Shown in pieces: positions 1 to 64,000 of a stretch of DNA of 64,000 bases. Below the pieces are notes generated by a model. The model saw only the letters and a list, made by a program, of their open reading frames with translations, ran no database searches and was not told the origin of the DNA. The DNA lies in NCBI GenBank assembly GCA_903838675.1, contig CAILZI010000234.1, positions 1-64,000 of the forward strand, read 5' to 3'. Every line of letters begins with the position of its first letter. Position 1 is the stretch's first letter. The DNA is from an uncultured Verrucomicrobiota bacterium (GTDB lineage: Bacteria > Verrucomicrobiota > Verrucomicrobiia > Verrucomicrobiales > Verrucomicrobiaceae). The position numbers and the translations under genes were made by a program.

Positions 1-923
1 AAGTCTTCGCCGCGTTCAATGGCGAGGTCGATGGGATTGGGGGCGAGATCAGCATCGGCTGGTTTTTCCTGCCAGCCACGCAGGATGAGGCCGCTGGCAA
101 CCAGCCATGGTGGCGGGACTGTGGGGGCTGGACCGGGTTTAAGATTTGCCACGGTTTTGTCCAGGCGCTCGGTCTTTAACCACGTGGCGGCCTTGTCCTC
201 GCCGAGTCCGCTCAGCATCGCCCGAGCGATCACGACATGGCCGGTGGGGCCCGGGTGGATGCGATCACCTGCGAGGGAGAAATCCGGCTGTGTGCGTCGG
301 GCTTGGTGGAGGGCATTCCAATACATCGCATTGGTCGGAAGCAGGCGTGCCTTTAATTCGGCGGCGAGTTTGGCGATACGCTCATTCATGCGTGACATGA
401 CGCGATTTTTGGGTGTCCCGGGGTCTTCTGTCTGGGGTGTGATGGTCGCGAGACCGATGACTTTGGGTTTCAGTCTGGCGCTGAGCGTGGTGATCAGCTC
501 GCGATAGTTCGCTAGCCATTGGTCCAGGCTTTCCTCCGTCTCATTCACATAGGGCGCGAGCACGTCGTTCATGCCGAGCATCACAATCATGACATCTGCG
601 GGCTTCGCCAGTGCGGCAGCGACCTCAACGCCTTTCACATCGAGATCATGCTTCTGTTTGTCTCCATTTTTGGCCAGACTCAGCCAGGAACCGACGCCCA
701 TGCCGCTGCCACCGAGCGGCACGAGATCTGGTTTTGCATCGGGGTACGCCGCGCTCAAAGCCTCGCGCACTTTGAATACATATCCCGCGCCCAACCAGCC
801 GCCACCCTGACCGGTGATGCTGTCGCCGATGAAGACCACGCGTGCGTTGCCATTGAGGCTGGCAGAGTCCGCGGCAATCGCGGCTGCACTGAAAAGCAGC
901 CACGCAAAAAGGAGATGCTTCAT
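1..923 (-). CDS. Exported SGNH/GDSL-family hydrolase (C-terminus cut by window edge)
   Basis: The reading frame is open from the ATG at 921-923 to the left edge, so the C-terminus is missing and about 307 residues are visible. A hydrophobic signal peptide (about residues 1-18) is followed by the SGNH block I motif GDSI at 33-36, where S35 is the expected nucleophile. A GMND block III lies further on, and a late DRIHP segment supplies the usual Asp-x-x-His pair. This family hydrolyses esters, often acyl or acetyl groups on carbohydrates; the substrate cannot be read from sequence. It follows the SDR gene by 18 bp on the same strand and is probably in the same transcript. The family call is secure; the role is inferred. 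Confidence 0.85.
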   Translation of the reverse strand, partial: MKHLLFAWLLFSAAAIAADSASLNGNARVVFIGDSITGQGGGWLGAGYVFKVREALSAAYPDAKPDLVPLGGSGMGVGSWLSLAKNGDKQKHDLDVKGVEVAAALAKPADVMIVMLGMNDVLAPYVNETEESLDQWLANYRELITTLSARLKPKVIGLATITPQTEDPGTPKNRVMSRMNERIAKLAAELKARLLPTNAMYWNALHQARRTQPDFSLAGDRIHPGPTGHVVIARAMLSGLGEDKAATWLKTERLDKTVANLKPGPAPTVPPPWLVASGLILRGWQEKPADADLAPNPIDLAIERGED

Positions 924-941
924 ATTGCGGAGAGAGATGGA

Positions 942-1652
942 TTACGCTGGCTTCACCGAGAAATCGCTGTCGTCGAGCGAGCGCAGCACGAGTTCGCGGG
1001 GAACGCAGAAATCGTCCATTTCGATGCAGCTCACGATGCCGTTCGCGATGTGCTCGGGTTTGAGAAAAAGCTGCTTCGGGGCCTGGCGTTGTGAAGCATC
1101 ATCCCAAAACGCCGTATCCACGCCGCCGGGCAGGATGGCAGTGACACGGATGCGATGCGCGGCGGCTTCCTCTGCTAGGCCCTGGGTGAAGCCGCGCACG
1201 CCCCACTTCGCGGCACAGTAAACGGTCTCGCTCGGAATGCCGCGCAGGCTTGCGGTGGAGATGACGTTGATGATGTGGCCGCGCTTGTGAGGGATCATGG
1301 CCTTCAATGCGGCTTGGGAGCCGAGAATGGTGCCTTTGAGGTTTACCGCGAGCATGAGGTCGATCTCGTCCTCGGTGTAGTCAGGAATCCAGCGATGACG
1401 AGCGAGACCGGCGTTGTTCACCCAGACATCGATGGGACCGAGTTGCTCGGTGATTTGATTGACGGCTGCTTGAACATCCGCAGCGCAGGAGACATCGCAG
1501 CGAATCGACAGCGCGTGCGGATGGTCGAGCGTGACGTTTTCGAGATCGAGCAGGGCCACCCGCGCACCGCGTGCGAGCAGGGCTTGAGAAGTGGCAAGGC
1601 CGATGCCTTTGGCACCGCCGGTGACGGCGCAGACTTGGTTGGTGAGGTTCAT
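942..1652 (-). CDS. Short-chain dehydrogenase/reductase (SDR)
   Basis: A 236-aa Rossmann oxidoreductase. The N-terminus carries the classical SDR cofactor motif TGGAKGIG (TGxxxGxG), followed by NNAG and a catalytic triad region with Ser (STAS) and YCAAK (YxxxK). These are the hallmarks of NAD(P)-dependent alcohol/ketone interconversion; the substrate is unknown. The start chosen is the ATG at 1650-1652, because it overlaps the stop of the upstream TrkA-C gene in an ATGA arrangement and lies directly before the cofactor motif. The frame remains open further upstream, but that extension is arginine-rich and has no SDR character. Confidence 0.9.
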   Translation of the reverse strand: MNLTNQVCAVTGGAKGIGLATSQALLARGARVALLDLENVTLDHPHALSIRCDVSCAADVQAAVNQITEQLGPIDVWVNNAGLARHRWIPDYTEDEIDLMLAVNLKGTILGSQAALKAMIPHKRGHIINVISTASLRGIPSETVYCAAKWGVRGFTQGLAEEAAAHRIRVTAILPGGVDTAFWDDASQRQAPKQLFLKPEHIANGIVSCIEMDDFCVPRELVLRSLDDSDFSVKPA

Positions 1653-2359
1653 GGATCTTTGTGTTTGGTTCCGGGTTGCTCCACGGGCTGTGTCATGGCC
1701 TGAAGGGCGGATTCTTTGCCATAGGCGGTGAGTGCGTCGCCTGCCAGGATCATGTCGTCCCGAGCTGGAATGCCGGAATGGATGTTGCCGTCGCGTTTGA
1801 TGGCAAGAATGACGACGCCACGATCCCATGGGCGCGAATCACGCAGCGTACGGCCCGCGAGATAACTTCCTGCTGGTACGTCGATCTCGGAAACGACGTA
1901 GCCGTGCTGGATGCGCAGCAGCAGTTCGTAATCGAGCGCATGCACCATCCCGGTGCGTTCAAGGGTGTGCTGGATGAGGTGGTCGAGCACTTTTTGAAAC
2001 CACGTGAGGCGGGAGATAAACAGCATTAGGATGAGTCCCCCGATGAGCCAGCCGAGCATGAGCATGGTGTCGCCGCCGGAACCACTTTGAAGCAGAGTCA
2101 CAATGAGCGTGGCGAGTGCGGAGGTGAGACCGACGTTTCCCGCGAGAATGAGATCACGGATGATGCGGCGGCGCACGGGATGGTTCACCACGAGTTCCGT
2201 TTCCTTGGTAGTGAACCCGACGCCAAAAAACGCGGAGTAAGCCTGAAAGCTGGCCGTGTCCCAGCTGATGCCGGTCATCATCAGCGCCGTCGAACCCACG
2301 CGCACCACCAGCAGCGAGACGAGGGCGATGATGAGAAGTGCAATGACGGGGGCGACCAC
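1649..2359 (-). CDS. Membrane protein with C-terminal TrkA-C domain
   Basis: A 236-aa protein. The N-terminal half has about three hydrophobic segments (near residues 1-28, 70-92 and 98-116). The C-terminal part (about 150-225) resembles a TrkA-C/RCK_C ligand-binding domain, with the patterns GRTLRDSRPWDRGVVILAIKR and DMILAGDALTAYG. Such domains bind nucleotide-type ligands and gate K+ or other ion transporters; here the domain is fused to a short membrane anchor instead of a full channel. The start is a GTG at 2357-2359, since no ATG exists between it and the in-frame stop upstream. It overlaps the SDR gene by 4 bp, implying translational coupling. The family call is good; the transport role is unproven. 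Confidence 0.75.
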   Translation of the reverse strand: MVAPVIALLIIALVSLLVVRVGSTALMMTGISWDTASFQAYSAFFGVGFTTKETELVVNHPVRRRIIRDLILAGNVGLTSALATLIVTLLQSGSGGDTMLMLGWLIGGLILMLFISRLTWFQKVLDHLIQHTLERTGMVHALDYELLLRIQHGYVVSEIDVPAGSYLAGRTLRDSRPWDRGVVILAIKRDGNIHSGIPARDDMILAGDALTAYGKESALQAMTQPVEQPGTKHKDP

Positions 2360-2396
2360 GAACTTGAGTAAAAAGGTTCAGGTTAAAGTTCCAAGT

Positions 2397-2798
2397 TCAG
2401 AGGTGCTTCTCGCTGATGGATTTGTCGTGGTCGTAGAATTGTTCCTTCGTCTGATGGCCCTTCATGTCCCAATAGCGGTTGAGGCCATTGCGCTGACCGT
2501 GGTCGAAATTCGTTTCGGCGGACTGTTGGCCGTTCTCCCACCACTCCTTCATTACGCCGTGCATCTTGCCGTTGATGTAGGGGTATTCGCCCTTTTCCTT
2601 TCCGTTGGAATGCTTGCTACGGATGATGCCTGTGTACGGCTTGCCCTTGTAGTTCGCCTCTTTGCCTTCGTTGAGCATATCGACGTCCTTGTCGAAGAAA
2701 TCGACTGTGGCGGGCTGTTTTTCGACTGCAGGGGGCTGCTGTTTTTCGCAGGAGGCCAGGCAGAGGGAACAGAGCAGGAGGATGAAGGGCAGTTTCAT
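2397..2798 (-). CDS. MORN-repeat-like lipoprotein (YwqK-type)
   Basis: A 133-aa protein with a signal peptide ending in the lipobox LASC (lipidated Cys18), so it is probably membrane-anchored. The mature part contains MORN-like repeats: YKGKPYTGI, NGKEKGEYPYINGKMHG, WWENGQQSAE and GQRNGLNRYW. Repeats of this sort appear in proteins often named YwqK-family antitoxins, although in Verrucomicrobiota and Bacteroidota they are mostly surface proteins of unknown role. No toxin partner is visible nearby. It lies 47 bp downstream of the monoheme protein gene on the same strand and could share its transcript. Confidence 0.75.
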   Translation of the reverse strand: MKLPFILLLCSLCLASCEKQQPPAVEKQPATVDFFDKDVDMLNEGKEANYKGKPYTGIIRSKHSNGKEKGEYPYINGKMHGVMKEWWENGQQSAETNFDHGQRNGLNRYWDMKGHQTKEQFYDHDKSISEKHL

Positions 2799-2845
2799 GC
2801 GCGAAGCTTGGAGATGGAAAGCGGGTTTTCAACTCGCAGCACGAT

Positions 2846-4168
2846 TCACTTTGCCGCCAGCGCCTTCTTCCACGCCGACGGTGCGCCGGGCAGTGTCTCA
2901 GCGAGGATGCGGCGGATGTGGCCGCGTTCAGTTTCGCTGAGGTAGGTGAACTGGCCGGTGGTGTCCTTGCCATCGAGGATGGTCCAAAGACGGTTAAGAA
3001 CGGTTTGCTTCAGCGGGGCGGTGAGGTGCTGGAAGGTGAGGGAATAGACCATGTAGCTGCAACGGTACTTGAAGAGACGGTGCAGGAGCTGGAAGTCCTT
3101 GAGGCTGCGCCCATCACTGCTTTGTGGGGCGCGTTTGGTGAAGGCGGTCTGGAAGGCGGGATCGCCCTCGATGCCACCGTCTGGCAGCACGGCCTCGTCT
3201 TTGAAGAGCAGAGCTTCGACGACGTCCTCAGCAGAATGATCGATGATGCGGCGCGCGGTGCCGGTGGGTTCGCTCATGACAGTTTCGCCCAGTTCACGCT
3301 GAAGGCTGGTCTGCATGTGCATGGCGCGCAGGGAGGCTTGATTTGCCTTGGTGAGAATGTTTTGCACGCTGGTCTGATGCTCCAGCACCATGAGGGCGAC
3401 GATGTCGCTCTGCTTGCGCTTGTAAGGGGCGACATCGAAAAATTTGGAGAGGTCGGTGACATTGGCTCCAGCGGTGAAGTCGATTTTGATGGTCTGGTCG
3501 TTTTTCTCGGTGGCAGTGACGTTGCCACGATGCAGGACGCTGCCGTGCCTGCCGGTGACGTACCAGCCGCCCCAGCGGTCAGTGAATGGGGTCGCGGTAT
3601 CGACGACGGTGCTGCCCTGGCTCATGATTGGATGTCCTTCAGGGCCAGGATAAACGGAGCGCACGATGACGCCAGGGACTTCGGGCGTGAAGGGGCCGCC
3701 GTGGCAGCTCAGGCAGCTATTGTCCCGCTGAAAGTGCAAGGGCTTGGCGGGCTCCTCATTGGGATCAAGCAGGTAGAAGATGGGGCCGAGCTTTGGGTCG
3801 ATGGTGGCAACTTCAATTGAACCGCCAAGGCAGTAGCCAACATAGGCGTCGTCACCGAAATAGACCACGCGTGGTGTCTGAGGGCTGATGCGGTCGTTCT
3901 GCTTGCTGGTCTTGGAGAAGACCATGACCTGCGACTCCTGCGGGATGTCGAACTGCTTCATTACATCGCGCAAAACGGTCCAGGCATCGGTTCGGTCGAT
4001 TTTGACTTTGCCTGCGGTCATGAGACTTTCGAGACGCTGAGCGGCGTCGTTGGGAGTTGTGTCGGAATAGCGAATAGGGGCGTTCTCGTATTCGTCCTCG
4101 GCATGAAGCGTGAGGAGTGACGAGGCCAAAACGGCGAGGCTCAACCGCCCTAAGGAGGCGTATCGCAT
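2846..4168 (-). CDS. Exported monoheme c-type protein of unknown function
   Basis: A 440-aa protein from the ATG at 4166-4168, which places a canonical signal peptide (basic n-region, hydrophobic core, LHA cleavage) at the N-terminus. A second ATG at 4193-4195 would add 9 residues. One covalent heme-binding motif, CLSCH, sits near residue 150. It is followed by a GGPFTPEVPG stretch and a WGGWYVTGRHG stretch, which I recall from uncharacterised planctomycete/verrucomicrobial heme proteins. No other CxxCH is present. The gene starts about 55 bp downstream of an NsrR-like regulator on the same strand, suggesting an NO- or nitrite-related role. That is an inference; no enzyme activity can be assigned. 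Confidence 0.7.
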   Translation of the reverse strand: MRYASLGRLSLAVLASSLLTLHAEDEYENAPIRYSDTTPNDAAQRLESLMTAGKVKIDRTDAWTVLRDVMKQFDIPQESQVMVFSKTSKQNDRISPQTPRVVYFGDDAYVGYCLGGSIEVATIDPKLGPIFYLLDPNEEPAKPLHFQRDNSCLSCHGGPFTPEVPGVIVRSVYPGPEGHPIMSQGSTVVDTATPFTDRWGGWYVTGRHGSVLHRGNVTATEKNDQTIKIDFTAGANVTDLSKFFDVAPYKRKQSDIVALMVLEHQTSVQNILTKANQASLRAMHMQTSLQRELGETVMSEPTGTARRIIDHSAEDVVEALLFKDEAVLPDGGIEGDPAFQTAFTKRAPQSSDGRSLKDFQLLHRLFKYRCSYMVYSLTFQHLTAPLKQTVLNRLWTILDGKDTTGQFTYLSETERGHIRRILAETLPGAPSAWKKALAAK

Positions 4169-4223
4169 GGAAGCATTGAAATAATGGGAGGTCATGGCTG
4201 GTAAATTCAGCGTTCGGGTTGCG

Positions 4224-4664
4224 TCATTGCTGCGGCAGCAGCTTCTCCTTGATGCTTTTTCCTGCGGCACCACTGACGAGGTCGCGTAGTGAGTGGCGGT
4301 CGAGAGTTTCATAAAAAGCGTTCACGGCCTGGGCGAGCGCTCCTTTGAGCCGGCAGGAGCCGTTGATGGGGCAGGTGTTGTGCTGCTTGTCGAAACACTC
4401 GACGATGTAAGGCGTGTCCTCGGTGCGGCGCACGACCATGCCGATGCGGATGTCCTCCGGTGGCATGCCCAAGGCGATGCCACCACCTCTGCCACGGCGG
4501 GTTTCGAGGTAACCAAGCTTGGCGAGGAAGTTCACCACCTTCACCAGATGGTGCCGAGAGATGTCGTAAGCTTCAGCGACTTCACTGAGGGAAAACGTTT
4601 CTCCCTTCAGCGCGGCAAACATGAGAACGCGCAGGGAATAATCGGAGAAGAGACTGAGTCGCAT
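4224..4664 (-). CDS. nsrR: Rrf2-family transcriptional regulator, NsrR-like (Fe-S, NO-sensing)
   Basis: A 146-aa winged-helix regulator. The N-terminus (FSDYSLRVLMF), a helix-turn-helix (about 27-50, with SRHHLVKVVNFL) and the wing segment RGRGGGI match the Rrf2/NsrR pattern. The three cluster-binding cysteines are present as C-x7-C-x5-C, followed by CRLKGALAQAV, close to known NsrR proteins, where they bind an Fe-S cluster that is destroyed by nitric oxide. A 29-bp palindrome just upstream (4689-4717) is a likely autoregulatory operator. The gene is followed by the monoheme protein gene. Assignment to NsrR rather than IscR or RsrR rests on the cysteine spacing and flanking residues. Confidence 0.82.
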   Translation of the reverse strand: MRLSLFSDYSLRVLMFAALKGETFSLSEVAEAYDISRHHLVKVVNFLAKLGYLETRRGRGGGIALGMPPEDIRIGMVVRRTEDTPYIVECFDKQHNTCPINGSCRLKGALAQAVNAFYETLDRHSLRDLVSGAAGKSIKEKLLPQQ

Positions 4665-4688
4665 GCCTCGATTTACGAGGGCATGGAG

Positions 4689-4717
4689 TTAAACTTGCAC
4701 CCGGCGTGCATGTTTAA
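4689..4717. promoter_or_regulatory. Palindromic operator candidate upstream of the NsrR-like gene
   Basis: The arms TTAAACTTGCAC (4689-4700) and GTGCATGTTTAA (4706-4717) are complementary at 11 of 12 positions around a 5-bp CCGGC spacer. The site ends 25 bp before the regulator start codon, so a bound protein would block transcription initiation. Rrf2 proteins are dimers that bind such inverted repeats. The repeat is seen directly; its use by this regulator is inferred. Confidence 0.6.
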
Positions 4718-4770
4718 ACAAGCTGCACCAAGACAAGCACACTGGCAGACAAATTTGGCACAATGCAGCC

Positions 4771-4802
4771 ACAAAAAAGCCCGGAGAGAATATCTCCGGG
4801 CT
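4771..4802 (-). terminator. Intrinsic terminator of the Cys-rich lipoprotein gene
   Basis: A perfect 10-bp GC-rich stem (4778-4787 with 4793-4802) and a 5-nt loop. On the minus strand it is followed by a run of six T. It begins 24 bp after the stop of the gene at 4826-5011. Confidence 0.85.
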
Positions 4803-4825
4803 TTGGCAAATTAGCTTGTCTTATG

Positions 4826-5011
4826 TTACTTCTTCTTGGCAGGGGCGGCATGGCTGTGGCCGGTGCTGGAGCAGCAGGAGGCACTTGAGCTGGCGCCGGT
4901 GGCGCAGCAGGAGGAGGCCGCTTTTTTCTTCGCGAAGATGCAATGGCCATTGGCGCAGCTGCTCAGCAGGAGGCTGGAGGAGACGAGAGCAAGAGTGAGA
5001 AGTGATTTCAT
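4826..5011 (-). CDS. Very small cysteine-rich lipoprotein
   Basis: A 61-aa protein from the ATG at 5009-5011. The signal peptide ends in a lipobox-like LSSC (Cys19). The 42-residue mature part has Cys at 19, 24, 35, 36, 46 and 47, His at 23, 52 and 54, and lysine clusters, including a KKK end. The CC pairs plus the HSH motif suggest metal or thiol chemistry, but no known family is recognised. It has its own strong terminator and so is probably monocistronic. The open frame continues upstream, but the chosen ATG is the only one that gives a signal peptide. Confidence 0.6.
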   Translation of the reverse strand: MKSLLTLALVSSSLLLSSCANGHCIFAKKKAASSCCATGASSSASCCSSTGHSHAAPAKKK

Positions 5012-5154
5012 AGTGTGTGGTGTGTGTGTCTGGAGGCTGGCAAAGGCCTTATGGCCTGCGCGCAGCATTAAGAGGTTTAATCAAACGAGTTATTTCATGC
5101 AATCTCAAGAATAAATGCGAATTCGCTGAGATCTTGATTCCGAATTCCGGGCAT

Positions 5155-5185
5155 GAAAAAGCCCGAAAGGGTCGCTTTCGGGCTT
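5155..5185 (-). terminator. Intrinsic terminator of the small exported protein gene
   Basis: A perfect 11-bp stem (5159-5169 with 5175-5185) and a 5-nt loop, followed on the minus strand by TTTTT. It lies about 30 bp after the stop at 5215. Confidence 0.85.
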
Positions 5186-5214
5186 CAAAGGCGAACGGAT
5201 CACCTCACTGGAAA

Positions 5215-5469
5215 TCAGCCTTCCTTGAGGGATTCCACTTTCTTGTGGGAGCTGGTGGCGGTCACTTTCTTGCCGACGAGCTTGTCAGCGCCGGTGACGG
5301 CAGCGGTCAGGGTAAGCTTGACTTCTTTGCCGCCGGATTCGATCACGATGGACTTGGAGTCAGCATCAACGGACTTGAGCGTGCCGTTGGTGGTGTCGAT
5401 TTTGCCGCAGCCTGCGAATGCGGACACGGAAAGGCCGAGGACGGCGAGGGTGGTGAGGATGGATTTCAT
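5215..5469 (-). CDS. Small exported protein of unknown function
   Basis: An 84-aa protein from the ATG at 5467-5469. The signal peptide has a hydrophobic core at about 5-18 and a likely cleavage after AFA. The mature domain of about 65 residues is rich in Thr, Val, Lys and Ser and looks like a small all-beta fold (segments NGTLKSVDADSKSIVIES and GKKVTATSSH). I recognise no enzyme motif. It might be an OB- or SH3-like periplasmic domain, but that is a guess. Its layout mirrors the neighbouring Cys-rich gene: a short exported product with its own terminator. Confidence 0.65.
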   Translation of the reverse strand: MKSILTTLAVLGLSVSAFAGCGKIDTTNGTLKSVDADSKSIVIESGGKEVKLTLTAAVTGADKLVGKKVTATSSHKKVESLKEG

Positions 5470-5621
5470 GTTAAGTTTGAGTGAGGTTAGCTTTCCGTCA
5501 GGAAGTGACCGAGCGGATTTGCGTGCATTCAAAACGAAAGAAGTCCCCCCTGCCAATCAAAAAATGTGGGGTTTTTGAAAAAAGCTCGTCACATGGAGCT
5601 TGCCTGTGCCACGCTGGCAGG

Positions 5622-6362
5622 ATGAAAAACACGGCCCCCAGCCTCTGCTTGCTCGCCATCATGGCGTTTATAGTCCCCTGCCTGGCGCATCCGCTGCCGG
5701 ATGTGGCGGTACGGGCCCATTTTGAGAAAAACGGGGACTGGATGCTCCAGGTGGAGATCGACCCCCGCAGCTTCCAGCCCGACCCCAACGTGGCACCCTA
5801 CCTCACCAACGCCGATCTGGGCGTCACGCCAGCAGAGCAGCAGGAAAAACTCAAGGCCGCTGCCCGTGAGTATGTGCAGAAGGTGGTCGAGGTAGTCCTG
5901 GATCCCGTGGTGGAGGTAAAGCCCGACCTCACATGGGAGTTTACTGCGGCAGAAAATGCTCCGCTGAAACTGCCGGAAGACCCGGTCATGCTCACAGGCA
6001 CCTGGCGTACGAAGCTTCCTGCCGGTAGCACCGGTTACTCGATCAAGGCCCTGCCGACGGGGACACTGAGCGTGCTGTATCACAACACGGCTCTGGGCAA
6101 GAAAGTGGAGCGCTACCAAATCCTCTTTCCCGGTGAAACGAGTTACGTGCTGGATTTGATAACCTTCACCCCGCGCACCAAAGCTCCGCCACCCATCACT
6201 GCGGAATCCTTGGAAGCTGCAAATGCGGCTGCGGGCAGCCCTGATGCCATGTGTGCGTGGTGCGGAACTACTCCAGACAGAGGGTACATGCTGCCTACGT
6301 TGGCTGCTGTGACGGGCATTGTGGTGCTTGTCACCTGGCTGCGCAGGAAGCGGACGGCTTGA
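5622..6362 (+). CDS. Exported single-pass membrane protein of unknown function
   Basis: A 246-aa protein from the ATG at 5622. A signal peptide (about 1-23, cleavage after CLA) is followed by a periplasmic domain beginning HPLPDVAVRAHF, a short CAWC motif near residue 213, one C-terminal membrane helix (about 222-240) and a basic RRKR end that should stay in the cytoplasm. The N-terminal mature part recalls the extracytoplasmic domain of HupE/UreJ-like membrane proteins, but the similarity is faint. The closely placed cysteines could be redox-active. It stands apart from the murU-like gene by 45 bp on the same strand. Confidence 0.6.
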   Translation: MKNTAPSLCLLAIMAFIVPCLAHPLPDVAVRAHFEKNGDWMLQVEIDPRSFQPDPNVAPYLTNADLGVTPAEQQEKLKAAAREYVQKVVEVVLDPVVEVKPDLTWEFTAAENAPLKLPEDPVMLTGTWRTKLPAGSTGYSIKALPTGTLSVLYHNTALGKKVERYQILFPGETSYVLDLITFTPRTKAPPPITAESLEAANAAAGSPDAMCAWCGTTPDRGYMLPTLAAVTGIVVLVTWLRRKRTA

Positions 6363-6407
6363 TCTTCAGTGGCAACTTCCATTTGCGCCACCATCCTGTC
6401 CGCGTAA

Positions 6408-7337
6408 ATGCCGCGCGTGAAACAGGCATTTGTATTGGGCGCAGGCATTGGTGAGAGGCTGAAACCGTTGACGGAGCAGCTTCCGAAGCCGCTGGTGCCC
6501 GTGTTTCACCGGCCGCTGATCACCTATGCATTTGATCACCTGATTGCGGCCGGCGTGTCTCGTCTGGTAGTAAACACGCACCACATCCCGGAAGCCTATG
6601 CCGAGGCCTTTCCGGATCAAAGCTACAAGGGCATTCCAATCCAATTTCGCAACGAAAGCCCAGTGAGGCTTGAAACCGCAGGGGGCATTGCCAATGTGCG
6701 TGATCTCCTCGGCAACGAGCCTTTCCTCGTCTACAACGGCGATATCCTCACGGACCTCCCGCTGAAGCCGTTGCTGACCGAGCACCGTGAAAACGGCAAT
6801 CTCGTCACCTTGGTGCTGCGCAGTCATGGGCCGTCCCTGCACATCGCCTTTGATCCCCGGCGTGGCCTTGTCACTGACATCCGCAACAAGCTTGGCACAG
6901 GTGATGAAGGGAAATACCTCTTCACCGGCATCTACGCCTGCGATCCGGCCATTCATGATTGGATCACCCCAGGCAAGGTCGAGTCCGTCATACCCATCTT
7001 CCTTAATATGATTCGTTCCGGGGCGAAGCTCGGCGCCGTCGTGATTGATGAGGGCAGCTGGTGGGATCTGGGCAGCCGAACAGCCTACCTTTCCGCCCAT
7101 TCGGCCCTGAACGGCATGTTTGCCCCCGCGATCGATCCAGCAGCGCAGATTGCGACCGGGGCCGTTTTGCGCGGGATCAATGTAGTCGGAACCGGGGCTG
7201 TGATTGAAGCCGGAGTGCAGTTGGAAGACAGCATTGTCTGGCCTGGCGGCCGGGTGCAGGCAGGCGCGGAGCTGAAGCGTTGCATCGTCCGCAGTGGCAT
7301 CAAAGCCGCAGGGAATGCCGAGGACGTCGATTTTTGA
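6408..7337 (+). CDS. murU: Sugar-1-phosphate nucleotidyltransferase, MurU-like
   Basis: A 309-aa protein. The N-terminal nucleotidyltransferase signature LGAGIGERLKPLTEQLPKPL is followed by a YNGD metal-binding motif near residue 110. The C-terminal 80 residues have the hexapeptide-repeat look of a left-handed beta helix (IATGAVLRGINVVGTGAVIE). Family members activate a sugar 1-phosphate with UTP or GTP. The next gene encodes an AmgK-like kinase, and that pairing is known for the MurU/AmgK route that recycles N-acetylmuramic acid to UDP-MurNAc. A mannose-1-phosphate guanylyltransferase-like activity is the main alternative. Confidence 0.72.
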   Translation: MPRVKQAFVLGAGIGERLKPLTEQLPKPLVPVFHRPLITYAFDHLIAAGVSRLVVNTHHIPEAYAEAFPDQSYKGIPIQFRNESPVRLETAGGIANVRDLLGNEPFLVYNGDILTDLPLKPLLTEHRENGNLVTLVLRSHGPSLHIAFDPRRGLVTDIRNKLGTGDEGKYLFTGIYACDPAIHDWITPGKVESVIPIFLNMIRSGAKLGAVVIDEGSWWDLGSRTAYLSAHSALNGMFAPAIDPAAQIATGAVLRGINVVGTGAVIEAGVQLEDSIVWPGGRVQAGAELKRCIVRSGIKAAGNAEDVDF

Positions 7338-7401
7338 GCAATTCGGGCTTTGCATTGGACATTCGTCCTTATGCATTCGTCATTGCCCCCTTTCCCCAAC
7401 C

Positions 7402-8391
7402 ATGCTCCCCGAACACGAGGCTTTGCTCATTTTCACCCGCGAACAGTTCCCTGAACTGAACGGCACGCCGTGCGAGGTGGAAGTGATCCTCAAAGGGGCT
7501 TCTGACCGCCATTTCTACCGCCTCAACTGGCAGGTCGCCCGTGATCCGATGATCCTCATGGTTTACACCTTGGCGCGTCGTGACAATCCGAAGTTTGTCC
7601 CAGCCACCTACCGGCTTAAGAGAATCGGTGCGCATGTGCCGCAGGTCTATGCCTTCGACGAACAGCGCCTGTGTGTCTGGCTGGAAGATCTGGGGCGTGT
7701 TGATTTGCAATCCTACAACGGCCAGCCCTGGGAACAGCGTTTTCCGCTCTACCAGGCCACTCTGCGTGAGGCGGCCAAGTTTCATGGGGTGGGCGAAAAC
7801 ACACTCGCGCCGGCGGATATCGACGAACTCGAACCCGGCTTTGATGAAGCGCTCTACGAATGGGAGCAGGGCTACTTCCTTGAGCATTTTGTACGCGGAT
7901 ACCTGGGACGCGAGTTTTCCAATACCGAGTTCAACGCCGCCCATGAAACGCTCCGGCAGCTCCGCCGCCGCTTGGCCCGCCTGCCGCGCTGCCTGGTGCA
8001 TCGGGATTTTCAAAGCCAGAATGTTCTCATCCGCGGTGAGGAGGCGTGGTTGGTCGATTACCAAGGCCTGCGCCTCGGCCTTGCCGAATACGATCTGGCC
8101 TCGCTGCTCTACGATCCGTATGTGAACCTCACGAGGACGGAGCGCACCAGCCTGCTGCGCTACTATGCAGAGCATCGCGGCCTGGCGCTGAATGAAGTGC
8201 GCGAAGTGTTTTACCTCTGCGCCGCCCAGCGCCTCATGCAGGCGCTCGGGGCTTATGCCAATCTCAGCCGCAATCTCGGCAAACCTCACTACGAGCAGCA
8301 CATCCCCTCTGCGGTGTCCAACCTAGCCGAAGTCTGCGCCGAAGGGCAGGGACTGAGCGAACTGCGAATGTTTTTTGCCGGTGGGCTGTGA
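7402..8391 (+). CDS. amgK: Aminoglycoside-phosphotransferase-fold sugar kinase, AmgK-like
   Basis: A 329-aa protein from the ATG at 7402. The kinase core shows the nucleotide-loop region KGASDRHFYRL, the catalytic loop HRDFQSQN (H200, D202) and the metal-binding segment DYQGLRLG, then EYDLASLLYDPY. This pattern is typical of APH-fold kinases such as AmgK, which phosphorylate the anomeric hydroxyl of MurNAc and GlcNAc. It follows the MurU-like gene by 64 bp, as in characterised cell-wall recycling operons. The sugar specificity is inferred from that pairing. Its stop codon abuts that of the convergent LysM gene. Confidence 0.72.
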   Translation: MLPEHEALLIFTREQFPELNGTPCEVEVILKGASDRHFYRLNWQVARDPMILMVYTLARRDNPKFVPATYRLKRIGAHVPQVYAFDEQRLCVWLEDLGRVDLQSYNGQPWEQRFPLYQATLREAAKFHGVGENTLAPADIDELEPGFDEALYEWEQGYFLEHFVRGYLGREFSNTEFNAAHETLRQLRRRLARLPRCLVHRDFQSQNVLIRGEEAWLVDYQGLRLGLAEYDLASLLYDPYVNLTRTERTSLLRYYAEHRGLALNEVREVFYLCAAQRLMQALGAYANLSRNLGKPHYEQHIPSAVSNLAEVCAEGQGLSELRMFFAGGL

Positions 8392-9030
8392 TCAGACCGG
8401 CCAGCGGAAACACTGCCCTGCTGCCAGCTTGCCACGCGAGTAGGCGGATATGCGGACGCGGTTGGCGCTGTTGCCACTGAGCAGCCAGACATTGCTCTGA
8501 TCCAGTGCGTGCAGGAAGCCCACATGACCGCTGGCCCCGGCGCTGAGGGGCTGCATGACGACGATGCAGCCGTAGGTAGGTGCCACGGCACGGCCAAAAT
8601 TGATCCATTGGCCGGCCAGGCCGGTATGGTAGCCTCTGAAGCCCGAGTTTAGCAGGTTCCAGTTCACAAAGGCGGCGCACCAGCTCGTTTCATCCCCGCC
8701 ACGAATGCCGACGCTGGCGAGGTATTCGACGATGCGTGGGTTGTCGCCTGGATTCCACTCAGCCACCCCCTGCTCACGCAGGGCAGACTCCATCCACGGC
8801 GGAGCCTGCGGCACGAAACCGGCGGCGGGCTGCGTCGGATTGGCCGGAGGAGTGTCTGGTGCACCCTCGGGCGCATCCACCTGCAATACCTGGCCGGGGA
8901 ACAGGATGCGGCAGTTGTTGTTTGCGTCACACAGACCGGGATTGACGGCTTTGAACCGGTCAAAGTTCATGCCAAATTTGCGGGCGATGCCAGACGGGGT
9001 GTCGCCGGGCTGGATGACGTAGGCTGCCAT
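8392..9030 (-). CDS. LysM plus TIGR02594-type (CHAP/NlpC-like) cell-wall protein
   Basis: A 212-aa protein from the ATG at 9028-9030. An N-terminal LysM domain (about 3-52, with YVIQPGDTPSGIARKFG) binds peptidoglycan or chitin-type glycans. A Pro/Ala linker follows, then a cysteine-peptidase-like domain (about 75-210) with ETSWCAAFVNW, where the Cys is the likely nucleophile, and the conserved later pattern ASGHVGFLHA that supplies the His. Such domains are typical of small amidases or hydrolases of phages and bacteria. There is no signal peptide, so export would need another route, or the protein may act as a lysin. Convergent with amgK. Confidence 0.75.
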   Translation of the reverse strand: MAAYVIQPGDTPSGIARKFGMNFDRFKAVNPGLCDANNNCRILFPGQVLQVDAPEGAPDTPPANPTQPAAGFVPQAPPWMESALREQGVAEWNPGDNPRIVEYLASVGIRGGDETSWCAAFVNWNLLNSGFRGYHTGLAGQWINFGRAVAPTYGCIVVMQPLSAGASGHVGFLHALDQSNVWLLSGNSANRVRISAYSRGKLAAGQCFRWPV

Positions 9031-9130
9031 GAGATTTGAAATTAACGGGGCATGAAGGAAAGCCAAATGCGAAATCGCATTGCTCTCACCTGCGGGATAG
9101 GCTCTTAATGGCCCACCCCCAACCCGCCGC

Positions 9131-10039
9131 ATGCCCGAAACCGCCGCCGCCAAGCCGACCATCGCTCCCAGCAAGCGCCGAGTTTTCGCATCCCGTTTGT
9201 TCAGCACCTTGCTGCTGTGGTCGCTGCTTTCGGTGGCCTTTCTGGAATGGCAGAACACTTGGCTCGTCATTGCGATCACGGGATTTTTCGGGGTCGCGGG
9301 GGCGGTCGAGTATTTCCGGCTGCTGCGCAATGACCCGCATGCACGCTCCTTCAATGCGCTCGGCTTCATCATCTGCATCACGTACTGGGGGGTGGTGATC
9401 TGGTACACGACCTCCCGTCACAAAGCGCCGCCCATGGAGTTTGATCTGGCTGCGCTCACTGCCAGCGTGCACGGCTCCTTTATTCTCTGCTACCGCCACC
9501 AGCTCGAGGGCGCGTCCACCTTGCAGCGAATCTTTAACACCGTCTTTGGCACGGTTTATACCGTCATCTTCTTCGGCTTCATGGTGCGGCTCATGTACTT
9601 TCATGCCGACGGCAAGGGCATCACAGACATCTTTCTCGTCCTCTTTCTCATCATGGTCACGAAATTCAGCGACATGGGGGCTTATGTGGTGGGCCTGCTG
9701 TTCGGTAAGCACAAAATGATCCCGCATATCAGTCCCGCGAAATCCTGGGAGGGCTTTGTCGGCGCTTTCATTGGTTCGTTTGGCGCCGCTGCGGTGCTTC
9801 TGGCCACCATTCCCGAAAAACTCGCGCCCATCACCTGGATGCATGGCATGATCCTTGCCCCGGTGCTCTGCGCGACGGCCGTCACGGGGGATCTGGCCGA
9901 ATCCGTGCTCAAACGCTGCGTAGCCATCAAGGACAGCGGTCAGGCGCTCCCTGGCATAGGTGGTATTCTCGATCTCACTGACAGCCTGCTCTTCACTGCG
10001 CCGGTATTTTATTTTTACTTGTCCGCCATCGCACGATAA
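9131..10039 (+). CDS. cdsA: Phosphatidate cytidylyltransferase
   Basis: A 302-aa polytopic membrane protein with about seven to eight hydrophobic segments. It makes CDP-diacylglycerol from phosphatidate and CTP at the inner membrane, feeding phospholipid synthesis. Near the C-terminus the CTP-transferase signature is recognisable as SVLKRCVAIKDSG followed by LPGIGGILDLTDS. It departs from the consensus at two places: His to Ile in PGHGG, and Arg to Leu in DRxD. The gene sits 19 bp before dxr, the usual bacterial arrangement of cdsA next to isoprenoid genes. The family assignment is firm. Confidence 0.9.
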   Translation: MPETAAAKPTIAPSKRRVFASRLFSTLLLWSLLSVAFLEWQNTWLVIAITGFFGVAGAVEYFRLLRNDPHARSFNALGFIICITYWGVVIWYTTSRHKAPPMEFDLAALTASVHGSFILCYRHQLEGASTLQRIFNTVFGTVYTVIFFGFMVRLMYFHADGKGITDIFLVLFLIMVTKFSDMGAYVVGLLFGKHKMIPHISPAKSWEGFVGAFIGSFGAAAVLLATIPEKLAPITWMHGMILAPVLCATAVTGDLAESVLKRCVAIKDSGQALPGIGGILDLTDSLLFTAPVFYFYLSAIAR

Positions 10040-10058
10040 GCCAAAGCAAGCATTCGTG

Positions 10059-11201
10059 ATGCGCAAAGTCCTCCTCCTCGGCTCTACCGGCTCCATTGGC
10101 ACCAGTGCCCTAAAAGTCGCGCGCGACATCCCCGAGCGCATGCAAATCGTCGGTCTGGCTGCGAACTGCAGTGTCGAGGCGCTCGTGGAGCAGGTTCGCG
10201 AGACCGGCGTGAAGCAGGTGGCGCTGACCGATGCCGCCGCTGCTGAAAAAGCCCGCTCGCTGCTTTCTGCGGATGTGGTGCTGCACACGGGCACGCAGGG
10301 ACTGGTCGATCTCGTGAACGAATCCGACGCTGACATGGTGCTCGTCGCCATCGTAGGCACAGCCGGCCTCGCGCCAGCTCTCGCAGCCATTGAGCGGGGC
10401 ATGCATCTGGCCGTGGCCAGCAAGGAAATCCTCGTCATGGCCGGCGAAGCCGTCACCGAGGCAGCCAAGCGCAAAGGTGTAAACATTCTGCCCGTGGACA
10501 GCGAGCACAACGCCATCTTCCAGTGCCTCGAAGGCCACCGCCACAGCTATGTCCAGCGCATCCTGCTCACCGCCAGCGGTGGCCCTTTCCGGACGCTGCC
10601 TGCCGATCAACTGCCCGGAGTCACCGTCGCCCAGGCGCTGAAGCATCCCACTTGGACCATGGGCCGCAAGATCACGATCGACAGCGCCACCCTCTTCAAC
10701 AAGGGCCTGGAAATGATCGAGGCGAAGTGGCTTTTCGATGTGCCGATGGACAAGATCGAGGTCGTCGTGCATCCTCAGAGCATCGTCCACAGCATGGTCG
10801 AGTTTGCCGACAACAGCGTCATCGCCCAGCTCAGTCACAGCGACATGTGCTTCCCGATCCAATACGCTGTGACCTGGCCTGACCGTGTGACGAACAATCT
10901 CAAGCCGCTCGATTTCGCCAAGGTTGGAGCCTTGCATTTCGAAGCGCCCCGAGTGGACGATTTTCCCGCGATCAATCTCGCCCGCCACGCCGGTACCGTC
11001 GGCGGCACCTTACCTGCCGTCCTGAACGCTGCCAACGAAGTCGCCGTAGATGCCTTCCTCAACGGTAAGATATCGTTTCCAGGCATCTGGCAGACTGTGG
11101 AGCGTGTCATGACGGCGCATCAGGTGGTGGAGCATCCGGAGCTTGAGGCGCTTATCGAGGCGGATGCCTGGGCGCGGCGTCAGGCTTCGGAGCTGATCTG
11201 A
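10059..11201 (+). CDS. dxr: 1-deoxy-D-xylulose-5-phosphate reductoisomerase
   Basis: A 380-aa enzyme of the MEP pathway that converts DXP to 2-C-methyl-D-erythritol 4-phosphate with NADPH. The NADPH-binding motif LGSTGSIGTSAL lies at residues 6-17. The metal and substrate motifs VDSEHNAIFQ, ASGGPFR and IDSATLFNKGLEMIEA are all intact. The length matches the family. The start is the ATG at 10059, 19 bp after cdsA, which places the nucleotide-binding strand at the very N-terminus. The window also holds dxs (42.6 kb) and a polyprenyl diphosphate synthase (34.9 kb) from the same biosynthetic route, but not in one operon. Confidence 0.96.
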   Translation: MRKVLLLGSTGSIGTSALKVARDIPERMQIVGLAANCSVEALVEQVRETGVKQVALTDAAAAEKARSLLSADVVLHTGTQGLVDLVNESDADMVLVAIVGTAGLAPALAAIERGMHLAVASKEILVMAGEAVTEAAKRKGVNILPVDSEHNAIFQCLEGHRHSYVQRILLTASGGPFRTLPADQLPGVTVAQALKHPTWTMGRKITIDSATLFNKGLEMIEAKWLFDVPMDKIEVVVHPQSIVHSMVEFADNSVIAQLSHSDMCFPIQYAVTWPDRVTNNLKPLDFAKVGALHFEAPRVDDFPAINLARHAGTVGGTLPAVLNAANEVAVDAFLNGKISFPGIWQTVERVMTAHQVVEHPELEALIEADAWARRQASELI

Positions 11202-11292
11202 ATTGTGGTTTTTCGAGTTTCCAAAAACTCTCCAAAAATATCCTCGCCGCTGCGGGGGGCGTGCTACTCTCAGGGCGAACCCACTGTTCGCC

Positions 11293-14200
11293 ATGAAAAC
11301 CTCCTTCAGCCTCGCGCTGCTGCCAGCCATGACGCTGGCGTTTGTTTTAGTCTTTGATCTTTCCCACGCGGCTCCGCCGAAAAGCCGTTCAGAACCGAAA
11401 ATGCCGCCGCAGCAGGAACTGCACGCGAAGATTTCCATCAATCCAGAGGAACTGGCACCGGAATCGACCATCGAAGTTGTGTTTCCAACGGCGATGGTGG
11501 CAAAAGATCAAATCGGCAAAAGTGCGACCACTTCGCCGCTCGTCGTCATACCGGAATTGACTGGCACCTTTGAGTGGACGAGCACCCGCAGCGGCCAGTT
11601 CCATCTCACACAGGCGCCAAAATTTGCCGCCAGCTATGAGTTCAAACTGCACGCGGGTCTGACGGATCTCGCCGTAAAACCTCTTGCGGCGGAAAAACTC
11701 GATTCGGTGAACAGCGCCCGTTTTCGCATCATCGACCAGCACCCACGCTGGTTCGACGACGATGCGCAGAATCGAACTCCGCGTTTCCTCTTCGAGTTCA
11801 ACGACAGCGTGATGCCTTCCGAGGTCGTCAAGCACATCAAGTTCGTCTCTGAATCATCGCCGCAGCCGGTCGCTGCCAAGATCCGTCACGCCACGGGCAA
11901 GGATTTCACCCGCATGGGCACCGAGCCGCAGGCGACCTGGGCGGAGGAAATCTCCAAGGTGAAACCGTCTGTGGGAGATGATGCGGCCCGACTTAGCGCC
12001 ATCATCATCGAGCCCGAAACACAGCTGGCCATTGGCAAATGGCGCCTCACCATCGCGGAAACACTCAGTAACGCTTCTGGCATTAATCAGATTGCCACGG
12101 GCGACGACATCCAGCTCGGCGAGATCAAACCGTTCGAGGTGAGCGAAGTCGAGGCACATACGCCGTTCGACAGCGACTACTACATTGATGTCGATTTCAA
12201 CAAGCGCCTCCTGCCGTCGACGAGTGATGAAATGACGCAGGAAATGAAGGATGCCTTTGCACAGAAACTCGCACCTTTTGTCACCATCCGCCGGACTTCA
12301 CTGGGCCAGAAGCTGGCTGCAGTGGTTAACAAAGATGAAGGTCCGATGACGGGGCTCAAGGTCGAGATTATCGGTCGTACGCTGCGTTTCACCGGGCCAT
12401 TTGAGGTGAACAAGAAGTACACCGTCACGGTCGATATGGCGATGACTTCAGGAGACAACCTACCCTTGCAGGCGAACTACAAAAATGAAGTCACATTCAT
12501 TCCAAATCCCCCCTATCTCGCCGCGCCAACTTTCATCAACGCACAGCTCGCGAAAGGCACTGCCAATTATGAATTCAGCGCTGCAAATGTGAGCCAGGTG
12601 CGGGTGAGGGCGAAGCGTCTCAACGGTCCCGAACTGCTCAAAGCACTCGATCAATACCGTGCTTACCGCACCGCCTACTACGGCAACGACAAACAAAAGG
12701 CTGCCTACAAGATGCAGTTGATCGACAGCTACCCTGGCACGCAGGTGTTTGACCGCAGCTTTCCGGTGAACAAGCCGCTCGACCACAGCGAGATCCTGAA
12801 GCTGAACTGGCGTGAAGTGCTTGGTGATTTCCCGGCTGCACCTCTGTTCATTGAACTTGAAGGCACGGCCTCTGCGGGGCTTGAGCAGAAAGGTGTCATC
12901 ACCCAGACGCTCGTGCAGTTCACCGACCTGGGCATCATGCAAAAGAGCAATGGTCGCGAGTCGATGATCTTCGTGACTTCGTTGGAGACAGGCAGGCCGG
13001 TTTCCAGTGTGCGTCTCACTCTCGTTGACAACGATTTGAAACTCATCGGCTATGGCGACACCGACGCCAGCGGAATCGCAACCGCGCCGGGTGCCACGCC
13101 AGCGTTCGTGCTTGCTGAAAAGAATGGCGACTGCGCCGTCATCGAGTGCAGCGACAGCGGCATCAACATTCCCTACGACATCTCTCAGGCTTATGAAAAT
13201 GTCTGGCAGCCGCAGCGGCGCACCTTTGTTTTTTCCGACCGTCCGCTCTACAAGCCCGGTGACACCGCGCATTTCAAGGCGCACACCCGCCTGCTTGTCG
13301 GAGACGATTTGAGCCTTGATCAAGCGCCTGCACAGGGGCGTCTGTTGATCCGAGACCCGCGCTACCGCATCGTCGTCGACAAGCCGGTGACATTCACTGC
13401 CAGCGGCGCCTGGGCAGATGATGTGGTGCTGCCGACCGGCCCTGCGGGCTGGTATGATCTCTCAATCAATCTCAAAACGGCCAATTCGAACAGCCAGAGT
13501 GAAGCAGGCGGCAGCATGACTTTCCGCATCGATGACTACAAGCCAAACACCTTTGAAGTGAAGCTCGACGCCAAGACTCTCAAGTTTCAGCCAGACCGCA
13601 TCCACCTGCCGCTCAGTGCGAACTACTATATGGGGAAGGCGCTTTCCGTCGCCAAGGTGCAGTGGAGCGCGAACTCGCAGCGTGACTACGAGGCGCCGCA
13701 GGCCTACAGCCAGTATCACTTTGGTGAAGCACCTTTGTGGTCGCATTATGCGCAGGATCGGGATGCCGATGGTGATTATGCCGGACATGGCAATGACGAG
13801 GTGGAGAATGAGTGGTTCGTGAATGGCAATCTCTTCCTGGCGGAAGACGGCACCGCCACACTCGAAATGCCGAGGCCGCCGCCAGACCGTGCTGCGCTGC
13901 CGCAGCGTGTGCGGGTGAACGCAGAAGTCACCGACATCAACGAGCAGACCATCAGTTCCTCCGCCGAGTTTGAAGTGCCTGGCGCAGATTTCCTGCTTGG
14001 CCTCAAAGGTCCGGATTATTTTGGCACCGCCGGCAAAGCCCTGCAGCTCGAGGTCGTTGCGATTGATTCCAAGGGCGCGCCCGCCGCAGGCAATGTGCAT
14101 GTAGATCTCAAAGTCGAACGCCAGGAGTACCACACACTCAAAATCGCCACTGCTGGTGGCGGATCAACGACCAAGGATCAGGTCATCCTGCGTGAAGAAT

Positions 14201-17200
14201 TGAAGCAGAGTTTCGATTTGAAAGCCGCCACCGCAGGTTCGGCACCCTCGGTCACCGTTCCATTCACTCCTGCAGGCGGCGGTGTCTATTTCCTCACAGC
14301 CGAGGCGGTGGATGCCAAAGGCACAAAGGTGCTCTCCCGCATGGCATTCTATGCTGTTGGAGGCAATGAATTCCCATGGGCGATGGAGGATGGAAACCGA
14401 ATGAACCTCCAGCCAGAGAAAACCAAACTCAAGCCCGGGGAGGATGCGGTCATCGTGGTCAAAACTCCGATCGCCGGAACTGCGCTCGTCACCGTGGAAC
14501 GCAACAGGCTGCATCGTCAGTTTGTGACCGAACTCACACTCGAAAACCCGATTATTCGCTTGCCGCTCGGTGAAGATGAGTTTCCCAATGTATTCGTTTC
14601 TGTCATCGTTATTCGTGGTTCTGCGGCGAGCACCAAGCAGCACAAGATGCCGGAGTATCGCGTCGGCTACTGCGCTCTCACCGTTGAGTCGGACGTGAAA
14701 GAGTTGAAACTCGCAGTGAAGCCGGATCATGATGAAGTGCGTCCTGCAGAAGAGGTGAAGATCACCACAACGATCACTGATGCCAAAGGGGCTGCCGTGT
14801 CAGGTGCTGATGTGACACTTTACGCCGTCGATGAAGGCGTGCTGAGTCTCATGAAGCATGAGACGCCTGATCCTTCCGCGTATTTCCATGCCGAACTGCC
14901 GCTCGCGGTCGACAGCTTCACCTCCTTTGACAATCTGTTGTCTGAAGAAGCTGCGGCTCGTGATCGTGGCAACAAAGGGTTCGTTGTCGGAGGTGGTGAT
15001 GGAGATGGCAACGGGCCGAACGCGAACATTCGTAAAAACTTCATCGTCACACCGCTATGGCTTGCGTCAGGCACCACGGATGCGCAGGGCAGCCTGACCG
15101 CCAACGTCACCGCACCGGACAATCTCACGCGCTATCGTATCATGGCCGTGGCAGCACATGGCGTTGATCGTTTCGGCAAAGGGGAATCCGCCTTCAAGAT
15201 CAACAAGCCTCTCATGGTCGAGCCCGCTGTACCGCGTTTCGCCCGCCTGGGAGATGAATTCCTGGTGAAGGCTGTCGTTCACAACACCACGCCCGATGCC
15301 GGTGCAGTGGAGGTCACGCTGGAACTGGATGTCACGGCAAACTTCATTCAGGAGAAGCGAGATTTTGTTCCCGCTTCTCTAAAAGCCGATACTGGTGGCA
15401 GCGCCAAGCTGCAGAAAATCATCCTGCAGATCAAAGCCGGTGAGACCGCGGCCACCGCTTTTCCAGTACAGTTTGTGCAACTGGGCACCGCAAAATGGAA
15501 ATGGACCGCACGTGGCGTGAACTGGCCCGTGGCAGCCAGTGACGGAACCGAATCGACCTTTGAAGTCAATCATCCCGTGCCCGAGCTGCGGTATGTGAGC
15601 TACACGCGTCTCAAGTCCGATGAACCGAACGAGAATCTCATCAAGGACGTGAACCCAGCGCTGCTCGAAGGCGAAGGCTCGCTTTCACTGGGCATCAGCA
15701 ACAGCCGCCTCTATGAGGCACGCGATGCGCTTGATTACCTGCTGCACTATCCCTATGGCTGCGTCGAGCAGACGACTTCTGCCACGATGCCCTGGCTCGC
15801 CCTCGGCAGATACGAGCCGCTGTTTCCAGATCAACTCGGTGGTGGCAAGGCGAAGCAGGTCGTTCAGGCCGGTGTCGACAAGCTTCTGCAGATGACCACG
15901 GATGAAGGCGGCCTGGCCTACTGGCCCGGCGGCACCGAGTCCAGCTTCTGGGGCAGCGCCTACGGCGGATTGCTGCTGCTGCGCGCCCGCGATCAAGGTG
16001 CGGACGTTCCTGCGGATGCGATCAACAAGCTCGTCGAATTCCTCTCGAAAAAGCTACGTGGTCTCGATGAGGAAAAAGACCTCTTTAACATCACCGATTC
16101 CGCTTTGGCACTGTATACTCTGGCGAAGGCTGGCAAACCTGAGCCTGCGTATCAGAACCTGCTATTCGGCAAACGCGAGCATCTGCCTGAAATCGCGAAA
16201 CTCTACCTCGCGCTTTCGATGTGCCTGAGCAACGCACCCGAGCAGCAGATCAAGGACACGCTTGGCTGGAGGCCTACTGAGCATCCCGCTCCGGCAAAGG
16301 CCGACATCAAGAGCAAGACTGCCAAAACAGAAACCAAGGCCAAGGCGCCACCCGCGCCAGCACCGCACCCTGTGGTCTGGAGCCACTGGGCTGGCAATGG
16401 TGCAAACAAGGCGTTGCGCTTGATCTGTTACACGCATCTCGGCCTTACCGAAGACGCCGAACATCTGGCAGTGTCAATTCTGCAATCCCGCAATGGGAAG
16501 GGCGAATGGGGCAACACTTTCACCAATGCCTGGACGCTGACTGCCTTGGCCGCCTACGAGCGCAGCTTGAAGAAGGTGGGCGAGCCTCTCGCGGCGACGG
16601 GGCATTGGGACACCCAGGCCGTGCCGCTCAATCTCGCTGACGGATTCTCAAGCACACATGTGAACTTTGCGCTCAATCAGGCGCTCAGTGCGAAGCCGCT
16701 CAGCGTCGAACTTCCCGCTGGCCGTGAAATTTACGGTCGCATTGAAGCCCGGAGCTTCCCGCCACAGCGCGAATTCGCCGGTGAGAACAAGGGTTACGCC
16801 ATCGAGCGCAGCTACGAAGAACTGAACATGGACGGATCCACCTCCGGAACCGACGACCTCCGCGTGGGTGACATGGTGGTTGTCACTCTCAAGATCGAGA
16901 TTGGCGGCGGAGATAGTTACCTCGCCATCGACGATGCGCTTCCAGCCGTCTTTGAAGCCATCAATCCCGAGTTTGGCACTCAGAGCGAACGCGAAGGCGA
17001 GCAACTGCCCGACGGCACGCAGCAATGGTTCTGTGACCACCGTGAAATCCGCACCGACCGCGCCCTGTTCTTCACCGATTTTGCTCCAGCTAAAGGCAAA
17101 TTCAGCCTCCAATACCTTGCCCGCGTCATCGCCGAAGGCGACACCATTGCTCCGCCTGCGAAAATCGAAGCCATGTACCAACCTGATAAATATGGGCTCA

Positions 17201-17262
17201 GCCCAACACAACGCATTCGCACTTTGCCTTCTGGCAATACGAAAGTTGCGGAAGTGAAGTGA
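11293..17262 (+). CDS. Bacterial alpha-2-macroglobulin (protease-trap) with intact thioester motif
   Basis: A 1989-aa secreted protein from the ATG at 11293, with a signal peptide of about 28 residues and no lipobox. Tandem macroglobulin (MG) domains fill the N-terminal half. The SDRPLYKPGDTAHFK segment is the classic A2M_N strand, and the complement-like C-terminal half carries the thioester motif GCVEQ with Cys1490 and Gln1493. The bait and thioester architecture traps proteases covalently in the periplasm or at the surface. A lysine/alanine/proline-rich insert near 1675-1700 interrupts the alpha/alpha-toroid region. Family members often sit beside pbpC (PBP1C); no such gene is present here. 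It starts 91 bp after dxr. Confidence 0.9.
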   Translation: MKTSFSLALLPAMTLAFVLVFDLSHAAPPKSRSEPKMPPQQELHAKISINPEELAPESTIEVVFPTAMVAKDQIGKSATTSPLVVIPELTGTFEWTSTRSGQFHLTQAPKFAASYEFKLHAGLTDLAVKPLAAEKLDSVNSARFRIIDQHPRWFDDDAQNRTPRFLFEFNDSVMPSEVVKHIKFVSESSPQPVAAKIRHATGKDFTRMGTEPQATWAEEISKVKPSVGDDAARLSAIIIEPETQLAIGKWRLTIAETLSNASGINQIATGDDIQLGEIKPFEVSEVEAHTPFDSDYYIDVDFNKRLLPSTSDEMTQEMKDAFAQKLAPFVTIRRTSLGQKLAAVVNKDEGPMTGLKVEIIGRTLRFTGPFEVNKKYTVTVDMAMTSGDNLPLQANYKNEVTFIPNPPYLAAPTFINAQLAKGTANYEFSAANVSQVRVRAKRLNGPELLKALDQYRAYRTAYYGNDKQKAAYKMQLIDSYPGTQVFDRSFPVNKPLDHSEILKLNWREVLGDFPAAPLFIELEGTASAGLEQKGVITQTLVQFTDLGIMQKSNGRESMIFVTSLETGRPVSSVRLTLVDNDLKLIGYGDTDASGIATAPGATPAFVLAEKNGDCAVIECSDSGINIPYDISQAYENVWQPQRRTFVFSDRPLYKPGDTAHFKAHTRLLVGDDLSLDQAPAQGRLLIRDPRYRIVVDKPVTFTASGAWADDVVLPTGPAGWYDLSINLKTANSNSQSEAGGSMTFRIDDYKPNTFEVKLDAKTLKFQPDRIHLPLSANYYMGKALSVAKVQWSANSQRDYEAPQAYSQYHFGEAPLWSHYAQDRDADGDYAGHGNDEVENEWFVNGNLFLAEDGTATLEMPRPPPDRAALPQRVRVNAEVTDINEQTISSSAEFEVPGADFLLGLKGPDYFGTAGKALQLEVVAIDSKGAPAAGNVHVDLKVERQEYHTLKIATAGGGSTTKDQVILREELKQSFDLKAATAGSAPSVTVPFTPAGGGVYFLTAEAVDAKGTKVLSRMAFYAVGGNEFPWAMEDGNRMNLQPEKTKLKPGEDAVIVVKTPIAGTALVTVERNRLHRQFVTELTLENPIIRLPLGEDEFPNVFVSVIVIRGSAASTKQHKMPEYRVGYCALTVESDVKELKLAVKPDHDEVRPAEEVKITTTITDAKGAAVSGADVTLYAVDEGVLSLMKHETPDPSAYFHAELPLAVDSFTSFDNLLSEEAAARDRGNKGFVVGGGDGDGNGPNANIRKNFIVTPLWLASGTTDAQGSLTANVTAPDNLTRYRIMAVAAHGVDRFGKGESAFKINKPLMVEPAVPRFARLGDEFLVKAVVHNTTPDAGAVEVTLELDVTANFIQEKRDFVPASLKADTGGSAKLQKIILQIKAGETAATAFPVQFVQLGTAKWKWTARGVNWPVAASDGTESTFEVNHPVPELRYVSYTRLKSDEPNENLIKDVNPALLEGEGSLSLGISNSRLYEARDALDYLLHYPYGCVEQTTSATMPWLALGRYEPLFPDQLGGGKAKQVVQAGVDKLLQMTTDEGGLAYWPGGTESSFWGSAYGGLLLLRARDQGADVPADAINKLVEFLSKKLRGLDEEKDLFNITDSALALYTLAKAGKPEPAYQNLLFGKREHLPEIAKLYLALSMCLSNAPEQQIKDTLGWRPTEHPAPAKADIKSKTAKTETKAKAPPAPAPHPVVWSHWAGNGANKALRLICYTHLGLTEDAEHLAVSILQSRNGKGEWGNTFTNAWTLTALAAYERSLKKVGEPLAATGHWDTQAVPLNLADGFSSTHVNFALNQALSAKPLSVELPAGREIYGRIEARSFPPQREFAGENKGYAIERSYEELNMDGSTSGTDDLRVGDMVVVTLKIEIGGGDSYLAIDDALPAVFEAINPEFGTQSEREGEQLPDGTQQWFCDHREIRTDRALFFTDFAPAKGKFSLQYLARVIAEGDTIAPPAKIEAMYQPDKYGLSPTQRIRTLPSGNTKVAEVK

Positions 17263-17295
17263 GACAGATGCATTCGTCCGTCGTAATCGTTTTCA

Positions 17296-18585
17296 ATGCC
17301 AGTATCTGCCGCTGAATCAATCTCCCGAATACGCGCCTCCTTCCCGGAGCAGGGCTTCTTTGCGGAGAAGGAATGGGTGCTTTCTCCAGAATCGTTCGCG
17401 TTGGATGCAACGACAGTGGCGCTGATCCGCAATCTAGGACCCGCATTGCGCGCGTTTCAGCGGGCCTGCAATCGGTTGTACTTTGATGCGACGTATCCTT
17501 GGGTGGCGAAGCTGCTGGATCAGGGCAAGCCTCTGCGGGTGACCGAACTGGGGCGGAATCCACGCTGGCATGAAGACCTGCCGCGTGTGCTGCGGCCGGA
17601 TTTGGTGCTGACGGAAACCGGGGTGAGCATCTCGGAGTTGGATTCTTTGCCAGGAGGCATCGGATTAACGGCATGGCTGAATGAGACGTATGCCGCTCTG
17701 GGACAAGATGTGATCGGCGGAGCTTCTGGGATGATTGAGGGGTTTGCCGCTTCATTTCCGAGCGAAGACATCCTCATCTCGCGTGAATCGGGTGATTACC
17801 TCCCGGAAATGAGCTGGCTGGCCGCTAGACTGGGCCGCCGTGTCCTGCGGCCATGGGAGGTGCAACCCTACGAACTCAACGGCGCTGCGATTTATCGCTT
17901 CTTTGAGTTGTTTGATCTCTCCAACGTGGAGAATGCTGATGTGATGATGCGCATGGCGGAGCGTGGAGAGCTGAGCTTCACCCCGCCAATCAAAGCCTTC
18001 CTCGAAGAGAAGCTGTGGCTCGCGCTTTTTTGGTCGCCCACATTGGCAGAGTTTTGGCAGTCGGCGCTCAGCGCAGAGCATCTGTGTCTTTTGCAGAAAT
18101 GCATCCCGATGGGCTGGGTGGTCGATCCGGTGCTGCTGCCACCCTTTGCGGTATGGCCGAAGCTCGACATTCAGAGCTGGCATGAGATGAAAACCTTCGG
18201 CGGCAAGCAGCGGCAGCTTGTGCTCAAGATCAGCGGCTTTTCCGAGCGTGGCTGGGGATCGCGCGGAGTCTTCATTGGCCACGATTTATCCCATGAACAG
18301 TGGGCTGTGGCGATTGACGAGGCGCAGGCGAGTTTTCCGACCAATCCGTTCGTGTTGCAGGAGTTTCATCGTGCCAAGGTGGTTACGCATCCGGCATGGG
18401 AAGATGACAAGCAGGCTACGAGGGCCATGCAGAGCCGGGTGCGGCTGTGTCCCTATTTTTTCGCCACATCGGACGAGGACAATGACCCGGCCCTCGGCGG
18501 GGTGCTGGCCACGGTCTGCCCGGCGGACAAAAAAATCCTCCACGGCATGCGGGATGCGATGATGCTGCCTTGCGTTGCGCGGTGA
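17296..18585 (+). CDS. Conserved protein of unknown function, possibly ATP-grasp-like
   Basis: A 429-aa soluble protein with no signal peptide or membrane segment. I do not recognise it firmly. Two stretches hint at the glutathionylspermidine-synthase/ATP-grasp superfamily: SELDSLPGGIGLTAWLNE near residue 113, resembling an acidic ligand-contact loop, and a C-terminal region with LVLKISGFSERGWGSRGV and FVLQEFHRAKVV, resembling the nucleotide-binding lid and final metal-ligand strand. It follows the alpha-2-macroglobulin by 33 bp and may be co-transcribed. Function remains open. Confidence 0.55.
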   Translation: MPVSAAESISRIRASFPEQGFFAEKEWVLSPESFALDATTVALIRNLGPALRAFQRACNRLYFDATYPWVAKLLDQGKPLRVTELGRNPRWHEDLPRVLRPDLVLTETGVSISELDSLPGGIGLTAWLNETYAALGQDVIGGASGMIEGFAASFPSEDILISRESGDYLPEMSWLAARLGRRVLRPWEVQPYELNGAAIYRFFELFDLSNVENADVMMRMAERGELSFTPPIKAFLEEKLWLALFWSPTLAEFWQSALSAEHLCLLQKCIPMGWVVDPVLLPPFAVWPKLDIQSWHEMKTFGGKQRQLVLKISGFSERGWGSRGVFIGHDLSHEQWAVAIDEAQASFPTNPFVLQEFHRAKVVTHPAWEDDKQATRAMQSRVRLCPYFFATSDEDNDPALGGVLATVCPADKKILHGMRDAMMLPCVAR

Positions 18586-18607
18586 TTTCCGCTCCATTAG
18601 CGGCACC

Positions 18608-19474
18608 ATGAAGCTCATTCCAGCCCTTCTGTTCGTCTCTTCCTCACTGTTTGCCGCTGAACCTATAGTGGTAAAACTCTGGCCCGGCGGCGCGCCGGAA
18701 AAACCCGGAGTGAAAATCGAGGCCGAGAAGGAAATTCCTAAAAAGTCGCCGACTGATGTGGTTCGCATCACGAATGTGACCGACCCCATGATCACGGTAT
18801 TTAAACCGGAGAAACCGAATGGCACGGCGGTGTTGGTCTGTCCTGGCGGTGGTTACGGCATCCTGGCCTATGAGCATGAAGGCTCGCAGGTGTGTGATTT
18901 CCTTGTACAACATGGCGTGACGGGCATCCTGCTCAAATACCGCGTGCCGAAGCGTGACCCGAAGGATCCTGGCCGCGAGGCGTTGCAGGACGCGCAACGT
19001 GCGATGGGGCTGATCCGCCATCACGCCGCAGAGTGGGACCTCAAGCCAGATCGCATCGGCATTCTCGGCTTCTCCGCTGGCGGTCATCTGACGGTGATGA
19101 CGGCGCTGCATGCGAACGAGCGGACTTACACGACCGATCCTGCCCTGGATGTGGAGGATGCGACCCCGAATTTCGCCATTCCGGTTTACCCAGCCTATCT
19201 CGTCAGCAAAGAGGACATCACTCACCTGCTGCCTGGTTATGAAGTCACGGCCAAATCGCCCCCCATGTGTCTGGTGCATGCCAATGATGACGGCTGGCCG
19301 GCCAGTGCGAGCGCATTGCTCTATCTTGAGTACAAAAAGCTCAACATCCCCTGCGAATTGCACATTTATGCCAAAGGCGGTCACGGATTCGGCATGCGCA
19401 AAAGCGGCGGACCGGTGAACGACTGGCCGAACCGCGTGGCAGAGTGGATGAAGTCGATGGGATACATCCCTTGA
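18608..19474 (+). CDS. Exported alpha/beta hydrolase, acetyl-xylan-esterase/BD-FAE-like
   Basis: A 288-aa protein from the ATG at 18608 with a signal peptide (cleavage near LFAAEP). The oxyanion segment CPGGGYGILAYEHEG is followed by the nucleophile elbow GFSAGGHL (Ser near residue 163), an acidic NDDGW site and the catalytic His in GGHGFG. This arrangement is characteristic of sugar-polymer deacetylating esterases common in Verrucomicrobiota and Planctomycetota. The protein probably acts in the periplasm or outside the cell. It starts 22 bp after the preceding gene on the same strand. The substrate is inferred from the family only. Confidence 0.82.
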   Translation: MKLIPALLFVSSSLFAAEPIVVKLWPGGAPEKPGVKIEAEKEIPKKSPTDVVRITNVTDPMITVFKPEKPNGTAVLVCPGGGYGILAYEHEGSQVCDFLVQHGVTGILLKYRVPKRDPKDPGREALQDAQRAMGLIRHHAAEWDLKPDRIGILGFSAGGHLTVMTALHANERTYTTDPALDVEDATPNFAIPVYPAYLVSKEDITHLLPGYEVTAKSPPMCLVHANDDGWPASASALLYLEYKKLNIPCELHIYAKGGHGFGMRKSGGPVNDWPNRVAEWMKSMGYIP

Positions 19475-19532
19475 TCGTGCATCTCTGCGGTGGCTTGTGC
19501 TTCACGCTGGGTTATGGTGAGGATGTGCCTGC

Positions 19533-22500
19533 ATGAAGACACGTAAGACCCGAACTACTGCGCCGCCAGCTGCGCTGCATGTGCTATTGAACTCAGATCC
19601 CTACCGCACGGTGGTGGAGGATCTGACGGAGACGATCTGCCGCTTTCTCCCAGACGGCACCTTCACCTATGTGAATGAAGTTTTTTGCCGTTTCTTTGCC
19701 ATGACGCGAGAAGAGCTGATTGGCCGGACATGGCAGCCCTTTGTGGTGGAGGCCGACTTACTGCTGATTGAATCCAGACTAAGGATGCTCACGCCGGAGA
19801 ACCCGGTGGTTGTGATCGAAAACCGGGTGTACGATTGCACAGGACAGGAGCGCTGGATGCAGTTCGTCAATCGTGGCTTCTATGATGCGAATGGGGAATT
19901 ATTGGAGATGCAGTCCGTGGGCCGCGACATCACGGAGCGTGTGCAGGTGGAACAGCGGCTGCAGGAGGGGGAACAACGCTGGAAGTTTGCTCTTGAGAGT
20001 TCGGGCTTTGGCGTTTGGGACTGGGATATCAAGCGTGACACGATCTTCCGTTCCAGCCAGTTTAAGTTGATGCTTGGGTATGGCGCCGATGAGCCAGTTG
20101 ATGGCGCAGAGCTTGGCTGGCAGACACTTGTGCATCCAGAGGATCTGCCGGGAACCGAACAGGCGGTGATTGATCATTTGATGCAGCGTGCTGACGGCTT
20201 TGCCCGGGAGTTTCGCATGCGTTGCAAGGACGGCTCATGGAAATGGGTGAAGGGTCGCGGCAAAGTCATTCGTCGTGATGACGAGCAACGCGCCATGCGC
20301 ATGACGGGTACGCTGGAAGACATTTCCCGGCGCAAGGCTGCCGAGGAACGCGAAGCTCACAATCTGCAGTTGATCGTCGATGGGGCGCCATGCGCAGCTG
20401 TGCTGGAGGCCATTGTGCGAAGTGTGGAAGCGGGGCACCCAGGCATGCGCTGCAGTGTGATGCTGGCTGATGAAACCGGCACACGGCTGCGTATGCAGGC
20501 GGCTCCCAGTCTGCCCGATTATGTGAGAAAGGCGCTGGATGGAATGCCCATTTCGGCTGACCTCGGCATATGCGGTGTGGCCACATTCAGCGGCAAGCGG
20601 GTGATTTGTGCTGATGTCCTGGCTGATCCACGTCTGGAGACATTTCACAAGCTGGCTGAGAAGGCCAGACTGCTCGCCTGCTGGTCGGAGCCGGTGATAA
20701 GCGGTGCCGGGCAGGTGCTGGGCGCCTTTGCCTGTTACAGGCGGGAGATTCATACTCCGGAACAGAGAGAGATTCATGCGATCACCGCCGCCGCACGTCT
20801 GACCGCACTGACCATCGAACGTGAAGAACGCAAGCTGGCGCTGCAGGTCAGCGAGGAGAGATATGCGCGTGCCATGCGAGCCACTTCCGACGGCCTGTGG
20901 GAGTGGAATATTGTCACCGGTGAAACTTATCTCTCTCCACGCTGGAAGCAGATGCTGGGATTTGCAGAGGTCGATCAACTTGGCAAAGATCAGGAGTCGT
21001 TTATGTCCCGGCTGCACCCGGAGGACTGGCCGAGGGTTCAAGCGGCACGAAAGGCGCATTTTGAGCAACGAGTGCCCTATCAGGTGGAACTGCGTTTGTG
21101 CACCAAAAATGGGGAGTATCATTGGTTTCTCACCCGGGGAGAAGCCGATTGGAATGAGCAGGGAGAGGCGGTGCGCATGACCGGTACCATCTCGGACATC
21201 TCAGACCGCAAGCTGGCGGAGCAGGCGCTGCTGGCGAGCGAGAAGCGGTTTCGCGCGGTGTTTGAGCAGGCTGCGGTCGGGGTGGCTGAGGTGGAAACCG
21301 CCACAGGACGTTTTCTCAGTGTGAACCAGCGCATCTGCGAGATCAATCAGCGCTCACGCAATGAGATGCTGGGGATGACCTTTAAAGGAGTGACTTCTCC
21401 GGAGGATTTGCCAAGATCCTTGCAGCGTATCCAGGAATTGAAGTCAGGAAAGATCCGCAGCTACAACTTGGAAAAACGAAATGTTCTTCCAGATGGTACT
21501 TTGAAATGGGTGAACCTGACGGTTTCTCCAATGTGGCTTCCCGGTGAGCCGCCTTTGCGCCATGTTGCTGTCGTCGAAGATATCACAGAGCGAAAGCGGG
21601 TGGAGCAGGAACTCCAGGAAAGTGAGCAGCGGTTTCGTGCCATTTTTGAACAGGCAGCAGTGGGTGTGGCAGTGATCGATACGCCCACCGGACACTATCT
21701 CAGCGTTAACCACCGGATGTGCGAAATCAACCGGCGCAGCCGTGAGGAAATGCTGCAGCTGACCTTCATGGACGTGACCTATCCGGACGATCTTCAGGAT
21801 GATCTGAATCAGATGGAAGAGCTGAAAGCAGGGAGAATCTCCAGTTTCAACATGGAGAAACGCAACTTGGCCCCGAATGGGGAACTGACCTGGATCAATC
21901 TGACAGTTTCGCCGATGTGGCGGCCTGGCGAACCGCCACTGCGTCACATTGCAGTGGTGGAGGACATTACGGAACGCAAACAGGCGGAACTCAACTACCG
22001 TCGTGAACTGGCCTACAACCAGGCGCTGGTAGGTCACACATCCGCATTTATCGTGGTGCTGGACCTGGCAGGACGTTTCGTTCACGCCAATGCGTCTTTC
22101 AGCGAGACCATGGGTTACAGCAAGAAGCAGGTGATTGGCAAAACACCCTGGGAGATTGGGCTCATGGATGCAGCGGAGACGGCGCTTTCAAAGGAACGCT
22201 TCGCGCGTCTGCTGCGCGGGAAAAAAAATCCACCAGCCGATTCACGGCTCCGGACGAAGAATGGAGAGTGGCGGAGCGTCGAACTGCGCAGCACAGTCAC
22301 TTGCAAACCAGATGGCAGCCTGGATCGCATCGTGGTCACGGGAACGGACATGACTGAACGCAATCGTCTGCAGCAGGAGGTGCTGCGTGTGGTGGAGCAG
22401 GAGCAGGCGCGCGTGGGGCATGACCTCCATGATGGTGTGGGCCAGACCATGACCGGCATTGTCTCGTTGCTGGAGGCATTGGAAGCAGATCTGGATGGCG

Positions 22501-23012
22501 AGACCCGGCAGCAGGCGCAACGCATTCATGAACTGCTGCGCCAGTCCGTCTCCGAAGTGCGCCGCATGTCACATGGTCTTTCCCCCACCAGCGTGAAGTA
22601 CCGCGGTCTCGTCGGCGCGTTGCAACTGCTGGCCGAAACTGTGCGCACCAACTTCCGCACGCCCTGCGAGTGCGAGGTGGACGCCGGCATCTCGATTCAA
22701 AACAATGATATTGAGGCTCATCTTTTCCGCATTGCGCAGGAGGCGGTCAACAATGCCCTGAGGCACGGCAAACCATCGAAAGTGAAGATGTCACTGCAGC
22801 ATGTGAGCCAGACAGAGTGCGAGCTGCGAATCGAAGACGATGGTGCCGGGTTGAAAAAAAGCAAAAGCGGTCAGCATAATGGCATCGGCGTGAGGGTGAT
22901 GGATTACCGTGCCAACCTCATCGGTGCACGGCTCACGATCAAAACCAAACCCCGCAAAGGAGTCATTGTAACCTGCCGCTTTCCATACCATCCGGGCAAG
23001 AAAAAGCGCTGA
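19533..23012 (+). CDS. Multi-PAS/GAF hybrid sensor histidine kinase (NarL-type HisKA_3)
   Basis: A 1159-aa soluble kinase with no membrane segments. Approximate domain order: PAS (25-135), PAS_3 (150-270), GAF (275-425), PAS_3 (435-555), PAS (571-690), PAS (698-818), PAS (830-945), HisKA_3 (955-1020) and HATPase (1060-1155). The phosphoacceptor is probably H963 in the GHDLHDG box, and the ATP lid has NALRHG and DDGAG motifs. PAS domains at 571 and 698 are near copies with a 127-residue period. HisKA_3 kinases partner with LuxR/NarL-type response regulators, but none is encoded nearby, so this is an orphan kinase. The cytosolic location suggests sensing of redox state, gas or small ligands; the ligand is unknown. 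Confidence 0.9.
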   Translation: MKTRKTRTTAPPAALHVLLNSDPYRTVVEDLTETICRFLPDGTFTYVNEVFCRFFAMTREELIGRTWQPFVVEADLLLIESRLRMLTPENPVVVIENRVYDCTGQERWMQFVNRGFYDANGELLEMQSVGRDITERVQVEQRLQEGEQRWKFALESSGFGVWDWDIKRDTIFRSSQFKLMLGYGADEPVDGAELGWQTLVHPEDLPGTEQAVIDHLMQRADGFAREFRMRCKDGSWKWVKGRGKVIRRDDEQRAMRMTGTLEDISRRKAAEEREAHNLQLIVDGAPCAAVLEAIVRSVEAGHPGMRCSVMLADETGTRLRMQAAPSLPDYVRKALDGMPISADLGICGVATFSGKRVICADVLADPRLETFHKLAEKARLLACWSEPVISGAGQVLGAFACYRREIHTPEQREIHAITAAARLTALTIEREERKLALQVSEERYARAMRATSDGLWEWNIVTGETYLSPRWKQMLGFAEVDQLGKDQESFMSRLHPEDWPRVQAARKAHFEQRVPYQVELRLCTKNGEYHWFLTRGEADWNEQGEAVRMTGTISDISDRKLAEQALLASEKRFRAVFEQAAVGVAEVETATGRFLSVNQRICEINQRSRNEMLGMTFKGVTSPEDLPRSLQRIQELKSGKIRSYNLEKRNVLPDGTLKWVNLTVSPMWLPGEPPLRHVAVVEDITERKRVEQELQESEQRFRAIFEQAAVGVAVIDTPTGHYLSVNHRMCEINRRSREEMLQLTFMDVTYPDDLQDDLNQMEELKAGRISSFNMEKRNLAPNGELTWINLTVSPMWRPGEPPLRHIAVVEDITERKQAELNYRRELAYNQALVGHTSAFIVVLDLAGRFVHANASFSETMGYSKKQVIGKTPWEIGLMDAAETALSKERFARLLRGKKNPPADSRLRTKNGEWRSVELRSTVTCKPDGSLDRIVVTGTDMTERNRLQQEVLRVVEQEQARVGHDLHDGVGQTMTGIVSLLEALEADLDGETRQQAQRIHELLRQSVSEVRRMSHGLSPTSVKYRGLVGALQLLAETVRTNFRTPCECEVDAGISIQNNDIEAHLFRIAQEAVNNALRHGKPSKVKMSLQHVSQTECELRIEDDGAGLKKSKSGQHNGIGVRVMDYRANLIGARLTIKTKPRKGVIVTCRFPYHPGKKKR

Positions 23013-23153
23013 CACTTATTTGCGAGAGATGGGTTCATTCATGTCAGGGGCGCACAAAGTTGTTTTCCAAAAAGCAGCCGTTTTTGAAGTCGGAAGTAGT
23101 GCAGAACTACATGCTGTAATGACAGGATGAACAGGGCGAAGCTGTAAGACAAA

Positions 23154-23185
23154 ACAGGCGCGCAGTTTCAAAGCCGCGCGCCTGT
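23154..23185. terminator. Bidirectional-type terminator between convergent genes
   Basis: A perfect 10-bp stem ACAGGCGCGC (23154-23163) paired with 23176-23185 around a 12-nt loop. It lies between the histidine kinase stop (23012) and the hydrolase stop (23215). T-rich flanks exist on both strands (TTTCTT to the right, TTTTG on the minus strand). The rest of the 23013-23214 gap shows no gene. Confidence 0.65.
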
Positions 23186-23214
23186 TTCTTGATTCGAGTT
23201 GGAACCTGACTGGT

Positions 23215-24018
23215 TTAATGCTGCAAAAGCCACTCGGTCGTGCGTGGATTGAAGTCGCCCATTTGTTCCCAGTGGAAGGCATGGCCGGCGTTGTCGTAGA
23301 GGTGTAGATCAGCTCCAGGAATGGCTGCGGCCACTTCTTTGCCCATCCACTGAGGGGTGAAGGTGTCGTCTTTGCCACCGATGACGAGCGTGGGGCACTT
23401 CACGTTTTTGAGTTCGTTGAGGGTGTTGTGTGTCATTGCGGCGGCACTTTGCGCTTCGGTGGCGTGCAGGGGCTGGGGCGCAGGATTAGTGGCGGCGTCT
23501 TTGAGGCCCTGCTGCATGTTGTTCCAGCAGTCGTCATTGTCGAACCAGGGCTTGGTGAAAATGAGCATCTGAATCCACTGCATGAAATCTTCAGGCCGCA
23601 TGTTCGCCTTTGCCTTCATGAGGTGCTGCCAGGTGTAGAGACCGAACCGGTCCTGTCTTGCCCAGGTGCACATGAGGATCATGCTTTTCACTTTCTCGGG
23701 ATGACGCAGGGCAAGTTGCTGGGCAATGACGGAGCCAAGAGAGCAGCCGACGACGCGGGCCTGCTTGATGCCGAGCTTGTCCATGAGGCCAGCGTAGTCA
23801 TCAGCCATCATGGCAGTGGTATAGGGGCCGGCGGGCTTGTCGGTTTCGCCCACACCACGGTTGTCACCGAGGATGCAGCGGAAGTGCTTTTCCCAGGCCT
23901 GGGCATGTGCGTCCCACACGCCGCCAGGGGCGGTGACTCCCATGATGCAAACCAGCGGTTCGCCGCTGCCGCGCTCTTGGTAAAACATTTTGATTCCGTT
24001 GGTTTCGACGTGGGGCAT
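23215..24018 (-). CDS. Alpha/beta hydrolase
   Basis: A 267-aa protein from the ATG at 24016-24018. The core shows the oxyanion loop around MGVTAPGGVW, the DNRGVGETDKP loop typical of haloalkane-dehalogenase/lactonase-like hydrolases, the nucleophile elbow GCSLGS, an acidic GGKDDTFTP site and a terminal catalytic His in NAGHAF. There is no signal peptide. Such proteins hydrolyse esters, lactones or C-C bonds; the substrate is not predictable. It is divergent from the HlyD-like gene across a 129-bp promoter region and ends before a strong hairpin. Confidence 0.85.
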   Translation of the reverse strand: MPHVETNGIKMFYQERGSGEPLVCIMGVTAPGGVWDAHAQAWEKHFRCILGDNRGVGETDKPAGPYTTAMMADDYAGLMDKLGIKQARVVGCSLGSVIAQQLALRHPEKVKSMILMCTWARQDRFGLYTWQHLMKAKANMRPEDFMQWIQMLIFTKPWFDNDDCWNNMQQGLKDAATNPAPQPLHATEAQSAAAMTHNTLNELKNVKCPTLVIGGKDDTFTPQWMGKEVAAAIPGADLHLYDNAGHAFHWEQMGDFNPRTTEWLLQH

Positions 24019-24147
24019 AAAAGTGAGGTTGTCGGGTGTGTGGTTCTCTGTTCGCGGTTCAGGCCGCGGACGGCAAATTGTGAACAGAGATTGGTGAAAG
24101 CAACAAGCAAAAATTGCCTGTCGCCGACCGAACTTGGCGCATAGTGG

Positions 24148-25452
24148 ATGCACTCCATGCCTGAAGCCCCAATCGCAACAACGCAATCTACCGTTCCGCC
24201 CTGGGAAGCGAAGGTTCCGATCACGCGACGCAGTCTGGCGCGCAAGATAGTGTTCTGGTCGGTGGTGGGCGCACTGGTTGTGGTGATGTTCTATGCCTTG
24301 CAACCACGGGCGGTGGAAGTCGAGACTGGGGTGGTGCATCAGGGGCCGTTGACCGTTTATGTCACAGAGGAAGGCAAGACGCGCATCCGCAACCGCCATA
24401 TTGTCGCCGCACCAGTGGCTGGCAGCATGCAGCGCGTGATCTTAAAGCCAGGTGATTCGGTGAAGGCTGGTGAGACGGTGAAGGCTGGTGAGACGGTGCT
24501 CACCCGAATTGAGCCGACGCTGTCGCCGCTGCTGGATGCACGGGCGCGCTCTCAGGCGCAGGCACGTGTGGATGCAGCAATTGCAACCCGCAGCCGGGCC
24601 AACGAAGCCATTGAGATGTCACGTACTGGGTTGAAGTATGCGCAGGCCAGCTGGGATCGCATCAAAAACAACACGGACAAAGGCACCATCAGCGACACTG
24701 ACCGTGATACGTTTGAGCGTGAGGCTGATATGAAGGCACGAGAAGTCCGTTCGGCGGAATTTGCCCTCCAAGTGGCCAATTATGAACTGGAACAGGCCAA
24801 GGCGGCGCTGCAGCAGATCGACCAACCAAGCACGAGTGGTGGTTCCTTCATCGAAGTTCTCGCTCCGGTCAGCGGCGTTGTACTGAAAGTACAGCAGGAG
24901 AGTGCGACGATTGTGACGCCAGGGACAGCTATTTTGGAGATCGGTGATCCCACGGATTTGGAGATTGAGGCGGAAATACTTTCGCGCGATGCGGTTACGA
25001 TCAAACCAGGGGCTCTTGTCACAGTGGAGCAGTGGGGGGGGGATGCCCCGGCAAAAGCCCGTGTGCGACGCGTGGAACCTGCGGCTTTCACCAAGGTTTC
25101 CGCACTGGGCGTCGAAGAGCAGCGCGTGATTGTGCTGAGTGAATTCACTGAGCAGACACCGGAGTTAAAAGCGCTGGGAGACCGTTACCGAGTGGAAGTC
25201 CGAGTAGCGGTGTGGCACAGCGATGACGCATTACTGGTTCCAGCAGGGGCGCTGTTTCGTGAAGGCAGCGAGTGGAAGACGTTTCTGTTTTCTGGTGGCA
25301 GCGCCAAGGCTGTTTTAGTAAAGGCTGGCCACACCGACGGCAAATTCACGCAGGTACTGGAAGGCCTCAACAAGGGAGATGAAGTGCTGATGCATCCGCC
25401 GGATACAGTGCGGGATGGTACGAGTGTGGTGAAGCGCGCAGAGGTGAAATAA
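24148..25452 (+). CDS. HlyD/RND-type periplasmic adaptor (membrane fusion protein)
   Basis: A 434-aa protein with one N-terminal membrane helix (about 33-52), a split biotinyl-lipoyl domain (VAAPVAGSMQRVILKPGDSV and VLAPVSGVVLKVQQES), a long alpha-helical coiled-coil hairpin (about 130-220) and a beta-barrel plus membrane-proximal domain. It should link an inner-membrane exporter to an outer-membrane channel. No exporter or TolC-like gene is adjacent, so it is an orphan adaptor. Two unstable-looking sequences lie inside it: a tandem 18-bp repeat coding VKAGET twice, and a run of nine G at 25034-25042. A second ATG at 24157 is an alternative start. Confidence 0.85.
   Translation: MHSMPEAPIATTQSTVPPWEAKVPITRRSLARKIVFWSVVGALVVVMFYALQPRAVEVETGVVHQGPLTVYVTEEGKTRIRNRHIVAAPVAGSMQRVILKPGDSVKAGETVKAGETVLTRIEPTLSPLLDARARSQAQARVDAAIATRSRANEAIEMSRTGLKYAQASWDRIKNNTDKGTISDTDRDTFEREADMKAREVRSAEFALQVANYELEQAKAALQQIDQPSTSGGSFIEVLAPVSGVVLKVQQESATIVTPGTAILEIGDPTDLEIEAEILSRDAVTIKPGALVTVEQWGGDAPAKARVRRVEPAAFTKVSALGVEEQRVIVLSEFTEQTPELKALGDRYRVEVRVAVWHSDDALLVPAGALFREGSEWKTFLFSGGSAKAVLVKAGHTDGKFTQVLEGLNKGDEVLMHPPDTVRDGTSVVKRAEVK
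24459..24498 (+). repeat. Tandem 18-bp repeat inside the HlyD-like gene
   Basis: Two perfect copies of an 18-bp unit (24459-24476 and 24477-24494) plus four further bases. The unit encodes VKAGET within the first half of the lipoyl domain. The length is a multiple of three, so gain or loss of a copy keeps the frame. Confidence 0.9.
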
Positions 25453-25478
25453 AAAAGGCGGCCCCTAACGAGGCCGCC
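25451..25478 (-). terminator. Intrinsic terminator of the Gfo/Idh gene
   Basis: A 7-bp GGCGGCC/GGCCGCC stem (25457-25463 and 25472-25478) with an 8-nt loop. On the minus strand it is followed by six T that overlap the stop codon of the convergent HlyD-like gene. It lies 26 bp after the stop at 25504. Confidence 0.82.
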
Positions 25479-25503
25479 AGTGAAGGAACAGACGGATGCG
25501 TTC

Positions 25504-26853
<1,350 letters not shown>

Positions 26854-26942
26854 GGTTGGTGTTGGGTAGGGTTTGAGGGTGGAACAGTACTGTCCGTTTG
26901 CCAAGTCTCTTGCACTCGGGGTTGGCGTGGGTATTCGGCAGG

Positions 26943-27545
26943 ATGGAATTCTCAAAACAGCGTCTTGGACAGTTGATCATCGTTTCTGGGCCGTCGGGCA
27001 CCGGCAAGACGACGCTGGCACGGAAGGTGTGTGACCGCGGCGAAGCGGTCTTTTCCGTCTCCTGCACGACGCGGGCGCCGAGGGCGGGCGAGGTGGACGG
27101 AAAGGACTATAATTTCCTGACCGAAGAGGATTTTCTGGCGCGGGTGGAGCGTGGCGAGCTGTTTGAGTACGCCCGTGTACACGGGCGTCTCTACGGCACG
27201 CTGAAGAGCTACGTGTATGAGAATCTCAAACGTGGAGTGGATGTGATCATGGACATCGACGTCCAGGGAGCGAAGCAGGTGCGTGCGAGCGCGGACGAAC
27301 TGGTGAAGCGCTGCCTGCTGGAGATTTTCGTAATGCCACCGAGTTTGGAGGAATTGCGCAATCGCCTTTCAGGCCGTGCGACGGAGGATGCCGCTGCCTT
27401 TGAATTGCGCATGCAGAACGCGGCGGCAGAGATGGAGCACTGGCACAAGTATGGCTATGTGCTCGTCAGCGGCGCGCGGGAGGACGATGCACGGCGGTTT
27501 GACGCCATTCTCGAGTCGGGGCGGATGAGGACAAGTCTGTGGTGA
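26943..27545 (+). CDS. gmk: Guanylate kinase
   Basis: A 200-aa enzyme that phosphorylates GMP to GDP. The P-loop GPSGTGKT is near residue 13. The GMP-binding segments TTRAPRAGEVDGKDYNF and ELFEYARVHGRLYGT follow, then DIDVQGAKQVR. The length is typical. The start is the ATG at 26943, which puts the P-loop strand at the N-terminus; upstream codons in frame lack an ATG of similar quality. It ends one base before the convergent nitrilase gene stop. Confidence 0.95.
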   Translation: MEFSKQRLGQLIIVSGPSGTGKTTLARKVCDRGEAVFSVSCTTRAPRAGEVDGKDYNFLTEEDFLARVERGELFEYARVHGRLYGTLKSYVYENLKRGVDVIMDIDVQGAKQVRASADELVKRCLLEIFVMPPSLEELRNRLSGRATEDAAAFELRMQNAAAEMEHWHKYGYVLVSGAREDDARRFDAILESGRMRTSLW

Positions 27546-28316
27546 TCAGGACGGGATGCCTGCATCCCGGAGAGCAGGGAACTGACTCCGCCAGGCGCGG
27601 AGAACGGCTGGGTCGATCTGGGCGCTGATGACACGCTCCTGCTCGGCGGCGTCGGCGATGATGAGGCCGTGGGGATCGACGACGATGCTGCGACCGGTGT
27701 AGGTGAACTCGGGGTCGGTGCCGCAACGGTTCACACCAATGACGTAGGCGAGGTTTTCGATGGCGCGTGCCTGGAGCAATGTGATCCAGTGCTGAATGCG
27801 TTTCACCGGCCAGGCGGCGATGAAGACAAGCACCTCTGCTCCAGCGCGGATGGTGCTGCGGGCGAGTTCAGGAAAACGCAGATCATAGCAGATGAGCGGG
27901 GCGATGCGCAGTCCTTGCCATTCAAAAAGGCTGATGCCGGTGCCTGCCAGGTGGACCTGATTTTCGCCGCCCAGGCTGAAGGGATTGTTCTTCGTGTAAC
28001 GAGCGAGGACGCTGCCATCCGGAGCGATGACGAGGGATTGGTTCATGCCGCGACCGTCGCTGGCTGATGTCACGACGCCACCGATGACACAGCTTTGGTA
28101 TTGCGCCGCCATTTCGCGCAGGAACTGCTCGGTTGGACCCTTCTCAGGCTCAGCGGTGACGGCGAGGTTCATGCTAAAACCAGTGGAAAAGGTCTCAGGC
28201 AGGATGATGAGCGATCCTGGGAGAGGAGAGGCGCGTTCGATCAACTGGCGCGCCTTGTCATGATTGGCAGAGCGATCTTCCCAGACGGAGTCTATTTGCA
28301 CGAGGTGGACATTCAT
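27546..28316 (-). CDS. Carbon-nitrogen hydrolase (nitrilase superfamily, omega-amidase-like)
   Basis: A 256-aa protein with the complete Glu-Lys-Cys triad: E41 in ILPETFSTGF, K109 in RYTKNNPFSLGGE and C143 in PLICYDLRFPEL. This variety resembles YafV/omega-amidase enzymes that deamidate 2-oxoglutaramate or related amides. The C-terminal part contains the GRSIVVDPHG strand. The start codon overlaps the stop of the MFS gene by 4 bp (ATGA), so the hydrolase is translated coupled to the transporter, which suggests uptake and hydrolysis of the same amide. The substrate is inferred. Confidence 0.87.
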   Translation of the reverse strand: MNVHLVQIDSVWEDRSANHDKARQLIERASPLPGSLIILPETFSTGFSMNLAVTAEPEKGPTEQFLREMAAQYQSCVIGGVVTSASDGRGMNQSLVIAPDGSVLARYTKNNPFSLGGENQVHLAGTGISLFEWQGLRIAPLICYDLRFPELARSTIRAGAEVLVFIAAWPVKRIQHWITLLQARAIENLAYVIGVNRCGTDPEFTYTGRSIVVDPHGLIIADAAEQERVISAQIDPAVLRAWRSQFPALRDAGIPS

Positions 28317-29572
28317 AGGCGTTCTTTGGTGGCTCCTGGACGGAGGCGGTCGGTGGATTCAGAATTACTGCGAGCGCGGACACCGATGAAACAGCTGGCT
28401 GAGAGGATGGTGATGCCGCAGACGATGGCAAAGGTGTCGAACGACATGACTTTAATCATGGCGAAAGCCAGGGAGGGGGCAATAAGGCCGCGCACGCCGG
28501 TGAGAAATGTATGGACGCTCATGTACTCGGCGACGGCGTGTTTGTCGGCAAGTTTAGTGACCCAGAGCGCCCAAGTGACGTTGCCACCTGCATTGGCCAT
28601 GCCCCACAAGCCCATGCCAAAGGTCCACCAGAAGAGGCTGTGCCCAAGAAAGAAACACAGGATGCCGGCGGCAAAGAAGACATTCAGCACCGCACGCACT
28701 GTGAAGAGATGGAAGCGGTCATAGACCAGTCCCCAGGGATAGGAAAACACCACGCGGGCCAGTACTGGCACCACCCCGGTGATCCAGGCGACATTGAACT
28801 CGCTCAGATTGATGCCGTGTCGTGGGTTGGCGAGGTATTCGACGAACAGGCATGCCGCCGCGAGATTACCGATGCCCATCATCATCCAGGAGATGAGCAA
28901 TGTTCGGAAGTCGCGGTCTTCACGCACCCAGCGCATGGAACTCCAGAGGCTGGTGCTGGAGTTTTCCGGTGCCTCCCATTCTGTAATCGGCAGGCCATAG
29001 GTCCAGAAGCCCGAGATGAAGCCACTGGCTGCAAAGGACCACAACAACCAGGTGTAGTTCCCGATGTCCCATCCGAGCAGCTTGCCACCTACAAAGCCAA
29101 AGCAGACCGCAGCTGCTGCCCGTGTGACACCGGTGACAGCATAAAGCTTGCCGCGTTTTTCGGCGGGGTAGTTGATGCGGTAAATCTGCGTCATCAGGGG
29201 GATCTGCATGGTCAGGCAGAACAAGCCAAGGCTCAGCCCCCCAATGTAAAGCAAAGGGCTGTGTGGAAACGCCGCTGAAACAGCCATGCAACCACCGCCT
29301 AGCAGCTGCACCTTTGCTGCTGTGCGTGCGATGGTGCTTTTGGCCCGGAGCAGGAGCGGCACCACGAACAAGCTGGCTACCATGCCGCCACTGGTGGCGC
29401 TGAGAAAGACGGATTTTGCCACATCACTCATGTGAAACACCCGCACGGCGATGAGCATGCCAAAGGTGGCGGTCAGGGTGTCAATGACTCCCGAAGGGAT
29501 CGAGCGCCACAACTCGTTGCGCAAAGTTCGGGAGGTGATGGCATCAGCTTCATTCACGCGGGCTATTCGCAT
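28313..29572 (-). CDS. Major facilitator superfamily transporter
   Basis: A 419-aa polytopic membrane protein with about 12 hydrophobic helices. The start taken is the ATG at 29570-29572; a TTG two codons upstream is less likely. It lacks a strongly diagnostic substrate motif. Linked to the nitrilase-like hydrolase through a 4-bp ATGA overlap, so it may import or export a nitrogenous compound handled by that enzyme. A perfect 13-bp hairpin ends 8 bp before its start codon, and may control its expression. Confidence 0.85.
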   Translation of the reverse strand: MRIARVNEADAITSRTLRNELWRSIPSGVIDTLTATFGMLIAVRVFHMSDVAKSVFLSATSGGMVASLFVVPLLLRAKSTIARTAAKVQLLGGGCMAVSAAFPHSPLLYIGGLSLGLFCLTMQIPLMTQIYRINYPAEKRGKLYAVTGVTRAAAAVCFGFVGGKLLGWDIGNYTWLLWSFAASGFISGFWTYGLPITEWEAPENSSTSLWSSMRWVREDRDFRTLLISWMMMGIGNLAAACLFVEYLANPRHGINLSEFNVAWITGVVPVLARVVFSYPWGLVYDRFHLFTVRAVLNVFFAAGILCFFLGHSLFWWTFGMGLWGMANAGGNVTWALWVTKLADKHAVAEYMSVHTFLTGVRGLIAPSLAFAMIKVMSFDTFAIVCGITILSASCFIGVRARSNSESTDRLRPGATKERL

Positions 29573-29580
29573 GAACAACG

Positions 29581-29612
29581 ATGCGCGTCCAGCACAGAGG
29601 CTGGACGCGCAT
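29581..29612 (-). promoter_or_regulatory. Perfect 13-bp hairpin just upstream of the MFS start codon
   Basis: Positions 29581-29593 pair perfectly with 29600-29612 around a 6-nt loop. A second hairpin (7-bp stem, 29633-29652) precedes it on the minus strand, between the GYF-like gene and the transporter gene. There is no T tract, so a simple intrinsic terminator is less likely. Alternatives are a processing or attenuation element or an mRNA leader structure. Confidence 0.45.
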
Positions 29613-29658
29613 CAGACAAGGAGACAAGAGATGCGAGGCACAGTGGCCTCGCGCCACA

Positions 29659-29916
29659 TCAGGCGGCTTTTTTGGACTTCTTCGCAGCAGGGGCTTTGGC
29701 AGCAGGAGCCTTCTCAGCAGGTTTCTTGACCAGTTTTGGCGCAGGCATCGGAACGACAGTCAGCCATTCCTGATAATGAACCCAGCTTTCACTACCTTCA
29801 TCGCGAAGGTAATCAGTTTCAGTGAGGATGCCGCGCTTCTGGAAATCGAGGATTTCCTTCTTAGCGAAGGGGCCAAATTCAACGAATGCGCGACTGAGGT
29901 AAACGAGGTCTTTCAT
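29659..29916 (-). CDS. Small GYF_2-like domain protein with Lys/Ala/Pro-rich tail
   Basis: An 85-aa protein. The first 55 residues (FGPFAKKEILDFQKRGILTE, then ESWVHYQEWL) resemble the GYF_2 fold, a small protein-binding module. The rest is a basic, low-complexity tail of Ala, Pro and Lys (pattern KAPAAK) like histone H1-type or nucleoid-associated tails. It may bind nucleic acid or a protein partner. No signal peptide or membrane helix is present. A hairpin pair lies just downstream, before the MFS gene. Confidence 0.6.
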   Translation of the reverse strand: MKDLVYLSRAFVEFGPFAKKEILDFQKRGILTETDYLRDEGSESWVHYQEWLTVVPMPAPKLVKKPAEKAPAAKAPAAKKSKKAA

Positions 29917-30104
29917 GGTATGTTTTTATTGGTTTGTAGGTTTCGGGGGACAGGGCCGTAACATCACATGAGCTGTGGAACAAGCAGCAATCTTGCCACA
30001 GTTCCACAATAAGTGGGGTGAATAATTGATGCCTAATTTTTGCTTTAATTAAGCCATGTCTGCTTGCGACACCCAGTACTGGCCTCTAGTTTATATGACA
30101 ATTA

Positions 30105-31124
30105 ATGATTATTTGCCTCGAATCGTCCATCCTCGGCGGGTACCTTTGCAACGAGGTACCCGGGTTGGTTACAGGTGTGTTGCATCTCGCAGGTCAGAAT
30201 CAGCCCGTACGACTCGAATTGGTGGGGAATTTTCTGCGCGACATCGCTGGCTGCCGGGTGGATTTTCATAATCCGCTTCCAAATGCCAATGAAGACCATG
30301 TGGATGCCATCTCGGCCCTGCAGCATGGATACAGCGGATTGATGACTGCCTCCTCTCGCGTGGTGAAACTCCCTCGCCGCAGGTCACAATCTGGCACGGT
30401 CTGTACTTTGCCTGAGCAACCTGGATTGAAAAACCTGCTGTTCTTTGAATGGTTTAATCACGATCACCAGCGCATTCTGATTCAGTCCTGGCATTTGCAG
30501 CTGCGTGTCTCGTCACCGCGCTGGCAACTGACAAAGGATGAAGAGGCGGCCTTGCTGCGCCAGAACCGTGCCCGACGAAAGCATTTCCTGCTAGGTGCCA
30601 GCCGCAATTCAAAATCTGCAGACGCTTTGCACAGTCCTGGTTTTGACGACCCCTTTCAACCCGCCAAACCGGGGAGTGATCCTTTTGGCGCGGTCAAGCG
30701 TGATCCTGCCGTCGAGCCACCACGTAAAACGCCCGCCAAGGCGCAGGGCAGCGCCGATCTGGACCCCGTTGCACGTTCTGCAGCGCTGGCCAAGGAGCTT
30801 AGGCGCTTTCAAAGCCTGCTCGTTTTCAATGAGGAAGTCCGCACCCGCCCGGCGGTCCTGCGTTTGCTGTCCACAGTGGCGGATCTGGCAGCGCATCTCA
30901 TTCATGTGTTGCGTCAGTTTGCCCAGGCGGAAAAAGACCAGTGGCAGTTTTTGGTGGTCGATCTTGAACAAAGCCTGCCCCTGTTTGCGGCCGCCTTAAA
31001 TGCCACGGACAAGCTGGTGCAGCAGCATCCCCAAGGGGCTGACATGGAATGGTTGGCCGGCGTACAGGCCAGCCTGCTCAACATTGAGCTGCGTATGCGT
31101 GAACTGCTTGGACTGTTGCGGTGA
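30105..31124 (+). CDS. Conserved protein of unknown function, two-part
   Basis: A 339-aa soluble protein. The N-terminal half (about 1-155) has a conserved-looking core with GNFLRDIAGCRVDFHNP and FFEWFNHDHQRILIQSW. A variable Pro/Lys/Ser-rich linker (about 160-225) follows, then an all-alpha C-terminal half with long amphipathic helices. I do not recognise the family. The start at ATG 30105 is followed within codons 11-20 by a perfect 8-bp inverted repeat (30137-30144 with 30155-30162), which could be an mRNA hairpin. No other start candidate keeps the N-terminal domain whole. Confidence 0.55.
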   Translation: MIICLESSILGGYLCNEVPGLVTGVLHLAGQNQPVRLELVGNFLRDIAGCRVDFHNPLPNANEDHVDAISALQHGYSGLMTASSRVVKLPRRRSQSGTVCTLPEQPGLKNLLFFEWFNHDHQRILIQSWHLQLRVSSPRWQLTKDEEAALLRQNRARRKHFLLGASRNSKSADALHSPGFDDPFQPAKPGSDPFGAVKRDPAVEPPRKTPAKAQGSADLDPVARSAALAKELRRFQSLLVFNEEVRTRPAVLRLLSTVADLAAHLIHVLRQFAQAEKDQWQFLVVDLEQSLPLFAAALNATDKLVQQHPQGADMEWLAGVQASLLNIELRMRELLGLLR

Positions 31125-31171
31125 AGGTGAGAGGGAGTTGATCCGCACAGTGCTTGCGTCTAGCATGCACC

Positions 31172-31741
31172 ATGCGTCTTTCACATTATGCCCTGGCACT
31201 TACGATTATTTTGCTCGCCATTACAGGTTATCTGGCTTGGGAGGCCCAGGAGGAGGCCAAAGGTGCACGCAAAGAGCTCGAACTGGTGCGCAGGCAGCAG
31301 GCAGCCCACGAGATGGCCATGCCTGCGAAGCCCGACACCGTGACAAATTTACCGCCGCCACCGGATGTGCCGGTGCCCACAGTGCCGCCTTTGGCTGGAA
31401 GCAACCTGATGCCAGGAACTCCGCCTGCCTATGTTTCCCCGGCAGCTGCCGCCGCACCTTTGACAGATCTACAAAAGCAGCTTTTGGGCATGCCTGCGTT
31501 TGCTAAAGTGATTGAAGTCCAAAACGACCAGGGCTTTGCCGTGATCAGTGCCGGAAGAGACAAACAGCTGGCCAGTGGGATGAAATTCGATGTTCGACGT
31601 GGCAACGGGCTGGTGGGTCGTGTGATCGTGGGGGAAACCATTGAAGCAGCAGAGGCGGTCGTGGATATCGACAACACGGTCGCGATCCCAGGTGTTCGTA
31701 TTGAAGCTGGCGACGAGTTGATTCCGGCGATTCGGAAATAA
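31172..31741 (+). CDS. Membrane-anchored protein with C-terminal beta-barrel-like domain
   Basis: A 189-aa protein from the ATG at 31172. One N-terminal membrane helix (about 8-25) and a short coiled coil (30-50, EEAKGARKELELVRRQQ) are followed by a proline-rich linker (about 60-105). The C-terminal domain is SH3/MreC-like, with the pattern VISAGRDKQLASGMKFDVRR, then GLVGRV. This architecture resembles periplasmic envelope-spacer proteins; a role is not assignable. It precedes tlyA by 12 bp. Confidence 0.55.
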   Translation: MRLSHYALALTIILLAITGYLAWEAQEEAKGARKELELVRRQQAAHEMAMPAKPDTVTNLPPPPDVPVPTVPPLAGSNLMPGTPPAYVSPAAAAAPLTDLQKQLLGMPAFAKVIEVQNDQGFAVISAGRDKQLASGMKFDVRRGNGLVGRVIVGETIEAAEAVVDIDNTVAIPGVRIEAGDELIPAIRK

Positions 31742-31753
31742 AGATCTTCCAAG

Positions 31754-32488
31754 ATGCCGCGTGAACGTCTTGATCTCGCCTTGGTGAAACTTGGCATTGT
31801 GCCCTCTCGCGAACAGGCTAAACGGCTGATCATGGCTGGTGAGGTCAGTGTCATGGGCAAACGCATCACTCAACCGGGATGGTTGGTTGCAGAGCGCCAG
31901 CAGATCGTCGTGCGGGAGCGCCCTAAATTTGTCAGCCGCGGCGGATTGAAGCTTGAAGGTGCGCTGGCACATTTTGGCATTGATGTGGCTGGCATGACCG
32001 CACTTGACGTGGGGGCATCCACGGGAGGATTCACTGATTGCCTGCTCCAACGCGGGGCTGTGAAAGTCTTCGCTTTCGATGTCGGCACCAATCAACTCGC
32101 CTGGAAAATTCGCAGCGATCCACGGGTGGTCTCGCGGGAGCAGTTCAACCTCCGCCACATGCGTCGGGAAGATGTTGGCCAAGAGGTGGACATCCTGGTG
32201 GCCGATCTCTCCTTTATATCCCTGACCTTGGTCCTGCCTGCGGTTTTGCAGGTGTTGCGGTCAGGTGGACAGGGCTTGGTTCTGATCAAGCCACAGTTTG
32301 AGCTTTCACGCGAGGAGGTTGGCAAGGGCGGCATCGTGCGTGAACCGGAATTGCATGCTAAAGCCTGTGCACGAATCGAAGAGTTCGTGCGCTCGAAGCC
32401 GGAACTGGAATGGCGGGGGATGATTGAGTCCTCCATTCAAGGAACGGACGGTAATCGAGAGTTTTTGGCTTGGTTTGGCAGGCACTAA
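31754..32488 (+). CDS. tlyA: TlyA-family rRNA (cytidine-2'-O)-methyltransferase
   Basis: A 244-aa protein. An S4 RNA-binding domain (about 1-60, with RLDLALVKLGIVPSREQAKRLI) precedes a Rossmann methyltransferase of the FtsJ/RrmJ type, whose SAM site is DVGASTGGFTDCLLQRGA (about 85-102). Later motifs ADLSFIS and LIKPQFE match TlyA. Homologues methylate 16S and 23S rRNA, and some also show hemolysin-like annotations that are historical. The SRGGLKLEGAL segment links the two domains as usual. Confidence 0.92.
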   Translation: MPRERLDLALVKLGIVPSREQAKRLIMAGEVSVMGKRITQPGWLVAERQQIVVRERPKFVSRGGLKLEGALAHFGIDVAGMTALDVGASTGGFTDCLLQRGAVKVFAFDVGTNQLAWKIRSDPRVVSREQFNLRHMRREDVGQEVDILVADLSFISLTLVLPAVLQVLRSGGQGLVLIKPQFELSREEVGKGGIVREPELHAKACARIEEFVRSKPELEWRGMIESSIQGTDGNREFLAWFGRH

Positions 32489-32571
32489 TGCACAAGGTGG
32501 AATTAATAATGAGTGGCGATTCGCCCTGAATTATCAAATATGAGACGCTTGCCTGATTGGTTTACGGAAAT

Positions 32572-32600
32572 TTGACAAATTATGGTTGCATCTTTGCAAT
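32572..32600 (+). promoter_or_regulatory. Sigma70-like promoter for the pilin-like gene
   Basis: TTGACA at 32572-32577, a 17-bp spacer and TGCAAT at 32595-32600 (4 of 6 matches to TATAAT). The stretch is AT-rich, unlike its surroundings. It lies 37 bp upstream of the start codon at 32637, giving a leader of about 30 nt. Confidence 0.55.
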
Positions 32601-32636
32601 AAATATCATAAATGACCATCATAGATAAAAGCAGTC

Positions 32637-33062
32637 ATGAAAACTTTCGCCCTCGCATCCAACCAACAAAGAGTTCGCTCTGCGTTCAGCCTTTTTGAGG
32701 TCTTGATGTTTGTTGCCATTATTGGAGTGATGGTGGCAATGACGGTGCCGATGTTTGGCCAGAACGATGCCGTCTATGCTGCTCGCGATCGTCGCAATGC
32801 TCAGGAACTGTGCTCGACTTGCATGATGGCTCAGGCGGCAGATTTGAATTTCGTGCAGGATGACAGTGTGATTGACACGATTCATGCCATCGTCCGCGGC
32901 GGCATATCGGTGCGTGGAGCAATGCGGGGCCGGGTTTTTGTTGTTCCAGGTCTTAGCGAGGAAGACATCCAAGGGGCGGCGAAATACCTTTTGATTCAAG
33001 ACGGTCAGCTGATGTATACGACCACTGAGACGACGGCTACTTCTGGAAACCAGCGCCTCTAA
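32637..33062 (+). CDS. Type IV pilin/pseudopilin-like protein
   Basis: A 141-aa protein. The N-terminus has a short basic leader followed by SAFSLFEVLMFVAIIGVMVA, the class III signal pattern of pilins (GF-x-L-x-E in the consensus; here A precedes the F, and E is at +5). A globular domain of about 100 residues follows. Prepilin peptidase would cut before the Phe. No assembly genes are adjacent, so it may belong to a type II secretion or type IV pilus system elsewhere. The CSTC motif (about 60-64) is unusual for a pilin globular head. Confidence 0.7.
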   Translation: MKTFALASNQQRVRSAFSLFEVLMFVAIIGVMVAMTVPMFGQNDAVYAARDRRNAQELCSTCMMAQAADLNFVQDDSVIDTIHAIVRGGISVRGAMRGRVFVVPGLSEEDIQGAAKYLLIQDGQLMYTTTETTATSGNQRL

Positions 33063-33241
33063 CAGTATCATTTTGGAAGAAAGGAATCACTTGCCTGCCA
33101 GGCAGAGGGAATGGTTGGTGTCTCTGGCGAGCCAAAGAGGTAGCATCGCTTAAATCTGCTGAAAGCTGACAAGTTGCAGCCTTGAATTGCCGCGTGTTTT
33201 ACCTTGCCTGTGGCCATCGGTTCCATCAGCATGAGGGCTTC

Positions 33242-33649
33242 ATGAATTCTGCATTCGTAAAAAAGAACTGGTATTTTTTCACCCCGGCTGTCATCATCAT
33301 TATTCCGGCACTGATGGTTGTGTTTTGTACCGTCAACTATGGTTATTCCGTCCCGGATTCCATCAATGCAGTGTTCCATGTAGGATCCACAGGTACGCGC
33401 TACGCCATGGGGTTTTCTGAACACAAATTCAAGATGGTAAAGCCCGGCATGGATGGCAGAACAGTCTTTAACACCATCAAAAACCCTATGGAAGGCAACG
33501 ACCCGAGTGCTGATGTTGCCAGCTGGCGTTACAGCCTTCCTACCAGTGGGGCTGGGTATTATCACGAGCGCACCATTGTTTTCGTGAAGGATAAAAATGG
33601 CATACCGCGGGTCAAACAGCGCATCAGTCGTTTTCACACAGCGAATTGA
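33242..33649 (+). CDS. Small membrane-anchored protein of unknown function
   Basis: A 135-aa protein from the ATG at 33242. One strongly hydrophobic helix (about 12-32, starting FFTPAVIIII) is followed by an extracytoplasmic domain with the pattern FKMVKPGMDGRTVFNTIKNP, loosely reminiscent of BamE/SmpA-type domains. The similarity is weak and I would not name it. An upstream in-frame ATG at 33182 would add 20 residues that do not look like a signal or a domain. It lies 38 bp before the LysM lipoprotein gene. Confidence 0.55.
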   Translation: MNSAFVKKNWYFFTPAVIIIIPALMVVFCTVNYGYSVPDSINAVFHVGSTGTRYAMGFSEHKFKMVKPGMDGRTVFNTIKNPMEGNDPSADVASWRYSLPTSGAGYYHERTIVFVKDKNGIPRVKQRISRFHTAN

Positions 33650-33687
33650 TTCATGCGCGAAACTGGCGAAAGTGACATCCCCCACGC

Positions 33688-34164
33688 ATGAATCATTGTA
33701 CGCCATTGCTGCTCAGAGCCTGTTTGATCTTCCCGCTGTTATTGCTGGCCGCGTGTGAGAATTCTGCACACATCAAGGGGCTTCCCAAAGACCTGCCGGT
33801 CATCAATTTGCATGGCTCGCCAAACACGCCTGCTCATACAATGGGACATGCTGATTATCCTTTTGCGGAAAACGGTGATTACAAAAGTGATTGGGCTGCA
33901 GAAGGCGGGCAGGGGGCTGGCATGGACTACTCCTCATGGCGTTCTTCCCATGGCGGATCGTCCTCGCATGGCTCTTCCAAGAAAAAAACTTCTTCCAAAT
34001 CCGGTGGCAAGACTTCCCACAAAGGAGGATCTTACACTATCAAGAGCGGTGATAATCTGGGGGCCATCGCACGCAGGCACGGCACCACGGTGGCGAAACT
34101 CAAGGCCGCAAACGGGATGTCTTCCGATAAGATCCGTGCGGGCAGAACGCTTAAAATTCCCTAG
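33688..34164 (+). CDS. LysM-domain lipoprotein
   Basis: A 158-aa protein. The signal peptide ends in LAAC (Cys23), a lipobox, so the protein should be outer- or inner-membrane-anchored. A low-complexity Ser/Gly/His/Lys-rich linker (about 85-112) leads to a C-terminal LysM domain (about 114-158), with YTIKSGDNLGAIARRHGTT and a final RTLKIP strand. It probably binds peptidoglycan. The stop codon TAG overlaps the GTG start of the following amidase gene by one base, so the two are almost certainly co-expressed and act on the cell wall together. Confidence 0.82.
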   Translation: MNHCTPLLLRACLIFPLLLLAACENSAHIKGLPKDLPVINLHGSPNTPAHTMGHADYPFAENGDYKSDWAAEGGQGAGMDYSSWRSSHGGSSSHGSSKKKTSSKSGGKTSHKGGSYTIKSGDNLGAIARRHGTTVAKLKAANGMSSDKIRAGRTLKIP

Positions 34165-34787
34165 TGGTCGTGCATTGTCTCTCCTCACGCATCGCTGCTT
34201 GGTTTCTGGCGCTGATCGTGGGCGGTGCGGCGGTTGGGTGGTGCGCTGAGCCGGTGCGTTTTTCAACGGTGGTGATTGATGCGGGCCACGGTGGCAAGGA
34301 TGGCGGTTCCGTCAGGAATGGTTTGGTCGAAAAAAAGCTCTGCCTCGATGTCGCGAAGCGCGTTGAAACAGCACTTAAATCTAAGGGCCTTAAAGTCGTC
34401 ATGACCAGGCGCACCGATGCTTTTGTGGAGCTTGAACAGCGGGCGCGCATCGCCAATCGCATGTCCTCGTCTGTCTTTGTCAGCATACATTTCAATGGCA
34501 GTCGAAAAACCAGCATCTCCGGTGGGGAGGTGTATTACCGCAGTTCTCGCGGCAAATTATTTGCCTTGGCCATCAGTCGTTCGATCAAAAGCAGGGTTGC
34601 GGGCGGCGTGCGTGGCATTTTTTACGCTGACTTCAAGGTTTTGCGTGAGACCACGATGCCTGCCGTGCTCGTCGAATGCGGTTACCTCAGCAACAAGCGC
34701 GAGGCCCTGCGCTGCGCTGATCCTGCGCATCGACAGAAGGTTGCAGACGCCATTGTCAGCGGTCTGCTGGCCACCAGGGCCAAATGA
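34164..34787 (+). CDS. N-acetylmuramoyl-L-alanine amidase (Amidase_3)
   Basis: A 207-aa exported enzyme that cuts the bond between MurNAc and the L-alanine of the peptide stem. The start is a GTG sharing its first base with the stop of the LysM gene. A hydrophobic N-terminal segment (about 10-27) is followed by the Zn-binding fold: VVIDAGHGGKDGG (His), a Glu in GLVEKKL, SIHFNGS (His) and the catalytic Glu in VECGYLSN. The length suits a minimal Amidase_3 domain without a regulatory insertion helix or LysM of its own; the neighbouring LysM protein may supply wall targeting. Confidence 0.9.
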   Translation: MVVHCLSSRIAAWFLALIVGGAAVGWCAEPVRFSTVVIDAGHGGKDGGSVRNGLVEKKLCLDVAKRVETALKSKGLKVVMTRRTDAFVELEQRARIANRMSSSVFVSIHFNGSRKTSISGGEVYYRSSRGKLFALAISRSIKSRVAGGVRGIFYADFKVLRETTMPAVLVECGYLSNKREALRCADPAHRQKVADAIVSGLLATRAK

Positions 34788-34890
34788 TGGCCATGCAGCT
34801 TTCATTTCTTTTGAAAGTTTGCATGTGCGAGGCATCTGCGTGGCATTTGACGAAGCCCCCGCCGTGGTGGATGGAATAAGGTAGATTTCT

Positions 34891-35901
34891 ATGTCAGCCC
34901 CAGTTCTCAGCGCCAGCAACCCTGTCTTTCCGTTTCATCTCGTGCGGGCTGACTTGGAACGCGTGGAAACCGCCATTCTCGAGCAAGCGCGTGCGTTTGA
35001 TCCCGGGGTCGAAGGTTATGTGAGTTATGTTTGCAAAACATCGGGGAAGCGCATCCGGCCTGCTTTGGCCGTGCTCGCCGGCGGTGCCACGGGGGGCACT
35101 CACGAAGGGCACACACGTCTCTCTGTCATTCTCGAACTCGTCCATATTGCGTCCCTGGTTCATGATGACATCATGGATGGTGCGGATATTCGCCGTGCCC
35201 AGCCGACCGCCGTCGCGAAATGGGGCAGCAGCCTCAGCGTCCTGCTGGGGGACAGCCTCTTTGCCTATGCGCTTGAGCTTGCCACGGAGTTCGAAGACAC
35301 CCATGTTTGTCGCACCATCGCCCGTGCCTCGCGTGACGTCTGCACTGGCGAAATTCTGCAAACCCAGCGCCGCTTTGATTTCAATCTCTCCGTCACTGAT
35401 TATCTCAAGATGATCGAGATGAAGACTGCCGCGCTGTTTGCCGCTGCCAGCGAACTCGGGGCACGTCTCAATCATCAGCCCGATTCCGTTCAGTCTGCTC
35501 TGCGCGACTACGGCCTCAAGCTTGGCACTGCCTACCAGATCTACGACGACTGCCTCGACATCGTTGGTGACGAAAAAACCGTCGGCAAAACGCTCCGCAC
35601 CGATCTCGCCCGCGGCAAGCTCACGCTGCCCGTCCTGTATCTTCTCGAGAGTGCCACCGATGCGCAGAAGCAAAAGCTCAACCGCATGCTGCTCAAAGGC
35701 GAGCCGATGGACACCACCATTCTCGCAGGCATCGCCGACTACGAAGGAGCCGTCGAACGTGCCGTCAAATTCGCGCAAAACATGCTTCTCGAAGCCCGCG
35801 CCGATTTGGTCTGCCTTAAAGTTTCGCCACACAAACAGGCGCTCGAAGACATCGTTGGTTATCTGCACAGCCTGCTGGATCAGTGCCGGGCGCTTCATTG
35901 A
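34891..35901 (+). CDS. Polyprenyl diphosphate synthase (long-chain type)
   Basis: A 336-aa trans-isoprenyl diphosphate synthase. The first aspartate-rich motif is DDIMD (D92, D93, D96) followed by RRAQPT, and the second is DDCLD near residue 215. GKRIRPAL near residue 52 binds the diphosphate. It condenses IPP units onto an allylic primer to form the chain for a quinone or carrier lipid. The length and motif type fit octaprenyl/heptaprenyl synthases (IspB/HepT-like). It depends on the MEP pathway, whose genes dxr and dxs are elsewhere in this window. The start at 34891 is supported by the N-terminal family alignment. Confidence 0.9.
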   Translation: MSAPVLSASNPVFPFHLVRADLERVETAILEQARAFDPGVEGYVSYVCKTSGKRIRPALAVLAGGATGGTHEGHTRLSVILELVHIASLVHDDIMDGADIRRAQPTAVAKWGSSLSVLLGDSLFAYALELATEFEDTHVCRTIARASRDVCTGEILQTQRRFDFNLSVTDYLKMIEMKTAALFAAASELGARLNHQPDSVQSALRDYGLKLGTAYQIYDDCLDIVGDEKTVGKTLRTDLARGKLTLPVLYLLESATDAQKQKLNRMLLKGEPMDTTILAGIADYEGAVERAVKFAQNMLLEARADLVCLKVSPHKQALEDIVGYLHSLLDQCRALH

Positions 35902-35939
35902 TCGCCCACTTAAAAATTGTGTAAAGTGCGCGCCGATTC

Positions 35940-36635
35940 ATGAGTCGAATCCACGACATCCCTGAAAACGACCGCCCGCGTGAGCGTCTGCTCCGCCTTG
36001 GCCCGCAGGCTCTCTCAGATGCAGAACTCCTCGCCCTCTTCATCAACACTGGCACCAAGGGTGAAAATGCCCTGCAGATCGGCCAGCGCATTCTGCGAGA
36101 TTACAAATCCCTGCGTGATCTCTCCCGCCTGGAGCCTGCCGTCCTGAGGAAAATCAAAGCCCTTGGCCCCGCGAAGACCGCTCTGCTCGCTGCCGCTTTC
36201 GAGCTTGGCCGCCGCTCCGCGCAGGAGCCCTCGCACGCCGAGGTCATCCTCGACCGTCCACAGCGCATCTACGAATACATTGGTTCCGAGATGCAGGCCC
36301 TTGGCATTGAATCTGTACGCATCATTCTGCTTAACACCAAGCTCGCTGTCATGCGCAGTGAAGAGGCTTTCAAAGGCAGCCTAAACGAATGCGTCGCTCA
36401 TCCGCGCGATCTGCTGCGAAAGGTGCTTATCCATAACGCCTACGCCTTCATTCTTGTTCACAATCATCCATCAGGCGATCCCACCCCGAGCGAGGCCGAC
36501 CGGCGCATTACTCGGCGTCTCCGTGAAGCCTCCGAAGCCACCGGGTTGTTTCTCCAGGATCACCTCATCATCGGTACTCCTGCTGAATCACGCCCGCTGC
36601 CTTACTTCAGTTTCAAGGAGCATGGGATGCTGTAG
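35940..36635 (+). CDS. radC: RadC-family (JAB1/MPN) protein
   Basis: A 231-aa protein. An N-terminal helix-hairpin-helix-like region (DIPENDRPRERLLRLG and GPAKTALLAAA) is followed by the JAB/MPN metalloprotease-like domain, with the signature HNHPSGDPTPSEAD (about 176-189) that binds zinc. RadC was named for a DNA-repair phenotype that later work questioned, so its true function is unsettled. It starts 38 bp after the polyprenyl synthase and ends 10 bp before the convergent dehydrogenase stop. Confidence 0.92.
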   Translation: MSRIHDIPENDRPRERLLRLGPQALSDAELLALFINTGTKGENALQIGQRILRDYKSLRDLSRLEPAVLRKIKALGPAKTALLAAAFELGRRSAQEPSHAEVILDRPQRIYEYIGSEMQALGIESVRIILLNTKLAVMRSEEAFKGSLNECVAHPRDLLRKVLIHNAYAFILVHNHPSGDPTPSEADRRITRRLREASEATGLFLQDHLIIGTPAESRPLPYFSFKEHGML

Positions 36636-36645
36636 CATTGGCTTA

Positions 36646-37608
36646 TCACCATTTGTTCGCCTGAATCACGTCCTTGTCACCCTTGAGGTAATTCACGAGG
36701 TTCAGCGTAGCGCGCATGGCCTGGCGGGGGACGCTTTCGTAGGTGCGAGAGCCGATGTGGGGCGTGATGAGGGCCTTGGGGTGCTTGAGCAGCGGGTGAT
36801 CGGCAGGCGGGGGCTCGACATCAAGCACGTCGGTGCCATAGCCGCCGACTTTGCCAGCATCCAGCGCAGCGATCATGTCGGCCATGTGGACGAGCTCGGC
36901 ACGGGAGGTGTTCACGATGAGCAGTTCGGGCTTCGCCAGCTTCAAACGTTCGGCGTTGATGAGGTTGCGGGTGCTTTCGCTGAGGTTCGCGTGCAGGCTC
37001 AGCACATCCAGGTGAGGGAGCATGGTTTCGATCTGCTCGTGCTGGGTGACGCCAAATTCATCGGCAAAGGCCTTGGGCCAGTACTGGGGCAGATCCATGG
37101 CGTGGATCTTCATGCCGAAGGCTGCGGCACGTTTTGCCACCTCCTGGCCGATGCGGCCGAGGCCGACGATGCCGATGGTCTTGTTCCAGATTTCATGGCC
37201 GGTGACGCGCTTCCACTGGCCGTTGCGCACGGAGTTGGCAGAATCGACAAGATTGCGTACCAGCGCCAGCAGCAGGCAGAAGGTGTGCTCGGCCACGGTC
37301 GTGTGATTTACGCCGGGGGTGAAAAGCACCGGCAGCTTTTTCTCCGTGCAGGCAGCCACGTCGATTTTGTCCAAACCAATGCCGTATTTCGAGATCACGC
37401 GCAGGCGGGGCAGGGATTTGTCCAAAACGGCACGGGTAATTTCATCGTCGCCACAGAGAAAGGCGTCAAATTCACCCGCCAGCTCCAGCATGCGGAGTTC
37501 CGGCAGGGGGCCGCGTTCACGATGTACGTCGTAGCCTTGCGCAGCGAGCAGTTCGTGGTGGTCGCCGGGGGTGTCCTGATAGCTGGTGGTGGTGAGAAGG
37601 ATGCGCAT
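36646..37608 (-). CDS. D-isomer-specific 2-hydroxyacid dehydrogenase (phosphoglycerate-dehydrogenase-like)
   Basis: A 320-aa enzyme. The NAD-binding motif GLGRIGQEVAKRAAAFG (about 150) and the catalytic triad context are visible: Arg in VNTSRAELVH, Glu in DVLDVEPPPADHPL and His in ITPHIGS. It lacks the C-terminal ACT or ASB domains of SerA, so it is a short-form member that may act on D-3-phosphoglycerate or another 2-hydroxy acid. It overlaps nothing and faces the small basic gene divergently. Confidence 0.87.
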   Translation of the reverse strand: MRILLTTTSYQDTPGDHHELLAAQGYDVHRERGPLPELRMLELAGEFDAFLCGDDEITRAVLDKSLPRLRVISKYGIGLDKIDVAACTEKKLPVLFTPGVNHTTVAEHTFCLLLALVRNLVDSANSVRNGQWKRVTGHEIWNKTIGIVGLGRIGQEVAKRAAAFGMKIHAMDLPQYWPKAFADEFGVTQHEQIETMLPHLDVLSLHANLSESTRNLINAERLKLAKPELLIVNTSRAELVHMADMIAALDAGKVGGYGTDVLDVEPPPADHPLLKHPKALITPHIGSRTYESVPRQAMRATLNLVNYLKGDKDVIQANKW

Positions 37609-37657
37609 GGCTCGAATTCAGATTGCAGATGACGGTTTGCGGAATGAGAGGGTGATC

Positions 37658-37918
37658 ATGGGACAAGACGAAATCGAGCGCAACATGGGCTTGCAGCCTC
37701 TGGACGGGATCATGACCGAGCATGAACTGGGAAATCACGCCCTGGTGGCCGCCAGTACGGAGCCCATGACCCACAAAGCCGTCCAGCGCGCCCGCAAAGG
37801 CCGCCGCCTGACCAAGCACATGAAACAGCGCATGGCGGACGCGCTGAACCTCCTCCTCAAGCAGAAGGGCGTGGAGATCGAGCGCCCATGGGTGGTGAAG
37901 GATTTGTTCACGTACTGA
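37658..37918 (+). CDS. Small basic protein of unknown function
   Basis: An 86-aa protein from the ATG at 37658, which has GAGAGG upstream as a plausible ribosome binding site. The frame is open 5' to 37586, but that stretch would overlap the divergent dehydrogenase start. The C-terminal 45 residues are rich in Lys and Arg (RARKGRRLTKHMKQRM). No domain is recognised. The helical, basic character suggests nucleic-acid or protein binding; that is only a suggestion. Confidence 0.6.
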   Translation: MGQDEIERNMGLQPLDGIMTEHELGNHALVAASTEPMTHKAVQRARKGRRLTKHMKQRMADALNLLLKQKGVEIERPWVVKDLFTY

Positions 37919-37993
37919 AGTGGCAAAACGGATAGGCACAGGTGCATCGCCTGGCTTGCCGTGGTGATTTCATCACGCTAGCTTCCGACCACC

Positions 37994-38410
37994 ATGTCTG
38001 ATGCCATTTCCAACCGCCGTTTCGTCACTGCTGCCGAAAAAATCGACTATCAGTCTCCCTGGACGCTCGAGGAGTGGATCTGCCGCAGCGACATTGTGAA
38101 CAACGAGCACCTCATGATGGTGCGGGCCAATATGGAGCCTGGGCGCAGCCATCCCTTCCACTCCCACCCCACCCGGGAGGAAATGATCTACATCATTGCA
38201 GGCAAGGCCGAGCAGTGGGTCGGCCAGCAGAAGAAAATCCTCGGTCCCGGTGATACGGCCTTCATTCCCATGGGCGAAATCCATGGTACTTGGAACGTAG
38301 GCGACGAAATTCTCGTCTTTCTGGCGATCCTATCTCCGGCCAAGGCAGATGAGCCCGGCCTCGTGGATCACAGCGAAGAAGAACCCTGGAAGTCCCTTCG
38401 GGTGGCCTAG
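37994..38410 (+). CDS. Cupin-domain protein
   Basis: A 138-aa single-cupin protein. The metal-binding motif 1 reads PFHSHPTREEMIYIIAG, with His and Glu ligands, and motif 2 is GDTAFIPMGEIHGTWN. The fold is a small beta barrel; members range from dioxygenases and epimerases to sugar-binding or storage proteins, so no reaction is assigned. It follows the small basic gene by 75 bp and precedes scpB on the same strand. Confidence 0.87.
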   Translation: MSDAISNRRFVTAAEKIDYQSPWTLEEWICRSDIVNNEHLMMVRANMEPGRSHPFHSHPTREEMIYIIAGKAEQWVGQQKKILGPGDTAFIPMGEIHGTWNVGDEILVFLAILSPAKADEPGLVDHSEEEPWKSLRVA

Positions 38411-38492
38411 GGAGCTGCACAGAGAGGGGCGCGAAGTGCGTTCCACGGCTTGACTCTCCCTTCAGGCTCGCTTGAGATTGTCTGTCCGCGCC

Positions 38493-39197
38493 ATGGAACT
38501 GATCTCGATCGTCGAAGCTCTTCTTTTTGCCACCCAGGAGCCCCTGGGTGTGCCGCAGATGTGTGCCGCCGTCAAAGAGACGGCCAAGGACATCTGTGAT
38601 GCTGCAAGCGATTCACTGACCGAAGGCAGCCAGATCCAGATTCCGGATTGGGTCGCCCCTTTGGCTGCCACGACCGAGGAGCAGGTGCGTGCAAGTTTGG
38701 ATGAACTGATCGCCCGCTACGCAGCTGAGAAGCATGCCTTCACCCTCGTCGAGCGTGCGAACGGCTGGCGCATCGCCGCCCGTGGCGAGTATGCTGAGTG
38801 GTGCCGTGCTCTTTATCCCGGCAAGAAGGTGCAGCGCCTCAGCCAGCCCGCGTTGGAGACGCTCGCCATCGTGGCCTACCGCCAGCCCATCACGAAAGCC
38901 GGCATCGAGGCGGTGCGTGGGGTTTCGGTGGATGCCATGGTGCAGCAGCTCATTGATCGCGGATTGATGAAAATCGAAGGCCGCGCCGACCTGCCTGGCC
39001 GCCCGCTGCTTTACGGTACCACAGAAGCCTTCCTCGACCATTTCGGCGTACGCAGCCTCGATGACATGCCCAACGCTTCCGAACTCCGCCGTGTGAAGCT
39101 GCCGACCGCAGAGGAAGGTGCGCCTGCTGCCGAGCAACCGCAGGAGCATCAGCTCTCCCTCGCTCCTGTCACGCCTGCTGCGGCAGACGAGTCTTAA
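38493..39197 (+). CDS. scpB: Segregation and condensation protein B
   Basis: A 234-aa protein from the ATG at 38493. It has the two winged-helix domains of ScpB: an N-terminal part with MELISIVEALLFATQEPLGV and a second with QPALETLAIVAYRQPITKAGIEAVRGV, then RPLLYGTTEAFLDHFG. It binds ScpA and the SMC ATPase to condense and segregate the chromosome. An insert of about 25 residues after residue 40 and a C-terminal Pro/Glu-rich tail lengthen it beyond typical versions. Upstream in-frame codons exist (from 38472) but are less favourable. It precedes pheA by 20 bp. Confidence 0.92.
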   Translation: MELISIVEALLFATQEPLGVPQMCAAVKETAKDICDAASDSLTEGSQIQIPDWVAPLAATTEEQVRASLDELIARYAAEKHAFTLVERANGWRIAARGEYAEWCRALYPGKKVQRLSQPALETLAIVAYRQPITKAGIEAVRGVSVDAMVQQLIDRGLMKIEGRADLPGRPLLYGTTEAFLDHFGVRSLDDMPNASELRRVKLPTAEEGAPAAEQPQEHQLSLAPVTPAAADES

Positions 39198-39217
39198 CCT
39201 TTTTTCTCCTGCGGCCC

Positions 39218-40297
39218 ATGTCCCTCGAAGAAGTCCGCAACAAGATCGACAGCATCGATCAGCAACTGCTGCGTTTGCTCAACGAACGAGCCGAACTTGT
39301 ACACGCCGTTGGCGAGATCAAACGCAAGGACGACCTCGACATCTATGTGCCGGGTCGTGAAGACAAGCTGCTGCGCAAGCTGGCGGAGATCAACCGCGCC
39401 CAAAACGGCCGCCTCACCGAGCGGGCCATCCGTGCGATCTATCGTGAGATCATGAGCGCCGCGCTGGCCTTGGAAGACAGCCTCAAAATCGCCTACCTCG
39501 GCCCTACGGGCTCATGGACGCATCAGGCGGCGGTGAACAAATTTGGCCATTGCGTTGAATACCTCGCCGAAGCCAGCACGGAAGGCGTGTTTGGTCGTGT
39601 CGCCGCGCAGACTGCTGATTATGGCGTGTTACCCATCGAGCACTCCACCGAAGGCGCGGTGCATCACACGCTCGATCACCTGGCCGACAGCACGCTGCAG
39701 ATCTACGCCGAAATTCTGTGGAAGGCCGATGCCGCCGTCATGGCGCAGGGGCCGAACAGCACCATCACCGAGATTCATGGCCGGGCGCAGATGCTCGCGC
39801 ATTGCCGTCCCTGGCTCATCCAAAGCTTTCCTGGAGCCCAGCTGATGGAGTCTGCCAGTTCCAGCGCTGCGGCCACCCTCGCCGCTCAGAATCCCGCCGT
39901 GGCTGCGCTAGGCACGCCCTTGAGTGCGGAATTGCATGATCTGCGCGTCATCGCCACCTCGCCACGAGAATACGCCACCCAAACTCGCTTCATCATCCTC
40001 GGTCGGCGTTCCGGGCCTCCTTCAGGGAATGACAACACCATGCTCATGATCCATTCCAAGGATCGCGTTGGAGCGCTTATGGAAGTCCTGCAGGTCTTCG
40101 CCTCAGGCAACGTCAACGTCAGACAGATCGAAAACCGCCCCACTTCCTGCGGCGCCCAGGCCCGCTTCTTCCTCGAAATCAGCGGTCATCATTCCGATAC
40201 CGCTCTGCAGCAGGCCATCGCTGCGCTCGAAGGCATAGCATCTCAGGTGAAGATCCTCGGCAGCTATCCGGCTCCGGGCTGGGTGGAAGAGCGGTGA
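39218..40297 (+). CDS. pheA: Bifunctional chorismate mutase/prephenate dehydratase
   Basis: A 359-aa protein of phenylalanine biosynthesis. An N-terminal AroQ-type chorismate mutase (about 1-85, with RNKIDSIDQQLLRLLNERAE) is followed by the prephenate dehydratase domain (about 90-265, with YLGPTGSWTHQAA and the active-site Thr in STEGAVHHTLD) and a C-terminal ACT domain (about 275-355, with DRVGALMEVLQVFASGNVNV) that senses phenylalanine. The enzyme converts chorismate to phenylpyruvate. The length matches fused proteins of this type. Confidence 0.96.
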   Translation: MSLEEVRNKIDSIDQQLLRLLNERAELVHAVGEIKRKDDLDIYVPGREDKLLRKLAEINRAQNGRLTERAIRAIYREIMSAALALEDSLKIAYLGPTGSWTHQAAVNKFGHCVEYLAEASTEGVFGRVAAQTADYGVLPIEHSTEGAVHHTLDHLADSTLQIYAEILWKADAAVMAQGPNSTITEIHGRAQMLAHCRPWLIQSFPGAQLMESASSSAAATLAAQNPAVAALGTPLSAELHDLRVIATSPREYATQTRFIILGRRSGPPSGNDNTMLMIHSKDRVGALMEVLQVFASGNVNVRQIENRPTSCGAQARFFLEISGHHSDTALQQAIAALEGIASQVKILGSYPAPGWVEER

Positions 40298-40398
40298 AAT
40301 TTTACTCAACTGGTGGCTTTCTGAATTTCATCGGTTTTCATTGCACGAGGGCATTCATCCAGTTGCCTGCATCCCAGTCCTGACTTCCTTCGTCTGTG

Positions 40399-41013
40399 AT
40401 GCGCTTGATATCGGTCCTTCTCCTTTTCACGCTGTCGCTGGGAGCGGAAAACTCGGCGAAGCCTTCGACTGATTCCGCACCGGAGGCCGCCTTCTGGACG
40501 TTTGCGGACTATGAACACTTCACTCCGACAACATTTCGTCTGCAACCGTCTGTGCTGCGGGTGATGGAACGGGCGAAGTTGGATGCAGGCTTGCTGAGTG
40601 CGGCGATCTTCTTTGCCACCAACGCGGCGAGGGAGAAGCACAAGCTGCCGATGTTTCAGACTTCCCGCGCGCTGACGGCTTGCGCCTATGAGCACTCACG
40701 GGAAATGGCCTTGGAGAATTTCTTTTCTCACGAGAACCCGCATGATCCGGCGAAACGCACGCCGTGGCAGCGCATGGAGGCCTGGGGCATGAAGAGCGGC
40801 GAGCGGGCTGAAAACATTGCCATGCGCACCTCGAACGGTCTGACCTACCTGGCCTTCGCGGATGAGATCGTTAAGCTGTGGATGAATTCTCCCAGCCACA
40901 GGGCGACCATCCTGAACCGTAATCTCCTCTTTTTAGGCTGCGGCGTGCATGCCTGCACCTGTCAGAAATTTCACTTTTACGCGACACAGAATTTTGCCTC
41001 GGTAGTCCCATGA
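40399..41013 (+). CDS. Exported CAP-superfamily (SCP/PR-1-like) protein
   Basis: A 204-aa protein from the ATG at 40399 (a GTG one codon upstream is possible). A signal peptide (about 1-16) precedes a CAP domain (about 65-200) with the characteristic His/Glu cavity patterns FSHENPHDPAKR and GERAENIA, then NSPSHRATILNRNLLFLGCG. Bacterial CAP proteins are secreted and have been linked to cell-wall or lipid binding, but their chemistry is unclear. It is convergent with the FGE-like gene. Confidence 0.85.
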   Translation: MRLISVLLLFTLSLGAENSAKPSTDSAPEAAFWTFADYEHFTPTTFRLQPSVLRVMERAKLDAGLLSAAIFFATNAAREKHKLPMFQTSRALTACAYEHSREMALENFFSHENPHDPAKRTPWQRMEAWGMKSGERAENIAMRTSNGLTYLAFADEIVKLWMNSPSHRATILNRNLLFLGCGVHACTCQKFHFYATQNFASVVP

Positions 41014-41072
41014 AGATCGTCGAGGCAGGAGAAGCGCTAAATCCAGCGGTTTTAATTGTGGCAACGGGTGCC

Positions 41073-42272
41073 TCAAAGTCCGCGAACGACCCGAAAGCCG
41101 ACATACGTTGCAGTCAGTTCTCCTGCCAGGCTGAAACGACTCGCGCAACGGGCGTCAGCGGCCGTGTGTCGCCAGCTGCCCCCCCTGATGACGCAGTATT
41201 TGCCCTTGTCTGGACCATGGGGATTGTTCAGCAGTGGCACTGGAGTTCCGTAGCTTGGGTCGTAGAAATCCCAGCACCATTCGGCCACGTTGCCAGCCAA
41301 GTCATAAAGGCCGAAGCCATTGGGATGGAAACTGCCAACGACGGCGGTGTAGGGAGTGCTGCTCATCAGGGCTGCCGCTGTTCCTTCATGCTGACTTTTG
41401 TCATATTCGATGATGGTTGAGCCATGGTAGTTGGCCTTTTCATGTGTGATCTCATTGCCCCATGGAAAACGTTTGTCTTCGAGCCCCCCGCGGGCGGCAA
41501 ACTCCCATTCAGCCTCCGTGGGCAGGCGATAACCATCGGCCTCCCATTTGACATGGTGGTTGCCGATGTCCACCATGCCATTGCGAGCGACATTCTGCTT
41601 GGTGACCTCGGTGTAATAACAAGGTGTGCGGCCTTCCTTTTCGCTGAGTGCGTTGCACCATTTCACAGCATCTCCCCAGGAGATGCCATAAACAGGGTGG
41701 TCTTGCGCCTTGCCACTGCCAGAAGGGAGATCTGGATAGCCGTGGTCTCGGCCCCAAAGCATGACACTGTCCCAGAGACCCAAAGTTACTTCATGTTTGG
41801 CCATCATGAACGGTGCCAGATTGACCTGATGAGGCCGTGCATCTTTCGATTCATCAAAGGTATCCCCCATTGTATAACCTCCACCTTCGAGAGCAACAAA
41901 CTCCGATTCGTGTCTTGTTGCAGGCAAAGACGGGGGCTCAACACTTGGCAAGTCCGCCAGATCTGTATGATCTGGCAGAGATACTGGGGGCCGGTAATTT
42001 AGGCCGACTAGGTAACCGCAAACGGCGACCAAAAGGAAGCCTGCTGCAACGAACCATTTTTGAAAGGGCTGAAAGCGCCGATTGAGCTGCGAGGGGCGGC
42101 AGTAGAACGGCCTCTCATTGCCCCAAGTAACTTCAGACGATGATACTACTTCGGATGCTTGTTCCCTGGCTACTTCCAGACTCGTCGGAGAAGGAGTTCC
42201 TCTCAGCCGGCGCACAGCATCGCCCGACTTTTGAGGCGGGGGAGAAAAGGCGGCGTCGTCTCGAAAGAACAT
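41073..42272 (-). CDS. Membrane-anchored SUMF1/FGE-sulfatase-domain protein, probably non-catalytic
   Basis: A 399-aa protein with a cytoplasmic Pro/Ser-rich N-terminus (about 1-70), one membrane helix (about 73-91) and an FGE-like domain (about 122-398) with MAKHEVTLGLWDSVM, YRLPTEAEWEFAARGG and NVAEWCWDFYDP. In working formylglycine-generating enzymes a C-x4-C pair follows the GGSW motif. Here GGSWRHTAADARCASRF has only one Cys, so it cannot be assumed to mature sulfatases. Such proteins are often lectin- or protein-binding modules, or accessory domains of signalling systems. It faces the convergent CAP gene. Confidence 0.85.
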   Translation of the reverse strand: MFFRDDAAFSPPPQKSGDAVRRLRGTPSPTSLEVAREQASEVVSSSEVTWGNERPFYCRPSQLNRRFQPFQKWFVAAGFLLVAVCGYLVGLNYRPPVSLPDHTDLADLPSVEPPSLPATRHESEFVALEGGGYTMGDTFDESKDARPHQVNLAPFMMAKHEVTLGLWDSVMLWGRDHGYPDLPSGSGKAQDHPVYGISWGDAVKWCNALSEKEGRTPCYYTEVTKQNVARNGMVDIGNHHVKWEADGYRLPTEAEWEFAARGGLEDKRFPWGNEITHEKANYHGSTIIEYDKSQHEGTAAALMSSTPYTAVVGSFHPNGFGLYDLAGNVAEWCWDFYDPSYGTPVPLLNNPHGPDKGKYCVIRGGSWRHTAADARCASRFSLAGELTATYVGFRVVRGL

Positions 42273-42598
42273 GGCGGCTGAAGGGACAGATTTAAAAAAA
42301 CGTCACTCAGCAGCATTCAGTGCATGCAAAAATGAAGAATTCAGTCGTGCTCTCCTTATTTTTCCAATTCCGCCCATGGAAAAAAGGTAATAAGTCAAGG
42401 ATGTCGGAATAGCCATTGGAGAAGCTCTGGGATTAGACATCGAGAATGTTTAATCTGAGCAGAGTCCACGCCAATAGAGTGGCAGAAGACGAGACTGGTT
42501 GGTGCCAGTCTCGCACTTCAGGTGAGATGGGTTGGACCATCGTCACTTTAGAAAGCGGTAATGGGACCAGCTAAGCACGCCAACTTCCATGTCGGAAA
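42273..42598. other. Intergenic stretch between two minus-strand genes
   Basis: No coding potential is seen. It must hold the promoter of the FGE-like gene on its left side. A perfect 9-bp inverted repeat (42490-42498 with 42505-42513, 6-nt loop) lies about 85 bp after the dxs stop. It lacks a T tract on either side, so it is a weak terminator candidate at best. Confidence 0.5.
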
Positions 42599-44491
42599 TC
42601 AGGCATGGCCTAAAGCACCGAGCACCTTAGCGACTGTGTTTTCGACGCTGAGGCCGTGTTTTTTGCGGAGGACGGAGGGGGTGCCGTGCTCAACGAACTG
42701 GTCGGGCCAGCCGATGCGCACGACAGGGGTTTGAATTCCTGCGTCGCTGAGCTGTTCGATAACACCCGCGCCAAAGCCGTTGCGGAGGACATGGTCTTCG
42801 AGGGTGCATATGACCTTCACCTTTCGGGCGAAGGACGCGATGCAGTCCATATCGAGTGGTTTGATCCAGCGTGGATTGATGAGGGCGACGGAGAGGCCTT
42901 TGGCTTCGAGTTCTTTCTTGGCGGCTTCGGCGATCGGGAACATGTCGCCGAGACCAATGAGGGCGACATCGTTGCCATCAGCAATGACTTCGGCCTTGCC
43001 GATTTCGAGGCGGACGGGCTTGTCCTTGGGCATAATGCCGGGTCCATTGCCTCGTGGGTAGCGGATGGCGATGGGCCCGCTTTCATAACAAGCCATGGTC
43101 CAAAGCATGTCCACGAACTCGTCTTCATTGCGTGGCTGCATGTGAACGATGCCGGGGATGCCACGGAGGTAGGCAATGTCAAAGAGACCATGGTGCGTGG
43201 GGCCGTCGTCACCGCTGAGGCCGCCACGGTCCATGCAAAGGCGCACTGGGAGGTTCTGGATGGCCATGTCGTGCACGATCATGTCGAACGCACGCTGCAT
43301 GAAGGTGGAGTAGATGGTGAGGAAGGGCTTCAGGCCACGCGTGGCGAGACCGCAGGCGAAAAGCGCAGCATGCTCTTCGGCGATGCCCACGTCGAAATAG
43401 CGCTCAGGGATTTCCTTTTTGAAGACGCTCAGACCGGTGCCGCCGGGCATGGCACCGGTGATGGCGACGATTTTTTTGTCGGCTTTGGCGAAGTCGGTGA
43501 CGCTGCGGGCGAAGACCTGAGAGTAGGTGGGCTTGTCGCTGGTGGGGGTTTCACCTGTTTCGCTGTTGTATTTCCCGAGGCCGTGAAATTTGCCAGGATC
43601 GTTGAGGGCTGGGGTGTAGCCGCGGCCTTTTTCGGTGATGATGTGAAGGATTACCGGCTCCTCCTGAGTCTTGAGGAACTCAAAGGTCTGGATGAGCAGG
43701 GGAATGTTGTGCCCGTCGATGGGGCCGTAGTAGCGGATGCCGAATTCGTCGAAGAGAGAGCTGCGATTGGATGGCGTCTGACTCTGCGGCAGCAGGATGT
43801 TTTTGGCGTGGTCTTCGACCTTCTTGGCGATGCGGCGAACGTCTTCACCGAGCATGAACTCAAGCAACTTGCCGGCTTTTTGATGAAGGTTGGCGTAGGC
43901 GGGATGCGTGGCGATGGAATTGAAGTACTTCGCGATGGCACCGACATTGCGGTCAATGGACCACTCGTTGTCGTTGAGTACAACGATGAGGCGCTTGGTG
44001 TGCGCGGCGACGTTGTTCATCGCTTCAAATACGGGGCCGCAGGTGAACGCAGCGTCTCCAGCCACGCAGATGACGTTCTCGTCACCACCAGAAAGATCTC
44101 GGCCAGTGGCCATACCCAGGGCAGCGGAGAGGGCGGTGCCGGCGTGGCCTGCACCATAAGAGTCGTGTTCGCTTTCGGTGCGAAGGAGGAAGCCATTCAG
44201 GCCATCATGCTGGCGGATGGTGTGAATGCGGTCCCAGCGGCCGGTGAGCATCTTGTGGACGTAACCTTGATGAGCGACGTCGAATACAAAGCGGTCCTTG
44301 GGGGTGTCGAAAACCCGATGCAGGGCAATGCTAAGCTCCACTACGCCGAGATTCGGGCCGAGGTGGCCGCCGGTCTGGCTGAGGGTCTCGATGAGGGTCT
44401 GGCGGATTTTCTCCGCAAGTTCGGGCAGTTTCTCCAGCGGCAGGGCTTTGAGGTCGGCGGGGGAGTTGATGTCAGGCAGTAGGGTATCCAC
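42599..44491 (-). CDS. dxs: 1-deoxy-D-xylulose-5-phosphate synthase
   Basis: A 630-aa thiamine-diphosphate enzyme that makes DXP from pyruvate and glyceraldehyde 3-phosphate, the first step of the MEP pathway. Recognisable parts: GGHLGPNLGVVELSIALHRV, FDVAHQGYVHKMLTGR, the ThDP-binding GDAAFTCGPVFEAMNN followed by LNDNEWSI, and the C-terminal transketolase domain with YPRGNGPG. The start is a GTG at 44489-44491, four bases after the xseB stop. No ATG lies between that stop and the conserved N-terminal region, and an extension upstream would overlap xseB. Coupled translation with xseB is likely. Confidence 0.95.
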   Translation of the reverse strand: MDTLLPDINSPADLKALPLEKLPELAEKIRQTLIETLSQTGGHLGPNLGVVELSIALHRVFDTPKDRFVFDVAHQGYVHKMLTGRWDRIHTIRQHDGLNGFLLRTESEHDSYGAGHAGTALSAALGMATGRDLSGGDENVICVAGDAAFTCGPVFEAMNNVAAHTKRLIVVLNDNEWSIDRNVGAIAKYFNSIATHPAYANLHQKAGKLLEFMLGEDVRRIAKKVEDHAKNILLPQSQTPSNRSSLFDEFGIRYYGPIDGHNIPLLIQTFEFLKTQEEPVILHIITEKGRGYTPALNDPGKFHGLGKYNSETGETPTSDKPTYSQVFARSVTDFAKADKKIVAITGAMPGGTGLSVFKKEIPERYFDVGIAEEHAALFACGLATRGLKPFLTIYSTFMQRAFDMIVHDMAIQNLPVRLCMDRGGLSGDDGPTHHGLFDIAYLRGIPGIVHMQPRNEDEFVDMLWTMACYESGPIAIRYPRGNGPGIMPKDKPVRLEIGKAEVIADGNDVALIGLGDMFPIAEAAKKELEAKGLSVALINPRWIKPLDMDCIASFARKVKVICTLEDHVLRNGFGAGVIEQLSDAGIQTPVVRIGWPDQFVEHGTPSVLRKKHGLSVENTVAKVLGALGHA

Positions 44492-44495
44492 AGGT

Positions 44496-44843
44496 CTAAA
44501 AAAGTCGAATTTCTCCGCCTTCAGGCTCGGCTGTTTTACGGCGGCGGGCAGGAGCGCGGTTTTTTTCGGTGTCTTCGGCGCTCTCGTCGTTATCAGCGGC
44601 ACCGTCAAATGAAGTGAGCGAGGCTTTGCCACCTTCCAGGTCGGCACTGATTACATCCACGCGGCGGCGGGCTCCGTCGATGCGCTGGCGGCAGAGCTTA
44701 AGCAGTCGCACCCCGTCTTCGTAGCTCGAAATCATTTCCTCTAGGGAGAGCTCGCCGTCCTCCATACCAGCCACGATCTCATCCAGACGCTGCATGGCGT
44801 CTTCAAAGGAAGGCTCGTCGTTTTTGGGGATGGGTTTGCTCAT
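44496..44843 (-). CDS. xseB: Exodeoxyribonuclease VII small subunit
   Basis: A 115-aa protein from the ATG at 44841-44843. The core FEDAMQRLDEIVAGMEDGELSLEEMISSYEDGVRLLKLC (given here in two parts: FEDAMQRLDEIVAGMED and LEEMISSYEDGVRLL) is the small helical XseB subunit, which pairs with XseA to degrade single-stranded DNA. It exceeds the usual 70-80 residues because of a charged, low-complexity C-terminal tail (about 80-115). xseA is not in the window. The pairing xseB-dxs in one operon is common in many bacteria. Confidence 0.9.
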   Translation of the reverse strand: MSKPIPKNDEPSFEDAMQRLDEIVAGMEDGELSLEEMISSYEDGVRLLKLCRQRIDGARRRVDVISADLEGGKASLTSFDGAADNDESAEDTEKNRAPARRRKTAEPEGGEIRLF

Positions 44844-45049
44844 GGAGACTATCTCGCGCCAAGGCGGCATAGAAGGGCAGCCATTATCCGGGCTTCGCAG
44901 GGAGCCGCAAGCAGGAAAAGCCGCAGGAGAAGAGCAAATACCAGCCAGCATCCATAGCCAAGGCTGCTGAATGATGCCGAAAAGGAAATAGCAGGGCTGC
45001 AGTGCCCCCGAAGCATCCGGCCTGGCAGGAATGGAAATCGTGAAATTAT

Positions 45050-45104
45050 GGAATGATTCAATATTTATTGAATATATATTTAACATGACTAAGCTTATGC
45101 TTAG
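45050..45104 (+). promoter_or_regulatory. AT-rich promoter region with inverted repeats before the PEP-CTERM gene
   Basis: An abrupt AT-rich stretch. It contains TTCAA (45057-45061) repeated as TTGAA (45068-45072), a TATATT hexamer at 45075-45080 and a 6-bp inverted repeat CTAAGC/GCTTAG (45089-45094 with 45099-45104). The repeat ends 3 bp before the GTG start and could hide the ribosome binding site. Sequence features are observed; promoter use is inferred. Confidence 0.4.
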
Positions 45105-45107
45105 CCC

Positions 45108-46187
45108 GTGAAGATAACCCAAAGCAGTTTTTTCCTCTATACCTGCGTCGTGGGGGCCATGCTCTGGCCCCAGGACTCCGCAGCTTATTTGGGCGGCTTT
45201 GAGGAGCAGGATGGCTATCGCGTGCCCATGAATGGACAAATCACATCAGGATATTTTCCTGGTGATGCCCAGTTTTATCTCAACAACAACCCTGCCAACG
45301 GTTACACGGGAGTGGTACCATTGGGAGCCTACCCCAACACGCTGGGAGATGGTACAAACGGCCCTGACGTAACGCGCTATAATGCGGGGCAGTATGGCAC
45401 AAACAACGGTGGCCTTGGCGGTGGAGCGGCGGACATACCTGACAATTCGGGCCTGTGGCAGGCACTTGCAGGAGGCAGACTGTATGAAGATGCGAGCGCG
45501 CCCTACTACTATGGGAGCCAGTATGACCGGAACCAGATCGTGGCCTATCGCAACACGATGCCGCACTCGGGGTCCCAGACTCTGAACCTTATGGCTTCGG
45601 ATCAGAATCTCAGTTACCTCTATACCATGGATTCTCGCGATTTTGGCGGGATCTCCCCAGCCAGCACTGCAGGATTGCAGGTTCAAATGTCATTTTGGGT
45701 GAAGCCCACGGACTGGGATGATCCGGACACGGGCAATATTTTTGGTCTGTCGCTGCTGGATTCGGCCAATCACTCGATGTTTGAAGTCGGCTACACCGGT
45801 GACAATCATCTACAGTACCGGATGACCGGCGGCGCATGGATTACGACGACTTATGTAATCGGCAGCTTGGGCTGGTCTGAAATCACTGTGACGCTGGACA
45901 CGCTGGACAATACCGCCAGCCTTGGCGTAAGCGCCTACAACGACAGCACTTCACTGCTGGCAGGCAACAGCAGCGTGCTCAGCAATCAAAGTCTTGGGGT
46001 GGTCAGTGGCGCATTCACCAGACTGCAGTGGGATTTACGGGGTGGCACGCTCAATAACGGTGCCGTCAGCTACATCAACAGCTTTGACGATTTTAATTTT
46101 AGTGTAGCCCCGGTGCCTGAGCCGGGATGCGTGACACTGTTGCTACTGGCTGCTGCTTTGCTACGAGCTCCACGTCGGCGGAAGTGA
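45108..46187 (+). CDS. PEP-CTERM-sorted exported protein
   Basis: A 359-aa protein that begins with GTG (45108). A signal peptide (about 1-26, ending DSAA) is followed by a Gly/Asn/Tyr-rich domain with a concanavalin/LamG-like middle part, and a C-terminal sorting tail: VPEPG, a hydrophobic stretch LLLLAAALL and a basic RRRK end. This tail is the hallmark of the EpsH/exosortase sorting pathway linked to exopolysaccharide production. The exosortase is not in the window. Function of the main domain is unknown; the tyrosine-rich stretch YDRNQIVAYRNTMPHSG is distinctive. Confidence 0.78.
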   Translation: MKITQSSFFLYTCVVGAMLWPQDSAAYLGGFEEQDGYRVPMNGQITSGYFPGDAQFYLNNNPANGYTGVVPLGAYPNTLGDGTNGPDVTRYNAGQYGTNNGGLGGGAADIPDNSGLWQALAGGRLYEDASAPYYYGSQYDRNQIVAYRNTMPHSGSQTLNLMASDQNLSYLYTMDSRDFGGISPASTAGLQVQMSFWVKPTDWDDPDTGNIFGLSLLDSANHSMFEVGYTGDNHLQYRMTGGAWITTTYVIGSLGWSEITVTLDTLDNTASLGVSAYNDSTSLLAGNSSVLSNQSLGVVSGAFTRLQWDLRGGTLNNGAVSYINSFDDFNFSVAPVPEPGCVTLLLLAAALLRAPRRRK

Positions 46188-46225
46188 GCCTCGCGCAGCA
46201 GCAAGGTCTGAGGGTCGAGAGAACA

Positions 46226-46258
46226 TAAAAAAGCACCCGGCCTTGCGGGCCGGGTGCT
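46226..46258 (-). terminator. Intrinsic terminator of the DUF1501 gene
   Basis: A perfect 11-bp GC-rich stem (46232-46242 with 46248-46258) and a 5-nt loop. On the minus strand it is followed by six T. It lies 27 bp after the stop at 46286 and also closes the convergent PEP-CTERM gene region. Confidence 0.85.
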
Positions 46259-46285
46259 CTCATGGAGGAGATGATCCTCAGTAGA

Positions 46286-47581
46286 TTACGCGAAGATGTC
46301 GGTGACCGGAACGCCCTTGTCGCCGACCGTGAACGGACGGTTGGAGGGTGACATGACCACTTCATCCACTGGAAGGCCCATGGCGTGACCGATGGTGGCC
46401 TGGAAGTCCTGCGGTGTGCACTGCTTGTCGGCAACGCGGCGGCCTTCCTTGTCGGTGGAACCATAGACGAAGCCGCCTTTGACGCCGCCGCCTGCGAAGA
46501 CCGTGGAGTAAGCGAGCGGGTAATGGTCGCGCCCATCGTTCTCGTTGATGTCCGGTGTGCGTCCGAACTCGGAGCCCATGACGATCATCGTGGATTCAAA
46601 CAAGCCGTTGGAGATCAGGTCTTCGATCAAAGTGGCAAAGACATTGTCCATGGTAGCTGCGGTTGTGCCGAGTGCCGTTTCAATGGTGTTGTGCATGTCC
46701 CAGCCACCCGACTGAACTTCGACAAAACGCACCCCGGCCTGCACCAGGCGACGGGCAAGGAGGGCTCCCTGACCGAAGTTGTTTCTGCCATATTTTGCAC
46801 GCAAGGCTTCCGGTTCCTTGCTGAGGTCGAAGGCCTTAAGGTCTTCGCTCTTCATGAGCTTGACGGTTTCGTCATAGAACTCCGAATAGGACTTCACATC
46901 GTCCGACTGAAACTTCTTGCGGAAGGAGGTGTCGAATTCGTCGGTGAGTGACAGACGCTTCTTGAACTGCTCATCCGAAGTGGTTGGCTTGATGTTCTGC
47001 AGCCCGGACTCAGGGTTAGAGATCGGGATGGGGCTCATCGTAGTTGGGAAGAAGCCAGCGCCAGGGAATGCATTGCCACTGTTGACGACAACGCTGTCAG
47101 GCAGTGTTGGTCCCTTGATACGGCCCAGGAAATGGGAAGCCCAAGCACCGATGCAAGGATGGACGATCGTTCCACGCGGCTCATAGCCGGTTTTCATGAC
47201 GTAAGTGCCCTGATCATGCACACCGGTCTTGGAGCTCATGGAACGGATGATAGAGAACTTGTTGGCCACCTTGGCCATCTTCTCCATGGTGCCGCCGAGG
47301 CGGTCCATATTGCCGGAACCCGCATTGACTTTGATCGGATCAGTCGGGCCCTTGGTAGGGCCGTCCTTGGGATCCCAGGTGTCGATGTGGGTCATACCGC
47401 CACCCATCCAGAGGAAGATGACGTTTTTGGCCTTGCCGAAGCCGGGGGTGCCTGCACCTGTGGTGCCGGCAGCAGCCAGATTCAGGGATGGCATGACGGT
47501 CACGCCGAGAGCGGCCTGAGCCGTGCGCATCATGAAGTCACGACGAGCGATAGGGTTGAGTTTGTTGAATGCTGATTTCAT
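46286..47581 (-). CDS. Tat-exported DUF1501 protein
   Basis: A 431-aa protein. The N-terminus has a twin-arginine signal (ARRDFMMRTAQAALGV). The body matches DUF1501 of Planctomycetota and Verrucomicrobiota, a member of the alkaline-phosphatase/sulfatase-like fold, with metal-ligand-like DTWDPKDG, NSGNAFPG and GSEFGRTP plus DGRDHYP near the C-terminus. Its reaction is unproven. It lies 48 bp downstream of the DUF1549/DUF1553 gene and forms the pair typical of these phyla. Confidence 0.88.
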   Translation of the reverse strand: MKSAFNKLNPIARRDFMMRTAQAALGVTVMPSLNLAAAGTTGAGTPGFGKAKNVIFLWMGGGMTHIDTWDPKDGPTKGPTDPIKVNAGSGNMDRLGGTMEKMAKVANKFSIIRSMSSKTGVHDQGTYVMKTGYEPRGTIVHPCIGAWASHFLGRIKGPTLPDSVVVNSGNAFPGAGFFPTTMSPIPISNPESGLQNIKPTTSDEQFKKRLSLTDEFDTSFRKKFQSDDVKSYSEFYDETVKLMKSEDLKAFDLSKEPEALRAKYGRNNFGQGALLARRLVQAGVRFVEVQSGGWDMHNTIETALGTTAATMDNVFATLIEDLISNGLFESTMIVMGSEFGRTPDINENDGRDHYPLAYSTVFAGGGVKGGFVYGSTDKEGRRVADKQCTPQDFQATIGHAMGLPVDEVVMSPSNRPFTVGDKGVPVTDIFA

Positions 47582-47629
47582 AAGTGATGTAGTAGCGCGT
47601 TACGTTTTGGGTGGATTACGGTGGGTAAA

Positions 47630-49852
47630 TTATTGGACGAAGATGAACTCACGTGTGTTGATGAGAGCCCAGATCATGTTGGCATAGCCGTCATCGCCAC
47701 CGGAGAGAGCACGCTTGGCAATGTCTTTTTCTGCAAGGGTTGGTCGACGGTTGAGGACGGAGACAAAGAGCGCCTCAACCTTTTCTGGCGGAGACTTCAC
47801 TTTTTCCATCGTGCGGAAGATCAGCGAATCCGGGCTGGTGAGCATCTGCTGCGCCTTGCCGTTCATCATCATCAGCACCTGAGGAACCGAGCCGGTCTTG
47901 ACACTGCCGTCAATCAAGGCGCGTGGGGACTGGCCAAAATCGATCAGGAAGTGGCCGTTGGGTGCTGGCTGCTCCAAGGTGGCGGCGCGGCGGAGAACCA
48001 TGCCGTTGTAAGTCAGAGAAGCGTTCTCCATCATGTCTCCAGCAGGCTTGGCCTCTGCCTTGCCCTTGCCTTTAGCCTTGCCGCTGTCCATCATCATGTC
48101 ATCGCCACCGGCTTCAGCCAGACCGCCACCCATGAGTGCGCGTTCTTTTTCGGCCATTTTGCGGAAAGCGTCATACTTCACCAGCACGGTCTGTGCATCA
48201 AGTTTGGGATTGCTCAGGTCCAGGTCAATGGAGCGGCTGTAGAGATCTTCCAGCGGCTTGGCATACTTGTCGGGGTCACCGAGCACCAGGGTCATGTAGG
48301 AATCCCAGGCCTGTTCGGCGCTCATGCGGCGCAGCAGCGGCCCCTGGAAGTAGTAGGGTTCTCCCATGGCGATCTTTTCCGAGGTGGCTTCTGATTGATA
48401 AGCACGGGTGTTGTAGATGATGCGCATGAACGCCTTGATGTCGAACTTCACGCGGACCATTTCCTGGGCCAGGTGGATGAGCAGTTCAGGATTCACGGAC
48501 TGCTTTGGATCATCAATGTTGGTCACTGGCTCAGAGATGCCCTGGCCGAAGGCGCGCTTCCACATGCGATTGGCGATAGCCATGGCAAAGCGTGGGTTGG
48601 TAGGATCGGTGACCCATTTGGCAAATGCTGGACGGAGTTCTTCAGCAGACTTCATCTTCTGCTTGTAGGCGGGAAGATTCTTGTCGTTCTTGCTCCAAGT
48701 GATGAACTGGGGTTCCACCGGATCATTGGGCTTGGCATCAGGGTACTTGTAGTCATGCGGCAGCTTCATGCTGTTGGTGTCCATATCGCCCACAATGGCA
48801 TTATTAGCGCCCATGTAGTTACGGATCCCATTGCGCAGGCGCTTGATGTCCCCGCCGCTCTTGGTCACAATTTCCTCAATTTTGGGCATCAGGTCCTGCA
48901 TGGCGTTCATCGCCATCATGCCGGAAGAATCCTTGCCTTTTTTGCGGTTTGCCGCTGCAGTCATTCGGGTTGTCGTGGCACCGAAGAAGGATGCCATCTC
49001 ATAGAACTGATGCTGAGTCCAGTCGGAGAACGGGTGGTCGTGGCACTGGGCGCAGGCCACGTCGGTACCCAGGAACACTGCGAGCGTGTTGGCCAGGTTG
49101 TCCAGCGGCATGCCGGCGTCACGGAGCAGATAGCCTGCAGCACCATCCTGCCACATCTTGCCTTTGGCGGTCAGCATCTCGAACACCATCTTGTCCCAGG
49201 TCACATTTTTCTCGATCTGGTGCTGCATCCAGTTGATGTAGGGAACGCCACGCAGATTGTCCTGCTCAAGGCGGTCTTTCACACGCAGCATTTCCGCGAA
49301 GTAGTTGTACGTGTTGCTGTTGTAGCCGGGGCTGTCGAGCAGCATGTCGATCAGTTTGGCACGCTTGTTAGGATTGGTGTCCTGAACGAACTGCATGGTT
49401 TCCGAGTAATTCGGAATGCGCCCCACGATGTCGAGGTAGACGCGGCGTACGAACTGCTCGTCATTGGCCATCGGGTTGAAGCTTTTGATGGGCGCCTTTG
49501 GGGGATTCATCTTGAGGCGTGCAGGATTGGCACGGACCAAACCATTGGCCACAAGGCGGTCAACTGCGGCTGAGGCTTGGGCGACCGTTGCGTTTGCCAG
49601 CATCACCGGCTCTTCGGAGGGCTTCATGCTTTTTGCCAGCGCCTGATCTTCCGGAGACAATCTGGTCAGTGCGAACTTGTGAGTGGCGCCATCTGCGGTT
49701 TTCAGGATGATGTCCTCACCATCGAGTCCGATGAATGAGGCGGTGACTTGGCGGCCCGAAGTGTCCGTCCAAGTGCGAATTTCCGCAAAGGCGGAAGACG
49801 CAACAAGTGCGGAAACAAGCAAGCTGCTGAGCAGTTTCGTGGTTTGTTTCAT
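47630..49852 (-). CDS. Exported SHD1/DUF1549/DUF1553 protein with one CxxCH
   Basis: A 740-aa protein. A signal peptide (about 1-23) and an SHD1-like domain (about 24-75, IRTWTDTSGRQVTASFIG) are followed by DUF1549 (PSCyt2, about 130-340) with FVRRVYLDIVGRIP and the heme-binding-type CAQCHDHPFSDW, and by DUF1553 (PSD1, about 430-700) ending with NTREFIFVQ. It probably has a c-type heme in the DUF1549 part. Its partner is the downstream DUF1501 gene. Role unproven; polysaccharide processing and electron transfer are suggested by genomic context. The SHD1 addition replaces the usual PSCyt1 domain. Confidence 0.88.
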   Translation of the reverse strand: MKQTTKLLSSLLVSALVASSAFAEIRTWTDTSGRQVTASFIGLDGEDIILKTADGATHKFALTRLSPEDQALAKSMKPSEEPVMLANATVAQASAAVDRLVANGLVRANPARLKMNPPKAPIKSFNPMANDEQFVRRVYLDIVGRIPNYSETMQFVQDTNPNKRAKLIDMLLDSPGYNSNTYNYFAEMLRVKDRLEQDNLRGVPYINWMQHQIEKNVTWDKMVFEMLTAKGKMWQDGAAGYLLRDAGMPLDNLANTLAVFLGTDVACAQCHDHPFSDWTQHQFYEMASFFGATTTRMTAAANRKKGKDSSGMMAMNAMQDLMPKIEEIVTKSGGDIKRLRNGIRNYMGANNAIVGDMDTNSMKLPHDYKYPDAKPNDPVEPQFITWSKNDKNLPAYKQKMKSAEELRPAFAKWVTDPTNPRFAMAIANRMWKRAFGQGISEPVTNIDDPKQSVNPELLIHLAQEMVRVKFDIKAFMRIIYNTRAYQSEATSEKIAMGEPYYFQGPLLRRMSAEQAWDSYMTLVLGDPDKYAKPLEDLYSRSIDLDLSNPKLDAQTVLVKYDAFRKMAEKERALMGGGLAEAGGDDMMMDSGKAKGKGKAEAKPAGDMMENASLTYNGMVLRRAATLEQPAPNGHFLIDFGQSPRALIDGSVKTGSVPQVLMMMNGKAQQMLTSPDSLIFRTMEKVKSPPEKVEALFVSVLNRRPTLAEKDIAKRALSGGDDGYANMIWALINTREFIFVQ

Positions 49853-49969
49853 GGTGGTGTGGAATGAAGGGAAAGGAATTCCGATAGCTCAAACGTGCCA
49901 AAGGAGGCTCCAATTAGGTTAATTAGCCGTTTTTTTGCAGTTTCAGCAAGTGTGGACGGAGGAAATGGC

Positions 49970-51457
49970 CTATTTACCCCCTCCCAGACGGGCCTTTTCC
50001 AGCGCGGCAGCCATGCGGTTGGCCTGATCTGGCTGAGTTTTGGCAAGATTTTGCTGCTCTCCGAGGTCTCTTGACAGGTCATAGAGCTGGGGGCCTGGGG
50101 CATTTCCGGTTTCGCTATTGGTTTCTTTGTTTCTTGCAGATCCAGGGCTGGAAGGGATGAATTTCCAGTTCCCTTCCCGCAGACTGATTGGGCCACCCTG
50201 CTCAACCAGTTCCGTCCGACCGGTTGCGTCAGCTCCAAGAATCGCGGGCAGGATATTATGGCTGTCCACAGCGGTGGCTGGAGCAGGCAGGCCGGTCAAA
50301 GCGGCGAAACTGGCGGGGAAATCGACCTGGCAGACCAAGGCAGAACTCACCCCTGGCTTAACCTTGGCGGGCCAGCGTACGATGAACGGCACCCGTGTCC
50401 CACCCTCGAACGCACTGTACTTTCCACCCCGAAGGGGACCGGCGGGCTTGTGATCGCCAAGCTTTTGGACAGCCTCGTCCTGATATCCATCATCCACCAC
50501 CGGGCCGTTGTCGCTGCTGAGCAGGACCAAGGTGCTTTCTTTCAGTCCGAGCCGGTCGAGTGCCGCTAGGATCGTTCCCACGCAGTCGTCGAACTGCAAA
50601 ATGGCATCTCCACGTGGTCCCATGCCACTTTTGCCGACAAAACGCGCATGGGGGACGCGCGGCACATGCGGATCATGTGCTGCAAAATACAGAAAAAAGG
50701 GACCGCTCTTGCTGGCCTCAATGAACTTTACCGCCTGATCCGTAAAAGTGTCTGCCATCTCCTCATCCTTCCAAATGGCCGCTTTTCCACCCCTCATATA
50801 ACCTATGCGGCTGATGCCATTGATCAGGGCCATGTCGTGCCCATGGCTGGGGTGCATCTTGAGCAGTTCGGGGGTGGCCTTGCCCGTTGGTTCACCGGGG
50901 AAGGGCTGCTTGTAGCTCACCTGGATCGGGTCTGCCGGGTCAAGCCTCGCGACTTGGTGATTTTCTACAAACACACACGGCACCCGGTCACCCGTGGCAG
51001 CCATGATGAAACAGTGATCGAAGCCGATCTCCAGCGGTCCCGGTTGGATCGCCCTGTTCCAGTCCAAATCACCGTCGCCAAGTCCCAGGTGCCATTTTCC
51101 GACCACTCCTGTTTGGTAGCCTGCTCCTTTAAAAACAGATGCTAGAGTCGTCCGGTCTGGAGGAATGATCATTTTGGCGTCGCCCGGCAAAATACCCGTG
51201 CCCTTCTGACGGAAGGCATACTCGCCCGTCAACATCGCGAATCGTGAAGGGGTGCAAGTCGCCGCCGCACAATGGCCATCTGTGAAGCGCAACCCCTCGG
51301 CCGCCAGCTTGTCGATATGCGGCGTCGCAATCGTCGTCGAGCCGTAGCAGGACACATCGCCATAACCGAGGTCATCCGCATACAGCAGCACCACATTCGG
51401 TTTGTCCGCAGCAAATGCCACGGAGACAGCCAGACTCAGAAAAACCGCCGTTTTCAT
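49970..51457 (-). CDS. Exported sulfatase (type I, Cys-type)
   Basis: A 495-aa protein with a short signal peptide (about 1-16). Metal-binding D28 and D29 in LLYADDLGYGDVSCYG are followed by the maturation motif CTPSR (C68-R72), whose Cys must be converted to formylglycine. GEYAFR follows, then VVGKWHLGLG and SDNGPVVDDG later. It hydrolyses sulfate esters, probably of polysaccharides. A working formylglycine-generating enzyme is needed, and the FGE-like gene in this window is not obviously catalytic. It starts 9 bp after the S10 carboxypeptidase gene on the same strand. Confidence 0.92.
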   Translation of the reverse strand: MKTAVFLSLAVSVAFAADKPNVVLLYADDLGYGDVSCYGSTTIATPHIDKLAAEGLRFTDGHCAAATCTPSRFAMLTGEYAFRQKGTGILPGDAKMIIPPDRTTLASVFKGAGYQTGVVGKWHLGLGDGDLDWNRAIQPGPLEIGFDHCFIMAATGDRVPCVFVENHQVARLDPADPIQVSYKQPFPGEPTGKATPELLKMHPSHGHDMALINGISRIGYMRGGKAAIWKDEEMADTFTDQAVKFIEASKSGPFFLYFAAHDPHVPRVPHARFVGKSGMGPRGDAILQFDDCVGTILAALDRLGLKESTLVLLSSDNGPVVDDGYQDEAVQKLGDHKPAGPLRGGKYSAFEGGTRVPFIVRWPAKVKPGVSSALVCQVDFPASFAALTGLPAPATAVDSHNILPAILGADATGRTELVEQGGPISLREGNWKFIPSSPGSARNKETNSETGNAPGPQLYDLSRDLGEQQNLAKTQPDQANRMAAALEKARLGGGK

Positions 51458-51466
51458 GCCGCAGGA

Positions 51467-53023
51467 TTACTTCAGCGCCTTGGCGATGAACGCCGCGATG
51501 TCTGCGTGCATTTTCTCCATGTCCGGGCGGTTGGTGTACATCATGTGGCCGGACTCATATTCGGCGAATTCGATGTTCCCGCGCAGCTCGTCAGGCAGGT
51601 GCATTTGGCGCACGCTGAGTCGCATGTTGTCAGGCGGTGTCACCAGATCTCGCCAGCCCAGCAGCGCCAGCACTTTGAGATGGGGGTTTTGCTTGATTGC
51701 CTCCGAGAGCTGGCCGCTCACGCTCGTGTAGCTGTTGCCTTTGCCGTGGTTCCAGTTCGGGAGTGGTGCCAGAACCTCATAGGGCAGGTCTTTTTCATAA
51801 TGCAGTTCCTCGCGCAGGTAGGCGTTCATCGAAGCCGCTGCGATGCTGCCCACCACGCGCATGAATGGCTCGATCTGAGGATGATTTTCCGACTCGTCAC
51901 CATCCCTTCCGGTCACCCGGGCATCGTAGGCACCCAACACCAGCTTTTCTTTGCGTAGCAGCATTTCCCGAAACAGCCCGCTGTCGATTCGCAACTCATG
52001 CTCCTCAATCAGTTTTGGCTCCAAGCCGGTCAACCGGGCCAGCTTCTTGACCACCACGTCACGTTCGGCCTGCGTCAAATCGCTCCCTTTGAGCAGGGCC
52101 GCTGCATACTCGCCGAACGCAAACGCCCGTGACTCCGCCACCGCATTCTTGAAATCCGCCTGCAAATCTGCAGGCAGCTTTTTGTGGTAGTGTGCCGTCG
52201 CTGTCATTGCCGGCAGGCCCACCAGATAAGGTGTTTCATTCAGTGGTCCGGCGATCAGTGTCGCATAATCGAGCAGGCCGGACACGATCACGATGCCATT
52301 CAAATACATGCGGTGCCGCTGCTGCAAATGCTCCGCCAGTCCGCCGCCGCGAATGCCGCCGTAGCTTTCTCCTGCAATGAACTTTGGCGAGCGCCAGCGC
52401 TGCTCGCGTGTCACCCACAGGCGCATGAACTCGCCTACGCAGGCGATGTCCTCCTGCACGCCGAGAAATTCCCCCACAGTTTTGGGGTCTTCCGCGCGGC
52501 TGAAGCCGGTGCTCACCGGATCGATGAATACCAGGTCCGTCACGTCCAGCAGTGAAAATTCATTGTTCACCAACCCGCCTGGCGGCAGCGGTGGCGCAAG
52601 ACCATCTGCTGGCAAATCCACCCGCTTGGGTCCGAAGGCACCCAGATGCAGCCACACCGAGCTGCTGCCCGGTCCGCCATTGAAGCAGAACGTCACGGGC
52701 CGCGTGGCCACGTCTTTCACATCCTTCATGGTGTAGGCCGTGTAGAACACCTGCGCCGAAGGCTTCCCATCGGACTTCAAAATGGGCAGCGTGCCTGCCT
52801 TAGCTTCATACGAGATTTCTTTGCCACCTATGGTCACCTTGCCTGCCGTCACCACCGGCTTGTCTGCATCAGGCTTTTTGGCGTCCTTCTTTTCGTCGGG
52901 CTTGCTTTCTTTTTTCTCCGCAGGCGGTGCTTCAGGTTTGGCTGGCTTGGCTTCTTCTGCGGCGAGACAAAGGGGCATCGCAAGAGCGAGCAGGAGGGTG
53001 GGGCGGATGGATTGGCTGCGCAT
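51467..53023 (-). CDS. Exported serine carboxypeptidase, S10 family
   Basis: A 518-aa protein from the ATG at 53021-53023. A signal peptide (about 1-22) is followed by a Lys/Pro/Glu-rich linker (about 25-57). The catalytic domain carries FNGGPGSSS (oxyanion), the nucleophile GESYGG (Ser220), and a later Asp and His region (LLGWRDLVTPPDN and ESGHMMY). It should remove C-terminal residues from peptides outside the cytoplasm. It lies 39 bp after the 969-aa protein gene and 9 bp before the sulfatase, so the three are probably one operon for degrading extracellular material. Confidence 0.9.
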   Translation of the reverse strand: MRSQSIRPTLLLALAMPLCLAAEEAKPAKPEAPPAEKKESKPDEKKDAKKPDADKPVVTAGKVTIGGKEISYEAKAGTLPILKSDGKPSAQVFYTAYTMKDVKDVATRPVTFCFNGGPGSSSVWLHLGAFGPKRVDLPADGLAPPLPPGGLVNNEFSLLDVTDLVFIDPVSTGFSRAEDPKTVGEFLGVQEDIACVGEFMRLWVTREQRWRSPKFIAGESYGGIRGGGLAEHLQQRHRMYLNGIVIVSGLLDYATLIAGPLNETPYLVGLPAMTATAHYHKKLPADLQADFKNAVAESRAFAFGEYAAALLKGSDLTQAERDVVVKKLARLTGLEPKLIEEHELRIDSGLFREMLLRKEKLVLGAYDARVTGRDGDESENHPQIEPFMRVVGSIAAASMNAYLREELHYEKDLPYEVLAPLPNWNHGKGNSYTSVSGQLSEAIKQNPHLKVLALLGWRDLVTPPDNMRLSVRQMHLPDELRGNIEFAEYESGHMMYTNRPDMEKMHADIAAFIAKALK

Positions 53024-53062
53024 GGCGGGTGAGGTTGGTTGGGGCGGCAATCATTGCAAGGA

Positions 53063-55972
53063 TCAAGGCAGTTGCTTGATGCGAATCTTCCGAAACTCGG
53101 TTTTGCCTTTGGAATAGTCGTCACCGCCGCGAAACTGCAGCACTTCGACCGGGCCTTCGATTTTCGGGCCGTCACAGATCTTGATGCCATCGACGAGCAT
53201 CTCGGTTTTGTCCGCAAGAGCCCTGAGGGTGATCTGGTAAGTTTTGTTGCGTTCGTAGTTGAACAGCGCCGCATTTTTGGGGCGCGGGTAAAGGCCAAAG
53301 GTGGTTTTGAAACCTTCGTTGGCGAATTTAACTTTGCCCAACACGAGACGCGGGCGCATGCCATCGAGCACGTTGATTTCAAAATCGACCTGAAAGGGCG
53401 GTGCGCGGTTCAGGTCATAGTTCATCTTGCTGTCACCGCTGCCAGTGAGAACGCCAGCCTGCAGCTTCCAATCTCCCGTCGTCGGTTCCCATTTCACCGT
53501 GTTGGATTCGGACAGCGGCTCTTCATCGAGGACGGGATGTCCGGGCTGGCCCACCAAGGTGAGCCGCGTTTCCATACTTTGGCGATAGCCCCGCAGGAGG
53601 CTGAGAAGAATGCGCTCGTCGAGGCCGACGGCCCGCAGTGGCACGGGTGCTGCCCCTGCGGCCTGCACGGCTTTGCCAAAGGCTTCAATCTTTTCGGCCT
53701 CGGCCGTTTTTTTCTCGCGCCTGGCTTCCACCGACCGCTCCGCAATTTCCCACTGCATCAGGCGGTGAAGACCGACGAGATCGGAGGTCGGTGCTGTTTC
53801 CTCCGGTGGCAGCCGCCGGATCTCCACGTTTCGAATGCTCGTGGTCGTCCCGATGCCGAAGAAATGTGAGCAGAACCCCATGAGGCTGGTTTCTGGCATT
53901 TCAAAGGCTTCTCCCTTTTTGTTCTTATCCAGATAATCAATCAGCACATCGTGATGATTGAGCCGAAAGGTGACACGGCCGTCTTTGGAAAATATATGGA
54001 AACGCCACGTGCGATCATCGCCGCGCATGATGATGCTGGGGGCGCTGGTCTGGGCGAAATCACGCAGCAGCGTGACGATGCTGCCATCGTTGTCGTTGTT
54101 CCATTGAGAGCAGGCAATGAAGCTTTCTGTCTTCTTACGCTGGTAGCCCAGCATGATGCTCAGACCTTGAAAGGGATCCGGGCCTTCAACGGTGTAAGTG
54201 CCACGCAGCTCAAAGTCGCGGCCGACACGGCCATTGTGAAGCAGGTAGGCTTGTGCGTCCTGACCGGCGATCTGCAGTGTGCCGTTCCTCTGGCCAGCCC
54301 ACGGCCCACTGAGGTGATGCCACTCGGCCATGTCAGGGGAAACCGCCATTTTAGTCCAATGGCCGGTGGCAAAGGCCGTCTCAAATTTGCAGGCGGCCAT
54401 GCGCTCCAGCAGCATGCCGGGAGGCTCGTTTTGGAACCGTGAGGCGATGTCCTGGCAAATTTGCAACGCCTGCGAGATCTGTTGATCCGAGTAGGCTGTT
54501 TCAGCCTCCTCCCACTCCTGCTGCATGCCGATGGCAAAGATGGCCGACTGACCGCGTACTTCCACTTCGTTGGCTGCAAGATTCAGTTTCCGACGCGTCT
54601 GGCGCGGAAACGGCACCGGCACCTGCTGCAGAATGTCATCCGCCAGCGGATACTCCGCCGCCTTCCAGGCATACACACCCAGGTCTGCAATCCGCCATGG
54701 GCGTTCCCAGATGCGGGAAGGCTCCTCCGCCATCCGTCGTGCGGTGTGCAGCAGGGCTTGCTTCAGGGCGGGGGTTTGCAGCACTGCACGTTCAACTTTC
54801 GCGCCGCTGTCGCTTCTGACGAAGTCCACCAGTTTCAGGGCGACCTCCGCCACATCGGTGTCAGGCCGGTCGGTCAGTGCGCAGGCCAGCAACAGGCTGC
54901 GGATGGCATTCACGCTGCCACCCCAGCGTGGTCGCAAGGCCCACACATAGCCATAGTAGGCACCGGTGGCATCAAACTGCGCGGCCACAGCACGGTCAAA
55001 CCACAAACGGGTAGTTTCCCCCTGCATACCGAAACCGGATTTGAGAATTTCGATCATTTGCTCGGCCGAGTCTGCGCGGTCAGGGTGCAGATCCCACGCC
55101 TTCCGAAAATGCGCCGCGGCGACCGGCATGTGTTGCTCGAAACCTTTCCAGCCATCGGAAGTCACCGTGCTGGCATGACCACCCCCACGGCTTTCCACGC
55201 CCAGTGAGTTGTGCAACTGTCCCTGCATCATCTCCTGCAGCCATGGGGTGAAGCGCCCGTTGTGCGCGAGTTCCTCCGTTTCTTTGAGGTGCGTTGCCAG
55301 ATAAAGACGGTAAAACATGCGGTTCACGTCGTGCCAGAGGACTTCGTCATCCTGGCTGCCGTAGCTGGACTGGTCATTCGCCGCCAGCATGGCAGCCTTG
55401 TAATACTCCTCTTCGTGAGTTGGTTCTTCTTCGTTACGGTCGTTTTCGATTTCGCGAATGAGCGTGCGAGTCAGCAGCAGCATTGCAGCAGGGTAGTCCT
55501 TCAGCAGCTTGTGCTGCGCTGCATTCTGCAGCTTTGAGATGGCATCGGTGTAACCCTCACGCCACTCCCATGCGGCCCAGGCGGTGGCCCAGAGGACCAG
55601 CGGCTCATCCACGCCGGCTTTGGCAAGTTCGCAGCCTTCCTGCTCCAGTTTCTCTGGTGTACGGGAACGGTCCACGTCGGGATGCTTGATCTTTGCCTGC
55701 AGCACCTGCTTCACGAAGGTGCGTGCACGCTCTGCCTGTGAGGGCCATTTTTCCAGATGCTTTTCCAGAGTCGGCAGCAGCACACGCTGCTGCCACTGCC
55801 AGCGCTCGCGGCTGAGGTCGGACTGGAAACGTGTGCCCGGTTTGATTTCAATGGGCGCAAAGTCATGCTCCGCCAGAAACTCCCGCGCCGACTTGCGCCA
55901 GTCGTCTTCGGCTGCAGCCATGAGTGGTGCCAGCGTAAGCAGGCATGGCACGAGCCGAAGGAGCGTATTCAT
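53063..55972 (-). CDS. Large exported protein with paired LamG/DUF1080-like domains
   Basis: A 969-aa protein from the ATG at 55970-55972, with a signal peptide of about 20 residues. The N-terminal half (about 20-520) is mostly alpha-helical with repeat-like segments, possibly a DUF4034-type region. The C-terminal half holds two beta-rich stretches: about 540-700 (FELRGTYTVEGPDPFQG and FRLNHHDVLIDYLD) and about 830-965 (PFQVDFEINVLDG), both resembling concanavalin/LamG- or DUF1080-type carbohydrate-binding folds. Function is unknown. It opens the operon with S10 and the sulfatase. Confidence 0.65.
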   Translation of the reverse strand: MNTLLRLVPCLLTLAPLMAAAEDDWRKSAREFLAEHDFAPIEIKPGTRFQSDLSRERWQWQQRVLLPTLEKHLEKWPSQAERARTFVKQVLQAKIKHPDVDRSRTPEKLEQEGCELAKAGVDEPLVLWATAWAAWEWREGYTDAISKLQNAAQHKLLKDYPAAMLLLTRTLIREIENDRNEEEPTHEEEYYKAAMLAANDQSSYGSQDDEVLWHDVNRMFYRLYLATHLKETEELAHNGRFTPWLQEMMQGQLHNSLGVESRGGGHASTVTSDGWKGFEQHMPVAAAHFRKAWDLHPDRADSAEQMIEILKSGFGMQGETTRLWFDRAVAAQFDATGAYYGYVWALRPRWGGSVNAIRSLLLACALTDRPDTDVAEVALKLVDFVRSDSGAKVERAVLQTPALKQALLHTARRMAEEPSRIWERPWRIADLGVYAWKAAEYPLADDILQQVPVPFPRQTRRKLNLAANEVEVRGQSAIFAIGMQQEWEEAETAYSDQQISQALQICQDIASRFQNEPPGMLLERMAACKFETAFATGHWTKMAVSPDMAEWHHLSGPWAGQRNGTLQIAGQDAQAYLLHNGRVGRDFELRGTYTVEGPDPFQGLSIMLGYQRKKTESFIACSQWNNDNDGSIVTLLRDFAQTSAPSIIMRGDDRTWRFHIFSKDGRVTFRLNHHDVLIDYLDKNKKGEAFEMPETSLMGFCSHFFGIGTTTSIRNVEIRRLPPEETAPTSDLVGLHRLMQWEIAERSVEARREKKTAEAEKIEAFGKAVQAAGAAPVPLRAVGLDERILLSLLRGYRQSMETRLTLVGQPGHPVLDEEPLSESNTVKWEPTTGDWKLQAGVLTGSGDSKMNYDLNRAPPFQVDFEINVLDGMRPRLVLGKVKFANEGFKTTFGLYPRPKNAALFNYERNKTYQITLRALADKTEMLVDGIKICDGPKIEGPVEVLQFRGGDDYSKGKTEFRKIRIKQLP

Positions 55973-56024
55973 GGCCAAAAATGACAGCAGGAACCGTCAC
56001 AAGTGTCCAGTCTGATCTTTCGAG

Positions 56025-56906
56025 CTATCTCTGTTCAGACTGCTTGCAAGCCTTGATGGTGTTCGCCATCAGCATGGCGATGGTCATCGGGCCGACACCG
56101 CCGGGGACGGGGGTGATCGCACGGCATTTCGGCGCGACTTCATCATAGGCGACGTCGCCGACGAGCTTGTAGCCTTTTTCGCTTGTTGGATCGTCCACTC
56201 GATTGATGCCCACATCGATCACGACGGCACCTTCTTTGACGTGTTCGGCCTTGATGAAATGCGGGCGTCCAATCGCGGCGATGATGATGTCCGCCGTGCG
56301 GGTGATCGCGGCGAGATCACGCGTGCGGGAATGGGTGACGGTCACGGTGGCGTCGCCGCCTTTGCCCTTCGCCATGAGCAGCAGGGCCATGGGTTTGCCC
56401 ACGATCATGCTGCGCCCGACAACGACGGCATGCGCGCCGCTCGTTTCAATGCCAGCGTCGATCAGCAGCCGCTGACAGCCCAGCGGGGTGCAGGGGACAA
56501 ATCCGGTGGGATCTTCCAGCGCGAGCTTCGCGACGTTGACCGGATGAAAACCATCCACATCCTTCGCCGGATCAATGGCCCGCACGATGGCGGCCTCGTC
56601 GATGTGCTTGGGCGGTGGACTTTGCACTAGGATGCCGTGTATCTCCGGATCGTTGTTCAAGACGCGCACATGGGCCAGCAACTCTTCCTGTGTCGTCGTG
56701 GCGGGGAGTTCGAGTTTGACGGAGTGCAGCCCCAAATCACGGCACTTCTTATCTTTGGAACGCACGTAGGCCCGAGACGCTGGATCATCACCGACGAGGA
56801 CGACTGCTAGGCCCGGTTTGCGCCCTTGCGCGGTCAGTTCCGCAATTTCACGACGGCATTCTTCGATGACTTTTTCGGCGACGGCGGTTCCAGAGATGAT
56901 CTGCAT
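56025..56906 (-). CDS. folD: Bifunctional methylene-THF dehydrogenase/cyclohydrolase
   Basis: A 293-aa enzyme that interconverts 5,10-methylene-THF and 10-formyl-THF with NADP. Motifs: [18 protein letters not shown] with the catalytic Lys, [10 protein letters not shown] (usually VQLPLP), [15 protein letters not shown] and the NADP-binding [16 protein letters not shown]. The PPGGVGP-like end is [14 protein letters not shown]. The length is typical. It is on the same strand as the exported-protein operon, with a 52-bp gap, but has no evident functional link. Confidence 0.95.
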
Positions 56907-56958
56907 CTTTTCTGGTCATGCACGCGCGGCTGAGAGTCAACCGCCGGCGGTAAAAACC

Positions 56959-57168
56959 TCAGGCTGCGGCGAGCAGTTTTTGCTTTCCGCCTTCGGCCAG
57001 CAGGGCGGCAAGTTCCGGCATATAGCGGGTGATCTCGTGCGAGAGCATCGAGAGCCGGGTTTCGGATTTCCAGCTTCCTTTCTTGCTGCGGTCCATGTCA
57101 GTCATTTCGACTTCTACGAGGGTGGAGAAGACGGTGGAGTCAGCCTGAGGATCGTGTTGCAGTGTCAT
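56959..57168 (-). CDS. Small protein partner of the RHH-like gene
   Basis: A 69-aa protein from the ATG at 57166-57168, overlapping the stop of the upstream gene (ATGA). It has a short variable start (TLQHDPQAD), a beta-like stretch STLVEVEMTDM and a C-terminal helical region ending GGKQKLLAAA. No known toxin fold is recognised. The overlap and operon position suggest it works with the RHH-like protein, for example as toxin, antitoxin or co-repressor. Confidence 0.5.
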   Translation of the reverse strand: MTLQHDPQADSTVFSTLVEVEMTDMDRSKKGSWKSETRLSMLSHEITRYMPELAALLAEGGKQKLLAAA

Positions 57169-57416
57169 GATGATAGTGAAGGTTGATCCGGCGTCAGAAG
57201 AACGAGTTGTCCGTCCTTGAGAGTCCATTTGCGTCTGTCCAAAGCCCCCGTGTTCAACATGGCATCAATCCCATTGCTCAACAGCATCCTCGCCGCCTCG
57301 GCGGGGCTGCTGCCAAACGTGCCCTTCAAGGTCATGTCTTCGAGGTACTGCTTGATCTGCGGTGTGATCGCAATCGTCAGTGAAAGTGAATCGAAGGTGT
57401 TTGAGGGGCGGGCCAT
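57165..57416 (-). CDS. Putative ribbon-helix-helix DNA-binding protein
   Basis: An 83-aa protein from the ATG at 57414-57416. A beta strand (DSLSLTIAI) is followed by two helices (TPQIKQYLEDMTLKGTFG and SPAEAARMLLSNGIDAML), the layout of CopG/Arc-type DNA-binding proteins. A C-terminal tail (about 55-83) is charged and Pro-rich. Two copies of a palindrome lie 11-26 and 74-89 bp upstream of the start codon and are the likely targets. It overlaps the next gene by 4 bp. RHH identity is a fold inference, not a clear family match. Confidence 0.55.
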   Translation of the reverse strand: MARPSNTFDSLSLTIAITPQIKQYLEDMTLKGTFGSSPAEAARMLLSNGIDAMLNTGALDRRKWTLKDGQLVLLTPDQPSLSS

Positions 57417-57426
57417 CCAATAATAA

Positions 57427-57442
57427 CCGGGTAATAACCCCA
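57427..57442. promoter_or_regulatory. Operator copy 1 (palindrome TGGGGTTATTACCCGG on the minus strand)
   Basis: A 16-bp imperfect palindrome close to the start of the RHH-like gene (12 bp upstream). Its core GGGTTAxTAACCC matches the second copy at 57490-57505. A dimeric RHH protein could bind either or both. Confidence 0.5.
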
Positions 57443-57489
57443 TTTTAATTCCAACCTGACCCGATGGTCAAGGTTGGTTTCGATTTATT

Positions 57490-57505
57490 TGGGGTTTTAA
57501 CCCCA
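57490..57505. promoter_or_regulatory. Operator copy 2 (TGGGGTTTTAACCCCA)
   Basis: An almost perfect 16-bp palindrome (arms TGGGGTT/AACCCCA with 2 central bases). It shares the core with copy 1 and lies 74 bp upstream of the RHH-like start codon, on the far side of an inverted repeat at 57451-57477. Confidence 0.5.
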
Positions 57506-57675
57506 TAAAAACCCCGAATTTACTTAAGGTTCATTAAACATCTGGCGGTTTGCGATGGAAACTGACCGCGGACGGCGTTCAAAGCCGCTCAATCCTATGA
57601 AACGATTCCTCTCTATCTCTCTGCCCGCAGTCTTGCTGACTGCTGCTTTGAGAAGAAGGACATCAGGTCTGCGCA

Positions 57676-57714
57676 GCCGGAAAAGGGCGGAAAAAGCCGG
57701 GAGAGGCCGGAAAA
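57676..57714 (+). repeat. Four near-copies of a ~10-bp purine-rich unit
   Basis: GCCGGAAAA (57676-57684), GGCGGAAAAA (57687-57695), GCCGGGAGAG (57696-57705) and GCCGGAAAA (57706-57714). The 10-11 bp phasing matches one helical turn, as in arrays for protein binding. Confidence 0.6.
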
Positions 57715-57748
57715 TCAAGGGTTTGAGCGGAACGGGCGGCTTTGACGG

Positions 57749-57799
57749 GGTTTGCGCAGATATGGGCCAGAAGCAGGCGTTGTGACAAAGGTTTGCGCA
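57749..57799 (+). repeat. Direct repeat GGTTTGCGCA, two copies 41 bp apart
   Basis: Copies at 57749-57758 and 57790-57799 are identical and each is followed at a short distance by TGGGC. The location between the RHH cassette and the Mu-like genes could fit a transposase or repressor site, but this is inference. Confidence 0.45.
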
Positions 57800-57894
57800 A
57801 CGACCTGGGCTTTCTGAAGACCCATGCAGACGGGCTGCAGGGAGTGTGCACGGGCTTTGAACGGGGGCAAGTTTGGCGTGTCGGTGGAGGGGTG

Positions 57895-58305
57895 ATGACT
57901 ACCAACCCCTTCCTCCGCTGGCCTGGCGGCAAAACCAGGCTCCTGAAACTGCTGCTGCCCCTGATCCGACCTCATACGATCTTCGTGGAGGCTTTCGCTG
58001 GGGGTGCAGCCCTGACGCTCGCCAAGGAGCCGTCCAAGGTCGAGGTGATCAACGACATCAACCGTGAGCTGGTGAACCTGTACCGGTACGCGCAGTTCCA
58101 TATCGACGCCCTGGTGGCCGAGGTGGAGTTCACGCTCAACGCCCGGGCGGATCTGGAGGCGCTGATTGAGCAGCCGGGCCTCACGGGGCTGCAGCAGGCC
58201 GCCCGATGCCACCTTTGCCGAGCTGATCATTCGGCGGCGCGTGAAGCGCTCGCCAAGGGCTTCTGCGCTGCCTTTGGCAGCGTGAAGTCATGGAGTCGCC
58301 CATGA
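57895..58305 (+). pseudogene. Truncated DNA adenine methyltransferase (Dam-like), N-terminal part only
   Basis: A 136-aa frame from the ATG at 57895, with a good ribosome binding site (GGAGG at 57886-57890). The first ~105 residues match the start of D12-class adenine methylases: PFLRWPGGKTRLL (SAM-binding motif), VEAFAGGAAL, NDINRELVNLYR and the start of the target-recognition region up to LIEQPGLTGLQQAAR. Then the homology ends and the DPPY catalytic motif never appears. The sequence from about 58200 onward is unrelated in this frame. It is convergent with the last gene of the Mu-like element, overlapping by 18 bp. An inactive remnant, or a fusion created by insertion or deletion, is likely. 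Confidence 0.75.
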
Positions 58306-58512
58306 GGGCCGGTTCAGCTTACCGGCCTTCCTGGCGCGGCTAAAATCGAGACGCTCGCGCATGCGCTGCACGCGGGGGCGCACTTTGCGCAGCGCCTGGG
58401 CAAGTTTTGGGAGGGCATGGGACTTGCCATGGCGCAAGGCTTCGTCCTCAGAGATGGAGAGCCGTGCTTCAGCGGCCTTGATGACTTCCTCCCATGCCTC
58501 GGTCTGGTTCAT
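58288..58512 (-). CDS. Small phage-like protein
   Basis: A 74-aa protein from the ATG at 58510-58512. A helical N-terminal half (EEVIKAAEARLSISEDEALRHG) is followed by a basic C-terminal half (RPRVQRMRERLDFSRARKAGK). Its start overlaps the stop of the upstream gene by 4 bp (ATGA), so it is the last gene of the minus-strand element operon. Small, basic, unrecognised; nucleic-acid binding is plausible. Confidence 0.55.
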   Translation of the reverse strand: MNQTEAWEEVIKAAEARLSISEDEALRHGKSHALPKLAQALRKVRPRVQRMRERLDFSRARKAGKLNRPSWATP

Positions 58513-58739
58513 GCCGTTCCCCTTCTCAATTCGGCGCGCAGATCGGTGAAGAAGGTGTCGTTTTGGGCCACGACTTCGGCGGTTGGAGGTGGGCGCATCA
58601 GGGCGTCCTGCAGATTCCAGCCTTTGTACCATTCTTCACGCGATTGAGGGAGCATGCGGCCATCGGTGATCGTGCAGGGCTTGCCAGCTTTGCGGGCGGC
58701 TTTGCCGTTGTGGAAGTGGGATGAGTTTGGCTGGTTCAT
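58509..58739 (-). CDS. Small phage-like protein
   Basis: A 76-aa protein from the ATG at 58737-58739 (an alternative ATG at 58749-58751 would overlap the preceding gene). It has an NGKAARKAGKP basic patch and REEWYKGWNLQDALMRPP. No domain is recognised. Its start follows the upstream stop by two bases, and its stop overlaps the next start (ATGA). Confidence 0.55.
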   Translation of the reverse strand: MNQPNSSHFHNGKAARKAGKPCTITDGRMLPQSREEWYKGWNLQDALMRPPPTAEVVAQNDTFFTDLRAELRRGTA

Positions 58740-58741
58740 AG

Positions 58742-59236
58742 CTATTCGCATTTGTCCTGCCAAAATTTGTTCCAGAGCATGAACCCCTGAGGAAGCCAAA
58801 AGCCCCACTCACGCACCTTTTTAAAACGGATGAACAGAGACCATGATGGTTTACCGTCGATCAACTCCACGCGATGCCTGTAAAGAGAGGAGCGAAAGCG
58901 GGTGCCAAGAATCGGCCAAACGCGGCTTTGGTGTGGGACGAAATCAGGGCCATTCTCAACGTAATCGGCCAGCTCCTTAATATGCTCTGAATCGAAAGGA
59001 ATATTGGGCAGCCGCTCGTTGTGTTCAATATAGCCGCGCCAGATTGGCAGCACAATGAAGCTCCACGGGTGATCATGCAGCGCTCTGTCTTCATCACTGC
59101 GAACGAACTTATGCACGAACAACGAGACACGTTCTGTGCGCACCACGTACCATCGGTGAAGGTACGGCTGTTTTTCACAATTAACGATGACCTTCTTGGG
59201 CAACAGACGGTCAAGGATCGCTTCGACGATGTTCAT
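58742..59236 (-). CDS. Cupin-like phage protein of unknown function
   Basis: A 164-aa protein. The central segment RALHDHPWSFIVLPIWRGY looks like the metal-binding part of a cupin-like beta barrel, followed by SLYRHRVELIDGKPSWSLFI. Proteins of this look occur in phage and environmental genomes without known function. It overlaps the preceding gene by 4 bp (ATGA). Confidence 0.55.
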   Translation of the reverse strand: MNIVEAILDRLLPKKVIVNCEKQPYLHRWYVVRTERVSLFVHKFVRSDEDRALHDHPWSFIVLPIWRGYIEHNERLPNIPFDSEHIKELADYVENGPDFVPHQSRVWPILGTRFRSSLYRHRVELIDGKPSWSLFIRFKKVREWGFWLPQGFMLWNKFWQDKCE

Positions 59237-59478
59237 GGCTTAGAGGGTTGAGCTGGTTTGACCTTCAACAGAGCGGCTTCAAAGTTGGCTTGCAGCTCCT
59301 GGGGTGTTTTGCCTTTGGCCAGAGGCTGGCCACGGAAAGAGATGGAGATTCCTCGCTTGGATGCCGTGATGGTGATGCTGCCATTGCCTTCCAAGGAACT
59401 GTTTAGGCAGCCCAGGATGGTGTGGCTGATCTTGTCAAAGGCCGTCATGCGAGGGACGGTGCGGAAGTGGGTGCCCAT
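59233..59478 (-). CDS. Small phage-like protein
   Basis: An 81-aa protein from the ATG at 59476-59478. A hydrophobic/beta-rich stretch GSITITASKRGISISFRG is followed by a Lys/Pro-rich end. No domain recognised. It is separated from the upstream gene by two bases and overlaps the following gene (ATGA). Confidence 0.5.
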   Translation of the reverse strand: MGTHFRTVPRMTAFDKISHTILGCLNSSLEGNGSITITASKRGISISFRGQPLAKGKTPQELQANFEAALLKVKPAQPSKP

Positions 59479-59480
59479 GG

Positions 59481-59915
59481 TTATGCGGGTGTGCCGTCCT
59501 CCGGTAAATAAGGCATCGCCTTCACGAGCGCTGCGGCCAGTTCAACCAGCTCCTGATGCGTGCACCAGCGGTCGGTTTTCACCATGTAGAGGTTCTGTGA
59601 AGGGTAGGTGTAGCCGTCAAATTTCGAGGATTCAACGTGGGCAATCTCCACGTCGAGCATGGGCTTTTGATAGGCATCGACGCCGTCATCTTCAGCCGCT
59701 TGAATGGTGAAGAGGCTGCGAGGTTTGAGAATTTGGCAAATGCTGCACTCATGGGTGTTGAGGTGGCATTTGGTGCGCTGGCGTTTATTCCGCTTCACCT
59801 TGATGGTTTTGCTCGGGGCTGGCAGGGCCAGGACGGGCTGGGATCTCTCTTGAGACATTGGACAGTCACAGAAAGGCATCTGGCTGGAGTCACCGCAATG
59901 AGGGCAAGGTTTCAT
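59481..59915 (-). CDS. Zinc-ribbon-type phage protein
   Basis: A 144-aa protein whose N-terminus starts MKPCPHCGDSSQMPFCDC, a four-cysteine zinc-ribbon-like motif. A basic stretch KVKRNKRQRTKCHLNTHECSICQI with two more cysteines follows, then a C-terminal WCTHQELVELAAALVKA. It may bind nucleic acid. Its start overlaps the stop of the upstream gene (ATGA). Confidence 0.6.
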   Translation of the reverse strand: MKPCPHCGDSSQMPFCDCPMSQERSQPVLALPAPSKTIKVKRNKRQRTKCHLNTHECSICQILKPRSLFTIQAAEDDGVDAYQKPMLDVEIAHVESSKFDGYTYPSQNLYMVKTDRWCTHQELVELAAALVKAMPYLPEDGTPA

Positions 59916-60286
59916 GGCTTAGGCTCCTCCGATGGGATGTGTTGAGCGTTGAGTTCGATGAACACTTGCAGCTCACAGGCCATAGTCAGCGCCAGCTCTT
60001 GCATTTCATCGAAGCGGGTGCTCCAAGGGTTGGCGCGTTGAATCAGCACCTCCAGGTAATTGGCCAGATCCAGAGCTTCCTCTTGCGCATGAATGAGCCA
60101 GTCGCGCTGGGACAGATCATCGCGGGTCAGTTTGGTGCCATATTTGAGCTGTCCGGCTTTGGAGCGTTCAGCGAGCTTGTGTGCCACGGAGGCGCAGATC
60201 GGATCATCCTCAGCAGGGGCACGCAACTTGTGACGCACAGCATCGACGATAGGATCTCCACAGGAGGCAAGGGCAAGGGTATTCAT
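59912..60286 (-). CDS. Phage-type protein, possibly MazG-like helical
   Basis: A 124-aa protein from the ATG at 60284-60286. The region LKYGTKLTRDDLSQRDWL followed by HAQEEALDLANYLEVLI matches a helical pattern common in phage proteins and loosely like all-alpha NTP-pyrophosphatases (MazG-like). Key metal-ligand glutamates are not certain. It starts two bases after the MuB-like gene stop. Confidence 0.55.
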   Translation of the reverse strand: MNTLALASCGDPIVDAVRHKLRAPAEDDPICASVAHKLAERSKAGQLKYGTKLTRDDLSQRDWLIHAQEEALDLANYLEVLIQRANPWSTRFDEMQELALTMACELQVFIELNAQHIPSEEPKP

Positions 60287-60287
60287 A

Positions 60288-61334
60288 TCACGCGGCCTCC
60301 TGTTGGATGAGTTGGGTGGAAGCGAGTTTGAAGGCTTCGGCGGGGTCGGTGATTTTGCCGCCTTTGAGCATGAGATCGGCGAGCTTGGCGTGCATGACGA
60401 CGGCACCGGCTGCGCCGCTGTCGGGACGGGTGAGGAGGCTGAGGGCCTCGCGCTTCACGGCGGCGTTGGCCTTGGGGAAATGGCGCTTGAGGAGGTGGTC
60501 AATGGTGGCGTTGCTGGTTTCGCCAGGGACGAGTTTTTCACCGTCGCTCTCGAAGAGATCGACGCTGACATCGCGCTTGAGACCAACGACGCGCTTGTGC
60601 TGGTCGCACGCGGCCCACTGATTGATGATCTCGGGGTTGCCGATGAGGGCGATGGGAATGCCGGTGCTGTCGAGCAGGTCGCGCAGCCAGTCGCGGGAAT
60701 GACGGGTGAGGCGCTGGGCGTTGTCGAGCACGAGCATGATGCCCTTCTCCTGCAGGTAGCGTGCAAGCAGCTCTTCTTTGCAGGCACCGCGCTCGGGCTT
60801 GATGCCAGCGGCCTTGAGCAGGCTTTGCACGATGATGCTCTGGCGGCGCTTCCAGGTGACCAGGTGGAGATAGAGCGTGTTGCTCTTGTTTTGCGCGGCG
60901 TAGAGGCGGCCGGCGCAGGTCTTGCCGACGCCTGCGGGGCCGTGGGCCACGCCGATGTTGCCGCAGGCGCGCACCTGGTTGAGGAAGGCGAACATGGAGG
61001 GCAGCACGAAGGATGCAGGATCGTTGATCAGCTCGGCACCGCCTTCGATGCGCATTTCGTTTTCGAGGAAGGCGATGAGGCGCGTCTCGAACTTCTCCAG
61101 GTCGCCGATGGTCCACTTGTTGAAGAGGTAGCGGTAAACGGCGGTCTGGTCGCCGTAGCCGAGATCACCGGCGATGATGGTGCGGTGCTTGATGGTGGAT
61201 TCATCCAGGCCGCGTGACTGGAAGTGGGATTGGAGCCGTGAGACGAGGTCGGGGTTGCGCTTGTCATGCTGCGCGTCAAGCGCGGCCTGCGGGGCGTCGT
61301 GTGCTGCTGCTGATTTGCCGTGTTCTGTTTTCAT
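60288..61334 (-). CDS. MuB-like AAA ATPase (target-DNA-binding transposition protein)
   Basis: A 348-aa protein. The N-terminal region (about 28-95, with STIKHRTIIAGDLGYGD) resembles the MuB N-terminal helix-turn-helix. The AAA core shows Walker A GPAGVGKT (near residue 130), Walker B IMLVLDNAQRL and a sensor-like PIALIGNPEI. It should bind target DNA and stimulate the MuA transposase, also giving target immunity. It lies 18 bp after the MuA-like gene and 1 bp before the next ORF. The pair is diagnostic of a Mu-type element. Confidence 0.85.
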   Translation of the reverse strand: MKTEHGKSAAAHDAPQAALDAQHDKRNPDLVSRLQSHFQSRGLDESTIKHRTIIAGDLGYGDQTAVYRYLFNKWTIGDLEKFETRLIAFLENEMRIEGGAELINDPASFVLPSMFAFLNQVRACGNIGVAHGPAGVGKTCAGRLYAAQNKSNTLYLHLVTWKRRQSIIVQSLLKAAGIKPERGACKEELLARYLQEKGIMLVLDNAQRLTRHSRDWLRDLLDSTGIPIALIGNPEIINQWAACDQHKRVVGLKRDVSVDLFESDGEKLVPGETSNATIDHLLKRHFPKANAAVKREALSLLTRPDSGAAGAVVMHAKLADLMLKGGKITDPAEAFKLASTQLIQQEAA

Positions 61335-61352
61335 GGGATGGGCTGGGTGGAA

Positions 61353-63425
61353 TTAGAAAAGGTCTTTGGCCTTGATGGGGCGCGGTGGGGTTGGTGTTGC
61401 GGCATCGGCAAGCGAGGCGTCGAGCGCGGCGGTGCCTTTGCGGGTGAACTCATTGCGGGCGGTCTCAATGCTCTGGGTGGCCTTCTTGATCACCGAGGCG
61501 TTGTGCTTGTGGCGGTCGCGACGGGTGGCGATGTTGGGGAGCTGGCGCTTGACCAGCTTGCTGAGGACGCGGTTTTGTTCGGTCGCGTATTCCTTGACGG
61601 CGGCGGTCACCTGGTCGGCATTGAGACGCTGGGCGCGTGGCTGCTGTCTGGCGGTGCCGAGGAAGCGGCCTTTCGCATTGCGCACAAAGAGGCTGGCAGG
61701 ATCGAAGGGATTCACATAGACCTCGAACTTCTGACCGTCTGGCAGCTCATCGCGCACGCCATCGGGTGTCTGCACGCTGGCGAAGTAGTACAGCGTTTCA
61801 GTGCTGACGGTGTCGTCGTTGAAGGCGATCTCGCCTGACTGCACCTTGACCTCTTTGGCGAAGCCAGGGCCGAGGATGCGGCAGACGGTGCCACCGTGGA
61901 TGGGGATCAAAGCGGCACGTCCGCGCTGCCAGACTTCATAGCGGTTCATCTTGACCGGCTGTGGAATCAACAGGCCGCACTGCATGGCGACCAGGGCCTT
62001 TTGCTGCACGTCCTTGGGTTTGGACTTGATCTCATCCAGGCTGATGAGGTGCCCGCCGATGTCGAGCATCTGCATGATGTTGCCGCACTCCAGCCAGCCT
62101 TCGAGATCGTGATCACGCTCGCAGGAGATGTAATGGTACACCTGCTCCAGCTTGAGGCGGAAGGAGTGCATGTCTGCGAGGGGGAACTCCAGCATCTCGC
62201 GGAACTCGACGGGGAGCCAGGCCCATGCCTCCAGGAGCTGGGCGTTGTCGGTGAGCAGGCCGTGCAGATGCTCCGGTCTGGTCTCGACGTTGCGGCCTGT
62301 TTGACCGGCTACAGCGCCGAGCCAGTTGTGATCGTTGTTGTTGCCGCTTTCGAGGGAGGCCTTCCAGCCGGGCTGTCCGCGCCAGCGGCCATGGTAGAGA
62401 CCGGCATGCGCTGCGCGTCCATCAAAGCCGGACTCGCTCACGGTGATCAATCCCTCGGTGTCGTCATAGAGCGCCTTGCACACATCGTCGGCAAAGTTGG
62501 CGGTGCCGTGCTCGGCATAGTTCACGGTGCCCTGGGGATGATAGCCGTGATTCCAGTAGTGACCGACGATGACCAGGCGCATCATGTCGCCGGTGAGCTT
62601 CTTCAGGAAGCCTTCGTCATCTTTGTACTTGGGCTTCATGCCAAAGAAGGTCTTGTAAGCGGAGGCGTAGTCGTGGCAGTAAAGTTCGATGGGGCGGGCG
62701 GCCTGCTTGTGCTCGAAGCTGTTGACGAAGTAGTCATGCTCCTTGTCGTCCCACATCAGCTCGCGCCCGGGTGCAGAGCCGACGCGGGAGAGCTTCATGC
62801 CGGGCATGAGTTTCTTGGCAGCGGTGAGGCCTTGCGTGTGTGCCACGCGTCGCGCTTTGCTGGCGTCCAGCTTGCGGCGGAGATTGCGGCTGCTCCAGCC
62901 GTCCGGGTAGGTGTTGCAGTGCTTGGGGAACGGGCGGCCAGGCTTGGTGCGCGCCCACCAGGTGCGCCAGTTGCCATAGCCGGGGATCTCCTTGCCCTTG
63001 ATCCATTCGGCGCGCAGCTGCTTGAGTGCGGCCGCAATGCTGCGCTGGTTGGCATCGACACGGAGCTGCAGCTCATCCAGGAACTCCTGAGGCATGGCAG
63101 CATTGGGCTTGATCTCAAGCGCCTGGTCGATGAGGACGCGCCAGTCATGCTTGGAGTCGCGCCAGGCGGCATAGAGACCGCGCAGGCGGTCGGGCGAGGT
63201 GCCGCGCAGGGTGCCACAGGCCGCGCTGCCGCGCTGGTAGCCCTCGCCGAGGGTGGGAGCCTGACGGATCATGTCCATCACTCCCAGGAGCAAGCGTACG
63301 CGGTCCTGGTTGCGCTCCTGCAGGCGGAAGAACTCCGGCAGGTCGCGTGACTTGACGTGGAGTGAGAACAGCGAGCCGGTGTGCTCGGAGGTGATGAGAG
63401 CGGGTGATGATTCGTCGCGGTCCAT
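61353..63425 (-). CDS. MuA-like DDE transposase
   Basis: A 690-aa protein from the ATG at 63423-63425. The N-terminal 200 residues are helical and probably recognise DNA (RGLYAAWRDSKHDW, WARTKPGRPFPKHC). The catalytic core is a DDE/RNase-H-like fold, with an Asp candidate in ELMWDDKEHDYF. The Mu C-terminal beta-barrel follows (FEVYVNPFDPASLFVRNAKG), then a basic tail ending in KAKDLF. It should cut and join element ends. The exact DDE residues were not proven by alignment. The length is close to MuA (663 aa). Confidence 0.85.
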   Translation of the reverse strand: MDRDESSPALITSEHTGSLFSLHVKSRDLPEFFRLQERNQDRVRLLLGVMDMIRQAPTLGEGYQRGSAACGTLRGTSPDRLRGLYAAWRDSKHDWRVLIDQALEIKPNAAMPQEFLDELQLRVDANQRSIAAALKQLRAEWIKGKEIPGYGNWRTWWARTKPGRPFPKHCNTYPDGWSSRNLRRKLDASKARRVAHTQGLTAAKKLMPGMKLSRVGSAPGRELMWDDKEHDYFVNSFEHKQAARPIELYCHDYASAYKTFFGMKPKYKDDEGFLKKLTGDMMRLVIVGHYWNHGYHPQGTVNYAEHGTANFADDVCKALYDDTEGLITVSESGFDGRAAHAGLYHGRWRGQPGWKASLESGNNNDHNWLGAVAGQTGRNVETRPEHLHGLLTDNAQLLEAWAWLPVEFREMLEFPLADMHSFRLKLEQVYHYISCERDHDLEGWLECGNIMQMLDIGGHLISLDEIKSKPKDVQQKALVAMQCGLLIPQPVKMNRYEVWQRGRAALIPIHGGTVCRILGPGFAKEVKVQSGEIAFNDDTVSTETLYYFASVQTPDGVRDELPDGQKFEVYVNPFDPASLFVRNAKGRFLGTARQQPRAQRLNADQVTAAVKEYATEQNRVLSKLVKRQLPNIATRRDRHKHNASVIKKATQSIETARNEFTRKGTAALDASLADAATPTPPRPIKAKDLF

Positions 63426-63438
63426 GGTGGGTGGGGTC

Positions 63439-63855
63439 CTAGTTCAGGCAATGAGGTGAAAGGTGGCTGTACCATCCGTCCAGGGCCGGGGGGGGCGGCA
63501 CGGGGCCATCAGCAACGCACTTCACGCCTGTGGTGGGTGTGGATCCGCGCTGGTAGAGCTTCACGAACTCGCGGGCGGCATCCTCGCCGGTCGGGCCTTC
63601 GAACTTAGCGAGCACCTCCTGTTCGATGCGCACGAGTTTGAACTCGGGCGGTTTGCTGTGGCGCACGCGCTTCTGGATCATGCGCGTCAAGCTCACGTGC
63701 GTGACTTTGGAGTTGAGGCGCTGCTTGCTGCGGTCGTCATCGCCCTTGGATTTCCGGCTGCGACGATTGGCAAAGATGCGCACGGCGATGGCGAGCTGGG
63801 GTGCTTCTGCGTCTGGCGCTTCGGTGATGAGTTCGGTGATGAGTTCGGTGTTCAT
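63439..63855 (-). CDS. Small gene upstream of the transposase
   Basis: A 138-aa protein from the ATG at 63853-63855. The first residues, ELITELITE, come from a 12-bp tandem repeat (63821-63850). A basic stretch (NRRSRKSKGDDDRSKQRL) follows, then a helical region VRIEQEVLAKFEGPTGEDAA and a proline-rich end. In Mu-like phages the gene before A is often ner or another small regulator, but this protein is not recognised as one. Its start overlaps the stop of the upstream gene. Confidence 0.55.
   Translation of the reverse strand: MNTELITELITEAPDAEAPQLAIAVRIFANRRSRKSKGDDDRSKQRLNSKVTHVSLTRMIQKRVRHSKPPEFKLVRIEQEVLAKFEGPTGEDAAREFVKLYQRGSTPTTGVKCVADGPVPPPPALDGWYSHLSPHCLN
63821..63850 (+). repeat. 12-bp tandem repeat (2.5 copies) in the start of the small gene
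   Basis: TCGGTGATGAGT at 63821-63832 and 63833-63844, then TCGGTG. On the minus strand it codes the repeated amino acids ITEL near the N-terminus and keeps the frame. Confidence 0.85.
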
Positions 63856-64000
63856 AGTACTGCGCTGCTGTGTTGTTTGAGATGGCCGTGGGCTGCATCC
63901 ATGGCGTCTTTGAGGAAGGAATCGGAAACCCGTTTGTGGTGATGGAATCCGACCGCGCTTTTGAGGCGGATGTAGAGCTTTGATGGCAGCTCCGGGATGC
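63852..64000 (-). CDS. C-terminal part of an unidentified gene of the element (cut by window edge)
   Basis: Only the last 48 residues are visible. They read ...IPELPSKLYIRLKSAVGFHHHK and end with HLKQHSSAVL before the TGA at 63852-63854, which overlaps the ATG of the next gene. It is in line with the other element genes and therefore likely part of the same operon. Confidence 0.6.
   Translation of the reverse strand, partial: IPELPSKLYIRLKSAVGFHHHKRVSDSFLKDAMDAAHGHLKQHSSAVL

Follow-up and report, generated by a model that had tools for sequence, protein, structure and literature searches.

NsrR is a repressor that acts through an Fe-S cluster, and nitric oxide (NO) destroys this cluster. In the periplasm, cytochrome c' (CycP) and cytochrome c'-beta/P460 are monoheme proteins that bind NO, and NnrS, a heme-associated integral membrane protein, likewise belongs to NO regulons. 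The NsrR regulons of Proteobacteria and Gram-positives, as reconstructed by comparative genomics (PMC1274295), combine an Rrf2-family regulator carrying three cysteines with a box ATGyAT-N5-ATrCAT, in its longer form gATGyAT-(N5)-ATrCATc, and their targets include NnrS, NirK, globin-type NO detoxification and RIC/DnrN besides the usual core targets Hmp and Hcp; Verrucomicrobiota were not treated in that work.

We describe here a locus from a relative of Prosthecobacter, lying in a window of 64,000 nucleotides, by which we mean the whole stretch of DNA that was analysed; the genus-mates of this host (genome size 7.1 Mb, assembly 93% complete) are called congeners, or the Prosthecobacter group, below. 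The locus resembles the described regulons in its three-cysteine Rrf2 protein, its box and the kinds of gene that carry the same site elsewhere, RIC appearing as a neighbour of the partner gene in other lineages. It differs from them in that Hmp and Hcp were not seen here and that the operon partner is an exported monoheme protein without a known family. The regulator and its operator represent a known kind in a new lineage; the heme protein is uncharacterised at the level of its family. Our main reading, that of an autoregulated NsrR operon with a periplasmic NO-handling heme protein, has in our estimation a probability of about 0.7. A search of the open literature for NsrR in Verrucomicrobia or Planctomycetes, for Prosthecobacter and NO, and for the monoheme family returned no paper; publications beyond the open literature could exist. 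The features of the locus are as follows.

2846-4195, minus strand: exported monoheme protein, 449 aa (440 aa from the ATG at 4168), from the open reading frame, searches and a model
3377-3379, minus strand: codon of His273 (SDIVALMVLEHQ), one of the two invariant histidines outside CxxCH
3530-3532, minus strand: codon of His222, the other of these two, invariant in 73 of 73 homologues and a candidate heme-pocket residue
3701-3715, minus strand: CxxCH heme-attachment motif CLSCH, residues 161-165, invariant in 73 homologues
4224-4664, minus strand: nsrR, Rrf2-family regulator of 146 aa, from Pfam, NCBIfam, PDB and an alignment of relatives
4689-4717, minus strand: predicted NsrR-type operator, TTAAACATGCAC-N5-GTGCAAGTTTAA, with core ATGCAC-N5-GTGCAA
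4772-4805 (about), minus strand: terminator-like hairpin with a T-run, read from the sequence

The regulator and its operator

The product of nsrR matches Pfam Rrf2 at 4.5e-32, above the cut-off, and carries D8 together with C90-x7-C98-x5-C104, so that the earlier note was right to see an Rrf2 gene with a C-x7-C-x5-C pattern. D8 and the three cysteines, which we take for the cluster ligands of Streptomyces NsrR, are kept in every aligned nsrR copy linked to a monoheme gene. The top match of the regulator in a search of PDB sequences, at 2.6e-22, is the NsrR of Streptomyces coelicolor (5n07); this closest solved relative aligns with it at D8 and at the cysteine positions, but its spacing is C-x5-C-x5-C as compared to C-x7-C-x5-C in the window. 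The top NCBIfam model is that of E. coli NsrR, and because its score of 120 bits is below the 182-bit equivalog cut-off, which is a naming threshold and no biological property, we call the regulator NsrR-type rather than a curated equivalog.

The inverted repeat upstream of this gene reads TTAAACATGCAC-GCCGG-GTGCAAGTTTAA on the minus strand, 29 bp in all (TTAAACATGCACGCCGGGTGCAAGTTTAA); it was recovered at exactly 4689-4717, its arms pairing at 11 of 12 positions as the earlier note had it, with one extra pair within the spacer. That note placed it 25 bp before the Rrf2 gene; the repeat does stand upstream, but by its coordinates the gap to the ATG (4664) is 24 bp. The core ATGCAC-N5-GTGCAA is like the published consensus in its half-sites and its 5-bp spacer (PMC1274295), and the operator matches the NsrR-box pattern perfectly on one strand. 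With up to 3 mismatches, shuffling predicts 0.34 occurrences of the pattern in the window, and the one place found is the operator; with up to 2 mismatches it occurs at 2 places in the 7.1-Mb host genome, the operator and one other, and a reversed control pattern occurs there at 0 places. The 150 bp upstream of the window's nsrR score higher than all of 500 dinucleotide shuffles.

The operator also precedes nsrR in 18 congeners. In an alignment of 17 upstream regions, the window included, AAA-ATGCA and TGCAAGT are invariant while spacer and flanks drift, and the operator is the best-conserved block. Outside the genus, where the 150 bp upstream of nsrR were likewise scored against dinucleotide shuffles, a related palindrome was found in other genera and families at nsrR genes near a monoheme gene (p 0.002-0.008 in L157, L163, L179, L182, L184 and L051; p 0.034 in L168). 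Three near relatives of greater divergence split: L135 and L140 have an upstream palindrome (both p 0.002), and L139 fails the test. In several genomes where nsrR stands away from the monoheme gene (G018, G033, G041, G042; L102-L104, L107, L110), the shuffle test gave no significant upstream site. The palindrome is therefore conserved across the genus at nsrR-monoheme pairs and recognisable in other families; the earlier note had named its absence near orthologous pairs as a refutation, and on this check the note's reading stood.

Both genes lie on the same strand, 28 bp apart and nsrR first. The hairpin at about 4772-4805, which most close congeners keep, ends the upstream gene (4826-5011) and so sets the nsrR-monoheme unit apart from it. 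The monoheme gene is very likely the operon partner of an autoregulated nsrR. The earlier note had joined regulator, palindrome and monoheme gene in one module; its parts were confirmed, order and site are conserved in relatives, and the three together are a genuine unit that evolution has conserved in Verrucomicrobiota.

Two further genes of the window may be recorded. The gene at 4826-5011 (minus strand), directly upstream of the nsrR operon, encodes a short exported or lipoprotein-like protein (MKSLLTLALVSSSLLLSSCANGHC...) with many cysteines and a His/Lys end, for which no family was found; and a very large frame at 11203-17262 (plus strand, 2019 aa) is by appearance of the alpha-2-macroglobulin type.

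Other genes that carry the site

In the host genome the second site, at C38:64617, overlaps with the start of a gene for a truncated globin, and NnrS follows without a gap. In all seven congeners examined (L087-L093) the same globin has the site, with NnrS next or a few genes on. The operon in L087 comprises the globin, a copper nitrite reductase (NirK; TIGR02376 above cut-off), a formylglycine-type/SCO protein (NirV-like) and NnrS, and an additional site on its other side faces an exported YHS-globin. This exported globin has paired sites in L100 and one site in L101, and shares a palindrome with a divergent nsrR in L098 and L099; the globin labels YHS and group III are our reading of the sequences, and Pfam confirms Bac_globin for the exported one. 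A diheme cytochrome c is preceded by the site as well, perfect in L094 and nearly so in L095. Sites were thus found, in the host and in congeners, both at nsrR itself and at NO genes, and the genes that bear them are what an NO regulator would control. Because its operator is NsrR-like and the other sites precede NO genes, the window's NsrR is very likely, judged from sequence, an NO regulator, and site and target evidence together extend the NsrR regulon to Verrucomicrobiota.

Alternatively, the Rrf2 protein might sense iron, cysteine, redox state or nitrite, its motif being a generic Rrf2 site. The score below the NsrR equivalog cut-off would allow this, as would the nearly equal score of NCBIfam RirA (119 bits); the motif, however, is NsrR-like, D8 and the three cysteines match those of the solved NsrR, and the targets are globins, NnrS and NirK and not iron or sulfur genes, so we consider a signal other than NO highly improbable.

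Several observations on these sites and genomes stand apart. The NsrR-type site at L037 4618-4642, like its counterparts in L087-L092, overlaps the start codon of the truncated globin or lies right against it, a position that would suit a leaderless or very short-leader transcript. The paired L100 sites, upstream of the exported YHS-globin, were also considered as an RNA gene, and Rfam gave no match. A second nsrR copy, 62% identical, lies divergent from an exported YHS-globin in L106 (G010:C250, 2597-5152), with another truncated globin nearby and a weak palindrome of its own, AAAGAAGCATAAACGATACTTCTTT. A COX III-like protein and small membrane proteins resembling NorE/NorF are encoded beside the exported YHS-globin in L101 (G024, 4297-6297), where the globin has an NsrR-type site and the genome is without a recognised NsrR. 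A PF00115 search of the host genome returned aa3- and cbb3-type oxidases and a ccoN-like third protein, and no clear NorB in this 93% complete assembly.

The exported monoheme protein

The earlier note had placed an exported one-heme protein after the Rrf2 gene, and the sequence agrees with this: the protein has an N-terminal hydrophobic signal and a single CxxCH (residues 161-165), no transmembrane segment was detected besides the signal peptide, and the host genome holds cytochrome c assembly genes. Motif, export signal and assembly system are those of c-type cytochromes in general, and covalent heme attachment is predicted. Across 73 homologues the only invariant histidines are H165 (of CxxCH), H222 and H273, the last retained in distant paralogues too; R179, R207, W208, Y212, N225, E272 and Q274 are further invariant residues. 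If H222 or H273 served as a ligand, the heme could be six-coordinate.

No family was recovered for the protein, either above the cut-off in Pfam or in NCBIfam, and PDB sequences gave no match. USP32_N, BamE and Elp3, which surfaced in the Pfam, NCBIfam, PHROGs and PDB searches, were sub-threshold and were set aside as chance matches. Pfam gave no convincing family for the 73 homologues, and no cytochrome family for any of them. The AlphaFold2 model (pLDDT 94.8, pTM 0.91) predicts a mixed alpha/beta protein with a C-terminal helical part, and the N-terminal half modelled alone reached pLDDT 82. Neither the whole model nor the N-terminal half gave a Foldseek match at E <= 0.001. The best hits of a second structure aligner, at Z about 6, were helical-repeat proteins; CNOT1, among these, was judged to share a common helical arrangement and not the fold. 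These search results are compatible with a modelled fold absent from solved structures, and are no proof of it.

Of the described proteins, cytochrome c' (CycP) and cytochrome c'-beta/P460 come closest, being exported, with one CxxCH heme and tied to NO defence, and we propose an analogous action. They are, however, four-helix bundles or small beta folds, as compared to the about 420 aa and predicted mixed alpha/beta architecture found here, where the CxxCH lies in mid-protein and none of the 73 homologues matches a cytochrome family. NnrS, also heme-associated and in NO regulons, has a gene that overlaps the monoheme gene in L054, but it is an integral membrane protein and unrelated in sequence.

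Distribution, gene neighbours and function

A monoheme orthologue occurs in 45 of 47 genomes of the Prosthecobacter group (the exceptions are G019, 68% complete, and G035) and a homologue in 24 of 288 other Verrucomicrobiota genomes drawn over the phylum. The homologue search, which reached Planctomycetota, gave at least 572 confirmed matches, of which the best 80 were kept; plasmid records held no homologue.

The immediate upstream and downstream genes at the non-Prosthecobacter loci among these 80 gave 109 proteins, called by a simple codon-usage script and with proteins of more than 900 aa left out. By Pfam they include, as the two commonest families, 8 Rrf2 proteins and 4 globins, followed by 3 protoglobins, 3 RIC (ScdA_N plus hemerythrin, confirmed by TIGR03652 above cut-off) and 2 NnrS. 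The control was 109 proteins 3-4 genes away in the same set of loci (L142-L192, without L186, whose compact NO cluster extends to the outer genes), and among its 25 top families none of those five reaches 2 members. The difference, 20 against 0, has a Fisher p of about 7e-7; the genomes are related, however, and their loci not independent, so that fewer separate events stand behind the neighbour counts than the figures suggest. One cluster in L051 unites NsrR, YHS-globin, monoheme protein, globin and NnrS. Several unrelated kinds of NO-linked gene thus adjoin the monoheme family in different lineages, and most monoheme homologues outside the genus have no adjoining NO gene. Two of the 8 Rrf2 neighbours, at the Planctomycetota loci L191 and L196, are not NsrR-like: tried as NsrR, they were without D8 and the cysteine pattern.

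It might be argued that nsrR and the monoheme gene are neighbours by accident, through the gene order of a single clade. Their linkage is lost in part of the genus, and in L111 (G013, 4901-5075) only about the first 41 codons of a decayed nsrR are recognisable beside an intact palindrome and monoheme gene, which is a snapshot of nsrR loss. The same order with palindromes of its own nevertheless recurs in other genera and families, and Rrf2 is the commonest neighbour family at the best 80 of at least 572 loci, which leaves an accident with hardly any credit.

We thus return to the reading of an NO-responsive operon, to which the other targets of the site and the neighbours of NsrR-free homologues (RIC, protoglobin, globins, NnrS), all of them NO genes, lend good support; the NO role that the earlier note had suggested for the monoheme protein has gained accordingly. 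The protein very probably represents, on this genomic evidence, a new component of bacterial NO defence, and we hold with considerable confidence that it belongs to the NO response. In the mechanism that we propose, NsrR with its Fe-S cluster would sit on the palindrome at its own promoter and keep both genes low; NO would attack the cluster, NsrR would leave the site, and NsrR and the monoheme protein would be made. The same NsrR would also control truncated globin and NnrS, which form a second unit at another place in the genome. The monoheme protein would be exported and carry one covalent heme at CxxCH, which would bind NO in the periplasm and most likely remove it, by reduction or oxidation, beyond the reach of cytosolic globins. 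A possible electron source would be the diheme cytochrome c, which in some relatives is encoded divergently next to it or belongs to the same regulon. NO removal as the activity is, we judge, slightly better than an even bet.

Alternatively, the monoheme protein might be no enzyme and serve as a periplasmic NO sensor or carrier that hands on the signal or NO. The invariant histidine pair and heme in a protein unlike known enzymes would suit such a role, and so would an operon shared with a regulator. However, no signalling partner is conserved, the protein shows no membrane-spanning segment apart from its signal peptide, NsrR is already the sensor, and the neighbours are detoxification proteins; we regard a sensor or carrier as distinctly unlikely.

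More general functions come into view where the monoheme gene outlives its regulator. In about a dozen congeners the gene is kept and no NsrR orthologue was found (intact, for example, in G002, G004, G006, G009, G037, G039, G044 and G045), so the pair is not obligate; either the protein is of use in the absence of NsrR, or its gene has passed to a different regulator. NnrS tends to vanish along with NsrR (co-occurrence in the genus 22/8/4/10, Fisher p 0.008, kinship ignored), but the monoheme gene does not. Because it is kept without NsrR, and because most homologues outside the genus have no adjoining NO gene, the protein may do more than serve the NO response. It could even be a periplasmic protein of general redox, electron-transfer or repair function, for instance a peroxidase or the donor of an oxidase, co-induced by NO as respiration is inhibited. 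Near-universality in the genus, also without NsrR and NnrS, speaks for this, as does the diheme cytochrome c gene that is transcribed away from nsrR-monoheme at four loci (L157, L158, L163 and L179). The neighbours enriched outside the genus, however, are unrelated kinds of NO gene and not oxidase or peroxidase genes, and we think a general redox role unlikely.

Removal of NO stays our preferred activity. If it is confirmed, two phyla that are abundant in soil, lake and wastewater habitats, where turnover of NO and N2O matters, would gain a further way of clearing NO in the periplasm, and these proteins would gain a first function open to testing. That the family founds a group of periplasmic NO-converting heme enzymes in Verrucomicrobiota and Planctomycetota, with a fold unlike solved structures, we put forward tentatively, at rather less than even odds. 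In any case a widespread uncharacterised family of heme proteins is now tied to NO.

A second, distant paralogue (about 32% identical) is present in most genomes of the genus, for example at L038 4616-5875 and G000:C222:9618-10793, and its neighbourhood in the host contains no NO-related genes. At three Planctomycetota loci (L192, L202 and L205) the gene just upstream of the monoheme homologue, in the same orientation, encodes a protoglobin.
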